From Magnetospirillum sulfuroxidans (GTDB lineage Bacteria; Pseudomonadota; Alphaproteobacteria; Rhodospirillales; Magnetospirillaceae): 54,314 nt of DNA. Where the stretch lies: the NCBI RefSeq assembly GCF_018224925.1, contig NZ_JAGTUF010000023.1, positions 1-54,314 on the forward strand, given 5' to 3'. Made by a program: the position numbers and the translations under genes. This document shows, one piece after another, positions 1 through 54,314 of this stretch. Below the pieces are notes generated by a model. That model saw nothing but the letters and a program-made list of their open reading frames with translations. It was not told the DNA's origin and searched no databases. The first letter of the stretch is position 1. Each line of letters starts with the position of its first letter.

Positions 1-74
<74 letters not shown>

Positions 75-78
75 ATTT

Positions 79-111
79 AAGCCGCTAAGTCAATGACTTA
101 GCGGCTTTTTT
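79..111 (+). terminator. intrinsic terminator of the tRNA-Met gene
   Basis: A 13-bp perfect stem (79-91 with 95-107) around a 3-nt loop is followed by a run of T to 111. This is a textbook rho-independent terminator six bases after the tRNA. From here to 323 I see no gene. Confidence 0.92.
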
Positions 112-323
112 GCTGTCCGCGGTCGTGTTGCAGAAGAACACAACGCGAAACTACGCGATTCCAAACGGTTACGGGCAGTGACGGCAGTTCCGTGCAACAC
201 CAATACGACACGGGAATCTGCCATGTTGCCATGATGTTCGTGGTGCTGCGCCAGGGGGGGGCGAGCATTATTCGCGCCCTTTCACCCCAATCCTTTACGC
301 CGCCTGCCGGACGCCGGTGCCGT

Positions 324-521
324 TCACATGGGCGTGATGCCGTTTTCCTTGTAGACTTCGTCCTGGGCCTTCTTGAACTCGGTCATGGTGAAATCGAAGC
401 CCGAGGCCTTGATTTCGGCCCAACTGGCGGCCTCGTCCTCGGACAGGTCGTTCATCTTCTTCCTGAAATCGTCATCGGAACGCATGCGCTTGATGTAGGC
501 GACGGCTGATTCGACGGACAT
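324..521 (-). CDS. Nif11-like domain small protein
   Basis: A 65-aa acidic helical protein beginning MSVESAVAYIKRM, followed by a D-DFRKKM segment and an E-AASWAEIKASGFDFT segment. That is the pattern of the Nif11 family (PF07862), found near nitrogen-fixation genes and also as leader domain of some peptide natural products. A good ribosome site (AAGGAG) lies seven to eight bases before the ATG. It sits 75 bp downstream of the NifX-glyoxalase fusion gene on the same strand and may share its transcript, though a GC-rich hairpin (550-579) lies between. No glycine-glycine leader cleavage site is seen, so a role as a nitrogenase-associated protein is more likely than a precursor peptide; the molecular function of the family is not known. 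Confidence 0.75.
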   Translation of the reverse strand: MSVESAVAYIKRMRSDDDFRKKMNDLSEDEAASWAEIKASGFDFTMTEFKKAQDEVYKENGITPM

Positions 522-549
522 GGGATTCTCCTTGATCGGGGGAAAGGAT

Positions 550-579
550 GCCGGCCCACCCCCGCCAGGGTGGGCCGGC
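550..579 (-). terminator. GC-rich hairpin between the fusion gene and the Nif11 gene
   Basis: An 11-bp perfect inverted repeat (550-560 with 569-579) lies just after the stop of the NifX-glyoxalase gene. There is no clear T-run on the minus strand, so it may be a weak terminator or an mRNA-stabilising stem rather than a full stop. Confidence 0.5.
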
Positions 580-596
580 CTGGACGCAGTCCGGCC

Positions 597-1373
597 TTAC
601 GGCTTGGAGAACTGCACCAACTCGATGCGGTTGCCGTCGGGATCTTCGACGAAGGCGACGATGTTCTCGCCGTGGCGTTGTGAACGGGGTGGACGCGGCA
701 TGGCCACCCCCTCGGCGGCCAAGCGGTCGCAAAGCGCGGTGATGCCGGTTACCGCGATGGCGATATGGCCAAAGGCGGTGCCGCGTTCATAGGGTTCGTC
801 GTCGGACCAGTTGAACACCAACTCCAGCGCCATGCCGTTCAGGCCGGCGCCATACCCCAGATAGGCCTGGGTGAACTGGTTCTTCTTGTGCTCGCGCATT
901 TCCAGCACCTGCATGCCCAACAGCCGGGTATAGAAATCCAGCGAGCGATCCATGTCGGTGACCCGCAGCATGGCGTGCAGCAGACGGAAGCCGTCATCCT
1001 TGACCGCCGCGCTGAGGTCGATGGCTGCCTTGGCGGCGTAGATCTCGGTCAGGGCGGCGGGGATGGACTTGCCTTTCAGCATGTCGGTGGCCTCGATGCC
1101 TGCGCCGGCCAGTTGTTCCTGGGGCGTGGGGCCGATCTTGGCCACCAGCAGGATGCGGCAATCGGCCAGCATGCGCATGATGGTCTGGCGCGGGTCTTCG
1201 TCGTCCAGGGCGTGGGCCGCCACTTTACGGCTTTCCACCAGCTTGGCGTTGTCGCCTTCCACGTCATAGACCCGGAATTCCTCGGCCTGGCCGAAATGCT
1301 GGTCGATGCGCAGGCCGTCTTTGGTGGCGACCGCCATGCGTAAGGTGGGGCCGGCGGCGGGGGCTTCGTACAT
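597..1373 (-). CDS. NifX-domain / glyoxalase I fusion protein
   Basis: 258 aa. Residues about 10-115 form a NifX/NifB-C-terminal-type domain (RMAVATKDGLRIDQHFGQAEEF, then a VAKIG..P strand), the fold that binds NifB-co or FeMo-co-type clusters. Residues about 125-256 are a glyoxalase I (VOC) domain. All four metal ligands expected from E. coli GloA can be placed: His in LLHAML, Glu in ALELVFNW, His in FGHIAI and Glu in RIELVQ, so the second domain looks catalytically intact. Start chosen at 1373 because GGAG lies seven bases upstream and a perfect -24/-12 element (1424-1409) predicts a transcript start near 1397. It is divergent from vnfD and probably expressed with it. A cofactor-carrier or homocitrate-related role is only an inference. 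Confidence 0.88.
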   Translation of the reverse strand: MYEAPAAGPTLRMAVATKDGLRIDQHFGQAEEFRVYDVEGDNAKLVESRKVAAHALDDEDPRQTIMRMLADCRILLVAKIGPTPQEQLAGAGIEATDMLKGKSIPAALTEIYAAKAAIDLSAAVKDDGFRLLHAMLRVTDMDRSLDFYTRLLGMQVLEMREHKKNQFTQAYLGYGAGLNGMALELVFNWSDDEPYERGTAFGHIAIAVTGITALCDRLAAEGVAMPRPPRSQRHGENIVAFVEDPDGNRIELVQFSKP

Positions 1374-1408
1374 CTGGGGACTCCGTCGGAAGTTGCCCCA
1401 TATCAATG

Positions 1409-1424
1409 GCAACCACCGTGCCAA
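1409..1424 (-). promoter_or_regulatory. sigma-54 promoter of the NifX-glyoxalase gene
   Basis: On the minus strand the sequence reads TTGGCACGGTGGTTGC, matching the sigma-54 consensus TGGCACG-N4-TTGC with GG and GC ten bases apart. The predicted start near 1397 leaves a 24-nt leader to the ATG at 1373. Confidence 0.85.
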
Positions 1425-1477
1425 TGCTGACGGGCGCGGATTTCCTGCCTTTCTCCCCCAAGCCACCGCACCGGTAG

Positions 1478-1501
1478 GTACTCTTCCCCGCTGATTCGTA
1501 C
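1478..1501. promoter_or_regulatory. paired GTAC sites, candidate VnfA-type enhancer
   Basis: Two GTAC tetramers at 1478-1481 and 1498-1501 are 20 bp apart (start to start), on one face of the helix. They lie about 103 bp before the predicted vnfD start and 93 bp before the predicted fusion-gene start, the usual place for an enhancer of a sigma-54 activator. VnfA of Azotobacter is reported to bind GTAC-N6-GTAC; the wider spacing here (N16) is different. A like pair occurs at 14076-14099. Confidence 0.6.
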
Positions 1502-1565
1502 GCCGATGAACACAAGTAAATCTTAGGAAAAGATCAGAATCGCTGAAATACGCGGATTCCATTAC

Positions 1566-1581
1566 TTGGCACGCTTCCTGC
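1566..1581 (+). promoter_or_regulatory. sigma-54 promoter of vnfDGK
   Basis: TTGGCACGCTTCCTGC has GG and GC ten bases apart and a perfect -24 half. The predicted start near 1593 gives a 75-nt leader before vnfD. No TGT-N10-ACA NifA site is seen between 1374 and 1660, which argues for an activator other than NifA. Confidence 0.85.
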
Positions 1582-1640
1582 GATATCCATTCATGCCTGC
1601 TTCCGATCCAAGCATAGACGGCTGGATGCAAGCCGAGTGA

Positions 1641-4880
<3,240 letters not shown>

Positions 4881-4890
4881 GGGATTGAGC

Positions 4891-4923
4891 GGGGGCGGCC
4901 GCCATGGCTGCCCCCTTTTCTTT
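4891..4923 (+). terminator. leaky terminator after vnfK
   Basis: A 10-bp stem with one G-U pair (4891-4900 with 4906-4915) around a 5-nt loop is followed by TTTTCTTT. It sits between vnfK and the next same-strand gene, which has no promoter of its own that I can see, so it probably lowers rather than blocks expression of the two accessory genes. Confidence 0.65.
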
Positions 4924-4939
4924 GGTCGGAGCCCGAAGC

Positions 4940-5788
4940 ATGAATCTGCTCACCCCCGAATACCGCCAGATCGAGCTTTACAGCAAGAAGAAGATCCTGC
5001 CGGTGGCCGAGGACGCCAAGACCGAACTGGCCGAGGGCCGGGAGGCGGTATCGTGCCTGACCCGCACCTTCCAGCATTTGGACAATATCCTGGGCGAGGC
5101 TGCGGTCGGCGACGACCCCAACGACACCTGGGCCAAATACTTGAAGCTGCCCAAACGTACCCCCATGGAAAAGCTGGCGGCGGAAATTTACCGCAGCTTG
5201 CGCCCGTTCCATGCCGCCGCCACCCACGCCACGGGGCGCATCGCCATCCACAACGGTATGGTCAAGGCGTCGTCCACCATCGGCCACACGGCGCTGTGCA
5301 TCCGCATGACCCGCGCCGGCATGGTGCTGCTGGAATCAACCGTGGCCTATCTGCTGGCCGCCGCCCATTCGCCTTATCCCGAGGCCTACGAAGTCGCCAT
5401 GCTGACCCGCTATTGGGTCGATTGCTACGACGAGATCCGCTGGTATTACGACGAGGACCGGGCGCTGTTCCAGTTCCGCGATCCTTTGCGCATGAACCGC
5501 CATTACCGCTTCGATTGCGACAACCCCAAGCACGATTTGCGTGGCGGCAAGGTTTGGTTCGAGGTGGGGGCCATCTACCGCGACATCGTGCGCTATCCCA
5601 TCGATTTCTATCTGCATATCGACGAGGTCCTTTACATCGTCCCCGTCGAGGCGCTGACCGACTATACCCTGGCCGAAACCGACCTGCCGCGCTGGCGCAC
5701 CCGACTGGCTGACAGCCAGACCCTGCCGGCACGCTGGCGCCCGCGCTTCACCCGTGAGGAAATGGTTCCCGGCCTGCCCATGACCTGA
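4940..5788 (+). CDS. unrecognised vnf-cluster protein (282 aa)
   Basis: I do not recognise this family. The 282-aa product looks soluble and mostly helical at the N-terminus, with no signal peptide. Notable parts are a His/Ala-rich segment (FHAAATHATGRIAIHNG) around residue 95, a helix with LLESTVAYLLAAAHSP, an aromatic acidic stretch (YWVDCYDEIRWYYDEDRALF) around residue 165, and FDCDNPKHDLRGGKVWFEVG. Start at 4940 is supported by CGGAG eight bases upstream. It lies between vnfK and a NifX-family gene in the vnfDGK transcript, so a role in FeV-co delivery or VFe protein maturation is likely by position only. It is not AnfO by length or motif. Confidence 0.8.
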   Translation: MNLLTPEYRQIELYSKKKILPVAEDAKTELAEGREAVSCLTRTFQHLDNILGEAAVGDDPNDTWAKYLKLPKRTPMEKLAAEIYRSLRPFHAAATHATGRIAIHNGMVKASSTIGHTALCIRMTRAGMVLLESTVAYLLAAAHSPYPEAYEVAMLTRYWVDCYDEIRWYYDEDRALFQFRDPLRMNRHYRFDCDNPKHDLRGGKVWFEVGAIYRDIVRYPIDFYLHIDEVLYIVPVEALTDYTLAETDLPRWRTRLADSQTLPARWRPRFTREEMVPGLPMT

Positions 5789-5804
5789 GTTCAGGAGAGT
5801 CCCA

Positions 5805-6299
5805 ATGGATTGCCCGCATCTGCGCATCGCTGTCACCACCAATTCGCTGATCCAGTGCGACGCCAATTTCGTGCTCGCCCGTCAGGTGGTGTTCTTTGAC
5901 GTCACCTCGGACCGTTCCGAATTTGTTGACGTGGTCCATTTCAGCAAGTCGGGCAAGAAAGGGCCGGGCGGCGGCCAAGGCAAGAAGGCTGGATCGTGTG
6001 TCATGGACGACCAGGAAGACGATGACGGCAGCGGCCGCGACCCGCTGGTGGAACGGGTCGAGGCGCTGAAGGGCTGTTCGGTGCTGTTCACCATGGGGCT
6101 GTCCGATTTGGCTGCGGTGCGCCTGCACGCCGAAAAGGTGTTCCCGGTGAAAAGCGAGCGGGTGCGCGACATCGACGACGTCATCGCCAACGTCCAGAGC
6201 CTGATGGCCGCCAAGCTGCCGCCCTTATGGGTGCGCCGCGCCTTGCGCGGCTCCGATGGTCGGCGTTTGGCGATGGAAGACCGGCAAGAGGTTTATTGA
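5805..6299 (+). CDS. NifX/VnfX-family cofactor-binding protein (vnfDGK operon)
   Basis: 164 aa with the NifX-type start (LRIAVTTNSLIQCDANFVLA, FFDV) and a C-terminal KLPPLWVRRALRG, the tail typical of NifX/NafY-like proteins that hold NifB-co or FeMo-co-type clusters. The middle has a Gly/Lys and Asp-rich insertion (KGPGGGQGKKAGS; DDQEDDDGSG) not usual in NifX. It follows the unknown gene by 16 bp with an AGGAGA ribosome site and ends the vnfDGK transcript, overlapping the convergent lysR stop by seven bases. It is one of three NifX-domain proteins here (others at 597-1373 and 22706-23176). Confidence 0.85.
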   Translation: MDCPHLRIAVTTNSLIQCDANFVLARQVVFFDVTSDRSEFVDVVHFSKSGKKGPGGGQGKKAGSCVMDDQEDDDGSGRDPLVERVEALKGCSVLFTMGLSDLAAVRLHAEKVFPVKSERVRDIDDVIANVQSLMAAKLPPLWVRRALRGSDGRRLAMEDRQEVY

Positions 6300-7174
6300 C
6301 CGTCTTCGCAGACCAGATCGGCGAAGGCGCGGGCGGCTGGGGCCAGGGTGCGGCCCTTGCGCCAGATCATGGTCAGCGGCCGTTCGATCACCAGATCGGC
6401 CACCGCCAGTTCCACCAATCGACCGGATCGCAGTTCCGGCAGCACCGACAGGCGCGGCACCCAGGCCATTCCGCCGGCCAGCAGCAGGTTCTTCAGCGCC
6501 TCGGCGGTGCCGACGGTGATGGCCGGGCGATAGGTTTGGCCCAGGACAGCATAGGCTTCGTCGATGCTGGCCCGCGTCCCCGATCCCGGCTCACGCGCCA
6601 CCGCCACCCGGTCGGCCAGGTCGGTGGCGCTTAGGGTTCCGGCCAGGGTCAGCGGGTGGCCGATGGTGGCCACCGCGATGATGCGGTCATGGCCGATGGC
6701 GCGGTGGTTGACGTCCTCGCCCACCGCCGGGCCTTCGACGAAGCCCAGATTCAATTGATCGTCGTCCAGGCGCTGGCGCACCTGCTGGGAATTGGACACC
6801 AGCAGGGTGATCTCGATGCCAGGATAAAGCGCGGCGAAACGGGCCAGAAGCGGCGGCAGCAGGTGGTTGCCGATGGTGTTGCTGGCCCCCAGCAGTAGCC
6901 GTCCGCCCTCCAGCCCGGCCAGATCGCGCAGCCGTGCCTCGGCCGCCTGTTCCAGGGCGAAGATGCGCCTTGCGTAATCCAGCAGGTCGCGCCCCGCCTC
7001 GGTCAGGCTCAGGCCGCGCGACGAGCGGTCCAGCAGCGTCACCCCCAGCCGGATTTCCAGTTCCTTGATCTCGCGGCTGGCCGCCGGCTGGCTGAGGTTC
7101 AGCCGCGCCGCTCCGGCGGTGATGCCGCCGGCTTGGGCGGCGGCGTGGAAGACACGAAGGTGATGTAGGTTCAT
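6293..7174 (-). CDS. LysR-family transcriptional regulator, divergent from yeiH
   Basis: 293 aa. Residues 1-60 are the winged helix-turn-helix of LysR regulators (MNLHHLRVFHAAAQAGG, NLSQPAASREIKELE), followed by a type-2 periplasmic-binding-like effector domain. It is divergent from a YeiH-family membrane gene, the same arrangement as yeiE-yeiH in enterobacteria, so YeiE-like control of a sulfite-related exporter is the likeliest role. A dyad (7188-7215) in the shared intergenic region is a fitting operator. Its place between vnf genes and nifQ may be chance. Confidence 0.9.
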   Translation of the reverse strand: MNLHHLRVFHAAAQAGGITAGAARLNLSQPAASREIKELEIRLGVTLLDRSSRGLSLTEAGRDLLDYARRIFALEQAAEARLRDLAGLEGGRLLLGASNTIGNHLLPPLLARFAALYPGIEITLLVSNSQQVRQRLDDDQLNLGFVEGPAVGEDVNHRAIGHDRIIAVATIGHPLTLAGTLSATDLADRVAVAREPGSGTRASIDEAYAVLGQTYRPAITVGTAEALKNLLLAGGMAWVPRLSVLPELRSGRLVELAVADLVIERPLTMIWRKGRTLAPAARAFADLVCEDGQ

Positions 7175-7187
7175 ATCAATTCTGCAT

Positions 7188-7215
7188 GATAAAAATAGGA
7201 TAGATGTATTTTATC
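7188..7215. promoter_or_regulatory. dyad in the lysR-yeiH intergenic region
   Basis: GATAAAA (7188-7194) and TTTTATC (7209-7215) form an inverted repeat in the AT-rich spacer between the divergent lysR and yeiH genes. The size and place fit a LysR-type operator. Confidence 0.5.
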
Positions 7216-7270
7216 TATGTATGGGCAGGCGGCACAATGGCTTTCGCTATTGTTCGGCAAGGATAAAAAC

Positions 7271-8272
7271 ATGCCTCTGGCCCTGCGCCTGCCCACCCTG
7301 TCCCGTCATTTCCCCGGCCTGCTGGCCGCCGCCACAATCGCCCTGGCCGCGACCTTCCTGTCGGAACATTATGGCGGGCCGGTCATGCTGTATGCCCTGT
7401 TGCTGGGCATGGCCTTCAACTTCCTGTCCCAGGACGGCGCCTGCGTCGACGGCATCGCCACCGCTTCCAAGCTGGTATTGCGCATCGGCGTGGCGTTGCT
7501 GGGCATGCGCATCACCTTCGACCAGATCACTCAATTGGGGGTGGGGGTGCCGCTGTTGATGACGGGCGCAGTGGTCGCCACCATCCTGGGGGGGCTGGGG
7601 TTGGGGCGGCTGTTGGGCCAGGGGCGGGCCTTCGCCGTGCTGACCGGCTGCGCCGTGGCCATTTGCGGCGCCTCGGCGGCGCTGGCCATCGCCGCCATGC
7701 TGCCGCGCGGCGCCAAGCTGGAACGCGATACCATCTTCACCGTCATCGGCGTCACCGCCCTTTCCACCATCGCCATGGTGCTGTATCCGATGATCTGCGC
7801 CTGGGTGGGGCTTGACGACGTGCGGGCCGGCATCTTCCTGGGCGGCACCATCCACGACGTGGCGCAGGTGGTGGGCGCCGGCTATTCCATCTCGCCCCAG
7901 GCTGGAGACACCGCCACCTTCGTCAAATTGTTCCGGGTGGCGCTGTTGCTGCCGGTGGTGCTTGTGGTCGGCCTGGCTTTCGGCCGCCGGGCCGGCGAGG
8001 GCGACAAGCCGCCGCTGTTGCCGCCCTTCCTGGTGGCCTTCGCCCTGTTGGTGGCGGTCAACAGTCTGGTGGCGGTGCCGGGGGAACTGGTCCAGGGAGT
8101 GAACGCGGTTTCGCGCTGGTGTCTGGTGGCCGCCATCGCCGCCTTGGGCATGAAGACGTCGTTGAAGGCCATGGCCGAGCTGGGGCCGCGTCCTATCCTG
8201 CTGCTGGTGGGGGAAACCGTGCTGATGGCCGGGCTGGTGCTGGCCGCCTTGGCGTGGGGAGGCGTTGTATAG
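7271..8272 (+). CDS. YeiH/UPF0324 family membrane protein, putative sulfate/sulfite-type exporter
   Basis: 333 aa, about ten hydrophobic segments. Family hallmarks are YALLLGMAFNFL, the CxxGIATASKLVLRIGVALLG region, CAVAICGASAALAIAAML and GGTIHDVAQVVGAG. The start at 7271 was chosen over an upstream ATG at 7217 because AAGGA lies seven bases before it and the family begins here. Members (YeiH, PSE family) are thought to export sulfur oxyanions or related compounds; substrate not proven. Divergent from lysR. Confidence 0.88.
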   Translation: MPLALRLPTLSRHFPGLLAAATIALAATFLSEHYGGPVMLYALLLGMAFNFLSQDGACVDGIATASKLVLRIGVALLGMRITFDQITQLGVGVPLLMTGAVVATILGGLGLGRLLGQGRAFAVLTGCAVAICGASAALAIAAMLPRGAKLERDTIFTVIGVTALSTIAMVLYPMICAWVGLDDVRAGIFLGGTIHDVAQVVGAGYSISPQAGDTATFVKLFRVALLLPVVLVVGLAFGRRAGEGDKPPLLPPFLVAFALLVAVNSLVAVPGELVQGVNAVSRWCLVAAIAALGMKTSLKAMAELGPRPILLLVGETVLMAGLVLAALAWGGVV

Positions 8273-8302
8273 TTTGACAACATATTGATTTAAAACTATA
8301 AA
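8268..8302 (+). promoter_or_regulatory. sigma-70 promoter with embedded operator for the ModE-like gene
   Basis: TTGACA (8274-8279) and TATAAA (8297-8302) are 17 bp apart, a near-perfect sigma-70 promoter. An inverted repeat TATAGTTT (8268-8275) / AAACTATA (8293-8300) overlaps both elements, the layout expected for repression. By position, autoregulation by the ModE-like product is possible. Confidence 0.7.
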
Positions 8303-8346
8303 ATCCGCATTGTCCTGGGACGACCCGGTATTTCAGGGAAAGTTCC

Positions 8347-8781
8347 ATGGCCGACGATTATGACCTCCACGTTCAAGTGCGTATCCTGCCGCTGATCGGT
8401 CCGGGCAAGATGCAGCTGTTGGAGGCCATCGACCGCCATGGGTCCATCTCGGCCGCCGCCCGCGCCATGGGCATGGCCTATCCCAATGCCTGGAAGCTGA
8501 TGGACAGTCTGAACAGGCATTTCCGCGACCCCCTGGTCACCCGCGTCATGGGCGGCAGCCGGGGGGGCGGGGCCGCCTTGACCGAAACCGGCCGCGCCGT
8601 GCTCGGCATCTATCGCTCGGTCGAGGCCAAGGCCAAGATCATGTTCGCCGGCGACATCGACGCCCTGCGCCATCTGCTGGCGCCGCAGCCGCCCGTTGAC
8701 CCGGCGCCGTGCGAGGAGATCGTGGGAGGCCCCGGCTCGCCCGAATGCCGGGAAAAGAAGGCGCGACGACGGGTTGGTTGA
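8347..8781 (+). CDS. short ModE-type molybdenum-responsive regulator (DNA-binding domain only)
   Basis: 144 aa. Residues about 10-110 match the LysR-like helix-turn-helix of ModE (LLEAIDRHGSISAAARAMGMAYPNAWKLMDSLN, then GGSRGGGAALTETGRAVL). The two molybdate-binding Mop domains of full-length ModE are missing; a Pro-rich tail follows the HTH. Such one-domain ModE proteins are common in alphaproteobacteria. Between yeiH and nifQ in a vnf region it may repress alternative-nitrogenase genes or control Mo genes such as mosBA, which has a ModE-like box; how it would sense molybdate without Mop domains is not clear. Confidence 0.88.
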   Translation: MADDYDLHVQVRILPLIGPGKMQLLEAIDRHGSISAAARAMGMAYPNAWKLMDSLNRHFRDPLVTRVMGGSRGGGAALTETGRAVLGIYRSVEAKAKIMFAGDIDALRHLLAPQPPVDPAPCEEIVGGPGSPECREKKARRRVG

Positions 8782-8847
8782 CCGAAGTCACGCTGCGGCC
8801 TAACTTTCCCCCGCTATACAAATTGAAGAACACCGCGGGAGGGGCTG

Positions 8848-9510
8848 ATGCTTGTTCGTGCCGACCGCGTCGGCTTTGCCCGGTTGATCGCCTATGCCCG
8901 CGATCCCGACAACACAGACCAGCGGGCGCTGGCTTGCATCCTGTCTCACCGCTGCAATTGCCCCGACACTCCCTATCGGCAGGCATTGGGACTGGATGAG
9001 GCCGAGCTTCGCGCCGTGCTGGCCGAGTACTTTCCCGTCCTGGCCGCCGACTGGCCCGATGGTGGCTGCCTGCGTCACCGTCTTGGTCTGGCGTGTCATC
9101 ACGAAGCGCCGCCGCCCGGCCATGGCCGTTTCAGCGCCAGCCTGCTGGAACAGGAAGAACAGGATTTATGCCGGCTGTTTCTGACCCATGCCGCCGATAG
9201 CGGGATTTGGCCGGTGGTGTTCGCCCGTTCGATCGCGCGGGCCTGCATGGAACCGCAACATCTGTGGATGAGTCTGGGGCTGGAGGGGCGGGCACAGCTG
9301 AGCGCCATCCTTGTTCGGCACTTTCCCGCCCTGGTGGCCAGAAATGACCACGACATGCGGTGGAAGAAGTTTTTTTACAAGTTGCTGTGTGACGAGGAAA
9401 AGGTGTGGACCTGTAAGGCGTCGTCCTGCGAAATCTGCCCACACCATTCCGAGTGCTACGTCACGTCCCCCCCAGGAAACGCGCCCGCAGTCGTGCCCCC
9501 AGAAGGTTGA
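8848..9510 (+). CDS. nifQ: NifQ, molybdenum donor for nitrogenase cofactor
   Basis: 220 aa. The C-terminal region has RWKKFFYKLLC followed by C-x4-C-x2-C-x5-C (CKASSCEICPHHSEC), the Cys signature of NifQ, which carries a Mo-Fe-S cluster and gives Mo to NifE/N. The ATG follows GGGAGG. It lies 66 bp after the ModE-like gene. Its 3' end overlaps the convergent permease gene by 50 bp, unusual but both reading frames are well supported. Its presence shows the host also makes Mo-nitrogenase. Confidence 0.93.
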   Translation: MLVRADRVGFARLIAYARDPDNTDQRALACILSHRCNCPDTPYRQALGLDEAELRAVLAEYFPVLAADWPDGGCLRHRLGLACHHEAPPPGHGRFSASLLEQEEQDLCRLFLTHAADSGIWPVVFARSIARACMEPQHLWMSLGLEGRAQLSAILVRHFPALVARNDHDMRWKKFFYKLLCDEEKVWTCKASSCEICPHHSECYVTSPPGNAPAVVPPEG

Positions 9511-10282
9511 TCAGGCTCACCAGCGCCAACAAGACGATGATCAATGCCGACGCCTCGCGGTATTCGAACAGGTGGAAGGCGGTGATGATTTCCAGTCCCA
9601 GGCCGCCGGCGCCGACCACGCCCAAGGTGGTGGCGGCGCGAAGATTGTGTTCCCAGCGATACATGGTGACGTCGACCAGACGCGGCAGGATTTGCGGCAA
9701 CACCGAAAAGCGCAGCACCCCCAGATGGCCGACCCCGTGGCTGCGCAGGGCGTTGCCCGGGCCGGGTTCCACGTGCTCCAAGGTTTCGGCGAAGAATTTC
9801 CCCAGCATGCCGGTGGAATGGGCGGCCAGGGCCAGGATGCCGGCCAGCGGACCAAAGCCGATGGCGGCGACGAACATCACCCCCCAGATCAGTCCGGGGA
9901 TCGACCGCAGCAGGTTCAGCAGCAAACGCATGGGGCCGCCCAGCCACGGGGTGCGCACCACGTTGCGGGCGGCAACTGCGCCGCAGACCAAGGCAAATGC
10001 GGCCCCCAGGGCGGTTCCGGCGACGCTCATGGACAGGGTTTCCAACAGCGGCTTGCCCCATTTCGGCCAGCGGCTGAAATCGGGGGGCATGGAATCATTG
10101 GTCAATTGGGCAATGGTGGACAAGGCCCCGACATAGCGGCCGGCATCGAAAGCCCCGGCATAGACGAAGGCGGCGACGACCGCCACGGCCACCAACCCGC
10201 CGTTCAGCATAGTGTTGCGCGCCTTGCGGCGGCCATCGGCAAGGATGGCCGCCAGGGCGTCGGGGTGACGCGTTTCGATCAT
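9461..10282 (-). CDS. phnE: PhnE-type oxyanion ABC transporter permease (candidate vanadate permease)
   Basis: 273 aa with about six membrane spans. The cytoplasmic EAA-type loop and the YRWEHNLRAATTLGVVGAGGLG motif are typical of PhnE permeases for phosphonate, phosphite and related oxyanions. The start at 10282 overlaps the stop of the binding-protein gene in an ATGA junction. The operon sits between nifQ and vnf-related genes and has no phosphonate-degradation genes beside it, so vanadate is the most plausible substrate; this is inferred from context, and phosphonate or phosphite remains possible. Confidence 0.9.
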   Translation of the reverse strand: MIETRHPDALAAILADGRRKARNTMLNGGLVAVAVVAAFVYAGAFDAGRYVGALSTIAQLTNDSMPPDFSRWPKWGKPLLETLSMSVAGTALGAAFALVCGAVAARNVVRTPWLGGPMRLLLNLLRSIPGLIWGVMFVAAIGFGPLAGILALAAHSTGMLGKFFAETLEHVEPGPGNALRSHGVGHLGVLRFSVLPQILPRLVDVTMYRWEHNLRAATTLGVVGAGGLGLEIITAFHLFEYREASALIIVLLALVSLINLLGARLRARFLGGT

Positions 10283-11160
10283 TTCAGCCCCATGGCCGGG
10301 ACGGTGTCGGGGTTGGCCTTTTCGATGGAATCGATCCAGGTCTTCACCACCTCGACGTCGGAATCGACGCAGGGGATGAAGGATTCGGCGCGGAACACCT
10401 TCAACGCCTCGGGATCGGCGACGTTGATGAAGGCCTTGCGGATTTCTTCCTTGAACGCGGGGTCCAGTCCGTCGCGGAAGGTCCACATATATTCGGGGAT
10501 GGGGCGCGATTCCAGCAGCAGGCGGGTGGCCTTGGGGTCGATCTTGCCTTCCTTCAGCAAGCGCTTGTAGACCGGCATGGACAGGCCGCCGGCGGCGACC
10601 TTGTTGTTGGCGACGGCCAGGGCGACGGTGTCGTGGGCGCCCATGACGCGCAGCGTGTAGTCGCGACCCGAGATCAGACCGGCATCGAGAAGTTCGAAGC
10701 GCGGCACCCAAGTGCCCGACGTGGATGCCGGGTCGCCCAGGGCGATTTCGCCGCCCTTGAGGTCGGCCAGCGACTTGGCCGGGCTGTCGGCGGGGACGAT
10801 GATGGCGGCGGTGAAGGTGGGGCCGACCATTTCGTGGGACGGACGGGCGAAGGGTTGCAGCTTGGCCGACCGCGCCCGCAACAGATAGGTGATCGGACCC
10901 AGATAGGCGATGTCCAGGCGGCCGAAGCGCAAAGCTTCGCCGGTGGCGGCGTAATTGGCGCCGACCATCATTTCCACCGGCATGTTCAGGCGCTTTTCCA
11001 GATAGGCCCGCAAGGGTTCGTTCAGACGCATGACGGTGGGGGCCGATTCGCCGGGCAGCAGGCCGATGACCAATTTCTGCGGACGCTCGGCCAAAGCCGG
11101 CGTCGCCAAGGACAGCAATGTGGCGGCGGTCAGAATGAGTTTACCTAGTTTACCGAACAT
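10279..11160 (-). CDS. phnD: PhnD-type periplasmic oxyanion-binding protein (candidate vanadate binder)
   Basis: 293 aa with an N-terminal signal peptide (hydrophobic LILTAATLLSLATPALA, cut after ALA near residue 24). The mature part has family motifs IGLLPGESAPTVMRLNEPL, RFGRLDIAYLGPITYLL and LGDPASTSGTWVPRFELL (the Ser-Thr-Ser-Gly oxyanion-binding loop). It delivers the ligand to the permease encoded just downstream. Ligand-site details that separate phosphonate from vanadate are not known to me; vanadate is suggested by the vnf neighbourhood. Confidence 0.92.
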   Translation of the reverse strand: MFGKLGKLILTAATLLSLATPALAERPQKLVIGLLPGESAPTVMRLNEPLRAYLEKRLNMPVEMMVGANYAATGEALRFGRLDIAYLGPITYLLRARSAKLQPFARPSHEMVGPTFTAAIIVPADSPAKSLADLKGGEIALGDPASTSGTWVPRFELLDAGLISGRDYTLRVMGAHDTVALAVANNKVAAGGLSMPVYKRLLKEGKIDPKATRLLLESRPIPEYMWTFRDGLDPAFKEEIRKAFINVADPEALKVFRAESFIPCVDSDVEVVKTWIDSIEKANPDTVPAMGLK

Positions 11161-11912
11161 GGGATTTCCTTTGTGTCAGGGAAGGTACGAAAAACGGCGG
11201 ATTCGTCGGCGGCGCCAAACGATTGGGCCGGGGCGTCGAAGACCACGCGGCCGCCGCCCAAACCGACGATGCGGTCGGCCAGCGAGCGGGCCATGGACAA
11301 TTGGTGCAGAACCAGAACCACGGTCAGCCCGTTGCGGGCCACCAGGGTGCGGAATTCGGCGGCCAGGCGCTCGGCCAGCGCCGGATCGACCGAGGCGAAG
11401 GGCTCGTCCCCCAGCAACAGGGCGGGGCGGCGCACCAGGGCGCGGGCGATGCCGACGCGTTGACGTTCGCCGCCGGATAATTGCGCGGCGCGGGCGGTGG
11501 CGCGGTCCAGCAATCCCACTTCGTCCAGGGCCTGGGCGGCGCGGCGGCGCTGGGCGCCGGACCACGGCAGTGGCGACAGCGGATGGCGGGTGTCGGCCAG
11601 ACCCAGCAATACGTTGTCGATGGCCGGCAGGCGGTCGATCAGCGCGTGATCCTGGAACACGGTGGCGGTGCGACGGCGGGCCTCGCGCAGGGGGCGGGGC
11701 TGATCCAGCCGGCCGATGCCGTCAAAGACGACGGTGCCGCCATGGGGCGACAAAAGACCGTTCAGCGTGCTCATCAAGGTGGTCTTGCCCACCCCCGACG
11801 GTCCCACCAGGGCGGTGATGGACCCCGCCGGCAGATGCAGCGAGATGTCGTGCAGCACCGGGCGGCCGCTGCGGTGGACGGTCAGGTTGTCGATGGTGAT
11901 GGCGATGCTCAT
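11145..11912 (-). CDS. phnC: PhnC-type ABC transporter ATPase (candidate vanadate importer)
   Basis: 255 aa. Walker A is GPSGVGKTT, the signature motif LSGGERQRVGIARAL, Walker B ALLLGDEPFASVDP, and the H-loop VLHQLS. The start at 11912 forms an ATGA overlap with the upstream 91-aa gene, and the 3' end overlaps the binding-protein gene by 16 bp, so all four genes are one translationally coupled unit. It powers import by the membrane permease. Confidence 0.92.
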   Translation of the reverse strand: MSIAITIDNLTVHRSGRPVLHDISLHLPAGSITALVGPSGVGKTTLMSTLNGLLSPHGGTVVFDGIGRLDQPRPLREARRRTATVFQDHALIDRLPAIDNVLLGLADTRHPLSPLPWSGAQRRRAAQALDEVGLLDRATARAAQLSGGERQRVGIARALVRRPALLLGDEPFASVDPALAERLAAEFRTLVARNGLTVVLVLHQLSMARSLADRIVGLGGGRVVFDAPAQSFGAADESAVFRTFPDTKEIPCSVN

Positions 11913-12184
11913 GATTCGGTTATTCCGGTCAGCAGGGTCAGGTGGGGTTTGGGTTTCGTGGGCGGCGAAGGCGGTACCGGCGGTGGTCCCTGCAACTCGC
12001 CCAGATGGTCCCACATGGCCTCGACCACCCGCAGCAGGCCGCCATCCAGCGCTGCTCCGCGAAAACCGGCGGCGATCAACGCGTCGACGGCGCCGGTGGC
12101 CAAGGCCAGGGCGATGGCGTCGAAATCGTGCCCCGCCATCCGCAGATGGGTGACGAAGCGGGCGAGCGAGAGTTCGGTGCCCAT
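11909..12184 (-). CDS. unrecognised 91-aa protein at the head of the oxyanion transporter operon
   Basis: I do not recognise it. The 91-aa product has an Ala-rich helical part (residues 1-65, with FVTHLRMAGHDFDAIALALATG) and a Pro-rich tail (GPPPVPPSPPTKPKP). It has no signal peptide or metal motif. It overlaps the ATPase gene by four bases and begins four bases after the stop of a 21-codon ORF with a much better ribosome site, so it probably depends on coupling. A regulator or accessory of the transporter is possible. Confidence 0.65.
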   Translation of the reverse strand: MGTELSLARFVTHLRMAGHDFDAIALALATGAVDALIAAGFRGAALDGGLLRVVEAMWDHLGELQGPPPVPPSPPTKPKPHLTLLTGITES

Positions 12185-12188
12185 GGCG

Positions 12189-12254
12189 TCACCGATGGCC
12201 GGTGCGGCAAAGGGGACAAACGCGGCAAGACAATGGGGGGAAAGCGAGTGGCAT
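12189..12254 (-). CDS. possible 21-aa Cys-rich leader peptide
   Basis: An ATG preceded at 5-6 bases by a full Shine-Dalgarno (AAGGAGG) opens a 21-codon ORF that contains C-x2-C-x2-C (SCRVCPLC) and stops four bases before the 91-aa gene. It is too short to judge by composition. The strong ribosome site and tight spacing suggest a translated leader that couples or gates the transporter operon. Confidence 0.45.
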   Translation of the reverse strand: MPLAFPPLSCRVCPLCRTGHR

Positions 12255-12527
12255 GCCGGCCTCCTTCGGTTTCCGGCGGCGGCAGGGCCACGCGGAAAGG
12301 CGAGTTCAGTTCCGGCTTAGGCCGTTATCGGGCTTCCCCCGCCCGCACCCCAAGTGACGGGAGGGAGAAGCCAAAGAAATCACGGGGCGCTTCCGACTTC
12401 GACTTCGCGATTTCTTATGCAAAACGCTAAATAAAAAACCAATCCGATACAAGCGAAAATTCATGCTTCTTGTGATTATTCGTTAAGTCAGTTTGTGCAT
12501 TTACGTAAGTTTAATATGAAATGTTCA
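12255..12527 (-). other. intergenic region upstream of the transporter operon
   Basis: 273 bp between the DUF2478/DUF364 gene and the leader ORF. It has an imperfect hairpin near 12330-12374 (GGCTTC paired with GAAGCC) and an AT-rich block (12410-12527). No convincing sigma-54 site or GTAC pair is present, so this operon does not look like part of the VnfA-type regulon; I cannot place its promoter with confidence. Confidence 0.5.
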
Positions 12528-13736
12528 TTATTGTTGAATGTTGATGAAGTGGCCAAACTTGCTGAATTCTCGCGGCAGAGCACCGGCCCGGATGGCGGCG
12601 GCCAGTCCGTCGGAATCGGTGACCTGCAATCCGCCCAGCACGGTGGCGCCGTAATCGAACAGGCGCGGCGTCAGCGGCGTCGACGGCCCGGTCAGCGCCA
12701 AGGGCCGTCCCGCGGTCAGCCGCAGGATGCGGGTCAGGTTGCGGTTGATCAGCGCCGATGAATTGACCACCGCCGCCGCGCAGCCGGGCAGCAGCGTCTC
12801 AAGCGCCATCAGCGGATATTCACCGGGGCGGGGGTCGGTTTCGACCACCTGGCAGTGGGGCAGGATGCCGTCGATGCCGGGAAAGGCGCCCACCGCCACC
12901 ACCCGGCCCGACACCTTGCGAAAGGCGCGAATGCCGTTGCCGGTCTTGCCGGTCAGGTCGTAGCGGTTGTAATGGGCGTTGATGGCGGCGATGCCGAGCG
13001 CCATCTCCGCCGGGTCCCAGGATTGCGACAGCGCGGCCAGCGACCTGAGGTCACGATTGAGGTAATGGGCCAGCCGCGCCTTGATCTCGTGCGGGGGCTT
13101 GGGGGCATAGGCCAGACCGCAGCCATGCGGGCCTTCCACCATGATCCAACGGGTGCCGCAGGCGATGCGCACGACCGGATCGGCGGCCACCCCCAGTTCC
13201 AGGTCGCGATACAGCCGTTCCGGTCCCCACCAACGCCACAGGGCGGACAGGTCGGGGGCGATCATGGCGCCGTCCTGGCGGGCGTAGGAATGCCATTTAT
13301 GGATGCAGCCGCCGGCGATCGAGGTCAGCAGCGGCATGCCTTGGCCGTCCACCGCCGAGACCTCGGCGCGCACCGCCTCGGTGGCTTCGGTGCAGGCGGC
13401 GAAGCGGCTGATCACCAGCAGATCGGCCTGTTCGCGCATGGCTTGGCGCATATAGCGGGTGGCGGCGCCGCGCTCGACCTCAAGACGCTGGCCGTCGGCC
13501 AGGTCGAAATATTGGATGCGGTTGGCGCAGCCGTCAGAGGCGCCGCTGCAGCCCCGGTTGTTACCCTGGACATAGCCGACCACCTGGAAACCGCGCCCCT
13601 TCAAGGTCAGGGCGAATTGCGCCAGCAGGCCGTCGATACTGTCATCGGGGTCGTGCACCACCACTCCGGGCCGGATCCACGGGGCCAGCGGCACCGTCTG
13701 CGAGGACTGGCCCAGATGCAAGGGGGCATAGGTCAT
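12528..13736 (-). CDS. DUF2478 / DUF364 two-domain protein, copy 1
   Basis: 402 aa. Residues about 18-175 resemble DUF2478 (RPGVVVHDPDD, DLLVISRFAACTEA, ALWRWWGPERLYRDLELGV); residues about 180-400 resemble the DUF4213/DUF364 putative heavy-metal chelation fold (MALGIAAINAHYNR, GRVVAVGAFPGI, LSTPLTPRLFDYGATVLGG-like). The N-terminal part has extra cysteines (NRGCSGASDGC). A paralogue at 20437-21615 ends the vnfENX operon. Encoded after a 73-aa gene from a sigma-54 promoter next to paired GTAC sites. Handling of a metal or metal-ligand complex is likely from the domain names only; the biochemical role is unknown. Confidence 0.85.
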   Translation of the reverse strand: MTYAPLHLGQSSQTVPLAPWIRPGVVVHDPDDSIDGLLAQFALTLKGRGFQVVGYVQGNNRGCSGASDGCANRIQYFDLADGQRLEVERGAATRYMRQAMREQADLLVISRFAACTEATEAVRAEVSAVDGQGMPLLTSIAGGCIHKWHSYARQDGAMIAPDLSALWRWWGPERLYRDLELGVAADPVVRIACGTRWIMVEGPHGCGLAYAPKPPHEIKARLAHYLNRDLRSLAALSQSWDPAEMALGIAAINAHYNRYDLTGKTGNGIRAFRKVSGRVVAVGAFPGIDGILPHCQVVETDPRPGEYPLMALETLLPGCAAAVVNSSALINRNLTRILRLTAGRPLALTGPSTPLTPRLFDYGATVLGGLQVTDSDGLAAAIRAGALPREFSKFGHFINIQQ

Positions 13737-13749
13737 GGCGAAATTCCGT

Positions 13750-13971
13750 TCACGGCAGGATGCGGCGCGACAATTTGCGCCAGGCGGGTTCGGTCTTGCC
13801 CTCGAAATCGGCGAAGGCCTTGCAAAGGCCGGTCAGCACCTCGGCCGAGGTCTCGAAGAGTGCGGCGAATTGCGGATCGTCGATCCGCCCCAGATCACGA
13901 CGCAAATCCCCCACCAGCGCTTGCAGGCGTTGGCGCATGGCCTTGGTCAGGTCTTCCGGGTGGTCGCTCAT
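13750..13971 (-). CDS. unrecognised 73-aa charged helical protein
   Basis: A 73-aa protein rich in Arg, Leu, Asp and Glu (MSDHPEDLTKAMRQRLQ, LVGDLRRDLGRIDDPQFAALF), predicted to be all helical and soluble. I do not recognise the family. The ATG follows AGGA at seven bases and lies 25 nt after a predicted sigma-54 transcript start; the DUF2478/DUF364 gene begins 13 bp after the stop. The strong promoter and operon position make it a real gene. Confidence 0.75.
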   Translation of the reverse strand: MSDHPEDLTKAMRQRLQALVGDLRRDLGRIDDPQFAALFETSAEVLTGLCKAFADFEGKTEPAWRKLSRRILP

Positions 13972-14007
13972 GACGCATTCCTGACGGTGATGGACCCTGC
14001 CTTCAAA

Positions 14008-14023
14008 GCAAGCGGCGGGCCAA
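14008..14023 (-). promoter_or_regulatory. sigma-54 promoter of the 73-aa / DUF2478 unit
   Basis: On the minus strand it reads TTGGCCCGCCGCTTGC, with GG and GC ten bases apart. It is identical over about 20 bp, in inverse orientation, to the promoter at 14152-14167. Predicted start near 13996. Confidence 0.85.
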
Positions 14024-14075
14024 GTGCCCAAGCACCGTTTTCGGCCAATTCTTGCCGGTGATTTCGCACCGCAGG

Positions 14076-14099
14076 GTACGGGGGAAAAGGGCTTCGTAC
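14076..14099. promoter_or_regulatory. paired GTAC sites midway between two divergent sigma-54 promoters
   Basis: GTAC at 14076-14079 and 14096-14099, 20 bp apart as at 1478-1501. The centre lies about 91 bp from both predicted transcript starts. No TGT-N10-ACA NifA site is present in this interval. Confidence 0.6.
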
Positions 14100-14151
14100 C
14101 GCCGTGAACATTTTGCCGGCGCGAAAGGGCAGGCTGCCGCCAAAGCGTCAC

Positions 14152-14167
14152 TTGGCCCGCCGCTTGC
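14152..14167 (+). promoter_or_regulatory. sigma-54 promoter of the ATP-grasp operon
   Basis: TTGGCCCGCCGCTTGC with the GG-N10-GC spacing. Predicted start near 14179, which rules out upstream ATG codons such as 14104 and points to the TTG at 14206 as the first usable start. Confidence 0.85.
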
Positions 14168-14205
14168 TGAATGCAGGCCTGACCTTTTGCAACGGAGCCA
14201 CGGCC

Positions 14206-15240
14206 TTGATCCAATCCGTCGCCATTCCGGAATTGCTGTCGCGGCCGCCAGCCCGGCCGCAAACCCATCTGCTGTTCGTCGCCCCCACGGCGCCGCTGGC
14301 TCCGGATTACTCCTGTCGTTCCCATGATGGCGATGGTGGCTATCCCGCTTATTACCACCGGGTGTGGGAAACGTTGCGCGGCCTGGGCTATGGGGTGGAA
14401 ACCGCCGGCCATTGCCAATCGGTGCTGGCGGCGGCGGGGCGGGTGGATCTGGTGTTTTCGCTGATGAACCGTCTGCCCATCCACAATCCCGAAATCGTGG
14501 TGCCAGCGCTGTGCGAGATGGCTGGCATTCCCCATGTGGGGGCGCGTCCCAACATCCGCGCCCTGGCCGAGGATAAATGGCTGAGCAAGCATGCGGCGCG
14601 CTCGGCTGGATTGCCGGTGGCCGAGGGCGCGGTTTACGCGGATGCCCAATCCTTGATGGTGCCGCCCGGCTTCGCCGGCCCCTATTTCGTCAAGAACCGC
14701 TTCGGCGCCGCGTCCGAAGGGGTGTCGCCGGATTCCATCCAGGACGATTGGGCCGGCGCCGCTCGGGTGGCCGGCCAATTGCTGGAACGCGGCATGGAGG
14801 TGTTGGTGGAGGCCTATGCGCCGGGGATCGACATCACCGTGCCGGTGCTGGGCGGCGCCCAGCCGTTGTTCCTGGGGGTGGTGCGCCCCGGTTCCGACCG
14901 CATCGGCGGCATCATCACCGAGGACCTGAAACGCGACGACCCGTTGGGCTATCAGCTCTTCGACGCGGGTTCGCTGGTGCCGCAACTGCGCGACGACGTC
15001 CGGGCATTGTGGGGGCTGGCCGGGCCGATGGATTATTTTCGCCTGGATTACCGTTTCGACCCGCAGAGCGGCCGCCGCGTGTTCCTGGAATTCAACATCT
15101 GCTGCCATATCGGCCGTTCAGGGGCCATCTGTCTGGCCGCCGGCCAATGGGGGCTCAGCCAGGCCGACGTGCTGGGCCATGTGGTGGAATTCAGCCTGCG
15201 CCGTCAGGCCAGCCAGCGGAGCCGCCCATGGGTGTTCTAG
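14206..15240 (+). CDS. D-Ala-D-Ala ligase-like ATP-grasp enzyme (vnf-linked operon, gene 1)
   Basis: 344 aa from a TTG preceded by CGGAG; an ATG at 14104 is in frame but lies upstream of the predicted transcript start. The fold follows Ddl: N-terminal VDLVFSLMN, AGIPHVGA, DKWLSKHAARSAGLP, then the ATP-grasp part with YFVKNRFGAASEGV (Lys about 163), DYFRLDYRF and the metal-binding EFN (Glu about 295, Asn about 297). The usual Ddl substrate loop is replaced by ICCHIGRSG, so a different amine or acid substrate is likely. It would join two small molecules with ATP. First gene of a five-gene operon with overlapping ends, expressed from a sigma-54 promoter with the GTAC arrangement of vnf promoters. 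Confidence 0.87.
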   Translation: MIQSVAIPELLSRPPARPQTHLLFVAPTAPLAPDYSCRSHDGDGGYPAYYHRVWETLRGLGYGVETAGHCQSVLAAAGRVDLVFSLMNRLPIHNPEIVVPALCEMAGIPHVGARPNIRALAEDKWLSKHAARSAGLPVAEGAVYADAQSLMVPPGFAGPYFVKNRFGAASEGVSPDSIQDDWAGAARVAGQLLERGMEVLVEAYAPGIDITVPVLGGAQPLFLGVVRPGSDRIGGIITEDLKRDDPLGYQLFDAGSLVPQLRDDVRALWGLAGPMDYFRLDYRFDPQSGRRVFLEFNICCHIGRSGAICLAAGQWGLSQADVLGHVVEFSLRRQASQRSRPWVF

Positions 15241-16307
15241 AAATCCCCTCGATCCTGCCTCTGGATATCAGTCGCCCGCCCCAGGTGTTCGGTGATCCCG
15301 ATTCCCCAAGGGCCAGGGCCACCGGCTGGGATGTGCTGGGATCGGTGCCGGTGCCGTTGCGCCACATGGTGCGCGATGGCGTCGCCTCGTTGGTGGCCGA
15401 TCTGCGTCACCATGGCGGTCCGGCGCTGAAATGCTGTTTTCCCATGGGGCAGGGCGGAACCACTCCGTTCCAGCGTCTGCGTCACATCCGCCAGTTGGAC
15501 GCCTATCCCGACATGCTGGTCTCGGCGGAAGGCGCCAACCTGTTCAACCGGGCCTTTCACCGCCGGTTCGTGGAAGGCGGCGAATTTTGCGCCGCCCAAC
15601 CGTCAGGGGTGGACGAGGTGTTCACCCGGGCCGGGCTGGTGGACCCCAAGGGCTGGATCGGGGTCTTCGCCGTCGCCCCCTTCGTTTTGTTGGTCGATCG
15701 CGAACGCCTGGGCGAACGCCCCATTCCCCGCCGCTGGGCCGATCTGGCCGATCCGGTCTATGCCGGCCAAGTGGTGTTCGGCGGTTGGCGAGCACCGGGG
15801 GAAAGGCGTTATGGCGCCGTCAACACCTTCTTCCTGCACTGCATGGCTCACGAATTGGGGCTGGGGGGGCTGGCCCGTATCCTGGCCAACGTCCCCTGCC
15901 TGCTGCATTCCGCCCAGATGCCTCGTCTGGCCGGAACCGATGCCGCGCCGGGCGGTATCATGGTCGCGCCCTTGTCCCTGGCCGACATGTGCCCCCGGCG
16001 GCATCGGACCCAGATCGTCTGGCCCGAGGATGGCGCATTGGCCTATCCGCTGTGGCTGACCGTCAAGCGGTCGCGGCGGCAGGACCTGACGCCGTTGGTC
16101 GAGCATTTCCATGGCCCCGAACTGGCGGCCTTGTTGAATTCCAACCGTTACCCGGCCCTGTGTCCGGGGCAACGCCCGCCCATGCCGGCCTGGGCCAAGC
16201 TGAAATGGCCGGGCTGGGATTTCGTCCGCGATCCCGAAAGCGCCGCCCAGGCCAAGGCGGTGCGCAAGCTGTTCCTTTATTGGCAGGAGTATTGGGCATG
16301 CGGGTGA
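15228..16307 (+). CDS. ABC-type solute-binding-protein-like, no signal peptide (operon gene 2)
   Basis: 359 aa. The middle and C-terminal parts resemble iron(III)/thiamine-type extracellular solute-binding proteins (WADLADPVYAGQVVFGGWRAPG, NTFFLHCMAHELG, WPEDGALAYPLWLTVKR). The N-terminus is not a signal peptide, so the protein is probably cytoplasmic, odd for this fold. The ATG follows CGGAG and overlaps the ATP-grasp gene by 13 bp. No permease gene lies nearby. It may act as an intracellular carrier of a metal or small ligand for the other operon products. Confidence 0.83.
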   Translation: MGVLEIPSILPLDISRPPQVFGDPDSPRARATGWDVLGSVPVPLRHMVRDGVASLVADLRHHGGPALKCCFPMGQGGTTPFQRLRHIRQLDAYPDMLVSAEGANLFNRAFHRRFVEGGEFCAAQPSGVDEVFTRAGLVDPKGWIGVFAVAPFVLLVDRERLGERPIPRRWADLADPVYAGQVVFGGWRAPGERRYGAVNTFFLHCMAHELGLGGLARILANVPCLLHSAQMPRLAGTDAAPGGIMVAPLSLADMCPRRHRTQIVWPEDGALAYPLWLTVKRSRRQDLTPLVEHFHGPELAALLNSNRYPALCPGQRPPMPAWAKLKWPGWDFVRDPESAAQAKAVRKLFLYWQEYWACG

Positions 16308-16996
16308 TCACGGTGGCCGGACCGCCCTCGGTGGGCAAGACCTCGGTGGTGGACAAGACCGCCCGCCTGCTGAAGACGCGCGGCCAGCGCGTCGGCGTGG
16401 TCAAGTTCGATTCGCTCGCCACCAGCGATGACGAAATCTATGCCCGCGCCGGTCTGCCGGTGGCGGTGGGGCTGGCGGGCAGCGTCTGTCCCGACCATTT
16501 CTTCGTCAGCAACATCGACGATTGCCTGACCTGGGGACGGGGGCAAGCCCTGGACATGCTGGTGGCGGAAAGCGCCGGGCTGTGCAATCGCTGTTCACCT
16601 CATATCCAAGGGGTGCTGGCCATCTGCGTGGTCGATACCCTGTCGGGCGTGCATACCCCGCGCAAGATCGGCCCCATGCTGAAACTGGCCGACGTGGTGG
16701 TGGTGACCAAGGGCGACATCGTCAGCCAGGCCGAGCGCGAGGTCTTCGCCTTCAATGTGCGGTTGGCCAACCCACGGGCCGCCATCGTCTTCTTCAACGG
16801 CATCACCGGCCAAGGCGCCACCGAATTGGTCCATCACATGGAAAACGCCCCCTCGGTCGATGGGCTGGAGGGGCGCCGCTTGCGCTTTCCCATGCCGTCG
16901 GCGGTCTGTCCTTATTGCGTGGGCGAGACCTGCATCGGCCGCGACCACCAGCGCGGCAACGTCCGCAAGATGAACTTCGCGGGAACGGGGACATGA
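16298..16996 (+). CDS. HypB/UreG-like metal-chaperone GTPase (operon gene 3)
   Basis: 232 aa. P-loop GPPSVGKTS at residues 8-16, then a SIMIBI GTPase core with VVVVTKGD in place of the usual NKxD base-recognition motif. Possible metal sites are AGLCNRCSPHIQG (C-x2-C-x-x-H) in the middle and a C-terminal CPYCVGETCIGRDH cluster (C-x2-C-x4-C). UreG and HypB use such parts to load nickel; here the metal could differ. Overlaps the preceding and following genes by ten and four bases. Distinct from the true HypB at 34007-34927. Confidence 0.87.
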   Translation: MRVITVAGPPSVGKTSVVDKTARLLKTRGQRVGVVKFDSLATSDDEIYARAGLPVAVGLAGSVCPDHFFVSNIDDCLTWGRGQALDMLVAESAGLCNRCSPHIQGVLAICVVDTLSGVHTPRKIGPMLKLADVVVVTKGDIVSQAEREVFAFNVRLANPRAAIVFFNGITGQGATELVHHMENAPSVDGLEGRRLRFPMPSAVCPYCVGETCIGRDHQRGNVRKMNFAGTGT

Positions 16997-18018
16997 GCCG
17001 GTCCATCCTGACCCGCACCATCGGCGAGTTGTCCGCCAGCCATCCGGCCATGGCCGATTTCTTCATCGGCGTGTCGGGCCAAACGCCCAAACCCGATGGC
17101 AGCGTGCTGTCCTGGCTGGCCGGGGTGGGCGAAGACCGGCTGAGCCAATGGGGCATGGATCGCGATCAGGCCTTGGCCCATATCGAGGCCTTGGCCGGAC
17201 AAATCGACGCCTTGCGTTCGAGTTCGGCCCCAGAGGTGCGGGTCCTGACCATCCTGGGCGGCATCAACAAGCAAGGCCAGCCAGAGGATTTGCGCCTGAC
17301 CTTACGTCCGGGTGAGTTGGTGTCGGTGGTCGGCCCCACCGGATCGGGCAAAAGCCGCCTGCTCGGCGACATCGAATGTCTGGCCCAGGGCGACACCCCA
17401 TCGGGGCGGCGCATCCTGGTCAACGACGCGCCGCCGCCGCCGGGCCTGCGCTTTTCCACCCACCAGAAGCTGGTGGCGCAATTGTCGCAGACCATGAATT
17501 TCGTCATGGATCTCAGCGTCGGCGATTTCATCGCCATGCACGCCGAATGTCGTCTGGCCGGCGAGGTCGGCCCCCTGGTGTCGCAGGTGATCGCGCAGGC
17601 CAACGATCTGGCCGGCGAGCCCTTCGACCGCGACGCGGCGCTGACCCAATTGTCGGGCGGCCAGACCCGCGCCCTGATGATCGCCGATACGGCGCTGTTG
17701 TCGGCCTCGCCCATCGTGCTGATCGACGAGATCGAGAATGCCGGCATCGACCGCAAGAAATCGCTGGAATTGCTGCTGGCCCGCGAAAAGATCGTCCTGA
17801 TGTCCACCCACGATCCCATCCTGGCGCTGTTGGGCGACCGCCGTCTGGTCATCCGCGGCGGCGCCGTGGTCGATATCATCGAAACCAGCCTCGCTGAGCG
17901 GGCCAACCTCGCTGCCCTGGAACAACTGGATCAGACGCTGATGGCGGTGCGGCACCGGTTGCGCGGCGGCCAGCGCATCGATTCCCCTGTTGAAGAGATG
18001 CTGCCATGGATGCGCTGA
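16993..18018 (+). CDS. ABC-family ATPase with extra N-terminal domain (operon gene 4)
   Basis: 341 aa. Residues 1-75 form a small helical domain (TIGELSASHPAMADFFIGVSG, weakly like DUF1858 but without its Cys). Then an ABC ATPase: Walker A GPTGSGKSR, signature LSGGQTRALMIADTALL, Walker B PIVLIDEIENAGID and switch His in STHDP. No membrane subunit is encoded near, so it may be a soluble ABC ATPase or work with a permease elsewhere. ATGA overlap with the GTPase gene. Confidence 0.88.
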   Translation: MSRSILTRTIGELSASHPAMADFFIGVSGQTPKPDGSVLSWLAGVGEDRLSQWGMDRDQALAHIEALAGQIDALRSSSAPEVRVLTILGGINKQGQPEDLRLTLRPGELVSVVGPTGSGKSRLLGDIECLAQGDTPSGRRILVNDAPPPPGLRFSTHQKLVAQLSQTMNFVMDLSVGDFIAMHAECRLAGEVGPLVSQVIAQANDLAGEPFDRDAALTQLSGGQTRALMIADTALLSASPIVLIDEIENAGIDRKKSLELLLAREKIVLMSTHDPILALLGDRRLVIRGGAVVDIIETSLAERANLAALEQLDQTLMAVRHRLRGGQRIDSPVEEMLPWMR

Positions 18019-18557
18019 AACTCCTGCTGGAACGCCGGTCCTGCCATGCGCTGCAAGCCCCAGGGCCGCAAGGCGCCGAACTGGACGTCATCCTGCGGGC
18101 CGGGCTCAGGGTGCCCGATTTCCAAAGCCTGCGTCCCTATGAGTTCCTGGTCGCCGTCGGGCCGGGGCTGGACCGTCTGGGAGATTTGTTCGCCCAGGCC
18201 GCCCGTGTCGCTGGGAAGTCGGACGAATTGGTGGGCCGCGCCGCCCGCATGCCACACCGCGCCCCCGTGGTGATCACCGTGGTCGCCCGCCATAAGCCCA
18301 GCACTATCGTGCGGCCGCTGGAACAGCGGCTCAGCGCCGGCTGCGCCGTCATGGCCATGCAGATGGCCGCCCTGGCCCAAGGGTTCGCCGGGGTGTGGCG
18401 CTCGGGCTGGCTGATGTTCGACCGCACTTTGCATAATTTGCTGGATCTTGGCCCCGATGACCAGATCGTTGGCTTCCTCTATCTCGGCACCCAGGCCAAG
18501 CCGCATGAAATTTCGCTTTCCGCCGACGAAATCGGCGAGGTGACGCGATGGCTGTGA
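18006..18557 (+). CDS. nitroreductase-family flavoprotein (operon gene 5)
   Basis: 183 aa. The N-terminus (LLLERRSCHALQAPGP) and the region VPDFQSLRPYEFLVA, the MAMQMAALAQGFAGVWRSG helix and FLYLGT match small FMN-dependent nitroreductases of the YdjA type. It overlaps the ATPase gene by 13 bp and ends the operon. A redox step on the product of the ATP-grasp enzyme, or reduction of a bound metal, are both possible; there is no direct evidence for either. Confidence 0.88.
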   Translation: MDALKLLLERRSCHALQAPGPQGAELDVILRAGLRVPDFQSLRPYEFLVAVGPGLDRLGDLFAQAARVAGKSDELVGRAARMPHRAPVVITVVARHKPSTIVRPLEQRLSAGCAVMAMQMAALAQGFAGVWRSGWLMFDRTLHNLLDLGPDDQIVGFLYLGTQAKPHEISLSADEIGEVTRWL

Positions 18558-18585
18558 CCGATACGCCGGTCCTGCCCTGAGGCGG

Positions 18586-18612
18586 GCGTTATAGTGCGAT
18601 CCGTTATAACGC
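18586..18612. promoter_or_regulatory. ModE-type Mo box upstream of mosBA
   Basis: A perfect 8-bp inverted repeat, GCGTTATA (18586-18593) and TATAACGC (18605-18612), with an 11-bp spacer. Size and CGTTATA/TATAACG ends fit ModE operators. It lies upstream of two TTGACA hexamers (18638, 18645) that could be the -35 of mosB. Confidence 0.7.
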
Positions 18613-18738
18613 ATTGAAATGTAACGGTTTTCTGTTTTTGACAATTGACAATCAGGTTCCGTGCGACCAATTTATGGGCATGCGGCGGGGGCTGCCTATT
18701 CATTCGCCTCCGCGCGAATTGGAAAGGTAGATCCCCCC

Positions 18739-19551
18739 ATGATCCAATCGACGGCAGAGCTTGAAGCTCTTCTGATGCAGCGTTCCCTTAGTGATCCGCA
18801 ATTGCTGGCGGCGGCGGAAGCGGCGGCTGATTTCCGCATCCTGCCGGATGCCACGGTATTGAAGATCGGCGGCCAAAGCGTCATCGATCGCGGTCGTTCG
18901 GCCGTCTATCCGCTGGTGGACGAGATCGCCGCCGCCCGCAAGACCCACAAGATGCTGATCGGCACCGGGGCCGGCACCCGTGCCCGCCACCTTTATTCCA
19001 TCGCCGCCGGGCTGAACCTGCCGGCCGGCGTGCTGTCGCAACTGGGCGCCTCGGTGGCCGATCAGAACGCGGTGATGCTGGGTCAGTTGCTGGCCAAGCA
19101 CGGTATTCCGGTGGTCGGTGGCGCGGGTTTGTCGGCGGTGCCGCTGTCGCTGGCGGAAGTCAACGCGGTGATCTTCAGCGGCATGCCGCCCTACAAGCTG
19201 TGGATGCGCCCGGCCGCGGAAGGTGTCATTCCGCCCTATCGCACCGATGCCGGCTGTTTCCTGATGGCCGAGTCCTTTGGCTGCAAGCAGATGATCTATG
19301 TGAAGGACGAGAACGGCCTTTACACCGCCAATCCCAAAACCGCCAAGAACCCCACTTTCATCGCCAAGATTTCGGTGGACGAGATGAAAGCCAAGGGCCT
19401 GCACGATTCCATCTTGGAATTCCCGGTCCTCGATCTGCTGAAGGCGGCGCGTCACGTGCGCCAGGTGCAGGTGATCAACGGTTTGGTTCCCGGCAACCTG
19501 ACCCGCGCCCTGGCCGGCGAGCATGTCGGCACCATCATCACCGCCAGCTGA
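18739..19551 (+). CDS. mosB: molybdenum storage protein, beta subunit
   Basis: 270 aa, the same length as Azotobacter MosB. It has the amino-acid-kinase fold with [38 protein letters not shown] and [22 protein letters not shown]. Start at 18739 matches the family N-terminus (stAELEALL). With MosA it forms a cage that stores about 100 Mo or W atoms as polyoxometalate, driven by ATP. Such stores keep scarce Mo for Mo-nitrogenase; tungstate or vanadate uptake into the cage is conceivable here. Confidence 0.95.
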
Positions 19552-19561
19552 GGATCAAGAC

Positions 19562-20392
19562 ATGTCGCAAACCAATAGCATCAAGCACATCGCTTCGCCG
19601 CTGGCCAGTCAGACCCTTTTGGACGGCGACCTGGTCCGCCCGGTGGCCGGTGTCCGTCCCATCCGTCTGCTGCCCTGGCTGCAAGTGGTGAAGATCGGCG
19701 GCCGCTCCATCATGGATCGCGGCGCCGAGGCCATTTTGCCGGTGGTCGCCGAATTGCGCAAAATCCTGCCCGAACATCGTTTGCTGATCCTGACCGGGGC
19801 CGGCATCCGCGCCCGTCATCTGTATGGCGTCGGCCTGGATCTGGGCCTGCCGGTCGGCTCCCTGGCGCCGTTGGCGGCCAGCGAGGCCGGGCAGAACGGT
19901 CATATCCTGGCTTCGTTGCTGGCCCCGGAAGGTGTCTCCTATGTGGAACACCCGACCATCGCCAATCAGCTGGCCATCCACCTGTCGGCGGCGCGTGCCG
20001 TGGTGGGCAGCGCCTTCCCGCCCTATCACCACCACGAATTCCCCCATTCGCGCCTGCCCACGCACCGGGCCGACACCGGCGCCTTCCTGTTGGCCGACGC
20101 CCTGGGAGCGGCGGGGCTGACCATCGTCGAGGACGTGGACGGCATCTATGACCGTGACCCCAACGGTGCCGACGGCGCCGGGGCCACGCTGCTGAACGAG
20201 GTGGATTGCGCCGATCTGGCCCAGGCCGAAGGCCCGTTGCCGGTGGACCGCGCCATGGTCGAGGTGATGGCGAACGCCCGCAATCTGGAACGGGTGCAGG
20301 TGGTCAACGGTTTGGTCCCCGGGCGCTTGACCGCCGCCTTGCGCGGCGAGCATGTGGGCACCATCATCCGCTCTGGCGCCAAGCCGCTCTGA
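19562..20392 (+). CDS. mosA: molybdenum storage protein, alpha subunit
   Basis: 276 aa, equal in length to Azotobacter MosA. Recognisable runs are [42 protein letters not shown] (His-rich segment near the metal clusters) and [19 protein letters not shown]. Start at 19562, after GAGGATC, ten bases past mosB. The pair is closely related by sequence and probably arose by duplication. A hairpin terminator follows. Confidence 0.96.
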
Positions 20393-20402
20393 TCCCCGAA
20401 AT

Positions 20403-20430
20403 CCCCTTCCCCGCAAGCGCGGGGAAGGGG
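20403..20430. terminator. terminator-like hairpin between mosA and the convergent DUF gene
   Basis: A 12-bp perfect stem (20403-20414 with 20419-20430) with a 4-nt loop lies in the 44-bp gap between convergent genes. No long T-run on either side; probably a bidirectional terminator or a dispersed palindrome. Confidence 0.6.
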
Positions 20431-20436
20431 GGCGGC

Positions 20437-21615
20437 TCACGCCCGGAACTTGCAGCGTGGCGCGGTTTCGCGTTCGTGGCGGATGTGCATGTAATTACCG
20501 AAGCGGGTGAACTCGCGCGGCATGGCCCCGGCACGGACGGCCTCGCCCAGGCCCTTGGCGTCGCGCACCACCAAGCCGCCCAGCACTTCCGCCCCGTAAT
20601 GGTAAAGACGCGGCGTCAGCGGCGTCGCCGGCCCGACCAGGGCGATTCTTGATCCGTGGGCCAGGCGCAGGATGCGCGGCAGCGAGCGGTTGATCAGGGT
20701 CGAGGACGCCACCACCGTCGCCGCGCAGCCGGGCAAAAGCGTGTCCATGGCCACGGTGGGATATTCGCCGGGGCGGGGCTCGGTCTCGATCACTTGCGGG
20801 TTGCGCAAAACCTCGGACAGGCCGGGAAAGGCTCCGACCACCACCACTCGGCCGGCTTGGCCGCCGAAGGTGTCGGCGCCGTTGCCCATTTCGGCGGCCA
20901 GATCGAAGCGGTTGTAATGGGCGTTGATGGCGGCGATTCCCAGCGCCATTTCCAACGGGTCCCACGCTGCCGACAGATCGGCCAATTGCCGCAGGCTCTG
21001 CTTGCGCAATTGCGGCAGGCGCCCCAGCAAATCCTTGGCCGAGCGCGGCAGATAGGCCAGGCCGGCCCCCGCCGGGCCCTGCACCATCAGCCAACGCGGG
21101 CCGACGACGATTTGCCGCACCTCGTCGCTTGCCACCCCCAGGGCCAAGTCACGGTACAGCCGTTCCGGTCCCCACCATTGCCACAGCGCCTTGGTCTTGG
21201 GCGCCACCATGGAACCACCCTGGCCGGCGAAATCCAGCCAATGCTGCACCTGGGTGCCGGGGATGGCCGACAGCACCGGCAGCGCCAGCCCCTGGCCGGG
21301 TTCGATGGTGGCCAGCATTTCGCGGGCGGCGGCGGTGCAGGCGGCGAAATCGTCGATCACCACCAGATCGGAATCGTCGCGCATGGCGGCGCGGAACGCC
21401 TTGGCGGCGTGGGCGGCCATGTCCGAACTCACCGGGCATTCGCTGGCCAAATCAATCACCTGTCCGTCGCGCCGCACGCAGCCGGCCACCGCGAACCCCC
21501 GTTTCTTCAGGGTCAGGGCGAATTTCGCCAGCAAGCCGCCGACCAGGGCGTCGGCTTCGTGGATGACCACGCCGGGGCGGATGAAAGGGGCTTGGGTGGG
21601 TTGGAACTGGAACAT
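20437..21615 (-). CDS. DUF2478 / DUF364 two-domain protein, copy 2
   Basis: 392 aa, clearly paralogous to the protein at 12528-13736: shared RPGVVIHEADAL, ALWQWWGPERLYRDLALGVA, DPLEMALGIAAINAHYNRFD, GEYPTVAMDTLLPGCAATVV and PREFTRFGNYMHI. It lacks the N-terminal Cys pair of copy 1 and has a basic C-terminal tail. Last gene of the vnfENX operon, four bases after the NifU-like gene. Two copies in two separate vnf-type operons suggest a dedicated, perhaps two-substrate or heteromeric, role. Confidence 0.86.
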   Translation of the reverse strand: MFQFQPTQAPFIRPGVVIHEADALVGGLLAKFALTLKKRGFAVAGCVRRDGQVIDLASECPVSSDMAAHAAKAFRAAMRDDSDLVVIDDFAACTAAAREMLATIEPGQGLALPVLSAIPGTQVQHWLDFAGQGGSMVAPKTKALWQWWGPERLYRDLALGVASDEVRQIVVGPRWLMVQGPAGAGLAYLPRSAKDLLGRLPQLRKQSLRQLADLSAAWDPLEMALGIAAINAHYNRFDLAAEMGNGADTFGGQAGRVVVVGAFPGLSEVLRNPQVIETEPRPGEYPTVAMDTLLPGCAATVVASSTLINRSLPRILRLAHGSRIALVGPATPLTPRLYHYGAEVLGGLVVRDAKGLGEAVRAGAMPREFTRFGNYMHIRHERETAPRCKFRA

Positions 21616-21619
21616 CGCT

Positions 21620-21871
21620 TCACCCCGCCGCGACAGGGTGTGGGGCGGGGACCACCATCACCGGCTCGTCCAGCACCGCCATCAGCTTGCGGCGGATGCC
21701 GCCCAGGGTCTGGCCGGCCAGGGCGCAAGACAGGCATTGCCCCTTCAGGTGCACCAGCACGCGGTTGCCTTCAACCCCGGCCAGTTCCAGGTCGCCGCCG
21801 TCGTTTTGCACCATTGGGCGGATTTCGGCGATGGTGTCGGCGATGATGCGCAGGCGTTCTTGTTCGGTCAT
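21620..21871 (-). CDS. NifU C-terminal (Nfu-type) domain protein
   Basis: 83 aa: an Nfu domain with DNGGDLEL-like MVQNDGGDLELAGVEGN and the cluster-binding C-x2-C in KGQCLSCALAG. It lacks the NifU scaffold and ferredoxin-like domains. Nfu proteins hold and pass on [4Fe-4S] clusters. Inside the vnfENX operon it probably supplies Fe-S clusters for the VnfEN scaffold or the VFe protein. Confidence 0.9.
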   Translation of the reverse strand: MTEQERLRIIADTIAEIRPMVQNDGGDLELAGVEGNRVLVHLKGQCLSCALAGQTLGGIRRKLMAVLDEPVMVVPAPHPVAAG

Positions 21872-21884
21872 GGCGGCAAACCTT

Positions 21885-22706
21885 TCAACGGGTGTCGATG
21901 GGCAGATAACGGCGGGTGACGAAATCGACGCCTTGGGCCAATTCGGCCAAGCCGTCGCCGGTGCCGGCATGACGCTGGACCACCGACACCCAGCCGAAAT
22001 AGCTGATGGCGGCCAGATGGCGGCGCAGATCGACGTGATCGATGGTGGAATCGCTGCCCGGCGCGGCGAAATCCGGCTCGTCGGCATGGAAATGGTCCAG
22101 CCGGCCGCGAACGGCGGCGAAGGTGACGTGGCCCATCTCGCCGGTGGCGGCCAGTCCGGCGGATGACAGATGCAGGCCGAATGCGGGATGGTCGATGGCG
22201 TTGACCATCAGATAGCATTCCTTGGCGCTGGCGCAGAAATCACCTTGGCTGGCGCCGATGGGGGCGAAGCACAGTACGGTGCCGTGGGCTTCCATGCGCG
22301 GCAGCAATTCCTCCAGGAACAGCCGGCACTGTTGCCAAGCGGCGCGATCGGGCAAGTCCTGGCGCCAACGGCTGTCCAACACCAGGGTGTGGCCGCCCAG
22401 ATCGCGGCAGATCGCCGACAGATACAGCAGGTAATCCAGGGTGGCCTTGCGATTGAAGAAATCGGTGAACAACCCCATGCTGTGCTGCCCCCACAACAGG
22501 CCGTGCAGGCCGGTGACCGTCAATCCGGCCCGCTGGGCGGCGTGACGCCATTCATCCACCTGGGCGGCGTTGACGTCGCGCCAGGGGTCGGCCCAGGTAT
22601 GGGAAGGCACGATCTCGATCCCCTGCAATCCCATGGCGCGCAGGCGGGGCAGCAGGTGCCGGTGGTCGAAGGCGGGCAGGGCCAGGTTCGAGGCGCACAG
22701 CTTCAT
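21885..22706 (-). CDS. sugar phosphate isomerase/epimerase-like TIM-barrel protein
   Basis: 273 aa, xylose-isomerase-like TIM barrel (AP endonuclease 2 family): MKLCASNLALPAF, GLQGIEIVPSHTWAD, LGGHTLVLDSRW, FGLHLSSAGLAATG and RLDHFHADEPDF. Metal-binding residues typical of the family (Glu in GIEIVP, His and Asp in DHFHADEP) are visible. Start overlaps the vnfX stop (TGATG). No sugar genes are near; its presence within a nitrogenase cofactor operon is unusual. It could act on a hydroxyacid or other organic ligand. Confidence 0.86.
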   Translation of the reverse strand: MKLCASNLALPAFDHRHLLPRLRAMGLQGIEIVPSHTWADPWRDVNAAQVDEWRHAAQRAGLTVTGLHGLLWGQHSMGLFTDFFNRKATLDYLLYLSAICRDLGGHTLVLDSRWRQDLPDRAAWQQCRLFLEELLPRMEAHGTVLCFAPIGASQGDFCASAKECYLMVNAIDHPAFGLHLSSAGLAATGEMGHVTFAAVRGRLDHFHADEPDFAAPGSDSTIDHVDLRRHLAAISYFGWVSVVQRHAGTGDGLAELAQGVDFVTRRYLPIDTR

Positions 22707-23176
22707 CAGAGGTCGTCCGCCGAACGGATCAGCGCATGCGATTCCCCCAGGGTCGAGGGTGCCAGGGCGGCCTCGGCCGGCAGCTTGGCCTTGGCTTTGT
22801 CCACCCAGGCCAGGCCGCCATATACCAAGGCCAGGCTGACCTCGTTCAGCAGGTCCAGGATCTCGTGGCCGGAATCGACGATGATCGGCTGGATGCCCAG
22901 GCCCATCAGCCGACGGATCGACGACGTGCCGATGGAAGCGGCATAGACGGCGTGGCAGCCCTCGATGAAATCCAGCTTGGGCAGCACCTTGTCGGATGCG
23001 GTGCCGGTCAGGCCGGCACGGCCCGATTCGCCGACATGCTCGGCGGCGGTGAACGCGCGGATACCCACCAATTCCGCCCGTCCCGGCGCCACGTCGTACA
23101 GCACCAGACTTTCGGCGCCGCCGAAATGCAGGTTGACGGTGGTGCGGTCGTTCGAGGCGAAGGCGATTCTCAGCAT
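22706..23176 (-). CDS. vnfX: VnfX, FeV-co precursor carrier (NifX family)
   Basis: 156 aa with the NifX-domain pattern (MLRIAFASNDRTTVNLHFGGAESLVLYDV) and a C-terminal extension with KAKLPAEAALAPSTLGES. In Azotobacter VnfX binds NifB-co and a V-containing precursor and passes them between VnfEN and the enzyme. Position directly after vnfN, overlapping it by seven bases, supports the name. Confidence 0.9.
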   Translation of the reverse strand: MLRIAFASNDRTTVNLHFGGAESLVLYDVAPGRAELVGIRAFTAAEHVGESGRAGLTGTASDKVLPKLDFIEGCHAVYAASIGTSSIRRLMGLGIQPIIVDSGHEILDLLNEVSLALVYGGLAWVDKAKAKLPAEAALAPSTLGESHALIRSADDL

Positions 23177-24543
23177 GGATTGGTCTCCTTGTCCCGCGCC
23201 GTGCCCTGCCAATAGCGCGAGCGGTAAGGGCGGATTTCCTGGTAATGGCCGGCCAGCAAATTAGCGGTCTCGAACAGGGCGCGGCGCGTGCCGCCATAGC
23301 CGATCCACGCCTTGGCGTGATCGCCATAGCTGTCATAGATGGGAAAGCCGGCCCGCAGATGGGCGCAACCCAACCGCCGCGCCGCCTCGGCGCCGTGGGA
23401 ATTGGCGACGATCAGTTCGGCCGCCTTGTCGCGGGCCAGCCATTCCAAATCTTCCAAATCGCCCACCACCACCGATTCCACCGGCAGCTCGGCCAAATGC
23501 CCGGCCCTGGCCGAGGCCACCGCCGCCGCCACTTCCGCCCCCATGCCGTGGAGGAATCGGGTCAGCGCGGCCAGATGGTCGGCATCGGCGGCGATGGCCA
23601 CCCTGGCGCCCCCCAACTGGAACTGGCAATCGACCATGGCATCCATCAATTGCGAGCGCTGGCGCAGGATCGTCGGCGGCATGGCGATGCCGGCGATGTC
23701 GCACAAGGTGCTGGAAAAGGCGTCGCAGGCTTCCAGCCCCATCAATCCGGCAAAGCGGAAATCGGCGACGCCGGTCTTTTCGCGCAACAGGTCGGCGGCG
23801 CGGTCCAGCGACCGGCCGACGACCAGGGTGGCCTGGGACTGATGCATGGTCTCGAGGTCGGCCTTCAGCGCCCCGCCATAGGTCAGGGTGGAAAAGCCCT
23901 CGTCGATCAAATGGCCGTCCAGGGAATCGGCGATATCGGGCACCATGATCGGATGCAGGTCGAAGGCGGTGATCCAATCCCGCAGGGATTCGACGTCGCC
24001 GGGGGTCATCATCGCCGGCACCAAAACGTTGACTTGGCGGACACGGGTGACGTTGTCGCGCGATGTCGGCACCAAGGTGCGCAGCAGCGCCTCGACCGCC
24101 AGGGCATAGCCGGTTTCCAGGCAGCCCAGGGTGTCGCTGGCCGAAACCGGCACCACCGCCACCTCGGAGAATTCCGGATGGGCGGCGCGGAAGGCGGCGA
24201 CGGTCCGCGGCACGTCGGCGCCTTGCATTTCCGATAGTCCGGTGGTGATCAGGCCGATCACTTCGGGCAGGTCCTTGGCGCAGATGGTTGCCAGCGCCTC
24301 GACGACGTTGTCGTCGGCGCCGATGATGGTGGTGACTTGATCCATGGCGGTGGTCTGCAACGCGATGGGATCGTCAAAATGGCGCATGAAGAACAATTTG
24401 TTGAAGGACGTGCAGCCACGCGCCCCATGTTCCAGCGGCATGGCCCGCGCCAGCCCCAGAAAGGCCAACGAAGCGCCGATAGGCTGGCTGGTCTTCAGCG
24501 GGTTGACCGCCAAGGCCTTGGTGGGCAGGACGATTTCCGCCAT
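23170..24543 (-). CDS. vnfN: VnfN, cofactor scaffold subunit
   Basis: 457 aa of the nitrogenase component 1 family, NifN branch: NPLKTSQPIGASLAFLG, MPLEHGARGCTSFNKLFF with a single cluster-type Cys, MDQVTTIIGADDNVVEAL and AGLMGLEACDAFSS. It pairs with VnfE to form the heterotetramer on which the cofactor is completed with V and homocitrate. Starts two bases after vnfE stops. Assigned Vnf rather than Nif by context. Confidence 0.92.
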   Translation of the reverse strand: MAEIVLPTKALAVNPLKTSQPIGASLAFLGLARAMPLEHGARGCTSFNKLFFMRHFDDPIALQTTAMDQVTTIIGADDNVVEALATICAKDLPEVIGLITTGLSEMQGADVPRTVAAFRAAHPEFSEVAVVPVSASDTLGCLETGYALAVEALLRTLVPTSRDNVTRVRQVNVLVPAMMTPGDVESLRDWITAFDLHPIMVPDIADSLDGHLIDEGFSTLTYGGALKADLETMHQSQATLVVGRSLDRAADLLREKTGVADFRFAGLMGLEACDAFSSTLCDIAGIAMPPTILRQRSQLMDAMVDCQFQLGGARVAIAADADHLAALTRFLHGMGAEVAAAVASARAGHLAELPVESVVVGDLEDLEWLARDKAAELIVANSHGAEAARRLGCAHLRAGFPIYDSYGDHAKAWIGYGGTRRALFETANLLAGHYQEIRPYRSRYWQGTARDKETNPC

Positions 24544-24544
24544 C

Positions 24545-25879
24545 TCAGCGCACCTGGGCCCAGACCGGCGAATGCAATGCGCGGTCGATGTTGCGGGCCA
24601 GTTCGATGACGCCGTCATAGCCGGCATAGCCGATGCGCCGGACATGGTCGATGTCCAGGAAGGGCAGGCGCGATTTCAGGCTGGGATAGATATAGCGGTC
24701 GCCGGCCACCATCAGCTCGGCCCCGGTATCGTGGAAGGTCTTGATCAGCGCCTTCTGGTCGTTGTCGGCAATCATCAAGGCGTCCTCGCCCATCAGGGCG
24801 CGGATGCGGGCCTTGTCCTCCTCGGTCGATTTCTCGGTGCCGGTGGCCACCACCACCATGCCCAAATCCTGCAGGGCCGAAACCACCGACCACGATTTAT
24901 AGCCGCCGGTGAAGACCAGCACCCGTTTGCCGGCCAGGCGGCGGCGCAGGGGCTCCAGCGCCGCTTCGACCCGAGCTTCCTCGCGGGCGATCATCGCCTC
25001 GGTGCGTTGGAACAAATCGACGTCGCCGAGGGCGCGGGCGAAGTCGCGGAAGGCCTGGCTGGTGTCGCGCATCCCATAGAAGCTGCCCTCGAACCACGGG
25101 ATATTGTAATCGTCCTCCAGCTTGCGGGCCACGTGCAGCATGGCCTTGGAACACACCACCATGCTGACCCGCGCCCGGTGCATGGTGCGGATTTCGGCGA
25201 AGCGCGAATCGCCGGAAAAGCAGCACAACACCCGCAGGCCCAGTGCGTCGAACAAGGGTGCCACGTTCCAGAACTCGCCGCCCACGTTCCATTCGCCGAT
25301 CAAATTGACGTCGATGGCGGGAAACGGCGCTGGCGCCGGTTCGGCGGTGCCGATGACGTGCTTGTAGACCGCATCGCCGGCGATGCGGTTGCCCAAATTC
25401 TTGTTGCCGTAAAATCCGGCGCAGTCCACCGGGATCACCGGGATTCCGAAACGGTCCGACGCCGCCAGGGCCACGGCGCCGATGTCGTCGCCCTGCAGCG
25501 CCGGCACGCAGGTGTTGTAAACAAACACCGCCGGCGGCGCATAGGTCTCGACCGCCTGGCGGATGGCCTGGAACAGCCGCTTCTCGCCACGCCCCATGAT
25601 GACGTCCATGTCCGACAGGTCGGTGGTCATGCCGATGCGGAAGGTGTCGGCACCGCTGGAACGGGTGCCGCGATTGTCCCACGACGATCCGGCGCAGCCG
25701 ATGGGGCCGTGGACGATGTGGGCGACGTCGGCGATGGGCAGCAGCGCGTTGCGGGCGCCGTCGAAGCAGCAACCGCCTTGCGTCGCCCCCGGCTTGGGCT
25801 TGGCGCAGCCCGACTTGGCCTTGGCATTGTGGGCACAGGCCGGTTCGTTCATCAGGGCTTGCAGTTCGTCTGGCTTCAT
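24545..25879 (-). CDS. vnfE: VnfE, cofactor scaffold subunit
   Basis: 444 aa, NifE branch: [26 protein letters not shown] split across residues 37-62, [24 protein letters not shown] and [18 protein letters not shown]. Cys ligands for the scaffold cluster are in GGCCFDG, GPIGC and NTCVP. Start at 25879 (GGAG upstream) rather than the in-frame ATG at 25915, which lies before the predicted transcript start (about 25905). First gene of a six-gene operon. Confidence 0.93.
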
Positions 25880-25916
25880 CTCCGTCTCCCCCAAATTGGT
25901 GGACGAAGGGATCAAA

Positions 25917-25930
25917 GCAATCCGCGGGCC
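25917..25930 (-). promoter_or_regulatory. sigma-54 promoter of the vnfENX operon
   Basis: The minus strand reads TGGCCCGCGGATTGC with GG and GC ten bases apart. It predicts a start near 25905 and a 26-nt leader. Confidence 0.85.
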
Positions 25931-25947
25931 AGTTTATGTTTTCTTGG

Positions 25948-25956
25948 TATATAGCG
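25948..25956. promoter_or_regulatory. half Mo-box-like sequence near the vnfE promoter
   Basis: TATATAGCG equals one half of the ModE operator consensus. The other half is only weakly matched on the left. Placed just upstream of the -24 element, where a repressor would act. Confidence 0.3.
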
Positions 25957-25974
25957 CGAAAATCCGCTGATTTC

Positions 25975-26009
25975 GTACCAACCCAGCGATAAAGCCGCAT
26001 ATTCCGTAC
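25975..26009. promoter_or_regulatory. GTAC sites between vnfE and the activator gene
   Basis: GTAC at 25975-25978 and 26006-26009, each preceded by TTCG or TCCG. Start-to-start distance is 31 bp, about three helical turns, against two turns at the other two promoters. Sites lie about 72 and 102 bp before the predicted vnfE start. Confidence 0.5.
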
Positions 26010-26059
26010 GATTATGTGCGCATGTCGCTATGGCGTCTTTGTGTCATCTGTGTATGATT

Positions 26060-26075
26060 TGTTAGTTTTTCGACA
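26060..26075. promoter_or_regulatory. NifA upstream activator site (TGT-N10-ACA)
   Basis: TGT at 26060-26062 and ACA at 26073-26075 with exactly ten bases between. The centre is about 79 bp before the predicted start of the activator gene. It is the only such site I found near a vnf promoter here. Confidence 0.6.
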
Positions 26076-26119
26076 ATAGCGGTATTCATTAAAATCAATA
26101 AGTTAGACATTTTATAAAG

Positions 26120-26135
26120 TGGCCCCGGATTTGCA
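26120..26135 (+). promoter_or_regulatory. sigma-54 promoter of the vnfA-type activator gene
   Basis: TGGCCCCGGATTTGCA with GG-N10-GC. Predicted start near 26146, 28 nt before the ATG. Confidence 0.8.
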
Positions 26136-26173
26136 GCGTGGGGATCAGCGCCCCAACCAGGGAGTGACGCTGG

Positions 26174-27796
26174 ATGGACATGAAATACACCGTCGCCCTC
26201 GACGTCGAGGATTTCACCGACGACTTCACCCATTGCTTCACCGGCGAATGCCGGGTCAACGTTCTGCCCATCCTGTTCCAGATCAGCCAGGTGATCGCCG
26301 ATTCCCAGGATCTGGGGGCGTCGCTGTCCATCATCTTGACGGTGATGCAGCAACGGCTGAAAATGCAGCGCGGCATGGTCAATCTGTACGACCGGGCGAC
26401 GGAAACCATCTTCATCCACGAAAGCTTCGGCCTGTCCGACGAACAGAAGGGGCGCGGCATCTACGCGCCGGGCGAGGGGATCACCGGCCAAGTGGTGCAA
26501 AGCGGCCAGGCCATTATCGTGCCGCAACTGAGGGACAATCCCAGTTTCCTGAACCGCACCCTGGCCCATGGCGACGGCACCCATCTGAACGCGTCGTTCA
26601 TGTGCGTGCCCATCATTCACGCCAAGAAGGTCATGGGCACCATCAGCGCCGAGCGCGTCTATCTGAACCGCCGGTTGTTGAAACAGGACGTGGAATTGCT
26701 GGCCACCATCGCCTCGATGATTGCCCCGGCGGTGGAATTGTACCTGTTGGAAAACGTCGAGAAGGTTCGGCTGGAAAACGAGAACCGGCGCCTGCAGAAC
26801 GCGCTGAAGGACCGTTTCAAGCCCACCAACATCATCGGCAATTCCAAGTCCATGCAGGGCGCCTACGACCTGATCGGCAAGGTGGCGGCGACCAAGGCCA
26901 CCGTGCTGGTGTTGGGGGAAAGCGGTGTCGGCAAGGAATTGGTGGCCAATGCCATCCATTATAATTCCGCCACCGCCGACGGCCCTTTCATCAAGTTCAA
27001 CTGCGCGGCGCTGCCGGAAACCATCGTCGAAAGCGAATTGTTCGGTCATGAAAAGGGCGCCTTCACCGGCGCCGCCGCCCTGCGCAAGGGTCGTTTCGAG
27101 TTAGCCGATGGCGGCACCATCTTCCTGGACGAGGTGGGCGAGCTGTCGCTGTCCATGCAGGCCAAGCTGCTGCGGGTGTTGCAGGAAAAGACCTTCGAGC
27201 GGGTGGGGGGATCAAGGCCGATCAAGGTCGATCTGCGCATCGTCGCCGCCACCAACCGCGACCTGCTGGACATGGTGGAGAAGGGCACCTTCCGCGAGGA
27301 TTTGTATTACCGTCTGAATGTCTTCCCCATGACCATTCCGCCGCTGCGCGAACGCGGCAGCGACGTCATCTTGTTGGCCGACCATTTCGTCGCCCTTTAT
27401 GCCGCCGAGAACGGCAAGGACGTGCGCCGTATCTCGACTCCGGCCTTGAACATGCTGATGGCCTATCACTGGCCCGGCAACGTGCGCGAGCTGGAAAACG
27501 TCATAGAGCGCTCGGTCATCCTGGCCGAGGACGGAGTGATCCATGGCTACGATCTGCCGCCGTCGCTGCAGACGCCCGAGGAAACCGGCACCAGCTTCGG
27601 CTGCGGCCTGGAAGCCAAGGTCAACGCCGTCGAATACGAAATGATCGTCGAGGCGCTGAAGACCCATCGCGGCAACACCACCGAGGCGGCCCGCGAATTG
27701 GGCCTGACGCGGCGCATCCTGGGCCTGCGCATGGAAAAGCACGGCATCAGCTATAAAAACTTCCGCAAAATCGCACCCATGGGAGCCAATTCATGA
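26174..27796 (+). CDS. vnfA: sigma-54-dependent activator of alternative nitrogenase genes (VnfA/AnfA type)
   Basis: 540 aa. N-terminal residues 1-35 hold a possible metal or Fe-S site, THCFTGECR with Cys21 and Cys26, like that described for AnfA. A GAF domain spans about 40-215; the AAA+ domain about 225-450 has Walker A GESGVGKE, the sigma-54-contact [15 protein letters not shown] and FLDEVGELS; a Fis-type helix-turn-helix ([20 protein letters not shown]) ends the protein. It would open sigma-54 complexes at the -24/-12 promoters here. Divergent from vnfENX and next to the vnf genes, so VnfA is the practical name; the Cys motif is AnfA-like, and it may also control an anf system elsewhere. 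Confidence 0.9.
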
Positions 27797-28140
27797 CCGC
27801 ACAGACGATGAATCAGCAATACCATCTGATCCTGGCCGACATCGCCATGGCGGCGGCGATCAAGACCCACGATCCCCAATACGTCTTTTATACCGGCAGC
27901 GCCGGCTATGTCGCCGGCTCGATCCGCGATCAATGGCTGGCCGACACCAGCGACCAGCGTCTGGTTATGCGGGTGGTGGCCATGGCCAATGCCGGCGTGG
28001 GATCGCTGCAGGCCATGGAGCCCGAACGTCTGGCCAAGCTGGCCGACCAATACGGCGTGCCGGTGGGCCAGGATCTGGCCGGCATGATCGCCGGCCATTT
28101 CGACGCCAAGCGCGAGGCCTGGCTGAGCTATACCCGTTAA
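27793..28140 (+). CDS. unrecognised 115-aa protein coupled to the activator gene
   Basis: 115 aa, soluble, Ala-rich, with [36 protein letters not shown] and [16 protein letters not shown] do not recognise it. Its ATG overlaps the activator stop (ATGA) and has GGAG upstream, so it is translated with the activator. It might modulate the activator's GAF or Cys site, but this is a guess. Confidence 0.72.
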
Positions 28141-28289
28141 CCGACCGCGGAACGGCTATTTGTCGATCGCGGTTCTAAGGGGCGAGTTTTTTGCCCGAGA
28201 TTGCTTCTTGCTCCTGCGGACCTGACCTGAGGTCGTGCAATGCGTCCGGTGAGAAAGAGAATTTTCCGGCAAGAATGCAACCAGAGAGG

Positions 28290-28479
28290 CGGGGGAATAT
28301 TGCTGGTGAAGGCGCCACCATTCATCGAAAACATCGCGTGTCAGTTGAGCGAAATCCGCCAAGCCGGTGTGGCGCGATATCCCAGCCCCACAAAAAAACA
28401 CCACCTTGCCGTCGTCCAAGGCGTCGCGCAATTGAAGGGGAAGGGGAAGGGGAAGGGGAAGGGGGATGGGCGTGTGCAT
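28290..28479 (-). pseudogene. truncated SIR2-domain gene fragment
   Basis: The minus strand encodes LRDALDDGKVVFFCGAGISR followed by HTGLADFAQLTRDVFDEWW, the NAD-binding opening of a SIR2-family protein, as seen in antiphage SIR2 effectors. Similarity stops after about 60 residues and the frame then drifts to a stop at 28156. The N-terminus is a Pro-Leu repeat from the CCCCTT hexamers. Probably the remains of a defence gene. Confidence 0.6.
28434..28465. repeat. hexanucleotide repeat (GGGGAA)5
   Basis: About five copies of GGGGAA in tandem, within the SIR2 relic. Copy changes would add or remove Pro-Leu units without a frame shift. Confidence 0.8.
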
Positions 28480-28819
28480 GATCTGCCGGGTTGAAGGCGA
28501 GAATGCTCGGATTATATGCCGGCAGATCGTCGCCGCAACTGATGGTTAGTGGGCTGCCCCAAAAATCCATCCTTCCAGCCGAACGGTTCCGACCATGGTG
28601 ACCACCAGCGCATTGGCGGCATGATCGTGAACCGGGGAATAGCTTAATACCGCCGGACGGAGCCATCTCCGGCATCCATGCAACGGTATGATGTCGAGGT
28701 TCGGGGCGACGATCTGGAGCGGTTGTAGAAAGCCGCCCCATCCCGGCATTGCCGTATTGCCACCAGCGTTGAGGCCGAAACCGAGCGCCACGGACGGGCT
28801 ATGACAGCCAGGATAAGAG

Positions 28820-28846
28820 TTTGGACTTGCCCTGAAAGAGTGGAGA
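28820..28846. repeat. IS-end-like relic matching the sequence at 54236
   Basis: TTTGGACTTGCCCTGAAAGA and the following GTGGAGAG differ from the IS end at 54236-54263 by two or three bases. No transposase lies beside it; it is probably a solo remnant. Confidence 0.55.
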
Positions 28847-28855
28847 GAGTGCATG

Positions 28856-30472
28856 TTAGGTCTGCCGATGGCGGGCCAGATAAAGCGGTGTGCGTGACTT
28901 TGGTACGCGGCGGATGAAGTTCCAGCGGGCGACGTGATAGCTGGGATCGAAGCCATAGAAATTCAGCTTCATCCGCTCCAATTCCTCGGCTCGATAGGCG
29001 GCAAGGGGCTTGTGGCCTTCGTCGGCCAGTCGGGCCAGTCGCTTGGCCGCCAGTTTGGCCTCGATGTCGGTGGCAACCGCCAGTTTTTCCGCTTCCGCCA
29101 CCACCAGGGCGCGGAATTCCAACGGTGTGCGGCCAAAGGCGCCGTCGATCAGGCCCAGATCCAAGGCTTGCGCGGTGCCCATGGGCAAGCGGGCCTGAAC
29201 CACCTGTTCAGCCTTGGCGGCGCCGCAGCGTCGCGGCAGCAGATAGGTCCAGTATTCGGAACCGTAGAGGTTGCCCATGCCCTTGTAATGGGGGTTCAAG
29301 ATCACCCCGGTCCGGGCCAGCACCATATCGGCGGCCAGGGCCATGAACACGCCGCCGGCGCCGGCATTGCCGGCCATGGCGGCGATGGTCAGGTGTGAAC
29401 CGCAAGTGATGATCGCCTCGCACAGATCGTTCATGGCGTTGATGTTGCGCCAGGATTCATCGGCGGGGCTGGCGGCGGCCTCGATGGTCGACAGATGGAT
29501 GCCGTTGGACCAGAAATCGGGGCCGCCCATCAGGCAGATCACCTTGGTCGGGCGCTGAGTGGCGGCGATAAAGGCATCTTTCAGGCGGGTGCACTGATCG
29601 GTGCTCATAGCGCCGTTATGAAAGGGAAAATGCAGATAGCCGATGGCGTGCTTTTCATCGTACCAGATATCGTGATGGCCGGGCGCGACCGGCAAGGCGG
29701 CTGCCTCGGGCAGCACATCGGTCGCGGGCAGTTTCAGGCTGCCTTTGGCGGCGGTGCGCATCCGTCCGATCCAGACGGCGCCATCGCAGGTGGCGCGCGC
29801 CACCATGCCGTCACGCTGGGCCAGCCAGTGACCGGGGGGGCCGGTCAAGCCGTCGGCGGGGTGACCGTCGAACAGGTAATAATCGCCATCGCGGACACCA
29901 GGTGCGCCATCCGAGGCGCGCAGCTTGCGTAAGATCGTGGCGGTGTCGTCGGCGTTCCAGTCGATGGCGCGGGCGCTTTGGGGCATGGCGGGCCGCCAGA
30001 GGGGGGCGGCGGGACGTTGCGGCTGAGGCCGGTTCAAGGCTTCCATCACCGCTTCCACCGCCGCTTCGGTCACTTCGTTGCGGTACAGGCTGGATTTGGT
30101 CGCGGCGCGCAGGGGGAAGGTCCGGCTGGCCCAGACCGGGCCGGCATCCATTTCCGCTTCGGCTTGCAAAACGGTGACGCCCCAGCTTTCCGCCCGGTTC
30201 AGGATCGCCCAGTCCAAGGCGGCGGGACCGCGATCGCCCACCGGGCCGGGATGGATGACCAAGCAGGTGTGCTGTTGCCACACCGCCGGGGGGATGGCGC
30301 GTTTCAGGAAGGGGGCGATGATCAGATCGGGCTTGGCCTGGGCCACCGCCTCAAGGGTCACCGCGTCATTGACGTCCAATTCCAGGCTGATCTCGTGGCC
30401 AGCCTGCTCGAGCTCCACCCACAGCCGTTGGGTCAGGGAATTGAACGAATGGGCCAGCAACAAGATGCGCAT
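28856..30472 (-). CDS. hypX: HypX, hydrogenase CO-ligand synthesis protein
   Basis: 538 aa. Residues about 1-190 are a formyl-THF-binding hydrolase/transferase domain (VIHPGPVGDRGPAALDWAI); about 265-500 a crotonase-like domain (GGPDFWSNGIHLSTIEAA, NAGAGGVFMALAADMVLAR). HypX makes the CO ligand of the [NiFe] site from formyl-tetrahydrofolate, mainly under aerobic conditions. Start at 30472 overlaps the hypE stop. Last gene of the hydrogenase operon. Confidence 0.95.
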   Translation of the reverse strand: MRILLLAHSFNSLTQRLWVELEQAGHEISLELDVNDAVTLEAVAQAKPDLIIAPFLKRAIPPAVWQQHTCLVIHPGPVGDRGPAALDWAILNRAESWGVTVLQAEAEMDAGPVWASRTFPLRAATKSSLYRNEVTEAAVEAVMEALNRPQPQRPAAPLWRPAMPQSARAIDWNADDTATILRKLRASDGAPGVRDGDYYLFDGHPADGLTGPPGHWLAQRDGMVARATCDGAVWIGRMRTAAKGSLKLPATDVLPEAAALPVAPGHHDIWYDEKHAIGYLHFPFHNGAMSTDQCTRLKDAFIAATQRPTKVICLMGGPDFWSNGIHLSTIEAAASPADESWRNINAMNDLCEAIITCGSHLTIAAMAGNAGAGGVFMALAADMVLARTGVILNPHYKGMGNLYGSEYWTYLLPRRCGAAKAEQVVQARLPMGTAQALDLGLIDGAFGRTPLEFRALVVAEAEKLAVATDIEAKLAAKRLARLADEGHKPLAAYRAEELERMKLNFYGFDPSYHVARWNFIRRVPKSRTPLYLARHRQT

Positions 30473-31521
30473 CAGCAGATCCTTGGCAATTGTTCGCCGG
30501 CCAGCCAGTCGACGATGCGGGTGCCGCCCATGGCGGTTTTCATGCGGACGAAATGATGCGGGTCGGCGTCGCATTGGCCGATGATGGCGGCGTCGCCTCC
30601 CAGCGGATGGGCGCGCATGGCGGCCAGCACCGTTTCGGCATCTTCCGGCGGGCAGATGCAGATCAGTTTGCCTTCGTTGGCCACATAAAGCGGGTCCAGG
30701 CCCAACAATTCGCAGGCCCCCAGCACTTGCGGCTTGAGCGGGACCGCCGTTTCGCTGATGACCATGCCCACCGCCGATTGGCTGGCGATTTCGTTCAAGG
30801 TGGCGGCAAGGCCGCCCCGGGTCGGGTCGCGCAGCACCCGAATGCCCGGCGCGGCGGCGATCATGGCGGCGACCAGGGTATGCAGCGCGGCGGAATCCGA
30901 CAAAATCGCGGTCTCGAAGCCCAGGGATTCGCGTTGGCTCATGACCGCGATTCCGTGATCGCCCATGCTTCCCGACACCAAGATGACGTCGTCGGGACGG
31001 GCCTTGTCGCCGGAAATGTCGATGCCCGCCGGCACCATGCCGATGCCGGCGGTGGTGATGAAGACGCCGTCGCCCTTGCCCTTTTCCACCACCTTGGTGT
31101 CCCCGGTCATCACCGGCACGCCGGCGGCTTTCGCCGCGGCGGCCATGGAGGTGACGATGCGGGCCAGATCGGCCAGGGGGAAGCCTTCCTCGATGATGAA
31201 GCCCGCCGACAGACCGATGGGAACGGCGCCGGCCATGGCGACGTCATTGATGGTGCCATGCACCGACAAGCTGCCGATGTCGCCGCCGGGAAAGAACAAC
31301 GGCGAAATGACATAGCCGTCGGTGCTCATCACCATGCGCCCGCCTGGCACGCTAAAGGCGCCTTGGTCGTTGCCCTGGGACAGAATTTCGTTGTCAAAGG
31401 CGGCGACGAATAATTCTTCCACCAACTGGGCCATGGCGCGGCCGCCGCCGCCATGGGTCAGATCGACGCGGCCGCTATTGAGATCCAGCGGGCGGGGGTG
31501 GGATCGGCGGGGCAAGGTCAT
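30472..31521 (-). CDS. hypE: HypE, carbamoyl dehydratase of CN ligand synthesis
   Basis: 349 aa of the PurM-like family with HGGGGRAMAQLVEELF, STDGYVISPLFFPGGDIGSL and the C-terminal PRIC, whose Cys carries the thiocarbamate/thiocyanate. HypF carbamoylates this Cys and HypE dehydrates it to cyanide for the active-site iron. Overlaps hypD by four bases. Confidence 0.97.
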   Translation of the reverse strand: MTLPRRSHPRPLDLNSGRVDLTHGGGGRAMAQLVEELFVAAFDNEILSQGNDQGAFSVPGGRMVMSTDGYVISPLFFPGGDIGSLSVHGTINDVAMAGAVPIGLSAGFIIEEGFPLADLARIVTSMAAAAKAAGVPVMTGDTKVVEKGKGDGVFITTAGIGMVPAGIDISGDKARPDDVILVSGSMGDHGIAVMSQRESLGFETAILSDSAALHTLVAAMIAAAPGIRVLRDPTRGGLAATLNEIASQSAVGMVISETAVPLKPQVLGACELLGLDPLYVANEGKLICICPPEDAETVLAAMRAHPLGGDAAIIGQCDADPHHFVRMKTAMGGTRIVDWLAGEQLPRIC

Positions 31522-32657
31522 GCGGTGGGGGCTTTCGTGTCGCGGAAACGGCCATAGGTCCAGTGGGCGGCGCAGGCGCCCTCGGCCGACACCATACACG
31601 AACCCATGGGGTTCTCCGGGGTGCAGATGGTGCCGAACAATTTGCAGTCGATGGGTTTTTTGACGCCCCTGAGGATGGCGCCGCATTCACACGCCTTGTT
31701 GTCGGCGACGCTGTCTTGCGGCACGTCCCAATGACGTTCGGCGTCGAAGGCGGCATAGGCGTGCTTGATGCGCAGGGCCGAATAGGGCACCAGCCCCAGG
31801 CCGCGCCATTCAAAGGCCTTGCGCAATTCGAACATGTCGGCGACCAGGGATTTGGCCTTGGCGTTGCCGTCGCGGGTCACCGCGCGGGAAAACTCGTTTT
31901 CCACCGCGAAACGGCCGTCATTGATCTGGCGCACCAGCATGCGCACCGCTTGCAGCACGTCCAGCGGCTCGAAGCCGGCGATGACCACCGGGCGCTGATA
32001 TTCCTCGGCGAAATATTCGTATGGCTGCGAGCCGATGATGGTGGAAACATGGGCCGGGCCGATGAAACCATCCAGCTTGACCGTGCCCAATTCGCGCACT
32101 TCCGGGCTGTCGAGGATTTGGGCGATGGCCGACGGCGTCAGCACGTGATTGCAAAAGACGAAGAAATTGGTCAGTCCCAGCGCCTGGGCCTGCTTGATCG
32201 CCACCGCGGTGGGGGGAGTGGTGGTTTCAAAGCCGATGGCGAAGAACACCACGCGGCGGGCCGGGTTGGCCTGGGCCAGCTTGACCGCGTCCAGCGTCGA
32301 ATAGACCATGCGGATGTCGCGACCCTCGGCCTTGGCTTTCAGCAGGGACAGGCGCTTGGAACCGGGCACCCGCAGCATGTCGCCATAGGTGCACAAGATG
32401 ACGTCGGCTTGGCCGGCCAGCCAGATGGCGGCGTCGATGCGGCCCACCGGCAACACGCAGACCGGGCAGCCCGGCCCGTGCACCATGTGGACATTGGCGG
32501 GCAAGATGTCTTCCAGGCCATAGCGGGAAATGGCGTGGGTGTGGCCGCCGCAGAATTCCATCAGGTGATAGGTGCGGGCGGAATCGGCCTCTTGTCCGAT
32601 GGAGGCGGCCAGTTGCCGGGCCAGTTCGCCGTCGCGATATTCATCGATGTATTTCAT
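31518..32657 (-). CDS. hypD: HypD, Fe-S scaffold for Fe(CN)2CO assembly
   Basis: 379 aa with family signatures MEFCGGHTHAI, VHGPGCPVCVLP, the GFETTTPPTA segment and C-terminal Cys residues (NKACECGAILRG, CKLFGTICTPENPMGSC). It carries a [4Fe-4S] cluster and with HypC builds the iron centre. ATGA overlap with hypC. Confidence 0.97.
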   Translation of the reverse strand: MKYIDEYRDGELARQLAASIGQEADSARTYHLMEFCGGHTHAISRYGLEDILPANVHMVHGPGCPVCVLPVGRIDAAIWLAGQADVILCTYGDMLRVPGSKRLSLLKAKAEGRDIRMVYSTLDAVKLAQANPARRVVFFAIGFETTTPPTAVAIKQAQALGLTNFFVFCNHVLTPSAIAQILDSPEVRELGTVKLDGFIGPAHVSTIIGSQPYEYFAEEYQRPVVIAGFEPLDVLQAVRMLVRQINDGRFAVENEFSRAVTRDGNAKAKSLVADMFELRKAFEWRGLGLVPYSALRIKHAYAAFDAERHWDVPQDSVADNKACECGAILRGVKKPIDCKLFGTICTPENPMGSCMVSAEGACAAHWTYGRFRDTKAPTA

Positions 32658-32884
32658 GCCGAGGCGCCCATCGCCGCCATTTCGGCGAACAAGGCCAGGG
32701 TCTTTTCCGCTTCGGCCGGATCGACCTTGGTCAGGGCATAGCCGACATGGACAATGACGTAATCGCCCACCGCCACATCTTCCACCAGGGACAGGGAAAT
32801 GGCCTTGGTGACGCCGCCCAGGTCAACCTTGGCCTGATCGTCGTCGAGCAATTCAACCACGCGGGACGGCAGGGCAAGACACAT
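32654..32884 (-). CDS. hypC: HypC, hydrogenase maturation chaperone
   Basis: 76 aa. Begins MCLALPSRV; Cys2 is the iron-carrying residue of the family. Barrel strand VAVGDYVIVHVGYALTKVD matches. It brings the Fe(CN)2CO unit to the large subunit and partners HypD. A relative (HupF) is encoded at 36420-36653. Confidence 0.95.
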   Translation of the reverse strand: MCLALPSRVVELLDDDQAKVDLGGVTKAISLSLVEDVAVGDYVIVHVGYALTKVDPAEAEKTLALFAEMAAMGASA

Positions 32885-32886
32885 GG

Positions 32887-33966
32887 CTAAACCTCCGTGT
32901 GGGCGGCGATCCACGCCTGGCCCAAGGACAAGCCGGGATCGCCCGGCGAAACCGTGAGGGCGGTCAAGGCGGTCAGGCCGCGTCGCGACAATTCGACCTT
33001 GAGGCCCTGGGTCAGCACTTTATTGAAGAAACAGCCGCCACCCAAGGCAATGATCGGGCAGCCGGTGGTTTCCGCCGCCTGCGCCACCCATGCCGCCATG
33101 CCGCGGATCAAGGTGCCGTGGAACAGATTGGCGCCTTCGCTTTGGTCGGAATGGTCGGCCAGATGGGCCAGCAGGGGGGAAAAATCCAACCGCCCTTGAT
33201 CAAGCCGCCAGCCCGTGGCCAGGGGTCTGGGGACGGTGACCAGGGCTTCCAGCGCCATGGGAGCCTGGCCTTCGAAGGCGGCGCGGGGATAAAGGTTCAA
33301 CAGGCCGCAGGCGGCGTCGAACAAGCGCCCGGCGGACGAGGTTTCGGGACTGTTCAACCCTTTGTCCAAGATGGTTGACAGCATCGCCGCCGGCTTGAAA
33401 TGCGGCCAGCGCCCGGCGATCTCGCTTCCCCGCCCCAGCTTATGCAGGGCGCTGGCGGCCATGCGCCAAGGCTCGCGCGCGGCGACGTCGCCGCCGGGCT
33501 GACGCAGAGGGGCGAGATGGCCGAGGCGGCGGTAGGATGGACCTTCGCAATACAGCAATTCGCCGCCCCAGGCCTGATTGGCGGGGCCAAGGCCAAAACC
33601 GTCAAGCGACAAGCCGATCACCGGCCCGTCATGCCCATTTTCCACGGCGATGGCGGCGGCGTGGGCATGGTGGTGCTGCACCGGCACTTGCGGCAGGTCC
33701 AGGCTTTGGCCGAAGCGGGTGGAATGGAAATCGGGGTGCAGATCATGGGCGACGCGGGTGGGCGTCACCGCCAACTCGGCCACCAGGGTCTTGACCGACG
33801 CTTCGAAACCGGCGATGGCTTCGGGGGCGCCAAGATCGCCATGGATGACGGACAGGTAAGCGCGGTCGCCCTTGGTGACGCAGATGGTGTTCTTCAAAAA
33901 CGCTCCCAGCGCCAGGGTGCAGGGCACCGCGTGGGGCAGGGCGATTGCGTGGGCGATGGCGGTCAT
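32887..33966 (-). CDS. hypF: HypF, short form with the carbamoyltransferase (Kae1-like) domain only
   Basis: 359 aa against about 750 for full-length HypF. It starts at PCTLALGAFLKNTICVTKG and includes the HHHAHAAAIAVENG and ALGGGCFFNKVL metal/nucleotide motifs of the C-terminal domain. The acylphosphatase, zinc-finger and YrdC domains are absent, and only 40 bp separate it from hypB, so they are not encoded next to it. A short HypF1 is known from Ralstonia. Either this short form suffices or another hypF exists. ATG at 33966 preferred to the GTG at 33972. Confidence 0.92.
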   Translation of the reverse strand: MTAIAHAIALPHAVPCTLALGAFLKNTICVTKGDRAYLSVIHGDLGAPEAIAGFEASVKTLVAELAVTPTRVAHDLHPDFHSTRFGQSLDLPQVPVQHHHAHAAAIAVENGHDGPVIGLSLDGFGLGPANQAWGGELLYCEGPSYRRLGHLAPLRQPGGDVAAREPWRMAASALHKLGRGSEIAGRWPHFKPAAMLSTILDKGLNSPETSSAGRLFDAACGLLNLYPRAAFEGQAPMALEALVTVPRPLATGWRLDQGRLDFSPLLAHLADHSDQSEGANLFHGTLIRGMAAWVAQAAETTGCPIIALGGGCFFNKVLTQGLKVELSRRGLTALTALTVSPGDPGLSLGQAWIAAHTEV

Positions 33967-34006
33967 GGCCACGCCTGAAGAAAATCACCCTCGGAAAGAC
34001 AGACCC

Positions 34007-34926
<920 letters not shown>

Positions 34927-34927
<1 letters not shown>

Positions 34928-35271
34928 CACTCCACCTCCAGTTCCTTGATCCGCATGTCGCCGCCACCGGTGACCTGCAAGCCCCAACCGCCGCAGATGG
35001 GACAGGCTTCGCCCCGACGGGGCAAGGTCACCGTGCGGGCGCAATCCAGGCAATAAGCTTGACCGGGGATTGTGACGATTTCCAGGACCGCGTCAGCGGC
35101 CACGGCCGATCCCTTGGCAATGGCGGAAAAACAAAACAGCATGGATTCGGGGTCGACCTGGGATAATTCGCCGATTTCCAGCCACACCGTCTTGACCTTG
35201 GTGAAGCCGTGGGTGGCCGCCTGTTCTTCCAAAATACGCACCACGCCTTCGGTCAGGGACATTTCGTGCAT
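34927..35271 (-). CDS. hypA: HypA, nickel metallochaperone
   Basis: 114 aa. MHEMSLTEG start with His2 as nickel ligand; zinc site C-x2-C (YCLDC) and C-x2-C (ACPICGG). Works with HypB in nickel insertion. The stop shares a base with the hypB start. Confidence 0.97.
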
Positions 35272-35274
35272 GAC

Positions 35275-36420
35275 TTACTCCTGGCTGATGGTGCAGGCGA
35301 CGCAGGGGTCAAGGGCGTGGATCAGCAAACGCGCCCGCTGTTCCAAATCCGCACCGGCCGGCGCCCCGGTCAGCGCCCGGACCAGCGGGCCTTCGGGGTG
35401 AAAGTTCCATTCGGTCGGCGCCAAAATCTGATATTGGCTGATCTTGCCATTCTTCAACACCACCCGATGGGCCAGCAGGCCGCGCGCCGCCTCGGTCAGG
35501 GCCAGTCCCTCGCCATCCAATCCAGGCAGGTCGTTGGCTGGTTCATCGTGCAGATCATGCACAAGTTGATCCATTTCCCGCAAGGATTCAGCCAAGACCA
35601 CCAACCGCGCCGCCAAGCGGGGCAAGAGTCCGGGGCCGAAGCGTTCGATCAGGTCGGCGATCAGCGGGTGCCAGTACCAATGGGCCAGCGGACCGGTTTC
35701 GAAGACCCGGCCGGCGCAATCGGGGCGGGCCAGATAATGGCCCTCGCGGTCGGTGGAAAGCCGCACCGCCAGATCGGGGGGCCCCAGTTCCGGCATGGGC
35801 AGGAATTGCGCCGCCCCCAATCCGGCCCAGCCCTGGGCGAGAATGGATGCCGGCAATTGGCTGGGGTTGCCGTCCAGCCAGGCCTGAAAGGCGATGGGCA
35901 AGACCAGTTCGTCGATGTCGTGGCCCAATAAATCGATCAGCGCCTTGCGCGCCTGGGCCAGACAATCGGTGATTTTCCGCCGATCGGGACTCAACCTGCC
36001 GCCGCCCAGGTGCAGCCAGTCGCCGTGCGGATAAAGCGCGTTGCGCAATCCGGCCAGGGCATGGCGCAGGCGTTTGGCATGGTCAAGTTGGGGGGGGGTG
36101 CCGGCCAGGGCCGGCCAATCGCGGGCGATGGTCAGGCCATGTTCGGCCACGGTCTCGCCCAGCACCAACAGCGCCCGCGCGGCCTTTTGTCCTGGACTGG
36201 CGGCCAGGGCGGCGGCTTTTTCCAGGGCGGCGATGCCGGTCAAGGCCTGGGCGGTGCCGCACAGGGAAAATACCGCCGGCAGCAGATGCAAGACTTCCGA
36301 GGCGGCGCGGTTGGCGAACAAGCGCGCCGCCCGCACCATGCGGGTGGAACGGATCTGGACGGCTTCGACCGTGTCGGCGCGGACGCGCAGGGAAACGTTC
36401 AAGCTGGTTTCTGGAAACAT
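35275..36420 (-). CDS. hupK: HupK-type hydrogenase assembly protein
   Basis: 381 aa. It looks like a degenerate large subunit: it ends ALDPCVACTISQE, copying the DPCxAC end of the real subunit, and has NGKISQYQILAPTEWNFHPEG as in HybC. The N-terminal CxxC of the active site is missing. HupK/HoxV proteins are thought to be scaffolds that receive the Fe unit before the true large subunit. Sits between hupF and hypA. Confidence 0.92.
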   Translation of the reverse strand: MFPETSLNVSLRVRADTVEAVQIRSTRMVRAARLFANRAASEVLHLLPAVFSLCGTAQALTGIAALEKAAALAASPGQKAARALLVLGETVAEHGLTIARDWPALAGTPPQLDHAKRLRHALAGLRNALYPHGDWLHLGGGRLSPDRRKITDCLAQARKALIDLLGHDIDELVLPIAFQAWLDGNPSQLPASILAQGWAGLGAAQFLPMPELGPPDLAVRLSTDREGHYLARPDCAGRVFETGPLAHWYWHPLIADLIERFGPGLLPRLAARLVVLAESLREMDQLVHDLHDEPANDLPGLDGEGLALTEAARGLLAHRVVLKNGKISQYQILAPTEWNFHPEGPLVRALTGAPAGADLEQRARLLIHALDPCVACTISQE

Positions 36421-36653
36421 CAGGCCAAGCCGTCGCTGAGAACCTGGGACAGGTAATCGATGGCGGCCAAGGCGGTTGCTTCCGCCACTTTCTCGGCCGC
36501 GAAATTGCCCCCGGCGCCCAAGATCAGGTAATCGCCCACCGCCACCGGCTCGTCCATCATCATCAGGCTGGTCTGGCGGGTTTGGCCGAAGGCTTCGACG
36601 GTGGCCATCTGGCCATCGACGGCGATCACGCGCGAAGGCACCGCCATACACAT
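36420..36653 (-). CDS. hupF: HupF, HypC-like hydrogenase chaperone
   Basis: 77 aa starting MCMAVPSRVIAVDG with Cys2, a HypC-family protein. HupF relatives bind HupK and the large subunit and protect it in oxygen. Its start overlaps hupK by one base; the ATG of hupK follows at 36420. Confidence 0.93.
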   Translation of the reverse strand: MCMAVPSRVIAVDGQMATVEAFGQTRQTSLMMMDEPVAVGDYLILGAGGNFAAEKVAEATALAAIDYLSQVLSDGLA

Positions 36654-36655
36654 GG

Positions 36656-37141
36656 TCAGGCGGCCTTTGGGCTGACGGTGATGCCGAAATCAGTCAATTC
36701 GGCCACCAGCTTGGCGATGACCTGGGGCAAGACGGCGGCGACTTGCGGGGTCAGTTGCATGCTGGTCTCGAACGAGGCCGGCTGAACCCCGACCAGAACC
36801 ACCTTTTTCGGCGAAATACCATGGAAACAACAGGCCGCCAGCACGTCGGACAGGCCGACCTGATGGGGCGAAATCTTGGTTTTGAACCAAGCGTTGATCT
36901 CGGCGTCGGCAATGCGGGAAATGTCGCCGGGCTGTTTGCCGGGGGAACGCATGCAATCGGCGATCAGCAACAGGTCCGCCTCGGCGATGCGGTCCAGGCA
37001 ATCCATGCCCGAGGTGCCGCCGTCGATGATTTCGACGCTGTCGGGCAAGCAATAGGCTTGTTCCAGGGCGGTGACCGCGTGAACGCCGATTCCTTCATCG
37101 GACATCAAGATATTCCCCACACCCAGCACCACGACACGCAT
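36656..37141 (-). CDS. hupD: hydrogenase maturation endopeptidase
   Basis: 161 aa. VVLGVGNILMSDEGIGVHA carries the Ni-sensing Glu; IIDGGTSGMDCLDRI the Asp; and ACCFHGISP the His of M52 peptidases. It removes the C-terminal tail of the large subunit after Ni insertion. Confidence 0.95.
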   Translation of the reverse strand: MRVVVLGVGNILMSDEGIGVHAVTALEQAYCLPDSVEIIDGGTSGMDCLDRIAEADLLLIADCMRSPGKQPGDISRIADAEINAWFKTKISPHQVGLSDVLAACCFHGISPKKVVLVGVQPASFETSMQLTPQVAAVLPQVIAKLVAELTDFGITVSPKAA

Positions 37142-37162
37142 TGCTCTGTCCCTTTAACGATG

Positions 37163-37188
37163 CCGCCGTCCCGAAACCGGGACGGCGG
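37163..37188. other. hairpin between hybC and hupD
   Basis: An 11-bp perfect stem (37163-37173 with 37178-37188). There is no T-run, so it probably stabilises the structural-gene message or limits read-through into maturation genes. Confidence 0.55.
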
Positions 37189-37216
37189 TCGATCCTATAT
37201 CATTCAGGCTGGTTGT

Positions 37217-38923
37217 TTACAGAGCCTTGACCTGCACGATCTCCCGCTTTTCGTCATCGTGGACGTGCACGGCGCAAGCCAGGCAGGGGTCGAACGAGTG
37301 GACGGTGCGCAGGACTTCCAACGGCTGTTCGGGATCGGCGATGGGGTTATCCATCAACGAAGCCTCGTACGGGCCGATTTCGTCGTTTTCGTCGCGCGGG
37401 CCGGCATTCCAGGTGCTGGGCACCACGCATTGGTAATTGGCGATCTTGCCGTCCTTGATGACGGTCCAGTGCGACAACAGACCGCGCGGCGCTTCGTGCA
37501 TGCCGAAGCCCATGACCTCGCCCTTGGGGAAGGTCGGCTTGTTGAAGGTGGTGTGATCGCCCTTGCCGATATTTTCCAGCAACATGGACCAGTTCTGCCC
37601 CAGCACCTCGGCCATGACGCCGGCGCGGATGGCGCGGGCGGCATGACGGCCGATGGTGGAGTGCAGGATTTCCGGCCCCACCTTGCTGCCCAACAGGCTG
37701 GACACGGTGTTCAGCATCTGGGTGGCATAGGTGGCGGTGGGCTGGTGGCCGGCGGCCAGACCGCACAGCACGTTGGCCAACGGGCCGACCTGGGCGCGCT
37801 TGCCATAGAAGGTCGGGGCCTTCAGCCAGGAATATTTGCCTTCGTCCTGGAAGTCGGTGTAATGCGGCGTGGTTTCACCGACATAGGGATGCAACGCGCC
37901 GGGCTTGGAATAGGTGTACCAGGCGTGCTTGACCGATTCCTCGACGCCGTCGCGCAGATAGGAATCGCCGAAGGTGGTGAACGGCTTGTACTTGGACAGA
38001 TCGGCGTCGGGGATATGACCGCCGGGGACCATGAACTGGGTGCCCTTGGAATCGGTGGGGAATTCCGGCGACGAGATGTAGTTGGTGATGCCCTTGCCGT
38101 ATTGGGTCCAATCGGCATAGAAGGCGCCGATGGCGGCGACGTCGGGCAGATAGACCTTGCGAACGAATTCCGACAAGGCGTCGATGTGTTCCTTGACCGC
38201 CAGCAGGCGTTCGACCGTCAGCACCGATTGCGAATCGGTGGCGATGGGGTTGGAAACGCCGCCGACCGCCAGATTTTGGATGTGCGGCGATTTCGAGCCC
38301 AAGATGGTGACGATCTTGGAGGCGTGACGCTGGGCTTCCAGGGCTTGCAGATAGTGGGTGACCGCCAGCAAATTGACCTCGGGGGTCAGCTTCATGGCCG
38401 GATGGCCCCAATAGCCGTTGGCGAACGGGCCCAATTGCCCGGAACCGACGAAGGTGGCCAGCTTTTCCTTGGTCTGCGCCATGATGTGGCGGGAATTCAT
38501 GCCCCAATCGGACAGGGATTCGGCCAGCTTCGAGGTGGCGTCGGGGTCGGCTTTCAAGGCCGAGACGACGTCGACGAAATCCAGCGCCGACAGGTGGTAG
38601 AAGTGGACGATATGATCGTGCAGGGCGTGGGCGCTGGCGATCATGTTGCGGATGAACTGGGCGTTGATCGGAACTTCCAGACCCAGGGCGTTTTCCACCG
38701 CGCGCACCGAGGTGATGGCGTGAACGGTGGTGCAGACGCCGCAGATGCGCTGGGTGATGGCCCAGGCGTCGCGGGGGTCGCGGCCCAGCAGGATCAGCTC
38801 GACGCCGCGCCACATCTGGCCGGACGACCAAGCCTTGGTCACCTTGCCGTTATCGACTTCGACGTCGATGCGCAGATGGCCTTCGATCCGGGTGATGGGG
38901 TCGATGGTGATACGCTTTGACAC
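37217..38923 (-). CDS. hybC: [NiFe] uptake hydrogenase large subunit
   Basis: 568 aa. N-terminal active-site motif RICGVCTTVHA and C-terminal DPCLACAVH supply the four Cys of the Ni-Fe site. A 15-residue tail after His (VHDDEKREIVQVKAL) is the part cut off by the endopeptidase. Encoded after a membrane subunit HybB and with HybA, the arrangement of Hyb-type (group 1c) enzymes. Oxidises H2 at the periplasmic face. Confidence 0.97.
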   Translation of the reverse strand: MSKRITIDPITRIEGHLRIDVEVDNGKVTKAWSSGQMWRGVELILLGRDPRDAWAITQRICGVCTTVHAITSVRAVENALGLEVPINAQFIRNMIASAHALHDHIVHFYHLSALDFVDVVSALKADPDATSKLAESLSDWGMNSRHIMAQTKEKLATFVGSGQLGPFANGYWGHPAMKLTPEVNLLAVTHYLQALEAQRHASKIVTILGSKSPHIQNLAVGGVSNPIATDSQSVLTVERLLAVKEHIDALSEFVRKVYLPDVAAIGAFYADWTQYGKGITNYISSPEFPTDSKGTQFMVPGGHIPDADLSKYKPFTTFGDSYLRDGVEESVKHAWYTYSKPGALHPYVGETTPHYTDFQDEGKYSWLKAPTFYGKRAQVGPLANVLCGLAAGHQPTATYATQMLNTVSSLLGSKVGPEILHSTIGRHAARAIRAGVMAEVLGQNWSMLLENIGKGDHTTFNKPTFPKGEVMGFGMHEAPRGLLSHWTVIKDGKIANYQCVVPSTWNAGPRDENDEIGPYEASLMDNPIADPEQPLEVLRTVHSFDPCLACAVHVHDDEKREIVQVKAL

Positions 38924-38935
38924 AGGCGTGGCTCC

Positions 38936-40120
38936 TTACTTGGTGTGCGCGGCGGCCAATTCGGCCGGCGTAAGCTTGTGGGTGTAGAAAACCGGGAATT
39001 TCCGGACGAAGACGATGTAGAGCAAGATCTCGGCGGCGATGATGCCGATGGTCACCAGCAATTCCTGCACGCTGGGGAAATAGCTCCAGCCTGGGCCGGT
39101 CTGGTAGGCGACCAGGAAGGCGTCGAGGCGATAGAGCGCGCCGGCCAGCAACAAACAGCAGGCGCCGATCCACAGGAACTTCTTGCTGGCGCGCTTTTGC
39201 GCCGACGAGAACAGCACGATCGGGGTGGCGAACAAGGCGATTTCAAGGACGAACATCACGCTTTTGATGCCCGAGCTGAAAATGGCGCCCAAATGGCCGC
39301 GCACCGCCAGATCGCCGAAACGGATCACCAGATAGGCGATCATCATCATGCGGATGATGCCGGCCAGCTTGCCCAGTTGCGGGATCTCATGCTTGACCGA
39401 GCGCTGGAAACCGGAGGCGCCCAGCAAGGCCTCGAACACGACGATGGAAAAGCCCATGGTGATGGCGCTCATCAGGAACAGCAGCGGCAGGATCGGGGTC
39501 TGCCACAATTCGTGGATCTGATAGCCCATGACCACCAGCAGCGTACCGAGCGAGCTTTGGTGCATGCTGGGCAGCAACACGCCCAGGCCGATGAAGACGA
39601 ACAAGACCTTGTCCAGCTTCTTGCGCAAATGGGTCAAATGGAAGCGGGTCAGGATTGCCGGGGCGAATTCGATCCACAGCACCAAGATATAGGCCATGAC
39701 GCACAGCGCCACTTCGAACATCACCGAATTGGTCTGCATATAGGCCGGCACCAGGATGTGCCAGGCATTCCACCAGCGGCCCAGATCGAAGACGATGGAG
39801 ATACCGCCCAAGGTGTAGCCGAAGCACGACGCCAACAAGGCCGGGCGGACCAGCGGGTGGTATTCGCCCTTGTTGAGGATATAGGTCAAGATGGCCATGG
39901 CATAGCCGCCGCAGGCAAACGCCGTGCCGATGACCACGTCATAAACGATCCAGATGCCCCAGGGATAGCCGTTGTTCAGGTTGGTGACCGCGCCCAGGCC
40001 CAGGATCATGCGCTTGGCCAGCAAGACCACGGCGATAAAGGCCAAGATGCCGCAGATCAGCGTCGTCTTGGATAGGATCGAACCGCCCAGGGGTTCGTGT
40101 TCGTTATGGATTGATGCCAT
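38936..40120 (-). CDS. hybB: HybB, NrfD-family quinone-linked membrane subunit
   Basis: 394 aa with about ten membrane spans, NrfD/PsrC family (NNGYPWGIWIVYDVVIGTAFACGGYA, SMHQSSLGTLLVV). It passes electrons from HybA to the quinone pool and may couple this to proton movement. Start at 40120 with hybA just upstream. Confidence 0.95.
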   Translation of the reverse strand: MASIHNEHEPLGGSILSKTTLICGILAFIAVVLLAKRMILGLGAVTNLNNGYPWGIWIVYDVVIGTAFACGGYAMAILTYILNKGEYHPLVRPALLASCFGYTLGGISIVFDLGRWWNAWHILVPAYMQTNSVMFEVALCVMAYILVLWIEFAPAILTRFHLTHLRKKLDKVLFVFIGLGVLLPSMHQSSLGTLLVVMGYQIHELWQTPILPLLFLMSAITMGFSIVVFEALLGASGFQRSVKHEIPQLGKLAGIIRMMMIAYLVIRFGDLAVRGHLGAIFSSGIKSVMFVLEIALFATPIVLFSSAQKRASKKFLWIGACCLLLAGALYRLDAFLVAYQTGPGWSYFPSVQELLVTIGIIAAEILLYIVFVRKFPVFYTHKLTPAELAAAHTK

Positions 40121-40126
40121 GTCCGC

Positions 40127-41110
40127 TCACTCCTCCGGGTGTTCGTCATCGATGTGGGATGCCCGCTTGGCCGCCCACACCAGCCCACCCAACACCACCG
40201 CCGGGGCGATCAGGCCCTTGTACAAGGTGTGCTGGATGCCTTCGGATTCGGACGCGAACGACTTTTCCCGCAAATTGGGATAGCCCAGCTTCTCGAACGA
40301 CACGCCGGCCATGTGGCGGAATTGGGTGCCGCCGACTTCGGTCTCGCCATAGACGTGGTCGATGTATTGGGCGGCGGGACGTTCGTGGGTGTCGCCGGAA
40401 CCGATGGTGCGGCGTTCGAACACATTGGCCTCGCCGGCCTTCATGGCGCGACGACGGGCGATTTCTTCATTGATGGCGGTCAGCGGGCCGAAGATGGTGG
40501 CGCCGGTCGGGCACACTTCGGCGCAGGCGGGGATTTTGCCCTCGGCCTGACGATGGCGGCACATCTCGCACTTTTTGATCTTGGGAACCGGCGTGTCGAA
40601 TTCCGATTGCGGCACGCCGAACGGGCAGGACGCCACGCAATAGCGGCAGCCGATGCAGATGTCCGGGTTGTAGCCGACGATGCCGGTCTTGGCGTCCTTG
40701 GTCATGGCCGAAACCGGGCAGACCGAGACGCAAGAAGGATCGACGCAATGCATGCACGACTTCTTGATGAAGGCGAAGCCGTCACGCTCCTGGTCCTTGT
40801 GATCGGCGGTGCCGTCAGCATACAGCTTGATGACGTTGTAGGTCTTGGGGCCGATATCCAGCGGCGTGTCCCACAGGGCGTCGCTGGTGTTGACGTCCAC
40901 CGGCAGGCCGTTGGCCTCTTTGCAGCCGGCGACGCAGGCCTTGCAGCCGACGCACAAGGTCGAATCGAACAAAAGGCCGACCGCGTTGGGTGACATTTCC
41001 TTGTTAGGGCGGGCCTGGGCGGGGGACGGAACCGACACCACCGCCGCTGTCGCCAGCGCGGCGCCGCCTCCGGCAGCCCCCTTGATGAAGTTGCGACGAT
41101 TGACTGTCAT
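40127..41110 (-). CDS. hybA: HybA, periplasmic ferredoxin-type electron-transfer subunit
   Basis: 327 aa. Twin-arginine signal (NRRNFIKG, then an Ala-rich stretch ending PAQA). Four Cys groups for [4Fe-4S] clusters: CVGCKACVAGC, CMHCVDPSCVSVC, CIGCRYCVASC and CEMCRHRQAEGKIPACAEVC. A C-terminal membrane helix (LIAPAVVLGGLVWAA) anchors it. Links the small subunit to HybB. Confidence 0.96.
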   Translation of the reverse strand: MTVNRRNFIKGAAGGGAALATAAVVSVPSPAQARPNKEMSPNAVGLLFDSTLCVGCKACVAGCKEANGLPVDVNTSDALWDTPLDIGPKTYNVIKLYADGTADHKDQERDGFAFIKKSCMHCVDPSCVSVCPVSAMTKDAKTGIVGYNPDICIGCRYCVASCPFGVPQSEFDTPVPKIKKCEMCRHRQAEGKIPACAEVCPTGATIFGPLTAINEEIARRRAMKAGEANVFERRTIGSGDTHERPAAQYIDHVYGETEVGGTQFRHMAGVSFEKLGYPNLREKSFASESEGIQHTLYKGLIAPAVVLGGLVWAAKRASHIDDEHPEE

Positions 41111-41114
41111 GGGA

Positions 41115-42236
41115 TCACTCGCCGTCCTTGGTTTCGCTTTTGCCCAGATTGCCGGCGATCTTCATGCCGGCGCCGATGGCCAGACCGGCGACACCGGCGA
41201 CCAAGGCGGCGGAGGCGATGGTGGCGCCGGCGCCCTGTTCCTCGACGATGCGGGGATAGCTGGTCGGCGGGTTGGTCTTCAGCGTGGCGAGCGCATGGAT
41301 GGGCTTTTCGAAACCGATATGCTTTTCGGTGCAGCCGATACAGGGATGGCCGGTGCCCACCGGCCACGAGCCGGAGCCGACATCGTTGAACAGGATCGAC
41401 GGGCAATTGGCATAGGTTTCCGGGCCCTTGCAGCCCAGCTTGTACAAGCAATAGCCCTTGCGGTGGCCGGGATCGCCGAATTCCAGGGCGAAGCGGCCGG
41501 CGTCGAAATGCGAGCGGCGTTCGCAATTGTCGTGGATCAGACGGCCATAGGCAAAGGTCGGGCGGCCCAATTCGTCGACCTTGGGCAGGGCGCCGAAGGT
41601 CAGGAAGTGAACGATGGTGGCCAAGATGTTGTAGGGGTTGGGCGGGCAGCCGGGGATGGTGACCACGTCCTTGCGGCCCAAGGCCTCGCCGACGCCGGTC
41701 GAACCGGTCGGGTTGGGCGGCGTCGACGGCATGCCGCCCCACGAGGCGCAGGAGCCGACGGCGACCACGGCGGCGGCGTGCTCGGCCACTTCCTTGGTCA
41801 GTTCGTACGAGGTCTGGCCGCCGATCTTGCAGTAGATGCCGCCATCCTTCATGGGGATGGCGCCTTCGACGACCAAGATGTACTTGCCCTTGTTCTTTTC
41901 CATGGCCGCCTTGCGGGCGGCTTCGGCCTGATGGCCGGCGGCGGCGAACAAGGTCTCGTGGTAATCCAGCGAGATGATGTCAAGGATCAGCTTTTCCAGG
42001 GTCGGATGCTCGGACCGCAACAGCGATTCGGAGCAGCCGGTGCATTCCTGGTGATGCAGCCAGATCACCGAGGGGCGTTCCTTTTTGGTGATGGCTTCGG
42101 CGATCTGCGCATCGGCGCCCTTGGGCAAGCCCATGGTGGCGGCCATGGCGGCACAGAATTTCATGAAATCACGGCGCGAGACGCCAAAACGGGTCTCGAC
42201 ATCGGTTTCAAATTTGGCGGCGCTGTCGTCGTACAT
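41115..42236 (-). CDS. hybO: [NiFe] uptake hydrogenase small subunit
   Basis: 373 aa. Twin-arginine motif SRRDFMKFC for export of the folded enzyme. Proximal cluster site ECTGCSESLLR has the ordinary CTGC, not the CTCC of oxygen-tolerant group 1d enzymes. Medial and distal cluster Cys/His are in CERRSHFD, GYCLYKLGCKGPETYANC and HPCIGCTE. C-terminal hydrophobic anchor (ASAALVAGVAGLAIGAG). ATG at 42236 chosen over the GTG at 42248. Confidence 0.96.
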   Translation of the reverse strand: MYDDSAAKFETDVETRFGVSRRDFMKFCAAMAATMGLPKGADAQIAEAITKKERPSVIWLHHQECTGCSESLLRSEHPTLEKLILDIISLDYHETLFAAAGHQAEAARKAAMEKNKGKYILVVEGAIPMKDGGIYCKIGGQTSYELTKEVAEHAAAVVAVGSCASWGGMPSTPPNPTGSTGVGEALGRKDVVTIPGCPPNPYNILATIVHFLTFGALPKVDELGRPTFAYGRLIHDNCERRSHFDAGRFALEFGDPGHRKGYCLYKLGCKGPETYANCPSILFNDVGSGSWPVGTGHPCIGCTEKHIGFEKPIHALATLKTNPPTSYPRIVEEQGAGATIASAALVAGVAGLAIGAGMKIAGNLGKSETKDGE

Positions 42237-42359
42237 CCTAATCCCCACCTCTCTAAAGGCTCATCCGGCCGAATGGTGGGGGCAGGGACGACCTTAGGGT
42301 CGTTCCGCGGTGTCTGCCTCCCGCCATTCTTGTTTTCATTATGGCTGGAGAATAGTTCC

Positions 42360-42375
42360 GCAAGGACCGTGCCAA
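42360..42375 (-). promoter_or_regulatory. sigma-54 promoter of the hydrogenase operon
   Basis: The minus strand reads TTGGCACGGTCCTTGC, a near-perfect -24/-12 element. Predicted start near 42348 with a leader of about 112 nt before hybO. Confidence 0.87.
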
Positions 42376-42533
42376 CTCTATCGGGTAGGAAATGCTGCAT
42401 TGCACAGGTGGCTTTAGGCGGCGGAAACCGCCCTATTGCGCCTTGTTCAGCGTTTTTTTCGCGGGTGGGGAGAATGGCTTAAGTGGAAGGGTGCTTTCCA
42501 TACATGGTTAAATTGTTTTCATAAGGTCAAAGA

Positions 42534-42568
42534 AAAAGCCGGACCGAGTTTCCTCGGACCGGCTTTTG
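42534..42568 (-). terminator. terminator of the Asp/Arg-rich protein gene
   Basis: A 15-bp stem including AAAAGCC / GGCTTTT around a TTTC loop, with T-rich 3' end on the minus strand. Ends the gene at 42586-42900 before the hydrogenase promoter. Confidence 0.85.
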
Positions 42569-42585
42569 GCGCGGCGCGTTTGGGG

Positions 42586-42900
42586 TTAGTTCTTGGAATC
42601 CTTGCGGTCGTCGCGACGATCTTGACGATCGTCTTTACGGTCATCGCGCTTGTCGCGGCGGTCGTCCCTGCGGTCGTCGACGCGGTCCTTGCGGTCGTCC
42701 TTGCGGTCAAGGCGGTCTTGCTTGCGCTCGTCCCTGCGGTCGTCGACGCGGTCTTTATGTTCGTCGCGGCGGTCAAGGCGATCTTCCGCCCGCGGGGCGC
42801 GGTTGTCCTTGGCGGCATCGGATGCCTGGGCATAGGCGAGAGAGCCGAAGCTCAGGCTGGCGGCCATGGCCAGGGCGACAATACGGGAAACTGAGGACAT
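42586..42900 (-). CDS. secreted Asp/Arg/Lys-rich low-complexity protein
   Basis: 104 aa. A signal peptide (RIVALAMAASLSFGSLAYA, cleavage after AYA) is followed by a mature part made almost wholly of DRxD units (DRRDERKQDRLDRKDDRKDR). Start at 42900 with AAGGAA upstream; an earlier in-frame ATG lacks a ribosome site. No known domain. A charged periplasmic polypeptide that could bind ions or polyanions; codon repeats make its length prone to change. Confidence 0.75.
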   Translation of the reverse strand: MSSVSRIVALAMAASLSFGSLAYAQASDAAKDNRAPRAEDRLDRRDEHKDRVDDRRDERKQDRLDRKDDRKDRVDDRRDDRRDKRDDRKDDRQDRRDDRKDSKN

Positions 42901-43128
42901 GAGTGTTCCTTTCCAGGGAGAAAGCGGCGGTGGCTGCATTCCAGCGCCCCGTACCCTCTTACGTTACGAAAAAAGGATACGGGCGCAAGATGGCGAAATT
43001 GAGCCGGGATCGGGGCGCTCTGATGGTGGTTGCCGTTCTGCTGAATTAGAGGGCGGGGGGCGCAGGCATATGGACGCTGGCGACGGTCCGGGGTAGCCTT
43101 CATCGGAGGATTTGGATGGAGGCCATCT

Positions 43129-45246
43129 GTGACCGTTCCCGCTTTGCCACATGCTTGGCGCTTTTTCCGCGCTGGTGGGTTTGATCAAGTTCGGATCGAG
43201 ACCGGCGCCGACCTGCTGGCCTTGGACCAGTTGGATCAGAAATTGTGGGTGGCGCTGGCCTGCCCGACCACGGGCATTGAATTCGATGCCCGCGCCCTGG
43301 ACGTGCTGGACATCGACCATGATGGCCGTATCCGCGCCAATGAAATCCTTGCGGCGGTGCGATGGTTGCGCCTTGTGCTCAAGAATGGCGACGAATTGGT
43401 GTTGCCGGGGTCATCGCTGAACCTGCGCTCCATCAATGACGATAGCGTCGAAGGGGCACGGATTCTGGCTTCGGCCCGGCGGCTGCTGAGCGATTTGGGC
43501 CGGGCCGAGGCCGAGATTATCGACCTGGAAGATACGCGCGATAGCGGCCGTCTTTTCGCCCAGGCCCGTTTCAACGGCGACGGCGTGATCCCGGTCGAGG
43601 TGACCGAAGACGCGGATTTGCGCGCCGTCATCACCGATATCATGACCTGCGAAGGCAGCGAAGAGGACCGTTCGGGGGCGCCCGGCATCGGCCAGGACAA
43701 GATCGACAATTTCTTTGCCCAGATCGGCGCCTATGGTGATTGGCTGGATACAGGCAGCGACGTCGCCGTTTCGCCGCAAGCCGGCGCCGCGTTGGAAGCC
43801 TTGCGCGACAAGATCGACGGTTTCTTCCTGCGCTGCCGCATGGCTGTCTATTCCGACGCCGCCGCCCAAACCGTCAACCCGGCGGTGGAAATCTTTCAGC
43901 CGCTGATTGGCGCCAATGCGGTGGAGACCGCCGCCGCTCTGGTGCCGTTGCCGCTGGCGTCGGTATACCCGCAGGCGGATCTGCCCTTGTTGCGCGGCGT
44001 CAATCCCGCCTGGGAAGGGGCGATGGCCAATTTCCGTCGCTTGGTCGCCAACGACCGCTTGTCCTTGTCGGAAAGCGAATGGACCGAGTTGAAGGCTCGT
44101 TTTGTCAGCCATGGTCACTGGTTGGCGAAAAAGCCCGAGACTCGGGTGGAAAGGCTGGGGGACGAGCGGATACGGGCTTTGTGCCAGTCCGATGCCCAGG
44201 CGGCCTTGTCCGAATTGGTTGCCCAAGACAAACTGTTTGAAAGCGAGGCTGACGCCATCGACGCCCTGGAAAAGCTGTTGGTGTTGCGCACCCATCTGTT
44301 CCGGCTGGTCAACAATTTCGTCAGTTTCAAAGAGTTCTATGCCCGCCAGGACTATGCCGTGTTCCAGGCTGGATCGCTTTATTTGGACGGCCGCAGCGCC
44401 GATCTGTGCCTCAGCGTGGCCGACGCCGCCAAGCACGCCGCCGTGGCGACGCTGTCGCGCATCTATCTGGTTTATTGCCAGTGCACCCGCCGCGGCGCGG
44501 ACGAAAAAATGACCATCATGGCCGGTTTCACCGCGGGCGATTCCGATCAGTTGATGATCGGACGCAATGGCGTTTTCTATGACCGCCAGGGACGGGACTG
44601 GGATGCGGCCATCATCAAGATCGTCGAACATCCCATCAGCCTGCGCCAAGCGTTTTGGTCCCCTTACAAACAACTGAGCCGTTTTATCGGGGCTCAGCTG
44701 GAAAAGCTGGCGGCGGCCAAGGCCAAGGCGGTGGAGACCGATCTGCAAACCAAGGTCGCCAGCAAGGTGGTGGTCCCGGCGACGGCCGCCGCTCCGGCCA
44801 AGGACGGTTTCGACGCCGGCAAGTTCGCCGGCATCTTCGCGGCCTTGGGATTGGCGGTTGGCGCCATCGGGACCGCCATCGCCTCGGTGGTCACCGGATT
44901 CCTGCATTTGAGCTGGTGGCAAATGCCCGTGGCCCTGGTCGGCTTGGTCATGGTGGTGTCGGGGCCGTCCATGCTGATCGCCTACATGAAGTTGCGCCAT
45001 CGCAATCTTGCCCCTATCTTGGATGCCGCCGGCTGGGCGGTGAATGCGCGGGCCACCATCAACATTCCCTTCGGCAGCTCGCTGACCGCGGTGGCGCATT
45101 TGCCGGAAGGGGCGGAACGGTCGTTGGTTGATCCCTTTGCCGAGAAAAGACGCCCCTGGGGCGAATATGCGATGCTGTTGGCCCTGATCGCGGGTGGCTT
45201 TGTCGCCGCTTGGCGTTTCGGCCTGTTCGATAGGTTCATCCCCTGA
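43129..45246 (+). CDS. membrane protein with one EF-hand motif, function unknown
   Basis: 705 aa from a GTG with GGAGG six bases upstream. Residues 61-72 (DIDHDGRIRANE) form a perfect EF-hand calcium loop. A long soluble part follows, and about three membrane helices lie in the last 150 residues (GIFAALGLAVGAIGTAIASVV, MPVALVGLVMVVSGP, MLLALIAGGFVAAW). I do not recognise the family by function. The next gene, CorC/CNNM-like, starts two bases after its stop, so they are probably an operon. Confidence 0.85.
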   Translation: MTVPALPHAWRFFRAGGFDQVRIETGADLLALDQLDQKLWVALACPTTGIEFDARALDVLDIDHDGRIRANEILAAVRWLRLVLKNGDELVLPGSSLNLRSINDDSVEGARILASARRLLSDLGRAEAEIIDLEDTRDSGRLFAQARFNGDGVIPVEVTEDADLRAVITDIMTCEGSEEDRSGAPGIGQDKIDNFFAQIGAYGDWLDTGSDVAVSPQAGAALEALRDKIDGFFLRCRMAVYSDAAAQTVNPAVEIFQPLIGANAVETAAALVPLPLASVYPQADLPLLRGVNPAWEGAMANFRRLVANDRLSLSESEWTELKARFVSHGHWLAKKPETRVERLGDERIRALCQSDAQAALSELVAQDKLFESEADAIDALEKLLVLRTHLFRLVNNFVSFKEFYARQDYAVFQAGSLYLDGRSADLCLSVADAAKHAAVATLSRIYLVYCQCTRRGADEKMTIMAGFTAGDSDQLMIGRNGVFYDRQGRDWDAAIIKIVEHPISLRQAFWSPYKQLSRFIGAQLEKLAAAKAKAVETDLQTKVASKVVVPATAAAPAKDGFDAGKFAGIFAALGLAVGAIGTAIASVVTGFLHLSWWQMPVALVGLVMVVSGPSMLIAYMKLRHRNLAPILDAAGWAVNARATINIPFGSSLTAVAHLPEGAERSLVDPFAEKRRPWGEYAMLLALIAGGFVAAWRFGLFDRFIP

Positions 45247-45247
45247 C

Positions 45248-46552
45248 ATGTCTTTATTTTTCGAGATTGCCGTTATCGTTTTCCTGGTGATTCTGAACGG
45301 CGGCTTCGCCTTGTCGGAAATGGCCATCGTTTCGGCGCGCAAGGCCCGGCTGGCGGCGCGGGCGGCCGATGGCAGCAAGGGGGCCAAGGCCGCCTTGGCC
45401 TTGGCGGAAAATCCAGGACGCTTCTTGTCATCGGTGCAGATCGGCATCACCTTGGTCGGCATTCTGGCCGGCGCCTATTCGGGGGCGACGCTGGCCGCCC
45501 ATCTGGAAGCCTGGCTGAACAGCTTTCCCTTGCTTGATCCGGTGGCCGAGGTCTTGTCCATCGCCGTGGTGGTTGGCGCCATCACCTACGCCTCGCTGAT
45601 CGTCGGCGAGTTGGTGCCCAAGCAGATCGCCTTGGCCAATCCAGAGGCGGTGGCCATCGCCATCGGCCGGCCGATGACCATGGTGGCGCGCATCGCCGCG
45701 CCGTTGGTGTGGTTGCTGGAAGGCTCCAGCCGGGTGGCCCTGTCGGTGCTGCGGATTCAGAAATCCGACGATCAGACGGTGACCGAGGAAGAGGTCAAGG
45801 CGATGATCGCCGAAGGAACCCAGTCGGGGGTGTTCGAGCCGGAAGAACAGGAATTGCTGGCCGGGGTTCTGCGCTTTGGCGATCGCCGTATCCGCGGCAT
45901 CATGACGCCAAGGAACGAAGTGGTGTCCATCGACCTCAATTGGGATCGCGCTCGCATCGCCCAGGTTCTGAAAGACAGCCCGCATTCGCGTTTGCCGGTC
46001 TATCGCGGCAATGCCGAAGATGTGCTGGGGGTGGTTCAGGCCAAGGATTTGCTTAACCAGTTCCTGGGCGGACAAGATATCGATCTTGCCGCCGCCGTGA
46101 TGCCGGTCGAGGTGGTGCATGACAATTCGCCGGCCCTGCAAGTGCTCGACGCCTTGAAGCATTCATCCATTCATCTGGCCTTGGTGGTGGATGAATACGG
46201 TTCGGTCGAAGGCATCGTCACCGCCGCCGATATCTTGGCGGCGATCTTGGGCGGCATGTCCGAACATGGCGAGGATTACGACGGCGCCATCGTCCAGCGC
46301 CAGGATGGATCATGGCTGGTGGATGGATCGGTGGCGGTGGACATGGCCCGCGACCGTCTGGCTTGCCGGGTGATGGAAGACGATGATGGCGATTACGATA
46401 CGGTTGCCGGCTTCGTGTTGTCGAAATCGCGGCATATCCCCACTGCCGGCGAATTCTTTCACTGGCAGGGCTGGCGCTTCGAAGTGGTCGATATGGATGG
46501 GCGGCGCATCGACAAGGTGCTGATCAGCCGTCAGGACGAAGACGGCGGCTGA
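45248..46552 (+). CDS. CNNM/CorC (HlyC) family membrane protein, putative Mg2+/Co2+ efflux
   Basis: 434 aa. N-terminal DUF21 membrane domain (FFEIAVIVFLVILNGGFALSEMA), a CBS pair (GIMTPRNEVVSIDL; HLALVVDEYGSVEGIVTAADIL) and a C-terminal CorC_HlyC domain. Family members export or regulate Mg2+ and are often called hemolysin-like. Coupled to the EF-hand membrane gene upstream. Confidence 0.93.
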   Translation: MSLFFEIAVIVFLVILNGGFALSEMAIVSARKARLAARAADGSKGAKAALALAENPGRFLSSVQIGITLVGILAGAYSGATLAAHLEAWLNSFPLLDPVAEVLSIAVVVGAITYASLIVGELVPKQIALANPEAVAIAIGRPMTMVARIAAPLVWLLEGSSRVALSVLRIQKSDDQTVTEEEVKAMIAEGTQSGVFEPEEQELLAGVLRFGDRRIRGIMTPRNEVVSIDLNWDRARIAQVLKDSPHSRLPVYRGNAEDVLGVVQAKDLLNQFLGGQDIDLAAAVMPVEVVHDNSPALQVLDALKHSSIHLALVVDEYGSVEGIVTAADILAAILGGMSEHGEDYDGAIVQRQDGSWLVDGSVAVDMARDRLACRVMEDDDGDYDTVAGFVLSKSRHIPTAGEFFHWQGWRFEVVDMDGRRIDKVLISRQDEDGG

Positions 46553-46732
46553 TCCCCCGCCGGCGGGTTTTGCCGGCGCGATTGAGCTTAATCGCCCCGA
46601 CGACAGCAACAATAAGCCAAGGCGCCACAAGCGGGTGCCTTTTTTTTTGTCATGGCCGCATGCGCAAACGGCGCATCTGTTTCGGCGATCATGTGATTAT
46701 CGTAATATTAATTCAATTTTCCCCGGATCATC

Positions 46733-47212
46733 ATGTCCCTGCCGACCTCTCTTCCCGTGCCGACCACTCGGCTGGAACATCTTTTGATTCGTGCGCTCAA
46801 GGCCTTTAACGGTTTGCTGCATGTGGTTCTGGCGGTGGCCCTGGTGGTCGCCAGTGCCATGGTGGTGTGGGAATTCGGCACCGAGGCGTGGGTTGCGTTT
46901 CAAAAAGATCAATTGGCCCACGGCTTTTTGCATGCCTTGGGCGTGCTGTTCATCGTCTGGATTTTGTCGGCGTTGATTTCGGCGGAAATTGATTATGTTC
47001 GCACCAACCGCTTTCATCTGCGGGTCTTCCTCGAAGTGGCGATGATCACCTTCTTACGCCAATTGATCATTCGTCCGGTCCAGGCGGTGGCTGGCGACGT
47101 CTCGTTGGGGGATTGGCAAGGGGTCTGGCAATACGGCCTGCTGCTGGCCGGATTGCTGGCGGTGGCCATCGCCCACCGACTGATTGGCGACGATAACAAG
47201 AACAACACTTGA
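46733..47212 (+). CDS. PsiE-like small membrane protein
   Basis: 159 aa with four predicted membrane helices (LLHVVLAVALVVASAMVVWEF, FLHALGVLFIVWILSALI). RLTNRFHLRVFLEVAMITFLRQLII-type segment and the overall pattern fit the phosphate-starvation-inducible PsiE family (PF06146). Function not known. The following CoA-transferase gene starts 19 bp later. Confidence 0.82.
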   Translation: MSLPTSLPVPTTRLEHLLIRALKAFNGLLHVVLAVALVVASAMVVWEFGTEAWVAFQKDQLAHGFLHALGVLFIVWILSALISAEIDYVRTNRFHLRVFLEVAMITFLRQLIIRPVQAVAGDVSLGDWQGVWQYGLLLAGLLAVAIAHRLIGDDNKNNT

Positions 47213-47230
47213 CCCGAAAGGAACACGTCC

Positions 47231-48742
47231 ATGTATCGTGATCGTATTGGCTTGAAATCCCTGTGGGCCAAGGTGGTGTCGCCGGAAGAGGCGGCCATGC
47301 ATATCAAGGACGGCATGATCGTCGGCATGAGCGGTTTTACCCGTGCCGGTGACGCCAAGGTGGTGCCCATGGCCTTGGCCGAACGAGCCAAACGCGATGG
47401 TTTGAAGATCACGCTGATGACCGGCGCCTCCCTCGGCAGCGACGTCGACAAGACCCTGGCCGAGGCGCATGCGTTGTCGCGGCGTCTGCCGTTTCAGGCC
47501 GATCCGGTCTTGCGCGCCTCGATCAATGCCGGGGAAGTGATGTTTGTCGATCAGCATCTGTCGCAGACGGTGGAATTGCTGCGTTCGCGCCAGATGGGGC
47601 CGGTGGATGTGGCGGTGATCGAGGCGGTGGCCATCGACGAATCGGGCGCTTTGATCCCGACCACCTCGGTCGGCAATTCAGCCACGTTCGCGCTGCTGGC
47701 GGACAAGATCATCGTCGAGCTGAACCTGACCCAAAGCCTGGATCTGATCGGCCTGCATGATATCTATATCCCCAGCCGTCGCCCGCACCGCGAGCCGATT
47801 CCCATCGTTCGTCCCGACGACCGCATCGGCATGACCACCATTCCCATCGACCCGTCGCGCATCGCCGCCATCGTGGTGACGGAAAAGTTGGATTCGTCGG
47901 CCTCGGTGCAGCCGCCCGACCTGGAAACCAAGCAGATCGCCGGCCATTTGATCGACTTCCTTCGGGCCGAGCGCAATGCGGGCCGCATGGGCTCCAGCCT
48001 GGCGCCGTTGCAGGCCGGTATCGGCTCGATCGCCAACGCCGTGCTGCATGGCTTCATCGATTCCGATTTCCATGATCTGACCATGTATTCCGAGGTGTTG
48101 CAGGATTCCACCTTCGATCTGATGGATGCCGGCAAGCTGCTGTTCGCCTCGGGCTCGTCCATCACCTTGTCGCCGGAAAAGCACCGCTATGTGCTCAACA
48201 ACATCAGCAAGTACAAGTCGCGTCTGGTGTTGCGGCCGCAAGAGATTTCCAATCACCCGGAAGTGATCCGCCGCCTGGGCATCATCGCCATCAACACCGC
48301 GCTTGAAGCCGATATCTATGGCAACGTCAACTCGACCCACGTTCTCGGCACCAAGATGATGAACGGCATCGGCGGTTCCGGCGACTTTGCCCGTAATTCG
48401 CAATTGGCGGTGTTCGTCACCAAATCCCTGGCCAAGGGCGGCGACATCTCGTCCATCGTCCCCATGGCCAGCCATGTGGATCACACCGAACATGACGTCG
48501 ATGTGCTGATCACCGAACAAGGCTTGGCCGATCTGCGCGGCCTCGCCCCGCGCGAACGTTCCAAGCTGATCATCGAGAATTGTGTCCACCCGATCTACCG
48601 CGACGCGTTGCGCGACTACGTGCGCGAAGCCGAAGCCCTGGGCGGCCATACCCCGCACGTTTTGTCCAAGGCGCTGTCTTGGCACATGGCGGTGCAGGAA
48701 CGCGGCAGCATGCGCCCGGTGGAGCCCAAGGCGGCCGAATAA
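47231..48742 (+). CDS. acetyl-CoA hydrolase / succinyl-CoA:acetate CoA-transferase family
   Basis: 503 aa of the class I CoA-transferase (AarC/Ach1) type. KDGMIVGMSGFTRAGDAK at the N-terminus and MYSEVLQDS with the catalytic Glu near residue 285, then FASGSSITLSPE and GIGGSGDFARN. It would move CoA between acetate, succinate or propionate. A strong terminator follows. Confidence 0.93.
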   Translation: MYRDRIGLKSLWAKVVSPEEAAMHIKDGMIVGMSGFTRAGDAKVVPMALAERAKRDGLKITLMTGASLGSDVDKTLAEAHALSRRLPFQADPVLRASINAGEVMFVDQHLSQTVELLRSRQMGPVDVAVIEAVAIDESGALIPTTSVGNSATFALLADKIIVELNLTQSLDLIGLHDIYIPSRRPHREPIPIVRPDDRIGMTTIPIDPSRIAAIVVTEKLDSSASVQPPDLETKQIAGHLIDFLRAERNAGRMGSSLAPLQAGIGSIANAVLHGFIDSDFHDLTMYSEVLQDSTFDLMDAGKLLFASGSSITLSPEKHRYVLNNISKYKSRLVLRPQEISNHPEVIRRLGIIAINTALEADIYGNVNSTHVLGTKMMNGIGGSGDFARNSQLAVFVTKSLAKGGDISSIVPMASHVDHTEHDVDVLITEQGLADLRGLAPRERSKLIIENCVHPIYRDALRDYVREAEALGGHTPHVLSKALSWHMAVQERGSMRPVEPKAAE

Positions 48743-48752
48743 ACCAAAGAAA

Positions 48753-48784
48753 AGCCCCCGCCGGTTTGACGGCGGGGGCTTTTT
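48753..48784. terminator. intrinsic terminator after the CoA-transferase gene
   Basis: A 10-bp GC-rich stem (48753-48762 with 48771-48780), 8-nt loop and T-run to 48784. It can serve the convergent CDGSH gene in part. Confidence 0.9.
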
Positions 48785-48800
48785 GCAAGCGCGGTCCGGC

Positions 48801-49043
48801 CTATTTCAGGTCGAGATGGGCGCCGTCGCAAAATGGCGGCTTCTTGCTTTGCTTGCAGGCGCAGAACCGAACCTTCATGTCAGCGGTTGGCTTGAACGCC
48901 ATCGGCTCGATGGCGGTGCCCTGATGGGCGCCGTCACAAAGCGGCTGTTTGGAACTGCGGCCGCAGCGACACCAGTAATAGGTCTCGCCGGCCTTGACTT
49001 CCAAGGTGATCGGCTCTTTGCCGGCGATAATGGCATTGGACAT
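48801..49043 (-). CDS. CDGSH iron-sulfur protein with two CDGSH motifs
   Basis: 80 aa with CRCGRSSKQPLCDGAH and CACKQSKKPPFCDGAH, each a 3Cys-1His [2Fe-2S] site. Small double-CDGSH proteins (MiNT-like) act in redox or cluster transfer. Start at 49043; an in-frame upstream ATG at 49076 lacks family match. Confidence 0.93.
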   Translation of the reverse strand: MSNAIIAGKEPITLEVKAGETYYWCRCGRSSKQPLCDGAHQGTAIEPMAFKPTADMKVRFCACKQSKKPPFCDGAHLDLK

Positions 49044-49275
49044 GACGTGACCTCGGTGTGGTGAACGGATCTCCAACCAAGCTACCTTTTCCTATTTTAG
49101 AAAACAGTGAAAAAGCGGCATGCAATGCCGTGCGGGGCCGGTTTCGGGAAAATGGCTTTTCCGCCGCCCTTGATGGCTTGCTTCATGCTATGGTGACCAA
49201 GCCTTCCATCCATCCGCGTCCATGATTTCCAAAAGTTGCCCCTTGCTTGAACGGGGGCGCGCTGAAGGAGAAGCC

Positions 49276-50541
49276 ATGATTCCGGTTCCCCTGTATTCCC
49301 TGTTCGCCTTGCTGCTCGGTGTGGTTTTGATGATGAGCGGCGCCGGGGCGCTGACCACGGTTTTGTCCGTTCGTCTGGACGGCGCCGGTGTTTCCGCCGC
49401 GTTGATCGGCCTGACCACGACGGCCTATTTCGCCGGGACCATCTTGGGGTCGGTCACGGCGGGGCGGGCGGTGTCGCGGGTGGGGCATATCCGCGCCTTC
49501 GCCGTCTTCACCTCGCTGCTGTCGGCGGCGACTTTGGGGCATGTGCTGACCGAAACGGCCGTCGGGTGGGGGATTTTGCGCGTCGTCGAAGGCTATTGCA
49601 TGGCCGGGCTGCTGATTTGCGTGGAAAGCTGGCTTAACCAGACCGCCCAGGCTGGAAATCGCGGCAAGATCTTGGCGCTTTACATGATTTGCCTGTACGG
49701 GGGCTATGGTGCCGGTCAGTTCCTGCTGGGATTGCCCGGTATGGGCGGGACCGCCATGTTCGCTGTCTTGTCGATCTGCCTTTCGGTCGCCTTGGTGCCG
49801 GTGGCGCTGACCCGGCAAACGCCCCCGCCCTTGCCACGGATGAAATCTTTTTCAATGCGCAAATTATACGCGGTATCGCCCTTTGGCGTCGTCGGCGCCG
49901 CGGCAAGCGGGGCGATGACCGGAACCTTGTATGGATTGGGGCCGGTCTTCGCCTTGAAGCTGGGGTATGACGCCGAGCAGGCGGGGCAGTTCATGGGCGC
50001 CGCCGTTCTGGGGGGCGTTTTGCTGCAATGGCCGTTGGGGTGGCTGTCGGATCTGTTTGACCGCCGCACCGTTTTAGTCGGGTTGTTCGCCGCCCTGGTC
50101 TGCGCCGGCCTGGGGACAGCGCTTTTGCCGGATGGCGCCTTTGGTGCGGTGCTGGTGGCGGCGGTGTTTTTGGGCGGGCTCACCTTCGCTGTTTATCCGG
50201 TCAGCATCGCCCAGACCAACGATCATCTGGAACCTGACGACATGGCGGCGGCGGGGGGCGGCTTGATTTTGCTCTATTCCGCCGGAGCGGCCCTTGGGCC
50301 GTTTCTGGCATCGATGGCGATGGCACAATGGGGGGCGGTCGGCTTGCCGCTTTCCAGCTGTGGAATTGCCGCGATGGCCGCCTTGTTCGGAGTGTGGCGG
50401 ATGCGCGTTCAGCCCTGTGTTCCCGCGCAAGAACAAGGGCCATTCACCGCCATGCCGCGAACCACGCCAATGGTTGTCAGTCTTGATCCGCGTGTCGATC
50501 AAGACAGCGTCATGGGGATGACAGAAAGCACATTGAAATAG
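49276..50541 (+). CDS. major facilitator superfamily transporter
   Basis: 421 aa, about twelve membrane helices, with MFS loop motifs (GRAVSRVGHIRAF between helices 2 and 3; GWLSDLFDRRTVLVG in the second half). The GAAASGAMTGTLYGLGP and ESWLNQ segments are like the YcaD subgroup. Start at 49276 with GAAGGAG upstream. Substrate unknown. Confidence 0.9.
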   Translation: MIPVPLYSLFALLLGVVLMMSGAGALTTVLSVRLDGAGVSAALIGLTTTAYFAGTILGSVTAGRAVSRVGHIRAFAVFTSLLSAATLGHVLTETAVGWGILRVVEGYCMAGLLICVESWLNQTAQAGNRGKILALYMICLYGGYGAGQFLLGLPGMGGTAMFAVLSICLSVALVPVALTRQTPPPLPRMKSFSMRKLYAVSPFGVVGAAASGAMTGTLYGLGPVFALKLGYDAEQAGQFMGAAVLGGVLLQWPLGWLSDLFDRRTVLVGLFAALVCAGLGTALLPDGAFGAVLVAAVFLGGLTFAVYPVSIAQTNDHLEPDDMAAAGGGLILLYSAGAALGPFLASMAMAQWGAVGLPLSSCGIAAMAALFGVWRMRVQPCVPAQEQGPFTAMPRTTPMVVSLDPRVDQDSVMGMTESTLK

Positions 50542-50989
50542 CCGCTTTCTCGCTGTCATTTCGCCTCAACTGAGTTGATTTTCTGGCCTGAGAAAGCCGG
50601 GATGCAATTTCTTGACATTGGGTCATTGATTGAGTGTTCAAGCGATTTCTTGGAATGGAATCGTGGGTGATGTCGCCTGTGTTTTTGGGTGAATTGGCTT
50701 CTGTTCAGCGCCATATTTTTTCTTAAAAATCAATATACAAACACTGACTTGAATCTTTTTTGGCCTAAAAGGTTGAAATCGAGCTGTTGTTGTGTTGTTA
50801 TTGCCGAGCCAAGAGGGGGCTCTGACTCTGATCAGAAGAAAAATAACCCTCATAATACTATAACAACATGAGGTGCTCGTCGCACATAACAGGTGTGATT
50901 CGAGTAGTATTCTGTATGATTTATGTTTTTATTGTTTCTCTGCCGGTATCTGTACCGTTGGTACATTTGTGCGGCACTGGCGGTCGCCG
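50542..50989. other. AT-rich spacer upstream of the ectoine genes
   Basis: 448 bp of lower GC than its surroundings and no supported gene. It holds TATGAT (50915-50920) as a possible -10 with a poor -35, as in osmotic promoters, and a palindrome at 50951-50965. The base change may mark a join. Confidence 0.5.
50951..50965. promoter_or_regulatory. perfect palindrome before ectA
   Basis: TGTACC-GTT-GGTACA, a 6-bp perfect inverted repeat 25 bp before the ectA start. It could be an operator; it does not resemble the EctR site described in methylotrophs. Confidence 0.4.
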
Positions 50990-51502
50990 ATGAATGCGAA
51001 GAGAACGCAGTCGGTGCGCTTTCGCCCTCCCGTGGTCGCCGATGGTGGCGCGATCTGGTCCCTGGTCAAACGCGGGGGCGGGCTGGACGTCAATTCCCCT
51101 TATGCCTATCTGATGGCCTGCCAGAACTGGAGCGACACCTGTGTCGTCGCCGAAGACGATGACGGATTGGCGGGAATCGTCGTCGGCTATCGTCTGGCGG
51201 ATCGGCCGGGTACCTTGCCGGATACTTTGTTCGTGTGGCAGATCGCGATCGCTCCCGAACATCGTGGGCGCGGCCTGGGCAAGGCGCTGTTGGCGTGGCT
51301 GATCCGGTCAAATGAACCTGCTTGGCTGGAAACCACCATCACATCATCCAACCTTGCCAGCCGGGCGCTGTTTTCCGGCTTTGCCCGTGACGGCAAGGTC
51401 AAGCTGAGCATCACGCCGTGGCTTTCAGCCGACAGCTTTCCCGACCAACACGAGGGCGAAGATCTGTTCAGGATCGGCCCGTTCCCCAGCCAAAAGGAAT
51501 GA
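50990..51502 (+). CDS. ectA: L-2,4-diaminobutyrate acetyltransferase (ectoine synthesis)
   Basis: 170 aa, GNAT fold. PVVADGGAIWSLVK, LDVNSPYAYLMACQNW and the acetyl-CoA loop HRGRGLGKALLAWL are hallmarks of EctA. Acetylates diaminobutyrate to N-gamma-acetyl-DABA. ATG at 50990 chosen to fit family length; its ribosome site is weak. Confidence 0.95.
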   Translation: MNAKRTQSVRFRPPVVADGGAIWSLVKRGGGLDVNSPYAYLMACQNWSDTCVVAEDDDGLAGIVVGYRLADRPGTLPDTLFVWQIAIAPEHRGRGLGKALLAWLIRSNEPAWLETTITSSNLASRALFSGFARDGKVKLSITPWLSADSFPDQHEGEDLFRIGPFPSQKE

Positions 51503-51506
51503 GAGC

Positions 51507-52778
51507 ATGAAGACCTTCGAAACCTTGGAATCGTCCGTTCGTAGTTATATCCGTGATTTTCCCGCCGTTTTCACTAAGGCGTCCGGGCACTTTATCTTTG
51601 ACGAAGACAACAACTGCTATATCGATTTTTTCGCCGGCGCCGGCGTGTTGAATTACGGGCACAATAATCCGCGGCTGAAAAAAGTGCTGATCGATTACGT
51701 GTCCGCTGATGGCATCTTGCATTCCCTGGATATGGCCACAGCCGCCAAGCGTGACTTTTTGCAAGCATTTGACAGCTTGATCCTTAAACCGCGCGGCCTG
51801 GATTACCGTTTGCAATTTCCCGGCCCGACCGGAACCAACGCGGTGGAGGCCGCGTTGAAACTGGCCCGCAAGGTGACGGGGCGTCATCTGGTCATCGGTT
51901 TCACCAACGGCTTTCATGGCATGACCCTGGGCTCGCTGGCGGTGACGGGCAACGGCAGCAAGCGCGGTGGCGCCGGTGTGCCCCTGAGCCACACCCTGCA
52001 CATGCCGTTTTGTGGCTATCACGGTGACGGCGTCGATACCTTGACCGTGTTCGAGCGTTATCTGGCCGATAGCGGTTCGGGCATTGATTTGCCGGCGGCG
52101 GTGATTGTCGAAACCGTGCAAGGCGAGGGCGGCATCAATGTCGGCAGCGTCGCGTGGCTGCAAAAGCTGGAACAATTGTGTCGCCGCCACGATATCTTGC
52201 TGATTGTCGATGATATCCAGATGGGCTGCGGTCGCACCGGTCCGTTCTTCAGTTTCGAGGCTGCCGGCCTGAAGCCCGACATCATCTGTCTGTCCAAATC
52301 CATCGGCGCCATTGGCCTGCCCATGGCTCTGACCCTGATGGCGCCGCATTTGGATCACTGGGCACCGGGAGAGCACAACGGGACGTTTCGCGGCAACAAC
52401 GCCGCCTTCGTCGTGGCGGCGGAAGCATTGCGGGCTTACTGGGCCGATGACGCCTTCGAAAAGGAAACCCTGCGCAAGGGGCAACTGGTCCGCGCCGCGT
52501 TGGAACGCATCGCCCGGGATAATCCCGACCGGATCGGCCAAGTGCGCGGCCGTGGTTTGATTCAGGGGATGGTCTTTACGGTTGACGGCATGGCCGAGAC
52601 TGTCGCCCGTGCCGCTTTCGCCGCCGGCGTGATCATCGAGACTTCGGGGCCGAAATCGGAAGTCCTGAAAGTGATGCCGCCCTTGACCATCGACGATCAG
52701 ACCCTGAGCGAAGGCTTGCAAACCCTTGCCCGCGTCATCGCCAAGGTTCAATCCCCCAAGCAATCCAAGGCTGCCTGA
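51507..52778 (+). CDS. ectB: L-2,4-diaminobutyrate transaminase (ectoine synthesis)
   Basis: 423 aa class III aminotransferase. [36 protein letters not shown] and the PLP-Lys in [14 protein letters not shown]. Converts aspartate semialdehyde to diaminobutyrate. Four bases after ectA. Confidence 0.97.
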
Positions 52779-52780
52779 CC

Positions 52781-53176
52781 ATGATCATCAAATCCCTGGC
52801 CGACACCGTTGGCACCGAGAACGAAGTCAAAGCCGAAACCTGGAGCAGTCGGCGCCTGCTGCTGAAAAAGGACGGCATGGGCTATTCCCTGCATGACACC
52901 CTGATCCATGCCGGGACCGAAACCCACATCTGGTATCAGAACCATCTTGAGGCGGTGTACTGCATCGAAGGCGAAGGCGAGGTGGAAACCCTGGCCGATG
53001 GCGTGGTGCATCCGATCACGGCGGGCATGGTCTATGCGTTGAACCAGCACGACCGCCATTTGCTGCGGGCCAAGACCCAGATGCGCATGGTCTGCGTGTT
53101 CAATCCGCCGCTGACCGGGCGTGAAACCCATGATGAGAACGGCGTCTATCCCCTGGTCGAAGACGCGGCTGAATAA
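52781..53176 (+). CDS. ectC: ectoine synthase
   Basis: 131 aa cupin with [35 protein letters not shown] and [15 protein letters not shown] (His/Tyr/Glu metal site). Closes the ring of ectoine. Two bases after ectB. Confidence 0.97.
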
Positions 53177-53193
53177 GAATAAGGAGGAAAACC

Positions 53194-54090
53194 ATGAGCC
53201 GGGATCTCTATCCGTCGCGTCAAGGAAACCAATCCGCCATCATCGACCGCGTCGATCCTGTGGTTTATGCCGGTGGCAGCGGGCCGTTGAGCGCCGAGGA
53301 AATCGCCTTCTTCGACCAGAACGGCTATCTGTTCCTGCCCTGCTTTTTCAGCCCCGAGGAAACCAAGGCCTTCCAGGGTGAAATGCGCCAGATCCGTGAC
53401 AGCTTGCATGGCTCGACGCGTGACGACGTGATTGTCGAGCCGGGAACGCAGGAAGTGCGTTCGGTGTTTCAGGTGCACCAAAGCGGAGACACGCTAAAAC
53501 GGTTGTCCCAGGATGACCGCATCGTCGATCGGATCCGTCAATTGCTGGCCTCCGACGTCTATATCCACCAGTCCAGGGTCAATTATAAGCCCGGTTTCAA
53601 AGGCAAGGAATTCAACTGGCATTCCGATTTCGAGACGTGGCATGTGGAAGACGGGGTGCCGCGCATGCGCATGATCTCGTGTTCGGTGGCGTTGACCGAG
53701 AACAATGAATTCAACGGCCCGCTGATGGTGTCCCCCGGTTCGCAGCGTCATTACGTGTGCTGTGTCGGCGACACCCCGCAAGACCATTTCCGCCAGTCCT
53801 TGGCCGCCCAGGAACTGGGGGTGCCCGATCCCGACGCGTTGCGCTGGCTGGTGGACCGCTATGGCCTGATCCAAGCCAAGGGGGCGGCCGGATCGGTATT
53901 GTTGTTTGACTGCAATGTCATGCACGGATCGAACGGCAATATCTCGCCGTTTCCGCGTTCGAATGTGTTTTTCGTTTACAACAGCGTTGAAAATATCCCG
54001 CAAGAGCCGTTTAGCGGCCATTCTCCGCGGCCGGAATTCTTGGGCAGTCGGGATTTCACGTCAGTGGCGGGGGGCGGGGGGCATCACTGA
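53194..54090 (+). CDS. ectD: ectoine 5-hydroxylase
   Basis: 298 aa Fe(II)/2-oxoglutarate dioxygenase. NWHSDFETWHVEDGVPRMR holds the His-x-Asp ligands and the EctD signature; the second His is in CNVMHGSNGN. Makes 5-hydroxyectoine, a stress protectant. AAGGAGG ribosome site upstream. No ask_ect or ectR follows; an insertion sequence begins within about 150 bp. Confidence 0.97.
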   Translation: MSRDLYPSRQGNQSAIIDRVDPVVYAGGSGPLSAEEIAFFDQNGYLFLPCFFSPEETKAFQGEMRQIRDSLHGSTRDDVIVEPGTQEVRSVFQVHQSGDTLKRLSQDDRIVDRIRQLLASDVYIHQSRVNYKPGFKGKEFNWHSDFETWHVEDGVPRMRMISCSVALTENNEFNGPLMVSPGSQRHYVCCVGDTPQDHFRQSLAAQELGVPDPDALRWLVDRYGLIQAKGAAGSVLLFDCNVMHGSNGNISPFPRSNVFFVYNSVENIPQEPFSGHSPRPEFLGSRDFTSVAGGGGHH

Positions 54091-54235
54091 AACGATGCGC
54101 CCTGATCCGTGTCGGGCCGGCGGCGTTCCCGCGAGGCGCTGGGGCTGATGTAATCAAAAGGCTCCGGTTGCTTTTGCGACGACAGCGACGGTTCTGGTTA
54201 AAACATAGGTGTCTATCCAGAAAGACCAATTGCGG

Positions 54236-54314
54236 ATTGGACTTGCCCGGAAAGAGTGGAGAGCAAAGGTGTTAACTTTGCTTGAGGACGACTCTGATGA
54301 CAGGTTCAGGAATG
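54236..54314 (+). mobile_element. left end of an insertion sequence, probably IS3-type, cut by the window edge
   Basis: TGGACTTGCCCGGAAAGAGTG looks like a terminal inverted repeat starting with TG. It is followed by a small hairpin (CAAAG/CTTTG) and an ORF start at 54297. A near copy of the end is found at 28820-28846. Family not certain; the right end is outside. Confidence 0.5.
54297..54314 (+). CDS. start of a transposase-type ORF (first six codons)
   Basis: ATG with GAGGA eight bases upstream, coding MTGSGM before the window ends. Position right after an IS-like end suggests a transposase OrfA. Too short to name the family. Confidence 0.35.

Follow-up and report, generated by a model that had tools for sequence, protein, structure and literature searches.

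The closest described system is an operon of Azotobacter vinelandii, Avin_02430-02390, reported in 2022 as conserved together with the vnf genes (PMC9542535). In the sections of that article that deal with it, four genes of the kinds treated here and a glutamate-cysteine ligase gene form a VnfA1-dependent operon with no assigned function, VnfA1 is needed for its transcription (section 7), and the promoter of its solute-binding protein (SBP) gene shows binding and activity under some non-vanadium, Fe-only conditions as well. The same sections give the VnfA1 motif GTWC-N6-GTAC and, with VnfZ of A. vinelandii, a precedent for a leaderless SBP in vanadium regulation. Our literature search found the five A. 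vinelandii locus tags in one paper only, none of 18 papers from this search mentions 'ATP-grasp', and in the literature searched we found no mutant phenotype or product of the operon in print; the searched parts of PMC4465626, PMC10418091 and PMC13102585 contain nothing on it.

Here, we analysed the window, a stretch of 54,314 nt from Magnetospirillum sulfuroxidans, in which five overlapping genes A-B-C-D-E occupy 14206-18557 on the plus strand. ORF calls confirmed the overlaps of 4-13 bases given in the initial annotation, namely 13, 10, 4 and 13 bases for A/B, B/C, C/D and D/E. The operon and its surroundings comprise the following features:

12528..13736, minus strand: divergent DUF2478-DUF4213-DUF364 gene, probable partner (Pfam; locus comparison)
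14007..14022, minus strand: mirrored sigma-54-like site facing the DUF364 gene (consensus scan)
14076..14109, no strand assigned: predicted VnfA-type enhancer, GTAC-N16-GTAC at 14076-14099 and, on the minus strand, GTTC-N6-GTAC without mismatch at 14096-14109
14153..14168, plus strand: sigma-54-like promoter of the operon, TGGCCCG-N4-TTGCT (consensus scan, 1 mismatch)
14206..15240, plus strand: gene A, Ddl-like ATP-grasp ligase with a TTG start (ORF call; model and fold comparison)
15228..16307, plus strand: gene B, SBP_bac_6 solute-binding protein without leader (Pfam SBP_bac_6, 7.4e-62; leader search)
16298..16996, plus strand: gene C, HypB/UreG-like GTPase with CPDH, CNRC and CPYC motifs (Pfam cobW, 4.1e-10)
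16993..18018, plus strand: gene D, ABC ATPase without permease (Pfam ABC_tran, 3.7e-13)
18006..18557, plus strand: gene E, nitroreductase (Pfam Nitroreductase, 3.3e-18; NF008088, 186.4 bits, cut-off 183)

The 'carrier' B has the fold of a solute-binding protein, not of an acyl carrier, and gene A has no Pfam match and matches the NCBIfam Ddl models below their cut-offs only. As had been claimed, the operon holds no permease gene, and its five overlapping genes leave no space for one. The DUF364 gene lies divergent and upstream in 8 of the 28 V-type loci (the window, L007, L009-L013 and L020). The MoSto-like genes downstream were rejected as operon members, since the gap has its own palindromic CGTTATA-N11-TATAACG site. 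Elsewhere in the window a NiFe hydrogenase-like cluster was seen by eye.

The window also carries vnfD, vnfG and vnfK (1668-4880), all exceeding the cut-offs of the V-specific NCBIfam models, and a sigma-54 promoter with the same paired-GTAC layout as at vnfDGK had been described for the operon. This layout was verified, as the window contains exactly two copies of GTAC-N16-GTAC, one at 1478-1501 before vnfD and one at 14076-14099 before A, where 0.05 occurrences are expected by chance and none of 100 shuffles reached two. The published VnfA1 motif is likewise perfect only before vnfD and before A, which alone is weak evidence (0.38 expected, 11 shuffles reaching two). A sigma-54-like site with 2 mismatches precedes vnfD at 1567-1582; however, the consensus is no better than chance across the window (11 found versus 13.25 expected), and its weight therefore rests on position and on recurrence in relatives. 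Of the 28 V-type loci, 15 have the VnfA motif upstream of the operon, 18 have the sigma-54-like site there and 13 have both; upstream of 52 loci with only the B-C-D core, the counts are 3, 1 and 0, respectively. Since the mirrored site faces the DUF364 gene, the control region between this gene and the operon looks divergent. By analogy to A. vinelandii, VnfA-dependent transcription is predicted for the organism of the window.

The genome of the window combines vnfDGK with genes B, C, D and E, which stand in this order and are preceded by sigma-54-like and VnfA sites, and this company recurs. For all 27 fetched V-type loci the host genome has vnf evidence, with vnfG above cut-off in 24 of the 27 genomes and vnfD or vnfK within the locus in the remaining three, while vnfG exceeds the cut-off in none of the 23 other C-bearing genomes tested. 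The V-type GTPases form a single clade (29 rows). The initial annotation's assignment of the set to the vanadium nitrogenase genes is borne out, and the operon is probably a helper set of vanadium nitrogenase, handling vanadium in the cell. It had also been called a new part of the vanadium system, which does not hold, since four of the five genes were already reported in 2022 in the VnfA1-dependent A. vinelandii operon described in the sections of PMC9542535 cited above; the link to vanadium is correct, but for the most part it had already been published. Occurrence mostly in non-diazotrophs, named beforehand as the observation that would speak against this link, was not found where the set includes E and a ligase, since E, A or GCS adjoins C in none of the 77 C rows outside V-type loci (75 distinct, L004/L104 and L005/L105 being the same places; L003, from V-type genome G163, was removed). 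It does apply to the B-C-D core of Clostridia, where 10 of the 14 C-bearing genomes have no nifH over the cut-off.

The ligase is the exchangeable part of the set. Ortholog searches in 28 V-type genomes found the ATP-grasp gene in 15, a GCS2-type ligase in 10, both in none and neither in three (two MAGs and one draft); neither ligase was found in 10 control genomes. The genome of the window has no ortholog of the GCS2-type ligase, and the ATP-grasp gene instead. On the rooted tree a single change suffices, the ATP-grasp enzyme being older and replaced once. This swap happened once and along taxonomic lines, which counts against our best explanation. The two enzymes are unrelated to each other, and the replacement of one ligase by an unrelated one suggests an amide or peptide as product and lends indirect support to the idea of a small molecule as its product. 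GCS2 and ATP-grasp are enzyme classes that make glutathione-like peptides.

The B-C-D core is wider than the V-type set. It is found in many anaerobes, often without nifH, so that the carrier-GTPase-ATPase core is not vanadium-specific by origin and, occurring also without V-nitrogenase, need not have vanadium as its native metal. A core that serves molybdenum or nitrogenase only was rejected: among the 50 core genomes tested (from 53 core loci, L032-L086; L058, L060 and L063 left out), a NifH match at 1e-30 is absent in eight, a MoaA match at 1e-30 is absent in eight, one MAG (G455) lacks both, and most C-bearing genomes of Clostridia lack nifH. No common theme was seen by eye among the gene neighbours in 12 Clostridia loci. 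A HypA-like zinc-ribbon gene, below its Pfam cut-off, adjoins B-C-D in 6 core loci. In appearance, the core is a family of soluble metallochaperones, a description of which we did not find in the literature searched.

We give about an even chance to the reading that the operon serves, within the V-nitrogenase regulon, as a cytosolic module for handling vanadium, with a ligand-making ligase and a flavin reductase, and passes vanadium on for FeV-cofactor assembly. This reading is based on gene content, regulatory sites, vnf company, the ligase swap, conserved motifs and the absence of a detectable leader and of a permease; from these we infer the identity of the metal, the ligand, reduction, transfer and the recipient. 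Besides the single ligase swap, the occurrence of the core apart from V-nitrogenase, the three V-type genomes with neither ligase and the activity of the A. vinelandii SBP promoter under some Fe-only conditions speak against it. The core B, C and D would stem from the wider soluble module of anaerobes, resembling nickel metallochaperones, of which one lineage would have been recruited into the company of vnf genes, controlled by VnfA/sigma-54 and accompanied by two enzymes. One of these, the ligase, would make a small ligand of amide or peptide type, with the GCS2-type enzyme later taking the place of the ATP-grasp enzyme A in beta- and gammaproteobacteria. The other, the flavin enzyme E, would reduce vanadate or its complex. 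B may then bind the vanadium-ligand complex, which C, with GTP, and D, with ATP, would pass on for FeV-cofactor assembly, putatively to VnfX/VnfEN. More tentatively, we consider it possible that an unknown low-molecular-weight vanadium ligand is made by amide-bond formation, by ATP-grasp first and by GCS2 later, held on the cytosolic SBP and handed by the GTPase/ABC-ATPase pair to FeV-cofactor assembly, which, if true, would mean that a cofactor metal is loaded by a soluble route through a small molecule. How vanadium is reduced, carried and inserted into the FeV-cofactor can be put to concrete tests with an operon that is conserved and co-regulated and whose bond-making ligase is exchangeable.

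Some members of the wider core adjoin nitrogenase-like genes, and the core could instead mature or repair the metallocofactor of nitrogenase-type enzymes generally (iron, molybdenum or nickel), the V-type copy doing likewise for V-nitrogenase without handling vanadium. Consistent with this, nifH is over the cut-off in 38 of the 50 core genomes, core genes lie beside nif and mod genes in some loci, and in one locus (L103) they share a run with NifH-like and Oxidored_nitro genes. We nevertheless regard it as unlikely, since in Clostridia, sampled evenly, 8 of the 14 genomes with C are without a NifH-like match at 1e-60, and ligase and nitroreductase, confined to V-type loci among all the C rows compared, would be left unexplained. 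The peptide-forming classes of the ligases and the co-regulation with vnf would also fit a protective operon, whose ligase makes a thiol peptide and whose E reduces vanadate, rendering vanadium destined for nitrogenase harmless; such a role, which leaves GTPase, carrier and ABC ATPase unaccounted for, appears quite improbable.

Synthesis or import of a secreted vanadium-binding siderophore, for which the ligase and the FecBCD-like transporters adjoining many core loci (named by inspection) could speak, is very unlikely for an operon without permease, exporter or receptor gene and with a B lacking a leader. An ordinary ABC importer, suggested by the SBP and ABC ATPase families, would demand that leader and permease both went unnoticed, which is hardly conceivable: no leader-like hydrophobic stretch was detected in any of 82 B-family ORFs (29 V-type, 53 core) with a measure that finds 8 of 12 VodA-like controls and misses four. 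We consequently rejected a complete ABC importer made up of B and D, there being neither an exported SBP, within the limits of this measure, nor a permease in the operon. The window's own VodA-like gene belongs to the Phosphonate-bd family, B to SBP_bac_6.

Gene A shares the ATP-grasp fold of Ddl/VanA and keeps the ATP and Mg residues of Ddl, at about 20% identity, while the acceptor-side PGMTSHS of Ddl is replaced by CCHIGRSG, so that the D-Ala acceptor motif is absent, and its score against TIGR01205 is 32.7 bits, where 245.65 are needed. A cell-wall Ddl role for A was rejected, in line with the initial annotation's exclusion of a peptidoglycan function, since the genome has a separate Ddl above the model cut-off. 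Gene C shares fold and nucleotide motifs, including the G-domain, with HypB/UreG, and the nearest folds to its predicted model are Zn- and Ni-bound HypB/UreG. It carries Cys/His at their metal motif, but CPH/CH is changed to an invariant CPDH, two additional invariant Cys pairs, CNRC and CxYC, are present, and C stays below the equivalog cut-offs of NCBIfam (hypB 40.9 bits, 121.2 needed; ureG 33, 204.2 needed). Judged from these motifs, C may bind metal; in the C-terminal CxYC region of the model the pLDDT falls below 50. With the A. vinelandii operon, as far as the cited sections of PMC9542535 describe it, the locus shares the order of SBP, GTPase, ABC ATPase and nitroreductase, a divergent sigma-54/VnfA promoter region and the company of vnf genes. 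It differs in its divergent gene, here a DUF364 protein, and in its ligase: the A. vinelandii operon ends with glutamate-cysteine ligase, whereas here a Ddl-like ATP-grasp enzyme stands first instead.

The five overlapping genes proposed in the initial annotation are real and closely packed, with overlaps of 13, 10, 4 and 13 bases. They and the features around them are as follows:

324–521 (−): small ORF resembling a Nif11-type leader peptide
10279–11160 (−): binding protein in a transporter set, Phosphonate-bd family (Pfam)
12528–13736 (−): divergent DUF2478-DUF4213-DUF364 gene (DUF364 gene)
14206–15240 (+): A, ATP-grasp, weak matches to Ddl models alone (Pfam, NCBIfam)
15228–16307 (+): B, SBP_bac_6 family carrier (Pfam)
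16298–16996 (+): C, cobW/HypB/UreG class GTPase (Pfam, NCBIfam)
16993–18018 (+): D, ABC ATPase (Pfam)
18006–18557 (+): E, nitroreductase above the NF008088 cut-off (NCBIfam)
18661–20392: two overlapping amino-acid-kinase-family genes (Pfam), which we take to resemble molybdenum storage protein (MoSto) subunits
20437–21615 (−): second DUF2478-DUF4213-DUF364 gene, paralog of 12528–13736 (Pfam)

The window's vnfD, vnfG and vnfK exceed the cut-offs of the V-specific NCBIfam models. Ddl is the nearest fold to A, in which the ATP and Mg residues of Ddl are retained, the D-Ala acceptor motif is absent and an invariant Cys pair stands in its place. HypB and UreG are closest to C in both sequence and fold; C64-P-D-H67, C96-N-R-C99, C110 and C204-x-Y-C207 are invariant in 38 aligned proteins, the first of these falling at the HypB/UreG metal motif. 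A leader-like hydrophobic stretch was found in none of 82 B-family ORFs by a measure that detects one in 8 of 12 VodA-like controls. One Fusobacterium B carries an N-terminal DUF1858 (Pfam).

From a scan with C we retained the best 80 of 533 matching stretches, each at least 58% identical to C, 533 being the count at a lax limit that possibly includes other GTPases. By gene content, C-bearing loci are of two kinds: V-type loci and core-type carrier–GTPase–ATPase loci. Besides the window, 27 of these best 80 are V-type, and the 28 belong to alpha-, beta- and gammaproteobacteria. Every V-type locus has B next to C, and 24 also have E, the contig ending before the E position in the others (L009, L012, L019, L035); in the L035 genome, E adjoins a glutamate-cysteine-ligase-type (GCS2) enzyme on a separate stretch, L126. 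The core type covers the 77 other C rows (75 distinct), with B and D nearby on the same strand in 61 and E, A or GCS adjoining C in none. V-type C forms one supported group (29 rows, SH-aLRT 98, quick-method tree of 104 rows).

The suggested test for co-occurrence with vanadium nitrogenase covered 50 of the 80 genomes, namely every V-type genome (27) and a further 23. A vnfG above the cut-off was present in 24 of the V-type genomes, compared with 0 of the 23, where weaker matches (Anf-like or divergent) occurred in 8 and none in 15. The three remaining V-type genomes (L011, L020, L012) have vnfD or vnfK in the locus, and vnfD, G or K lies inside the retrieved DNA in 11 of 28 V-type loci. Among 398 evenly sampled genomes of the phylum, vnfG was present in two, G163 and the genome of the window, each of which also has the operon; two further genomes have C, in a distant C–D pair lacking B and E. 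Between vnfK and a vnfX-like gene, 4904–5788 has no Pfam or NCBIfam match, and homologs stand beside vnf in several V-type loci.

The GTAC pair described as common to the operon and vnfDGK is confirmed: the window has two copies, one preceding vnfD and the other preceding A. A sigma-54-like site follows each pair, but the consensus alone performs no better than chance in the window. Since a second, mirrored sigma-54-like site points toward the DUF364 gene, the control region looks divergent. The VnfA motif lies upstream in 15/28 V-type loci (0.4 expected) versus 3/52 core loci, the sigma-54-like site in 18/28 (0.4 expected) versus 1/52, and both together in 13/28 versus 0/52. Between E and the MoSto-like genes lies a perfect palindrome, CGTTATA-N11-TATAACG (18587–18611; 0 expected by chance), resembling a ModE-type box.

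The published VnfA1 motif, as given in PMC9542535, is present at both GTAC-pair places, before vnfD and before A. For Azotobacter vinelandii, that paper describes a region to which VnfA1 binds, containing divergent sigma-54 promoters, and an operon that depends on VnfA1 and encodes a substrate-binding protein, a 'nickel binding GTPase', an ABC ATPase, a nitroreductase and a glutamate-cysteine ligase. All but the final gene are stated there to be conserved among Proteobacteria that have a vanadium nitrogenase, for which the authors cite Addo and Dos Santos 2020. Section 7 of the paper assigns the operon no function and describes no mutant of it, and a literature search with its five locus tags returned no paper besides PMC9542535. 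By place and family, the binding protein at 10279–11160 (−) resembles the vanadate transporter VodABC proposed there.

A orthologs (at least 50% identity) occur in 15 of 28 V-type genomes, GCS2-type orthologs (at least 55%; Pfam GCS2, 37.8 bits, cut-off 21) in 10, both in none and neither in 3 (L009, L019, L021); 10 core control genomes have neither ortholog. Weak ATP-grasp matches, partial in the GCS genome G416 (34%, 2.5e-14) and as a second match in two A-bearing genomes, were taken as other ATP-grasp enzymes. G163, found in a separate search, also carries A. A tree of the concatenated B–E proteins (B, C, D and E; 32 rows, rooted on three core loci) shows a single change of ligase label and places the GCS clade inside the ATP-grasp rows, with relevant nodes at least 100/99. 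The ATP-grasp enzyme therefore looks older, with one replacement at the root of the beta/gamma group. The replacement is a single event that tracks taxonomy; it suggests equal function without proving it.

Recurrent partners of core loci are FecB-, FecCD- and associated ATPase-like transporter genes (named by inspection), a SAM methyltransferase (Pfam), and mod and nif genes. A HypA-like zinc-ribbon gene occurs in 6 (one member checked, 17.9 bits, below the Pfam cut-off of 28.9). A DUF364 gene is present without B in 5 core loci, as C–D–DUF364 runs (L044, L047, L079, L080, L098), in which its product may substitute for the carrier. A single run in L103 (9112–17553) holds C–D–B followed by NifH-like (346.6 bits, under the nifH cut-off), Oxidored_nitro and FecB/FecCD/ATPase-like genes, the core module here being accompanied by a set of nitrogenase-like genes. 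In L104 (8319–10582) and L105 (8569–10832), a distant D–C pair precedes a gene whose product carries a CGMCGFKSC motif resembling an Fe-S domain. Of 50 core genomes, each drawn from the nearest relatives of C, 38 have a nifH that exceeds its cut-off. Among 245 evenly sampled Clostridia, such a nifH is present in 4 of the 14 genomes with C (one being the centre genome, picked for having C) versus 22 of the 231 others. By these counts the core is more frequent in N2 fixers than elsewhere, yet not restricted to them.

We propose that the operon is a soluble metal-loading module recruited into the V-nitrogenase regulon along with a flavin reductase and a ligase that would make the ligand; the identities of the metal species, the ligand and the acceptor are inferred. 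Models for such a module are HypA/HypB and UreG, which serve nickel, and SufC, an ABC ATPase that works without a permease.
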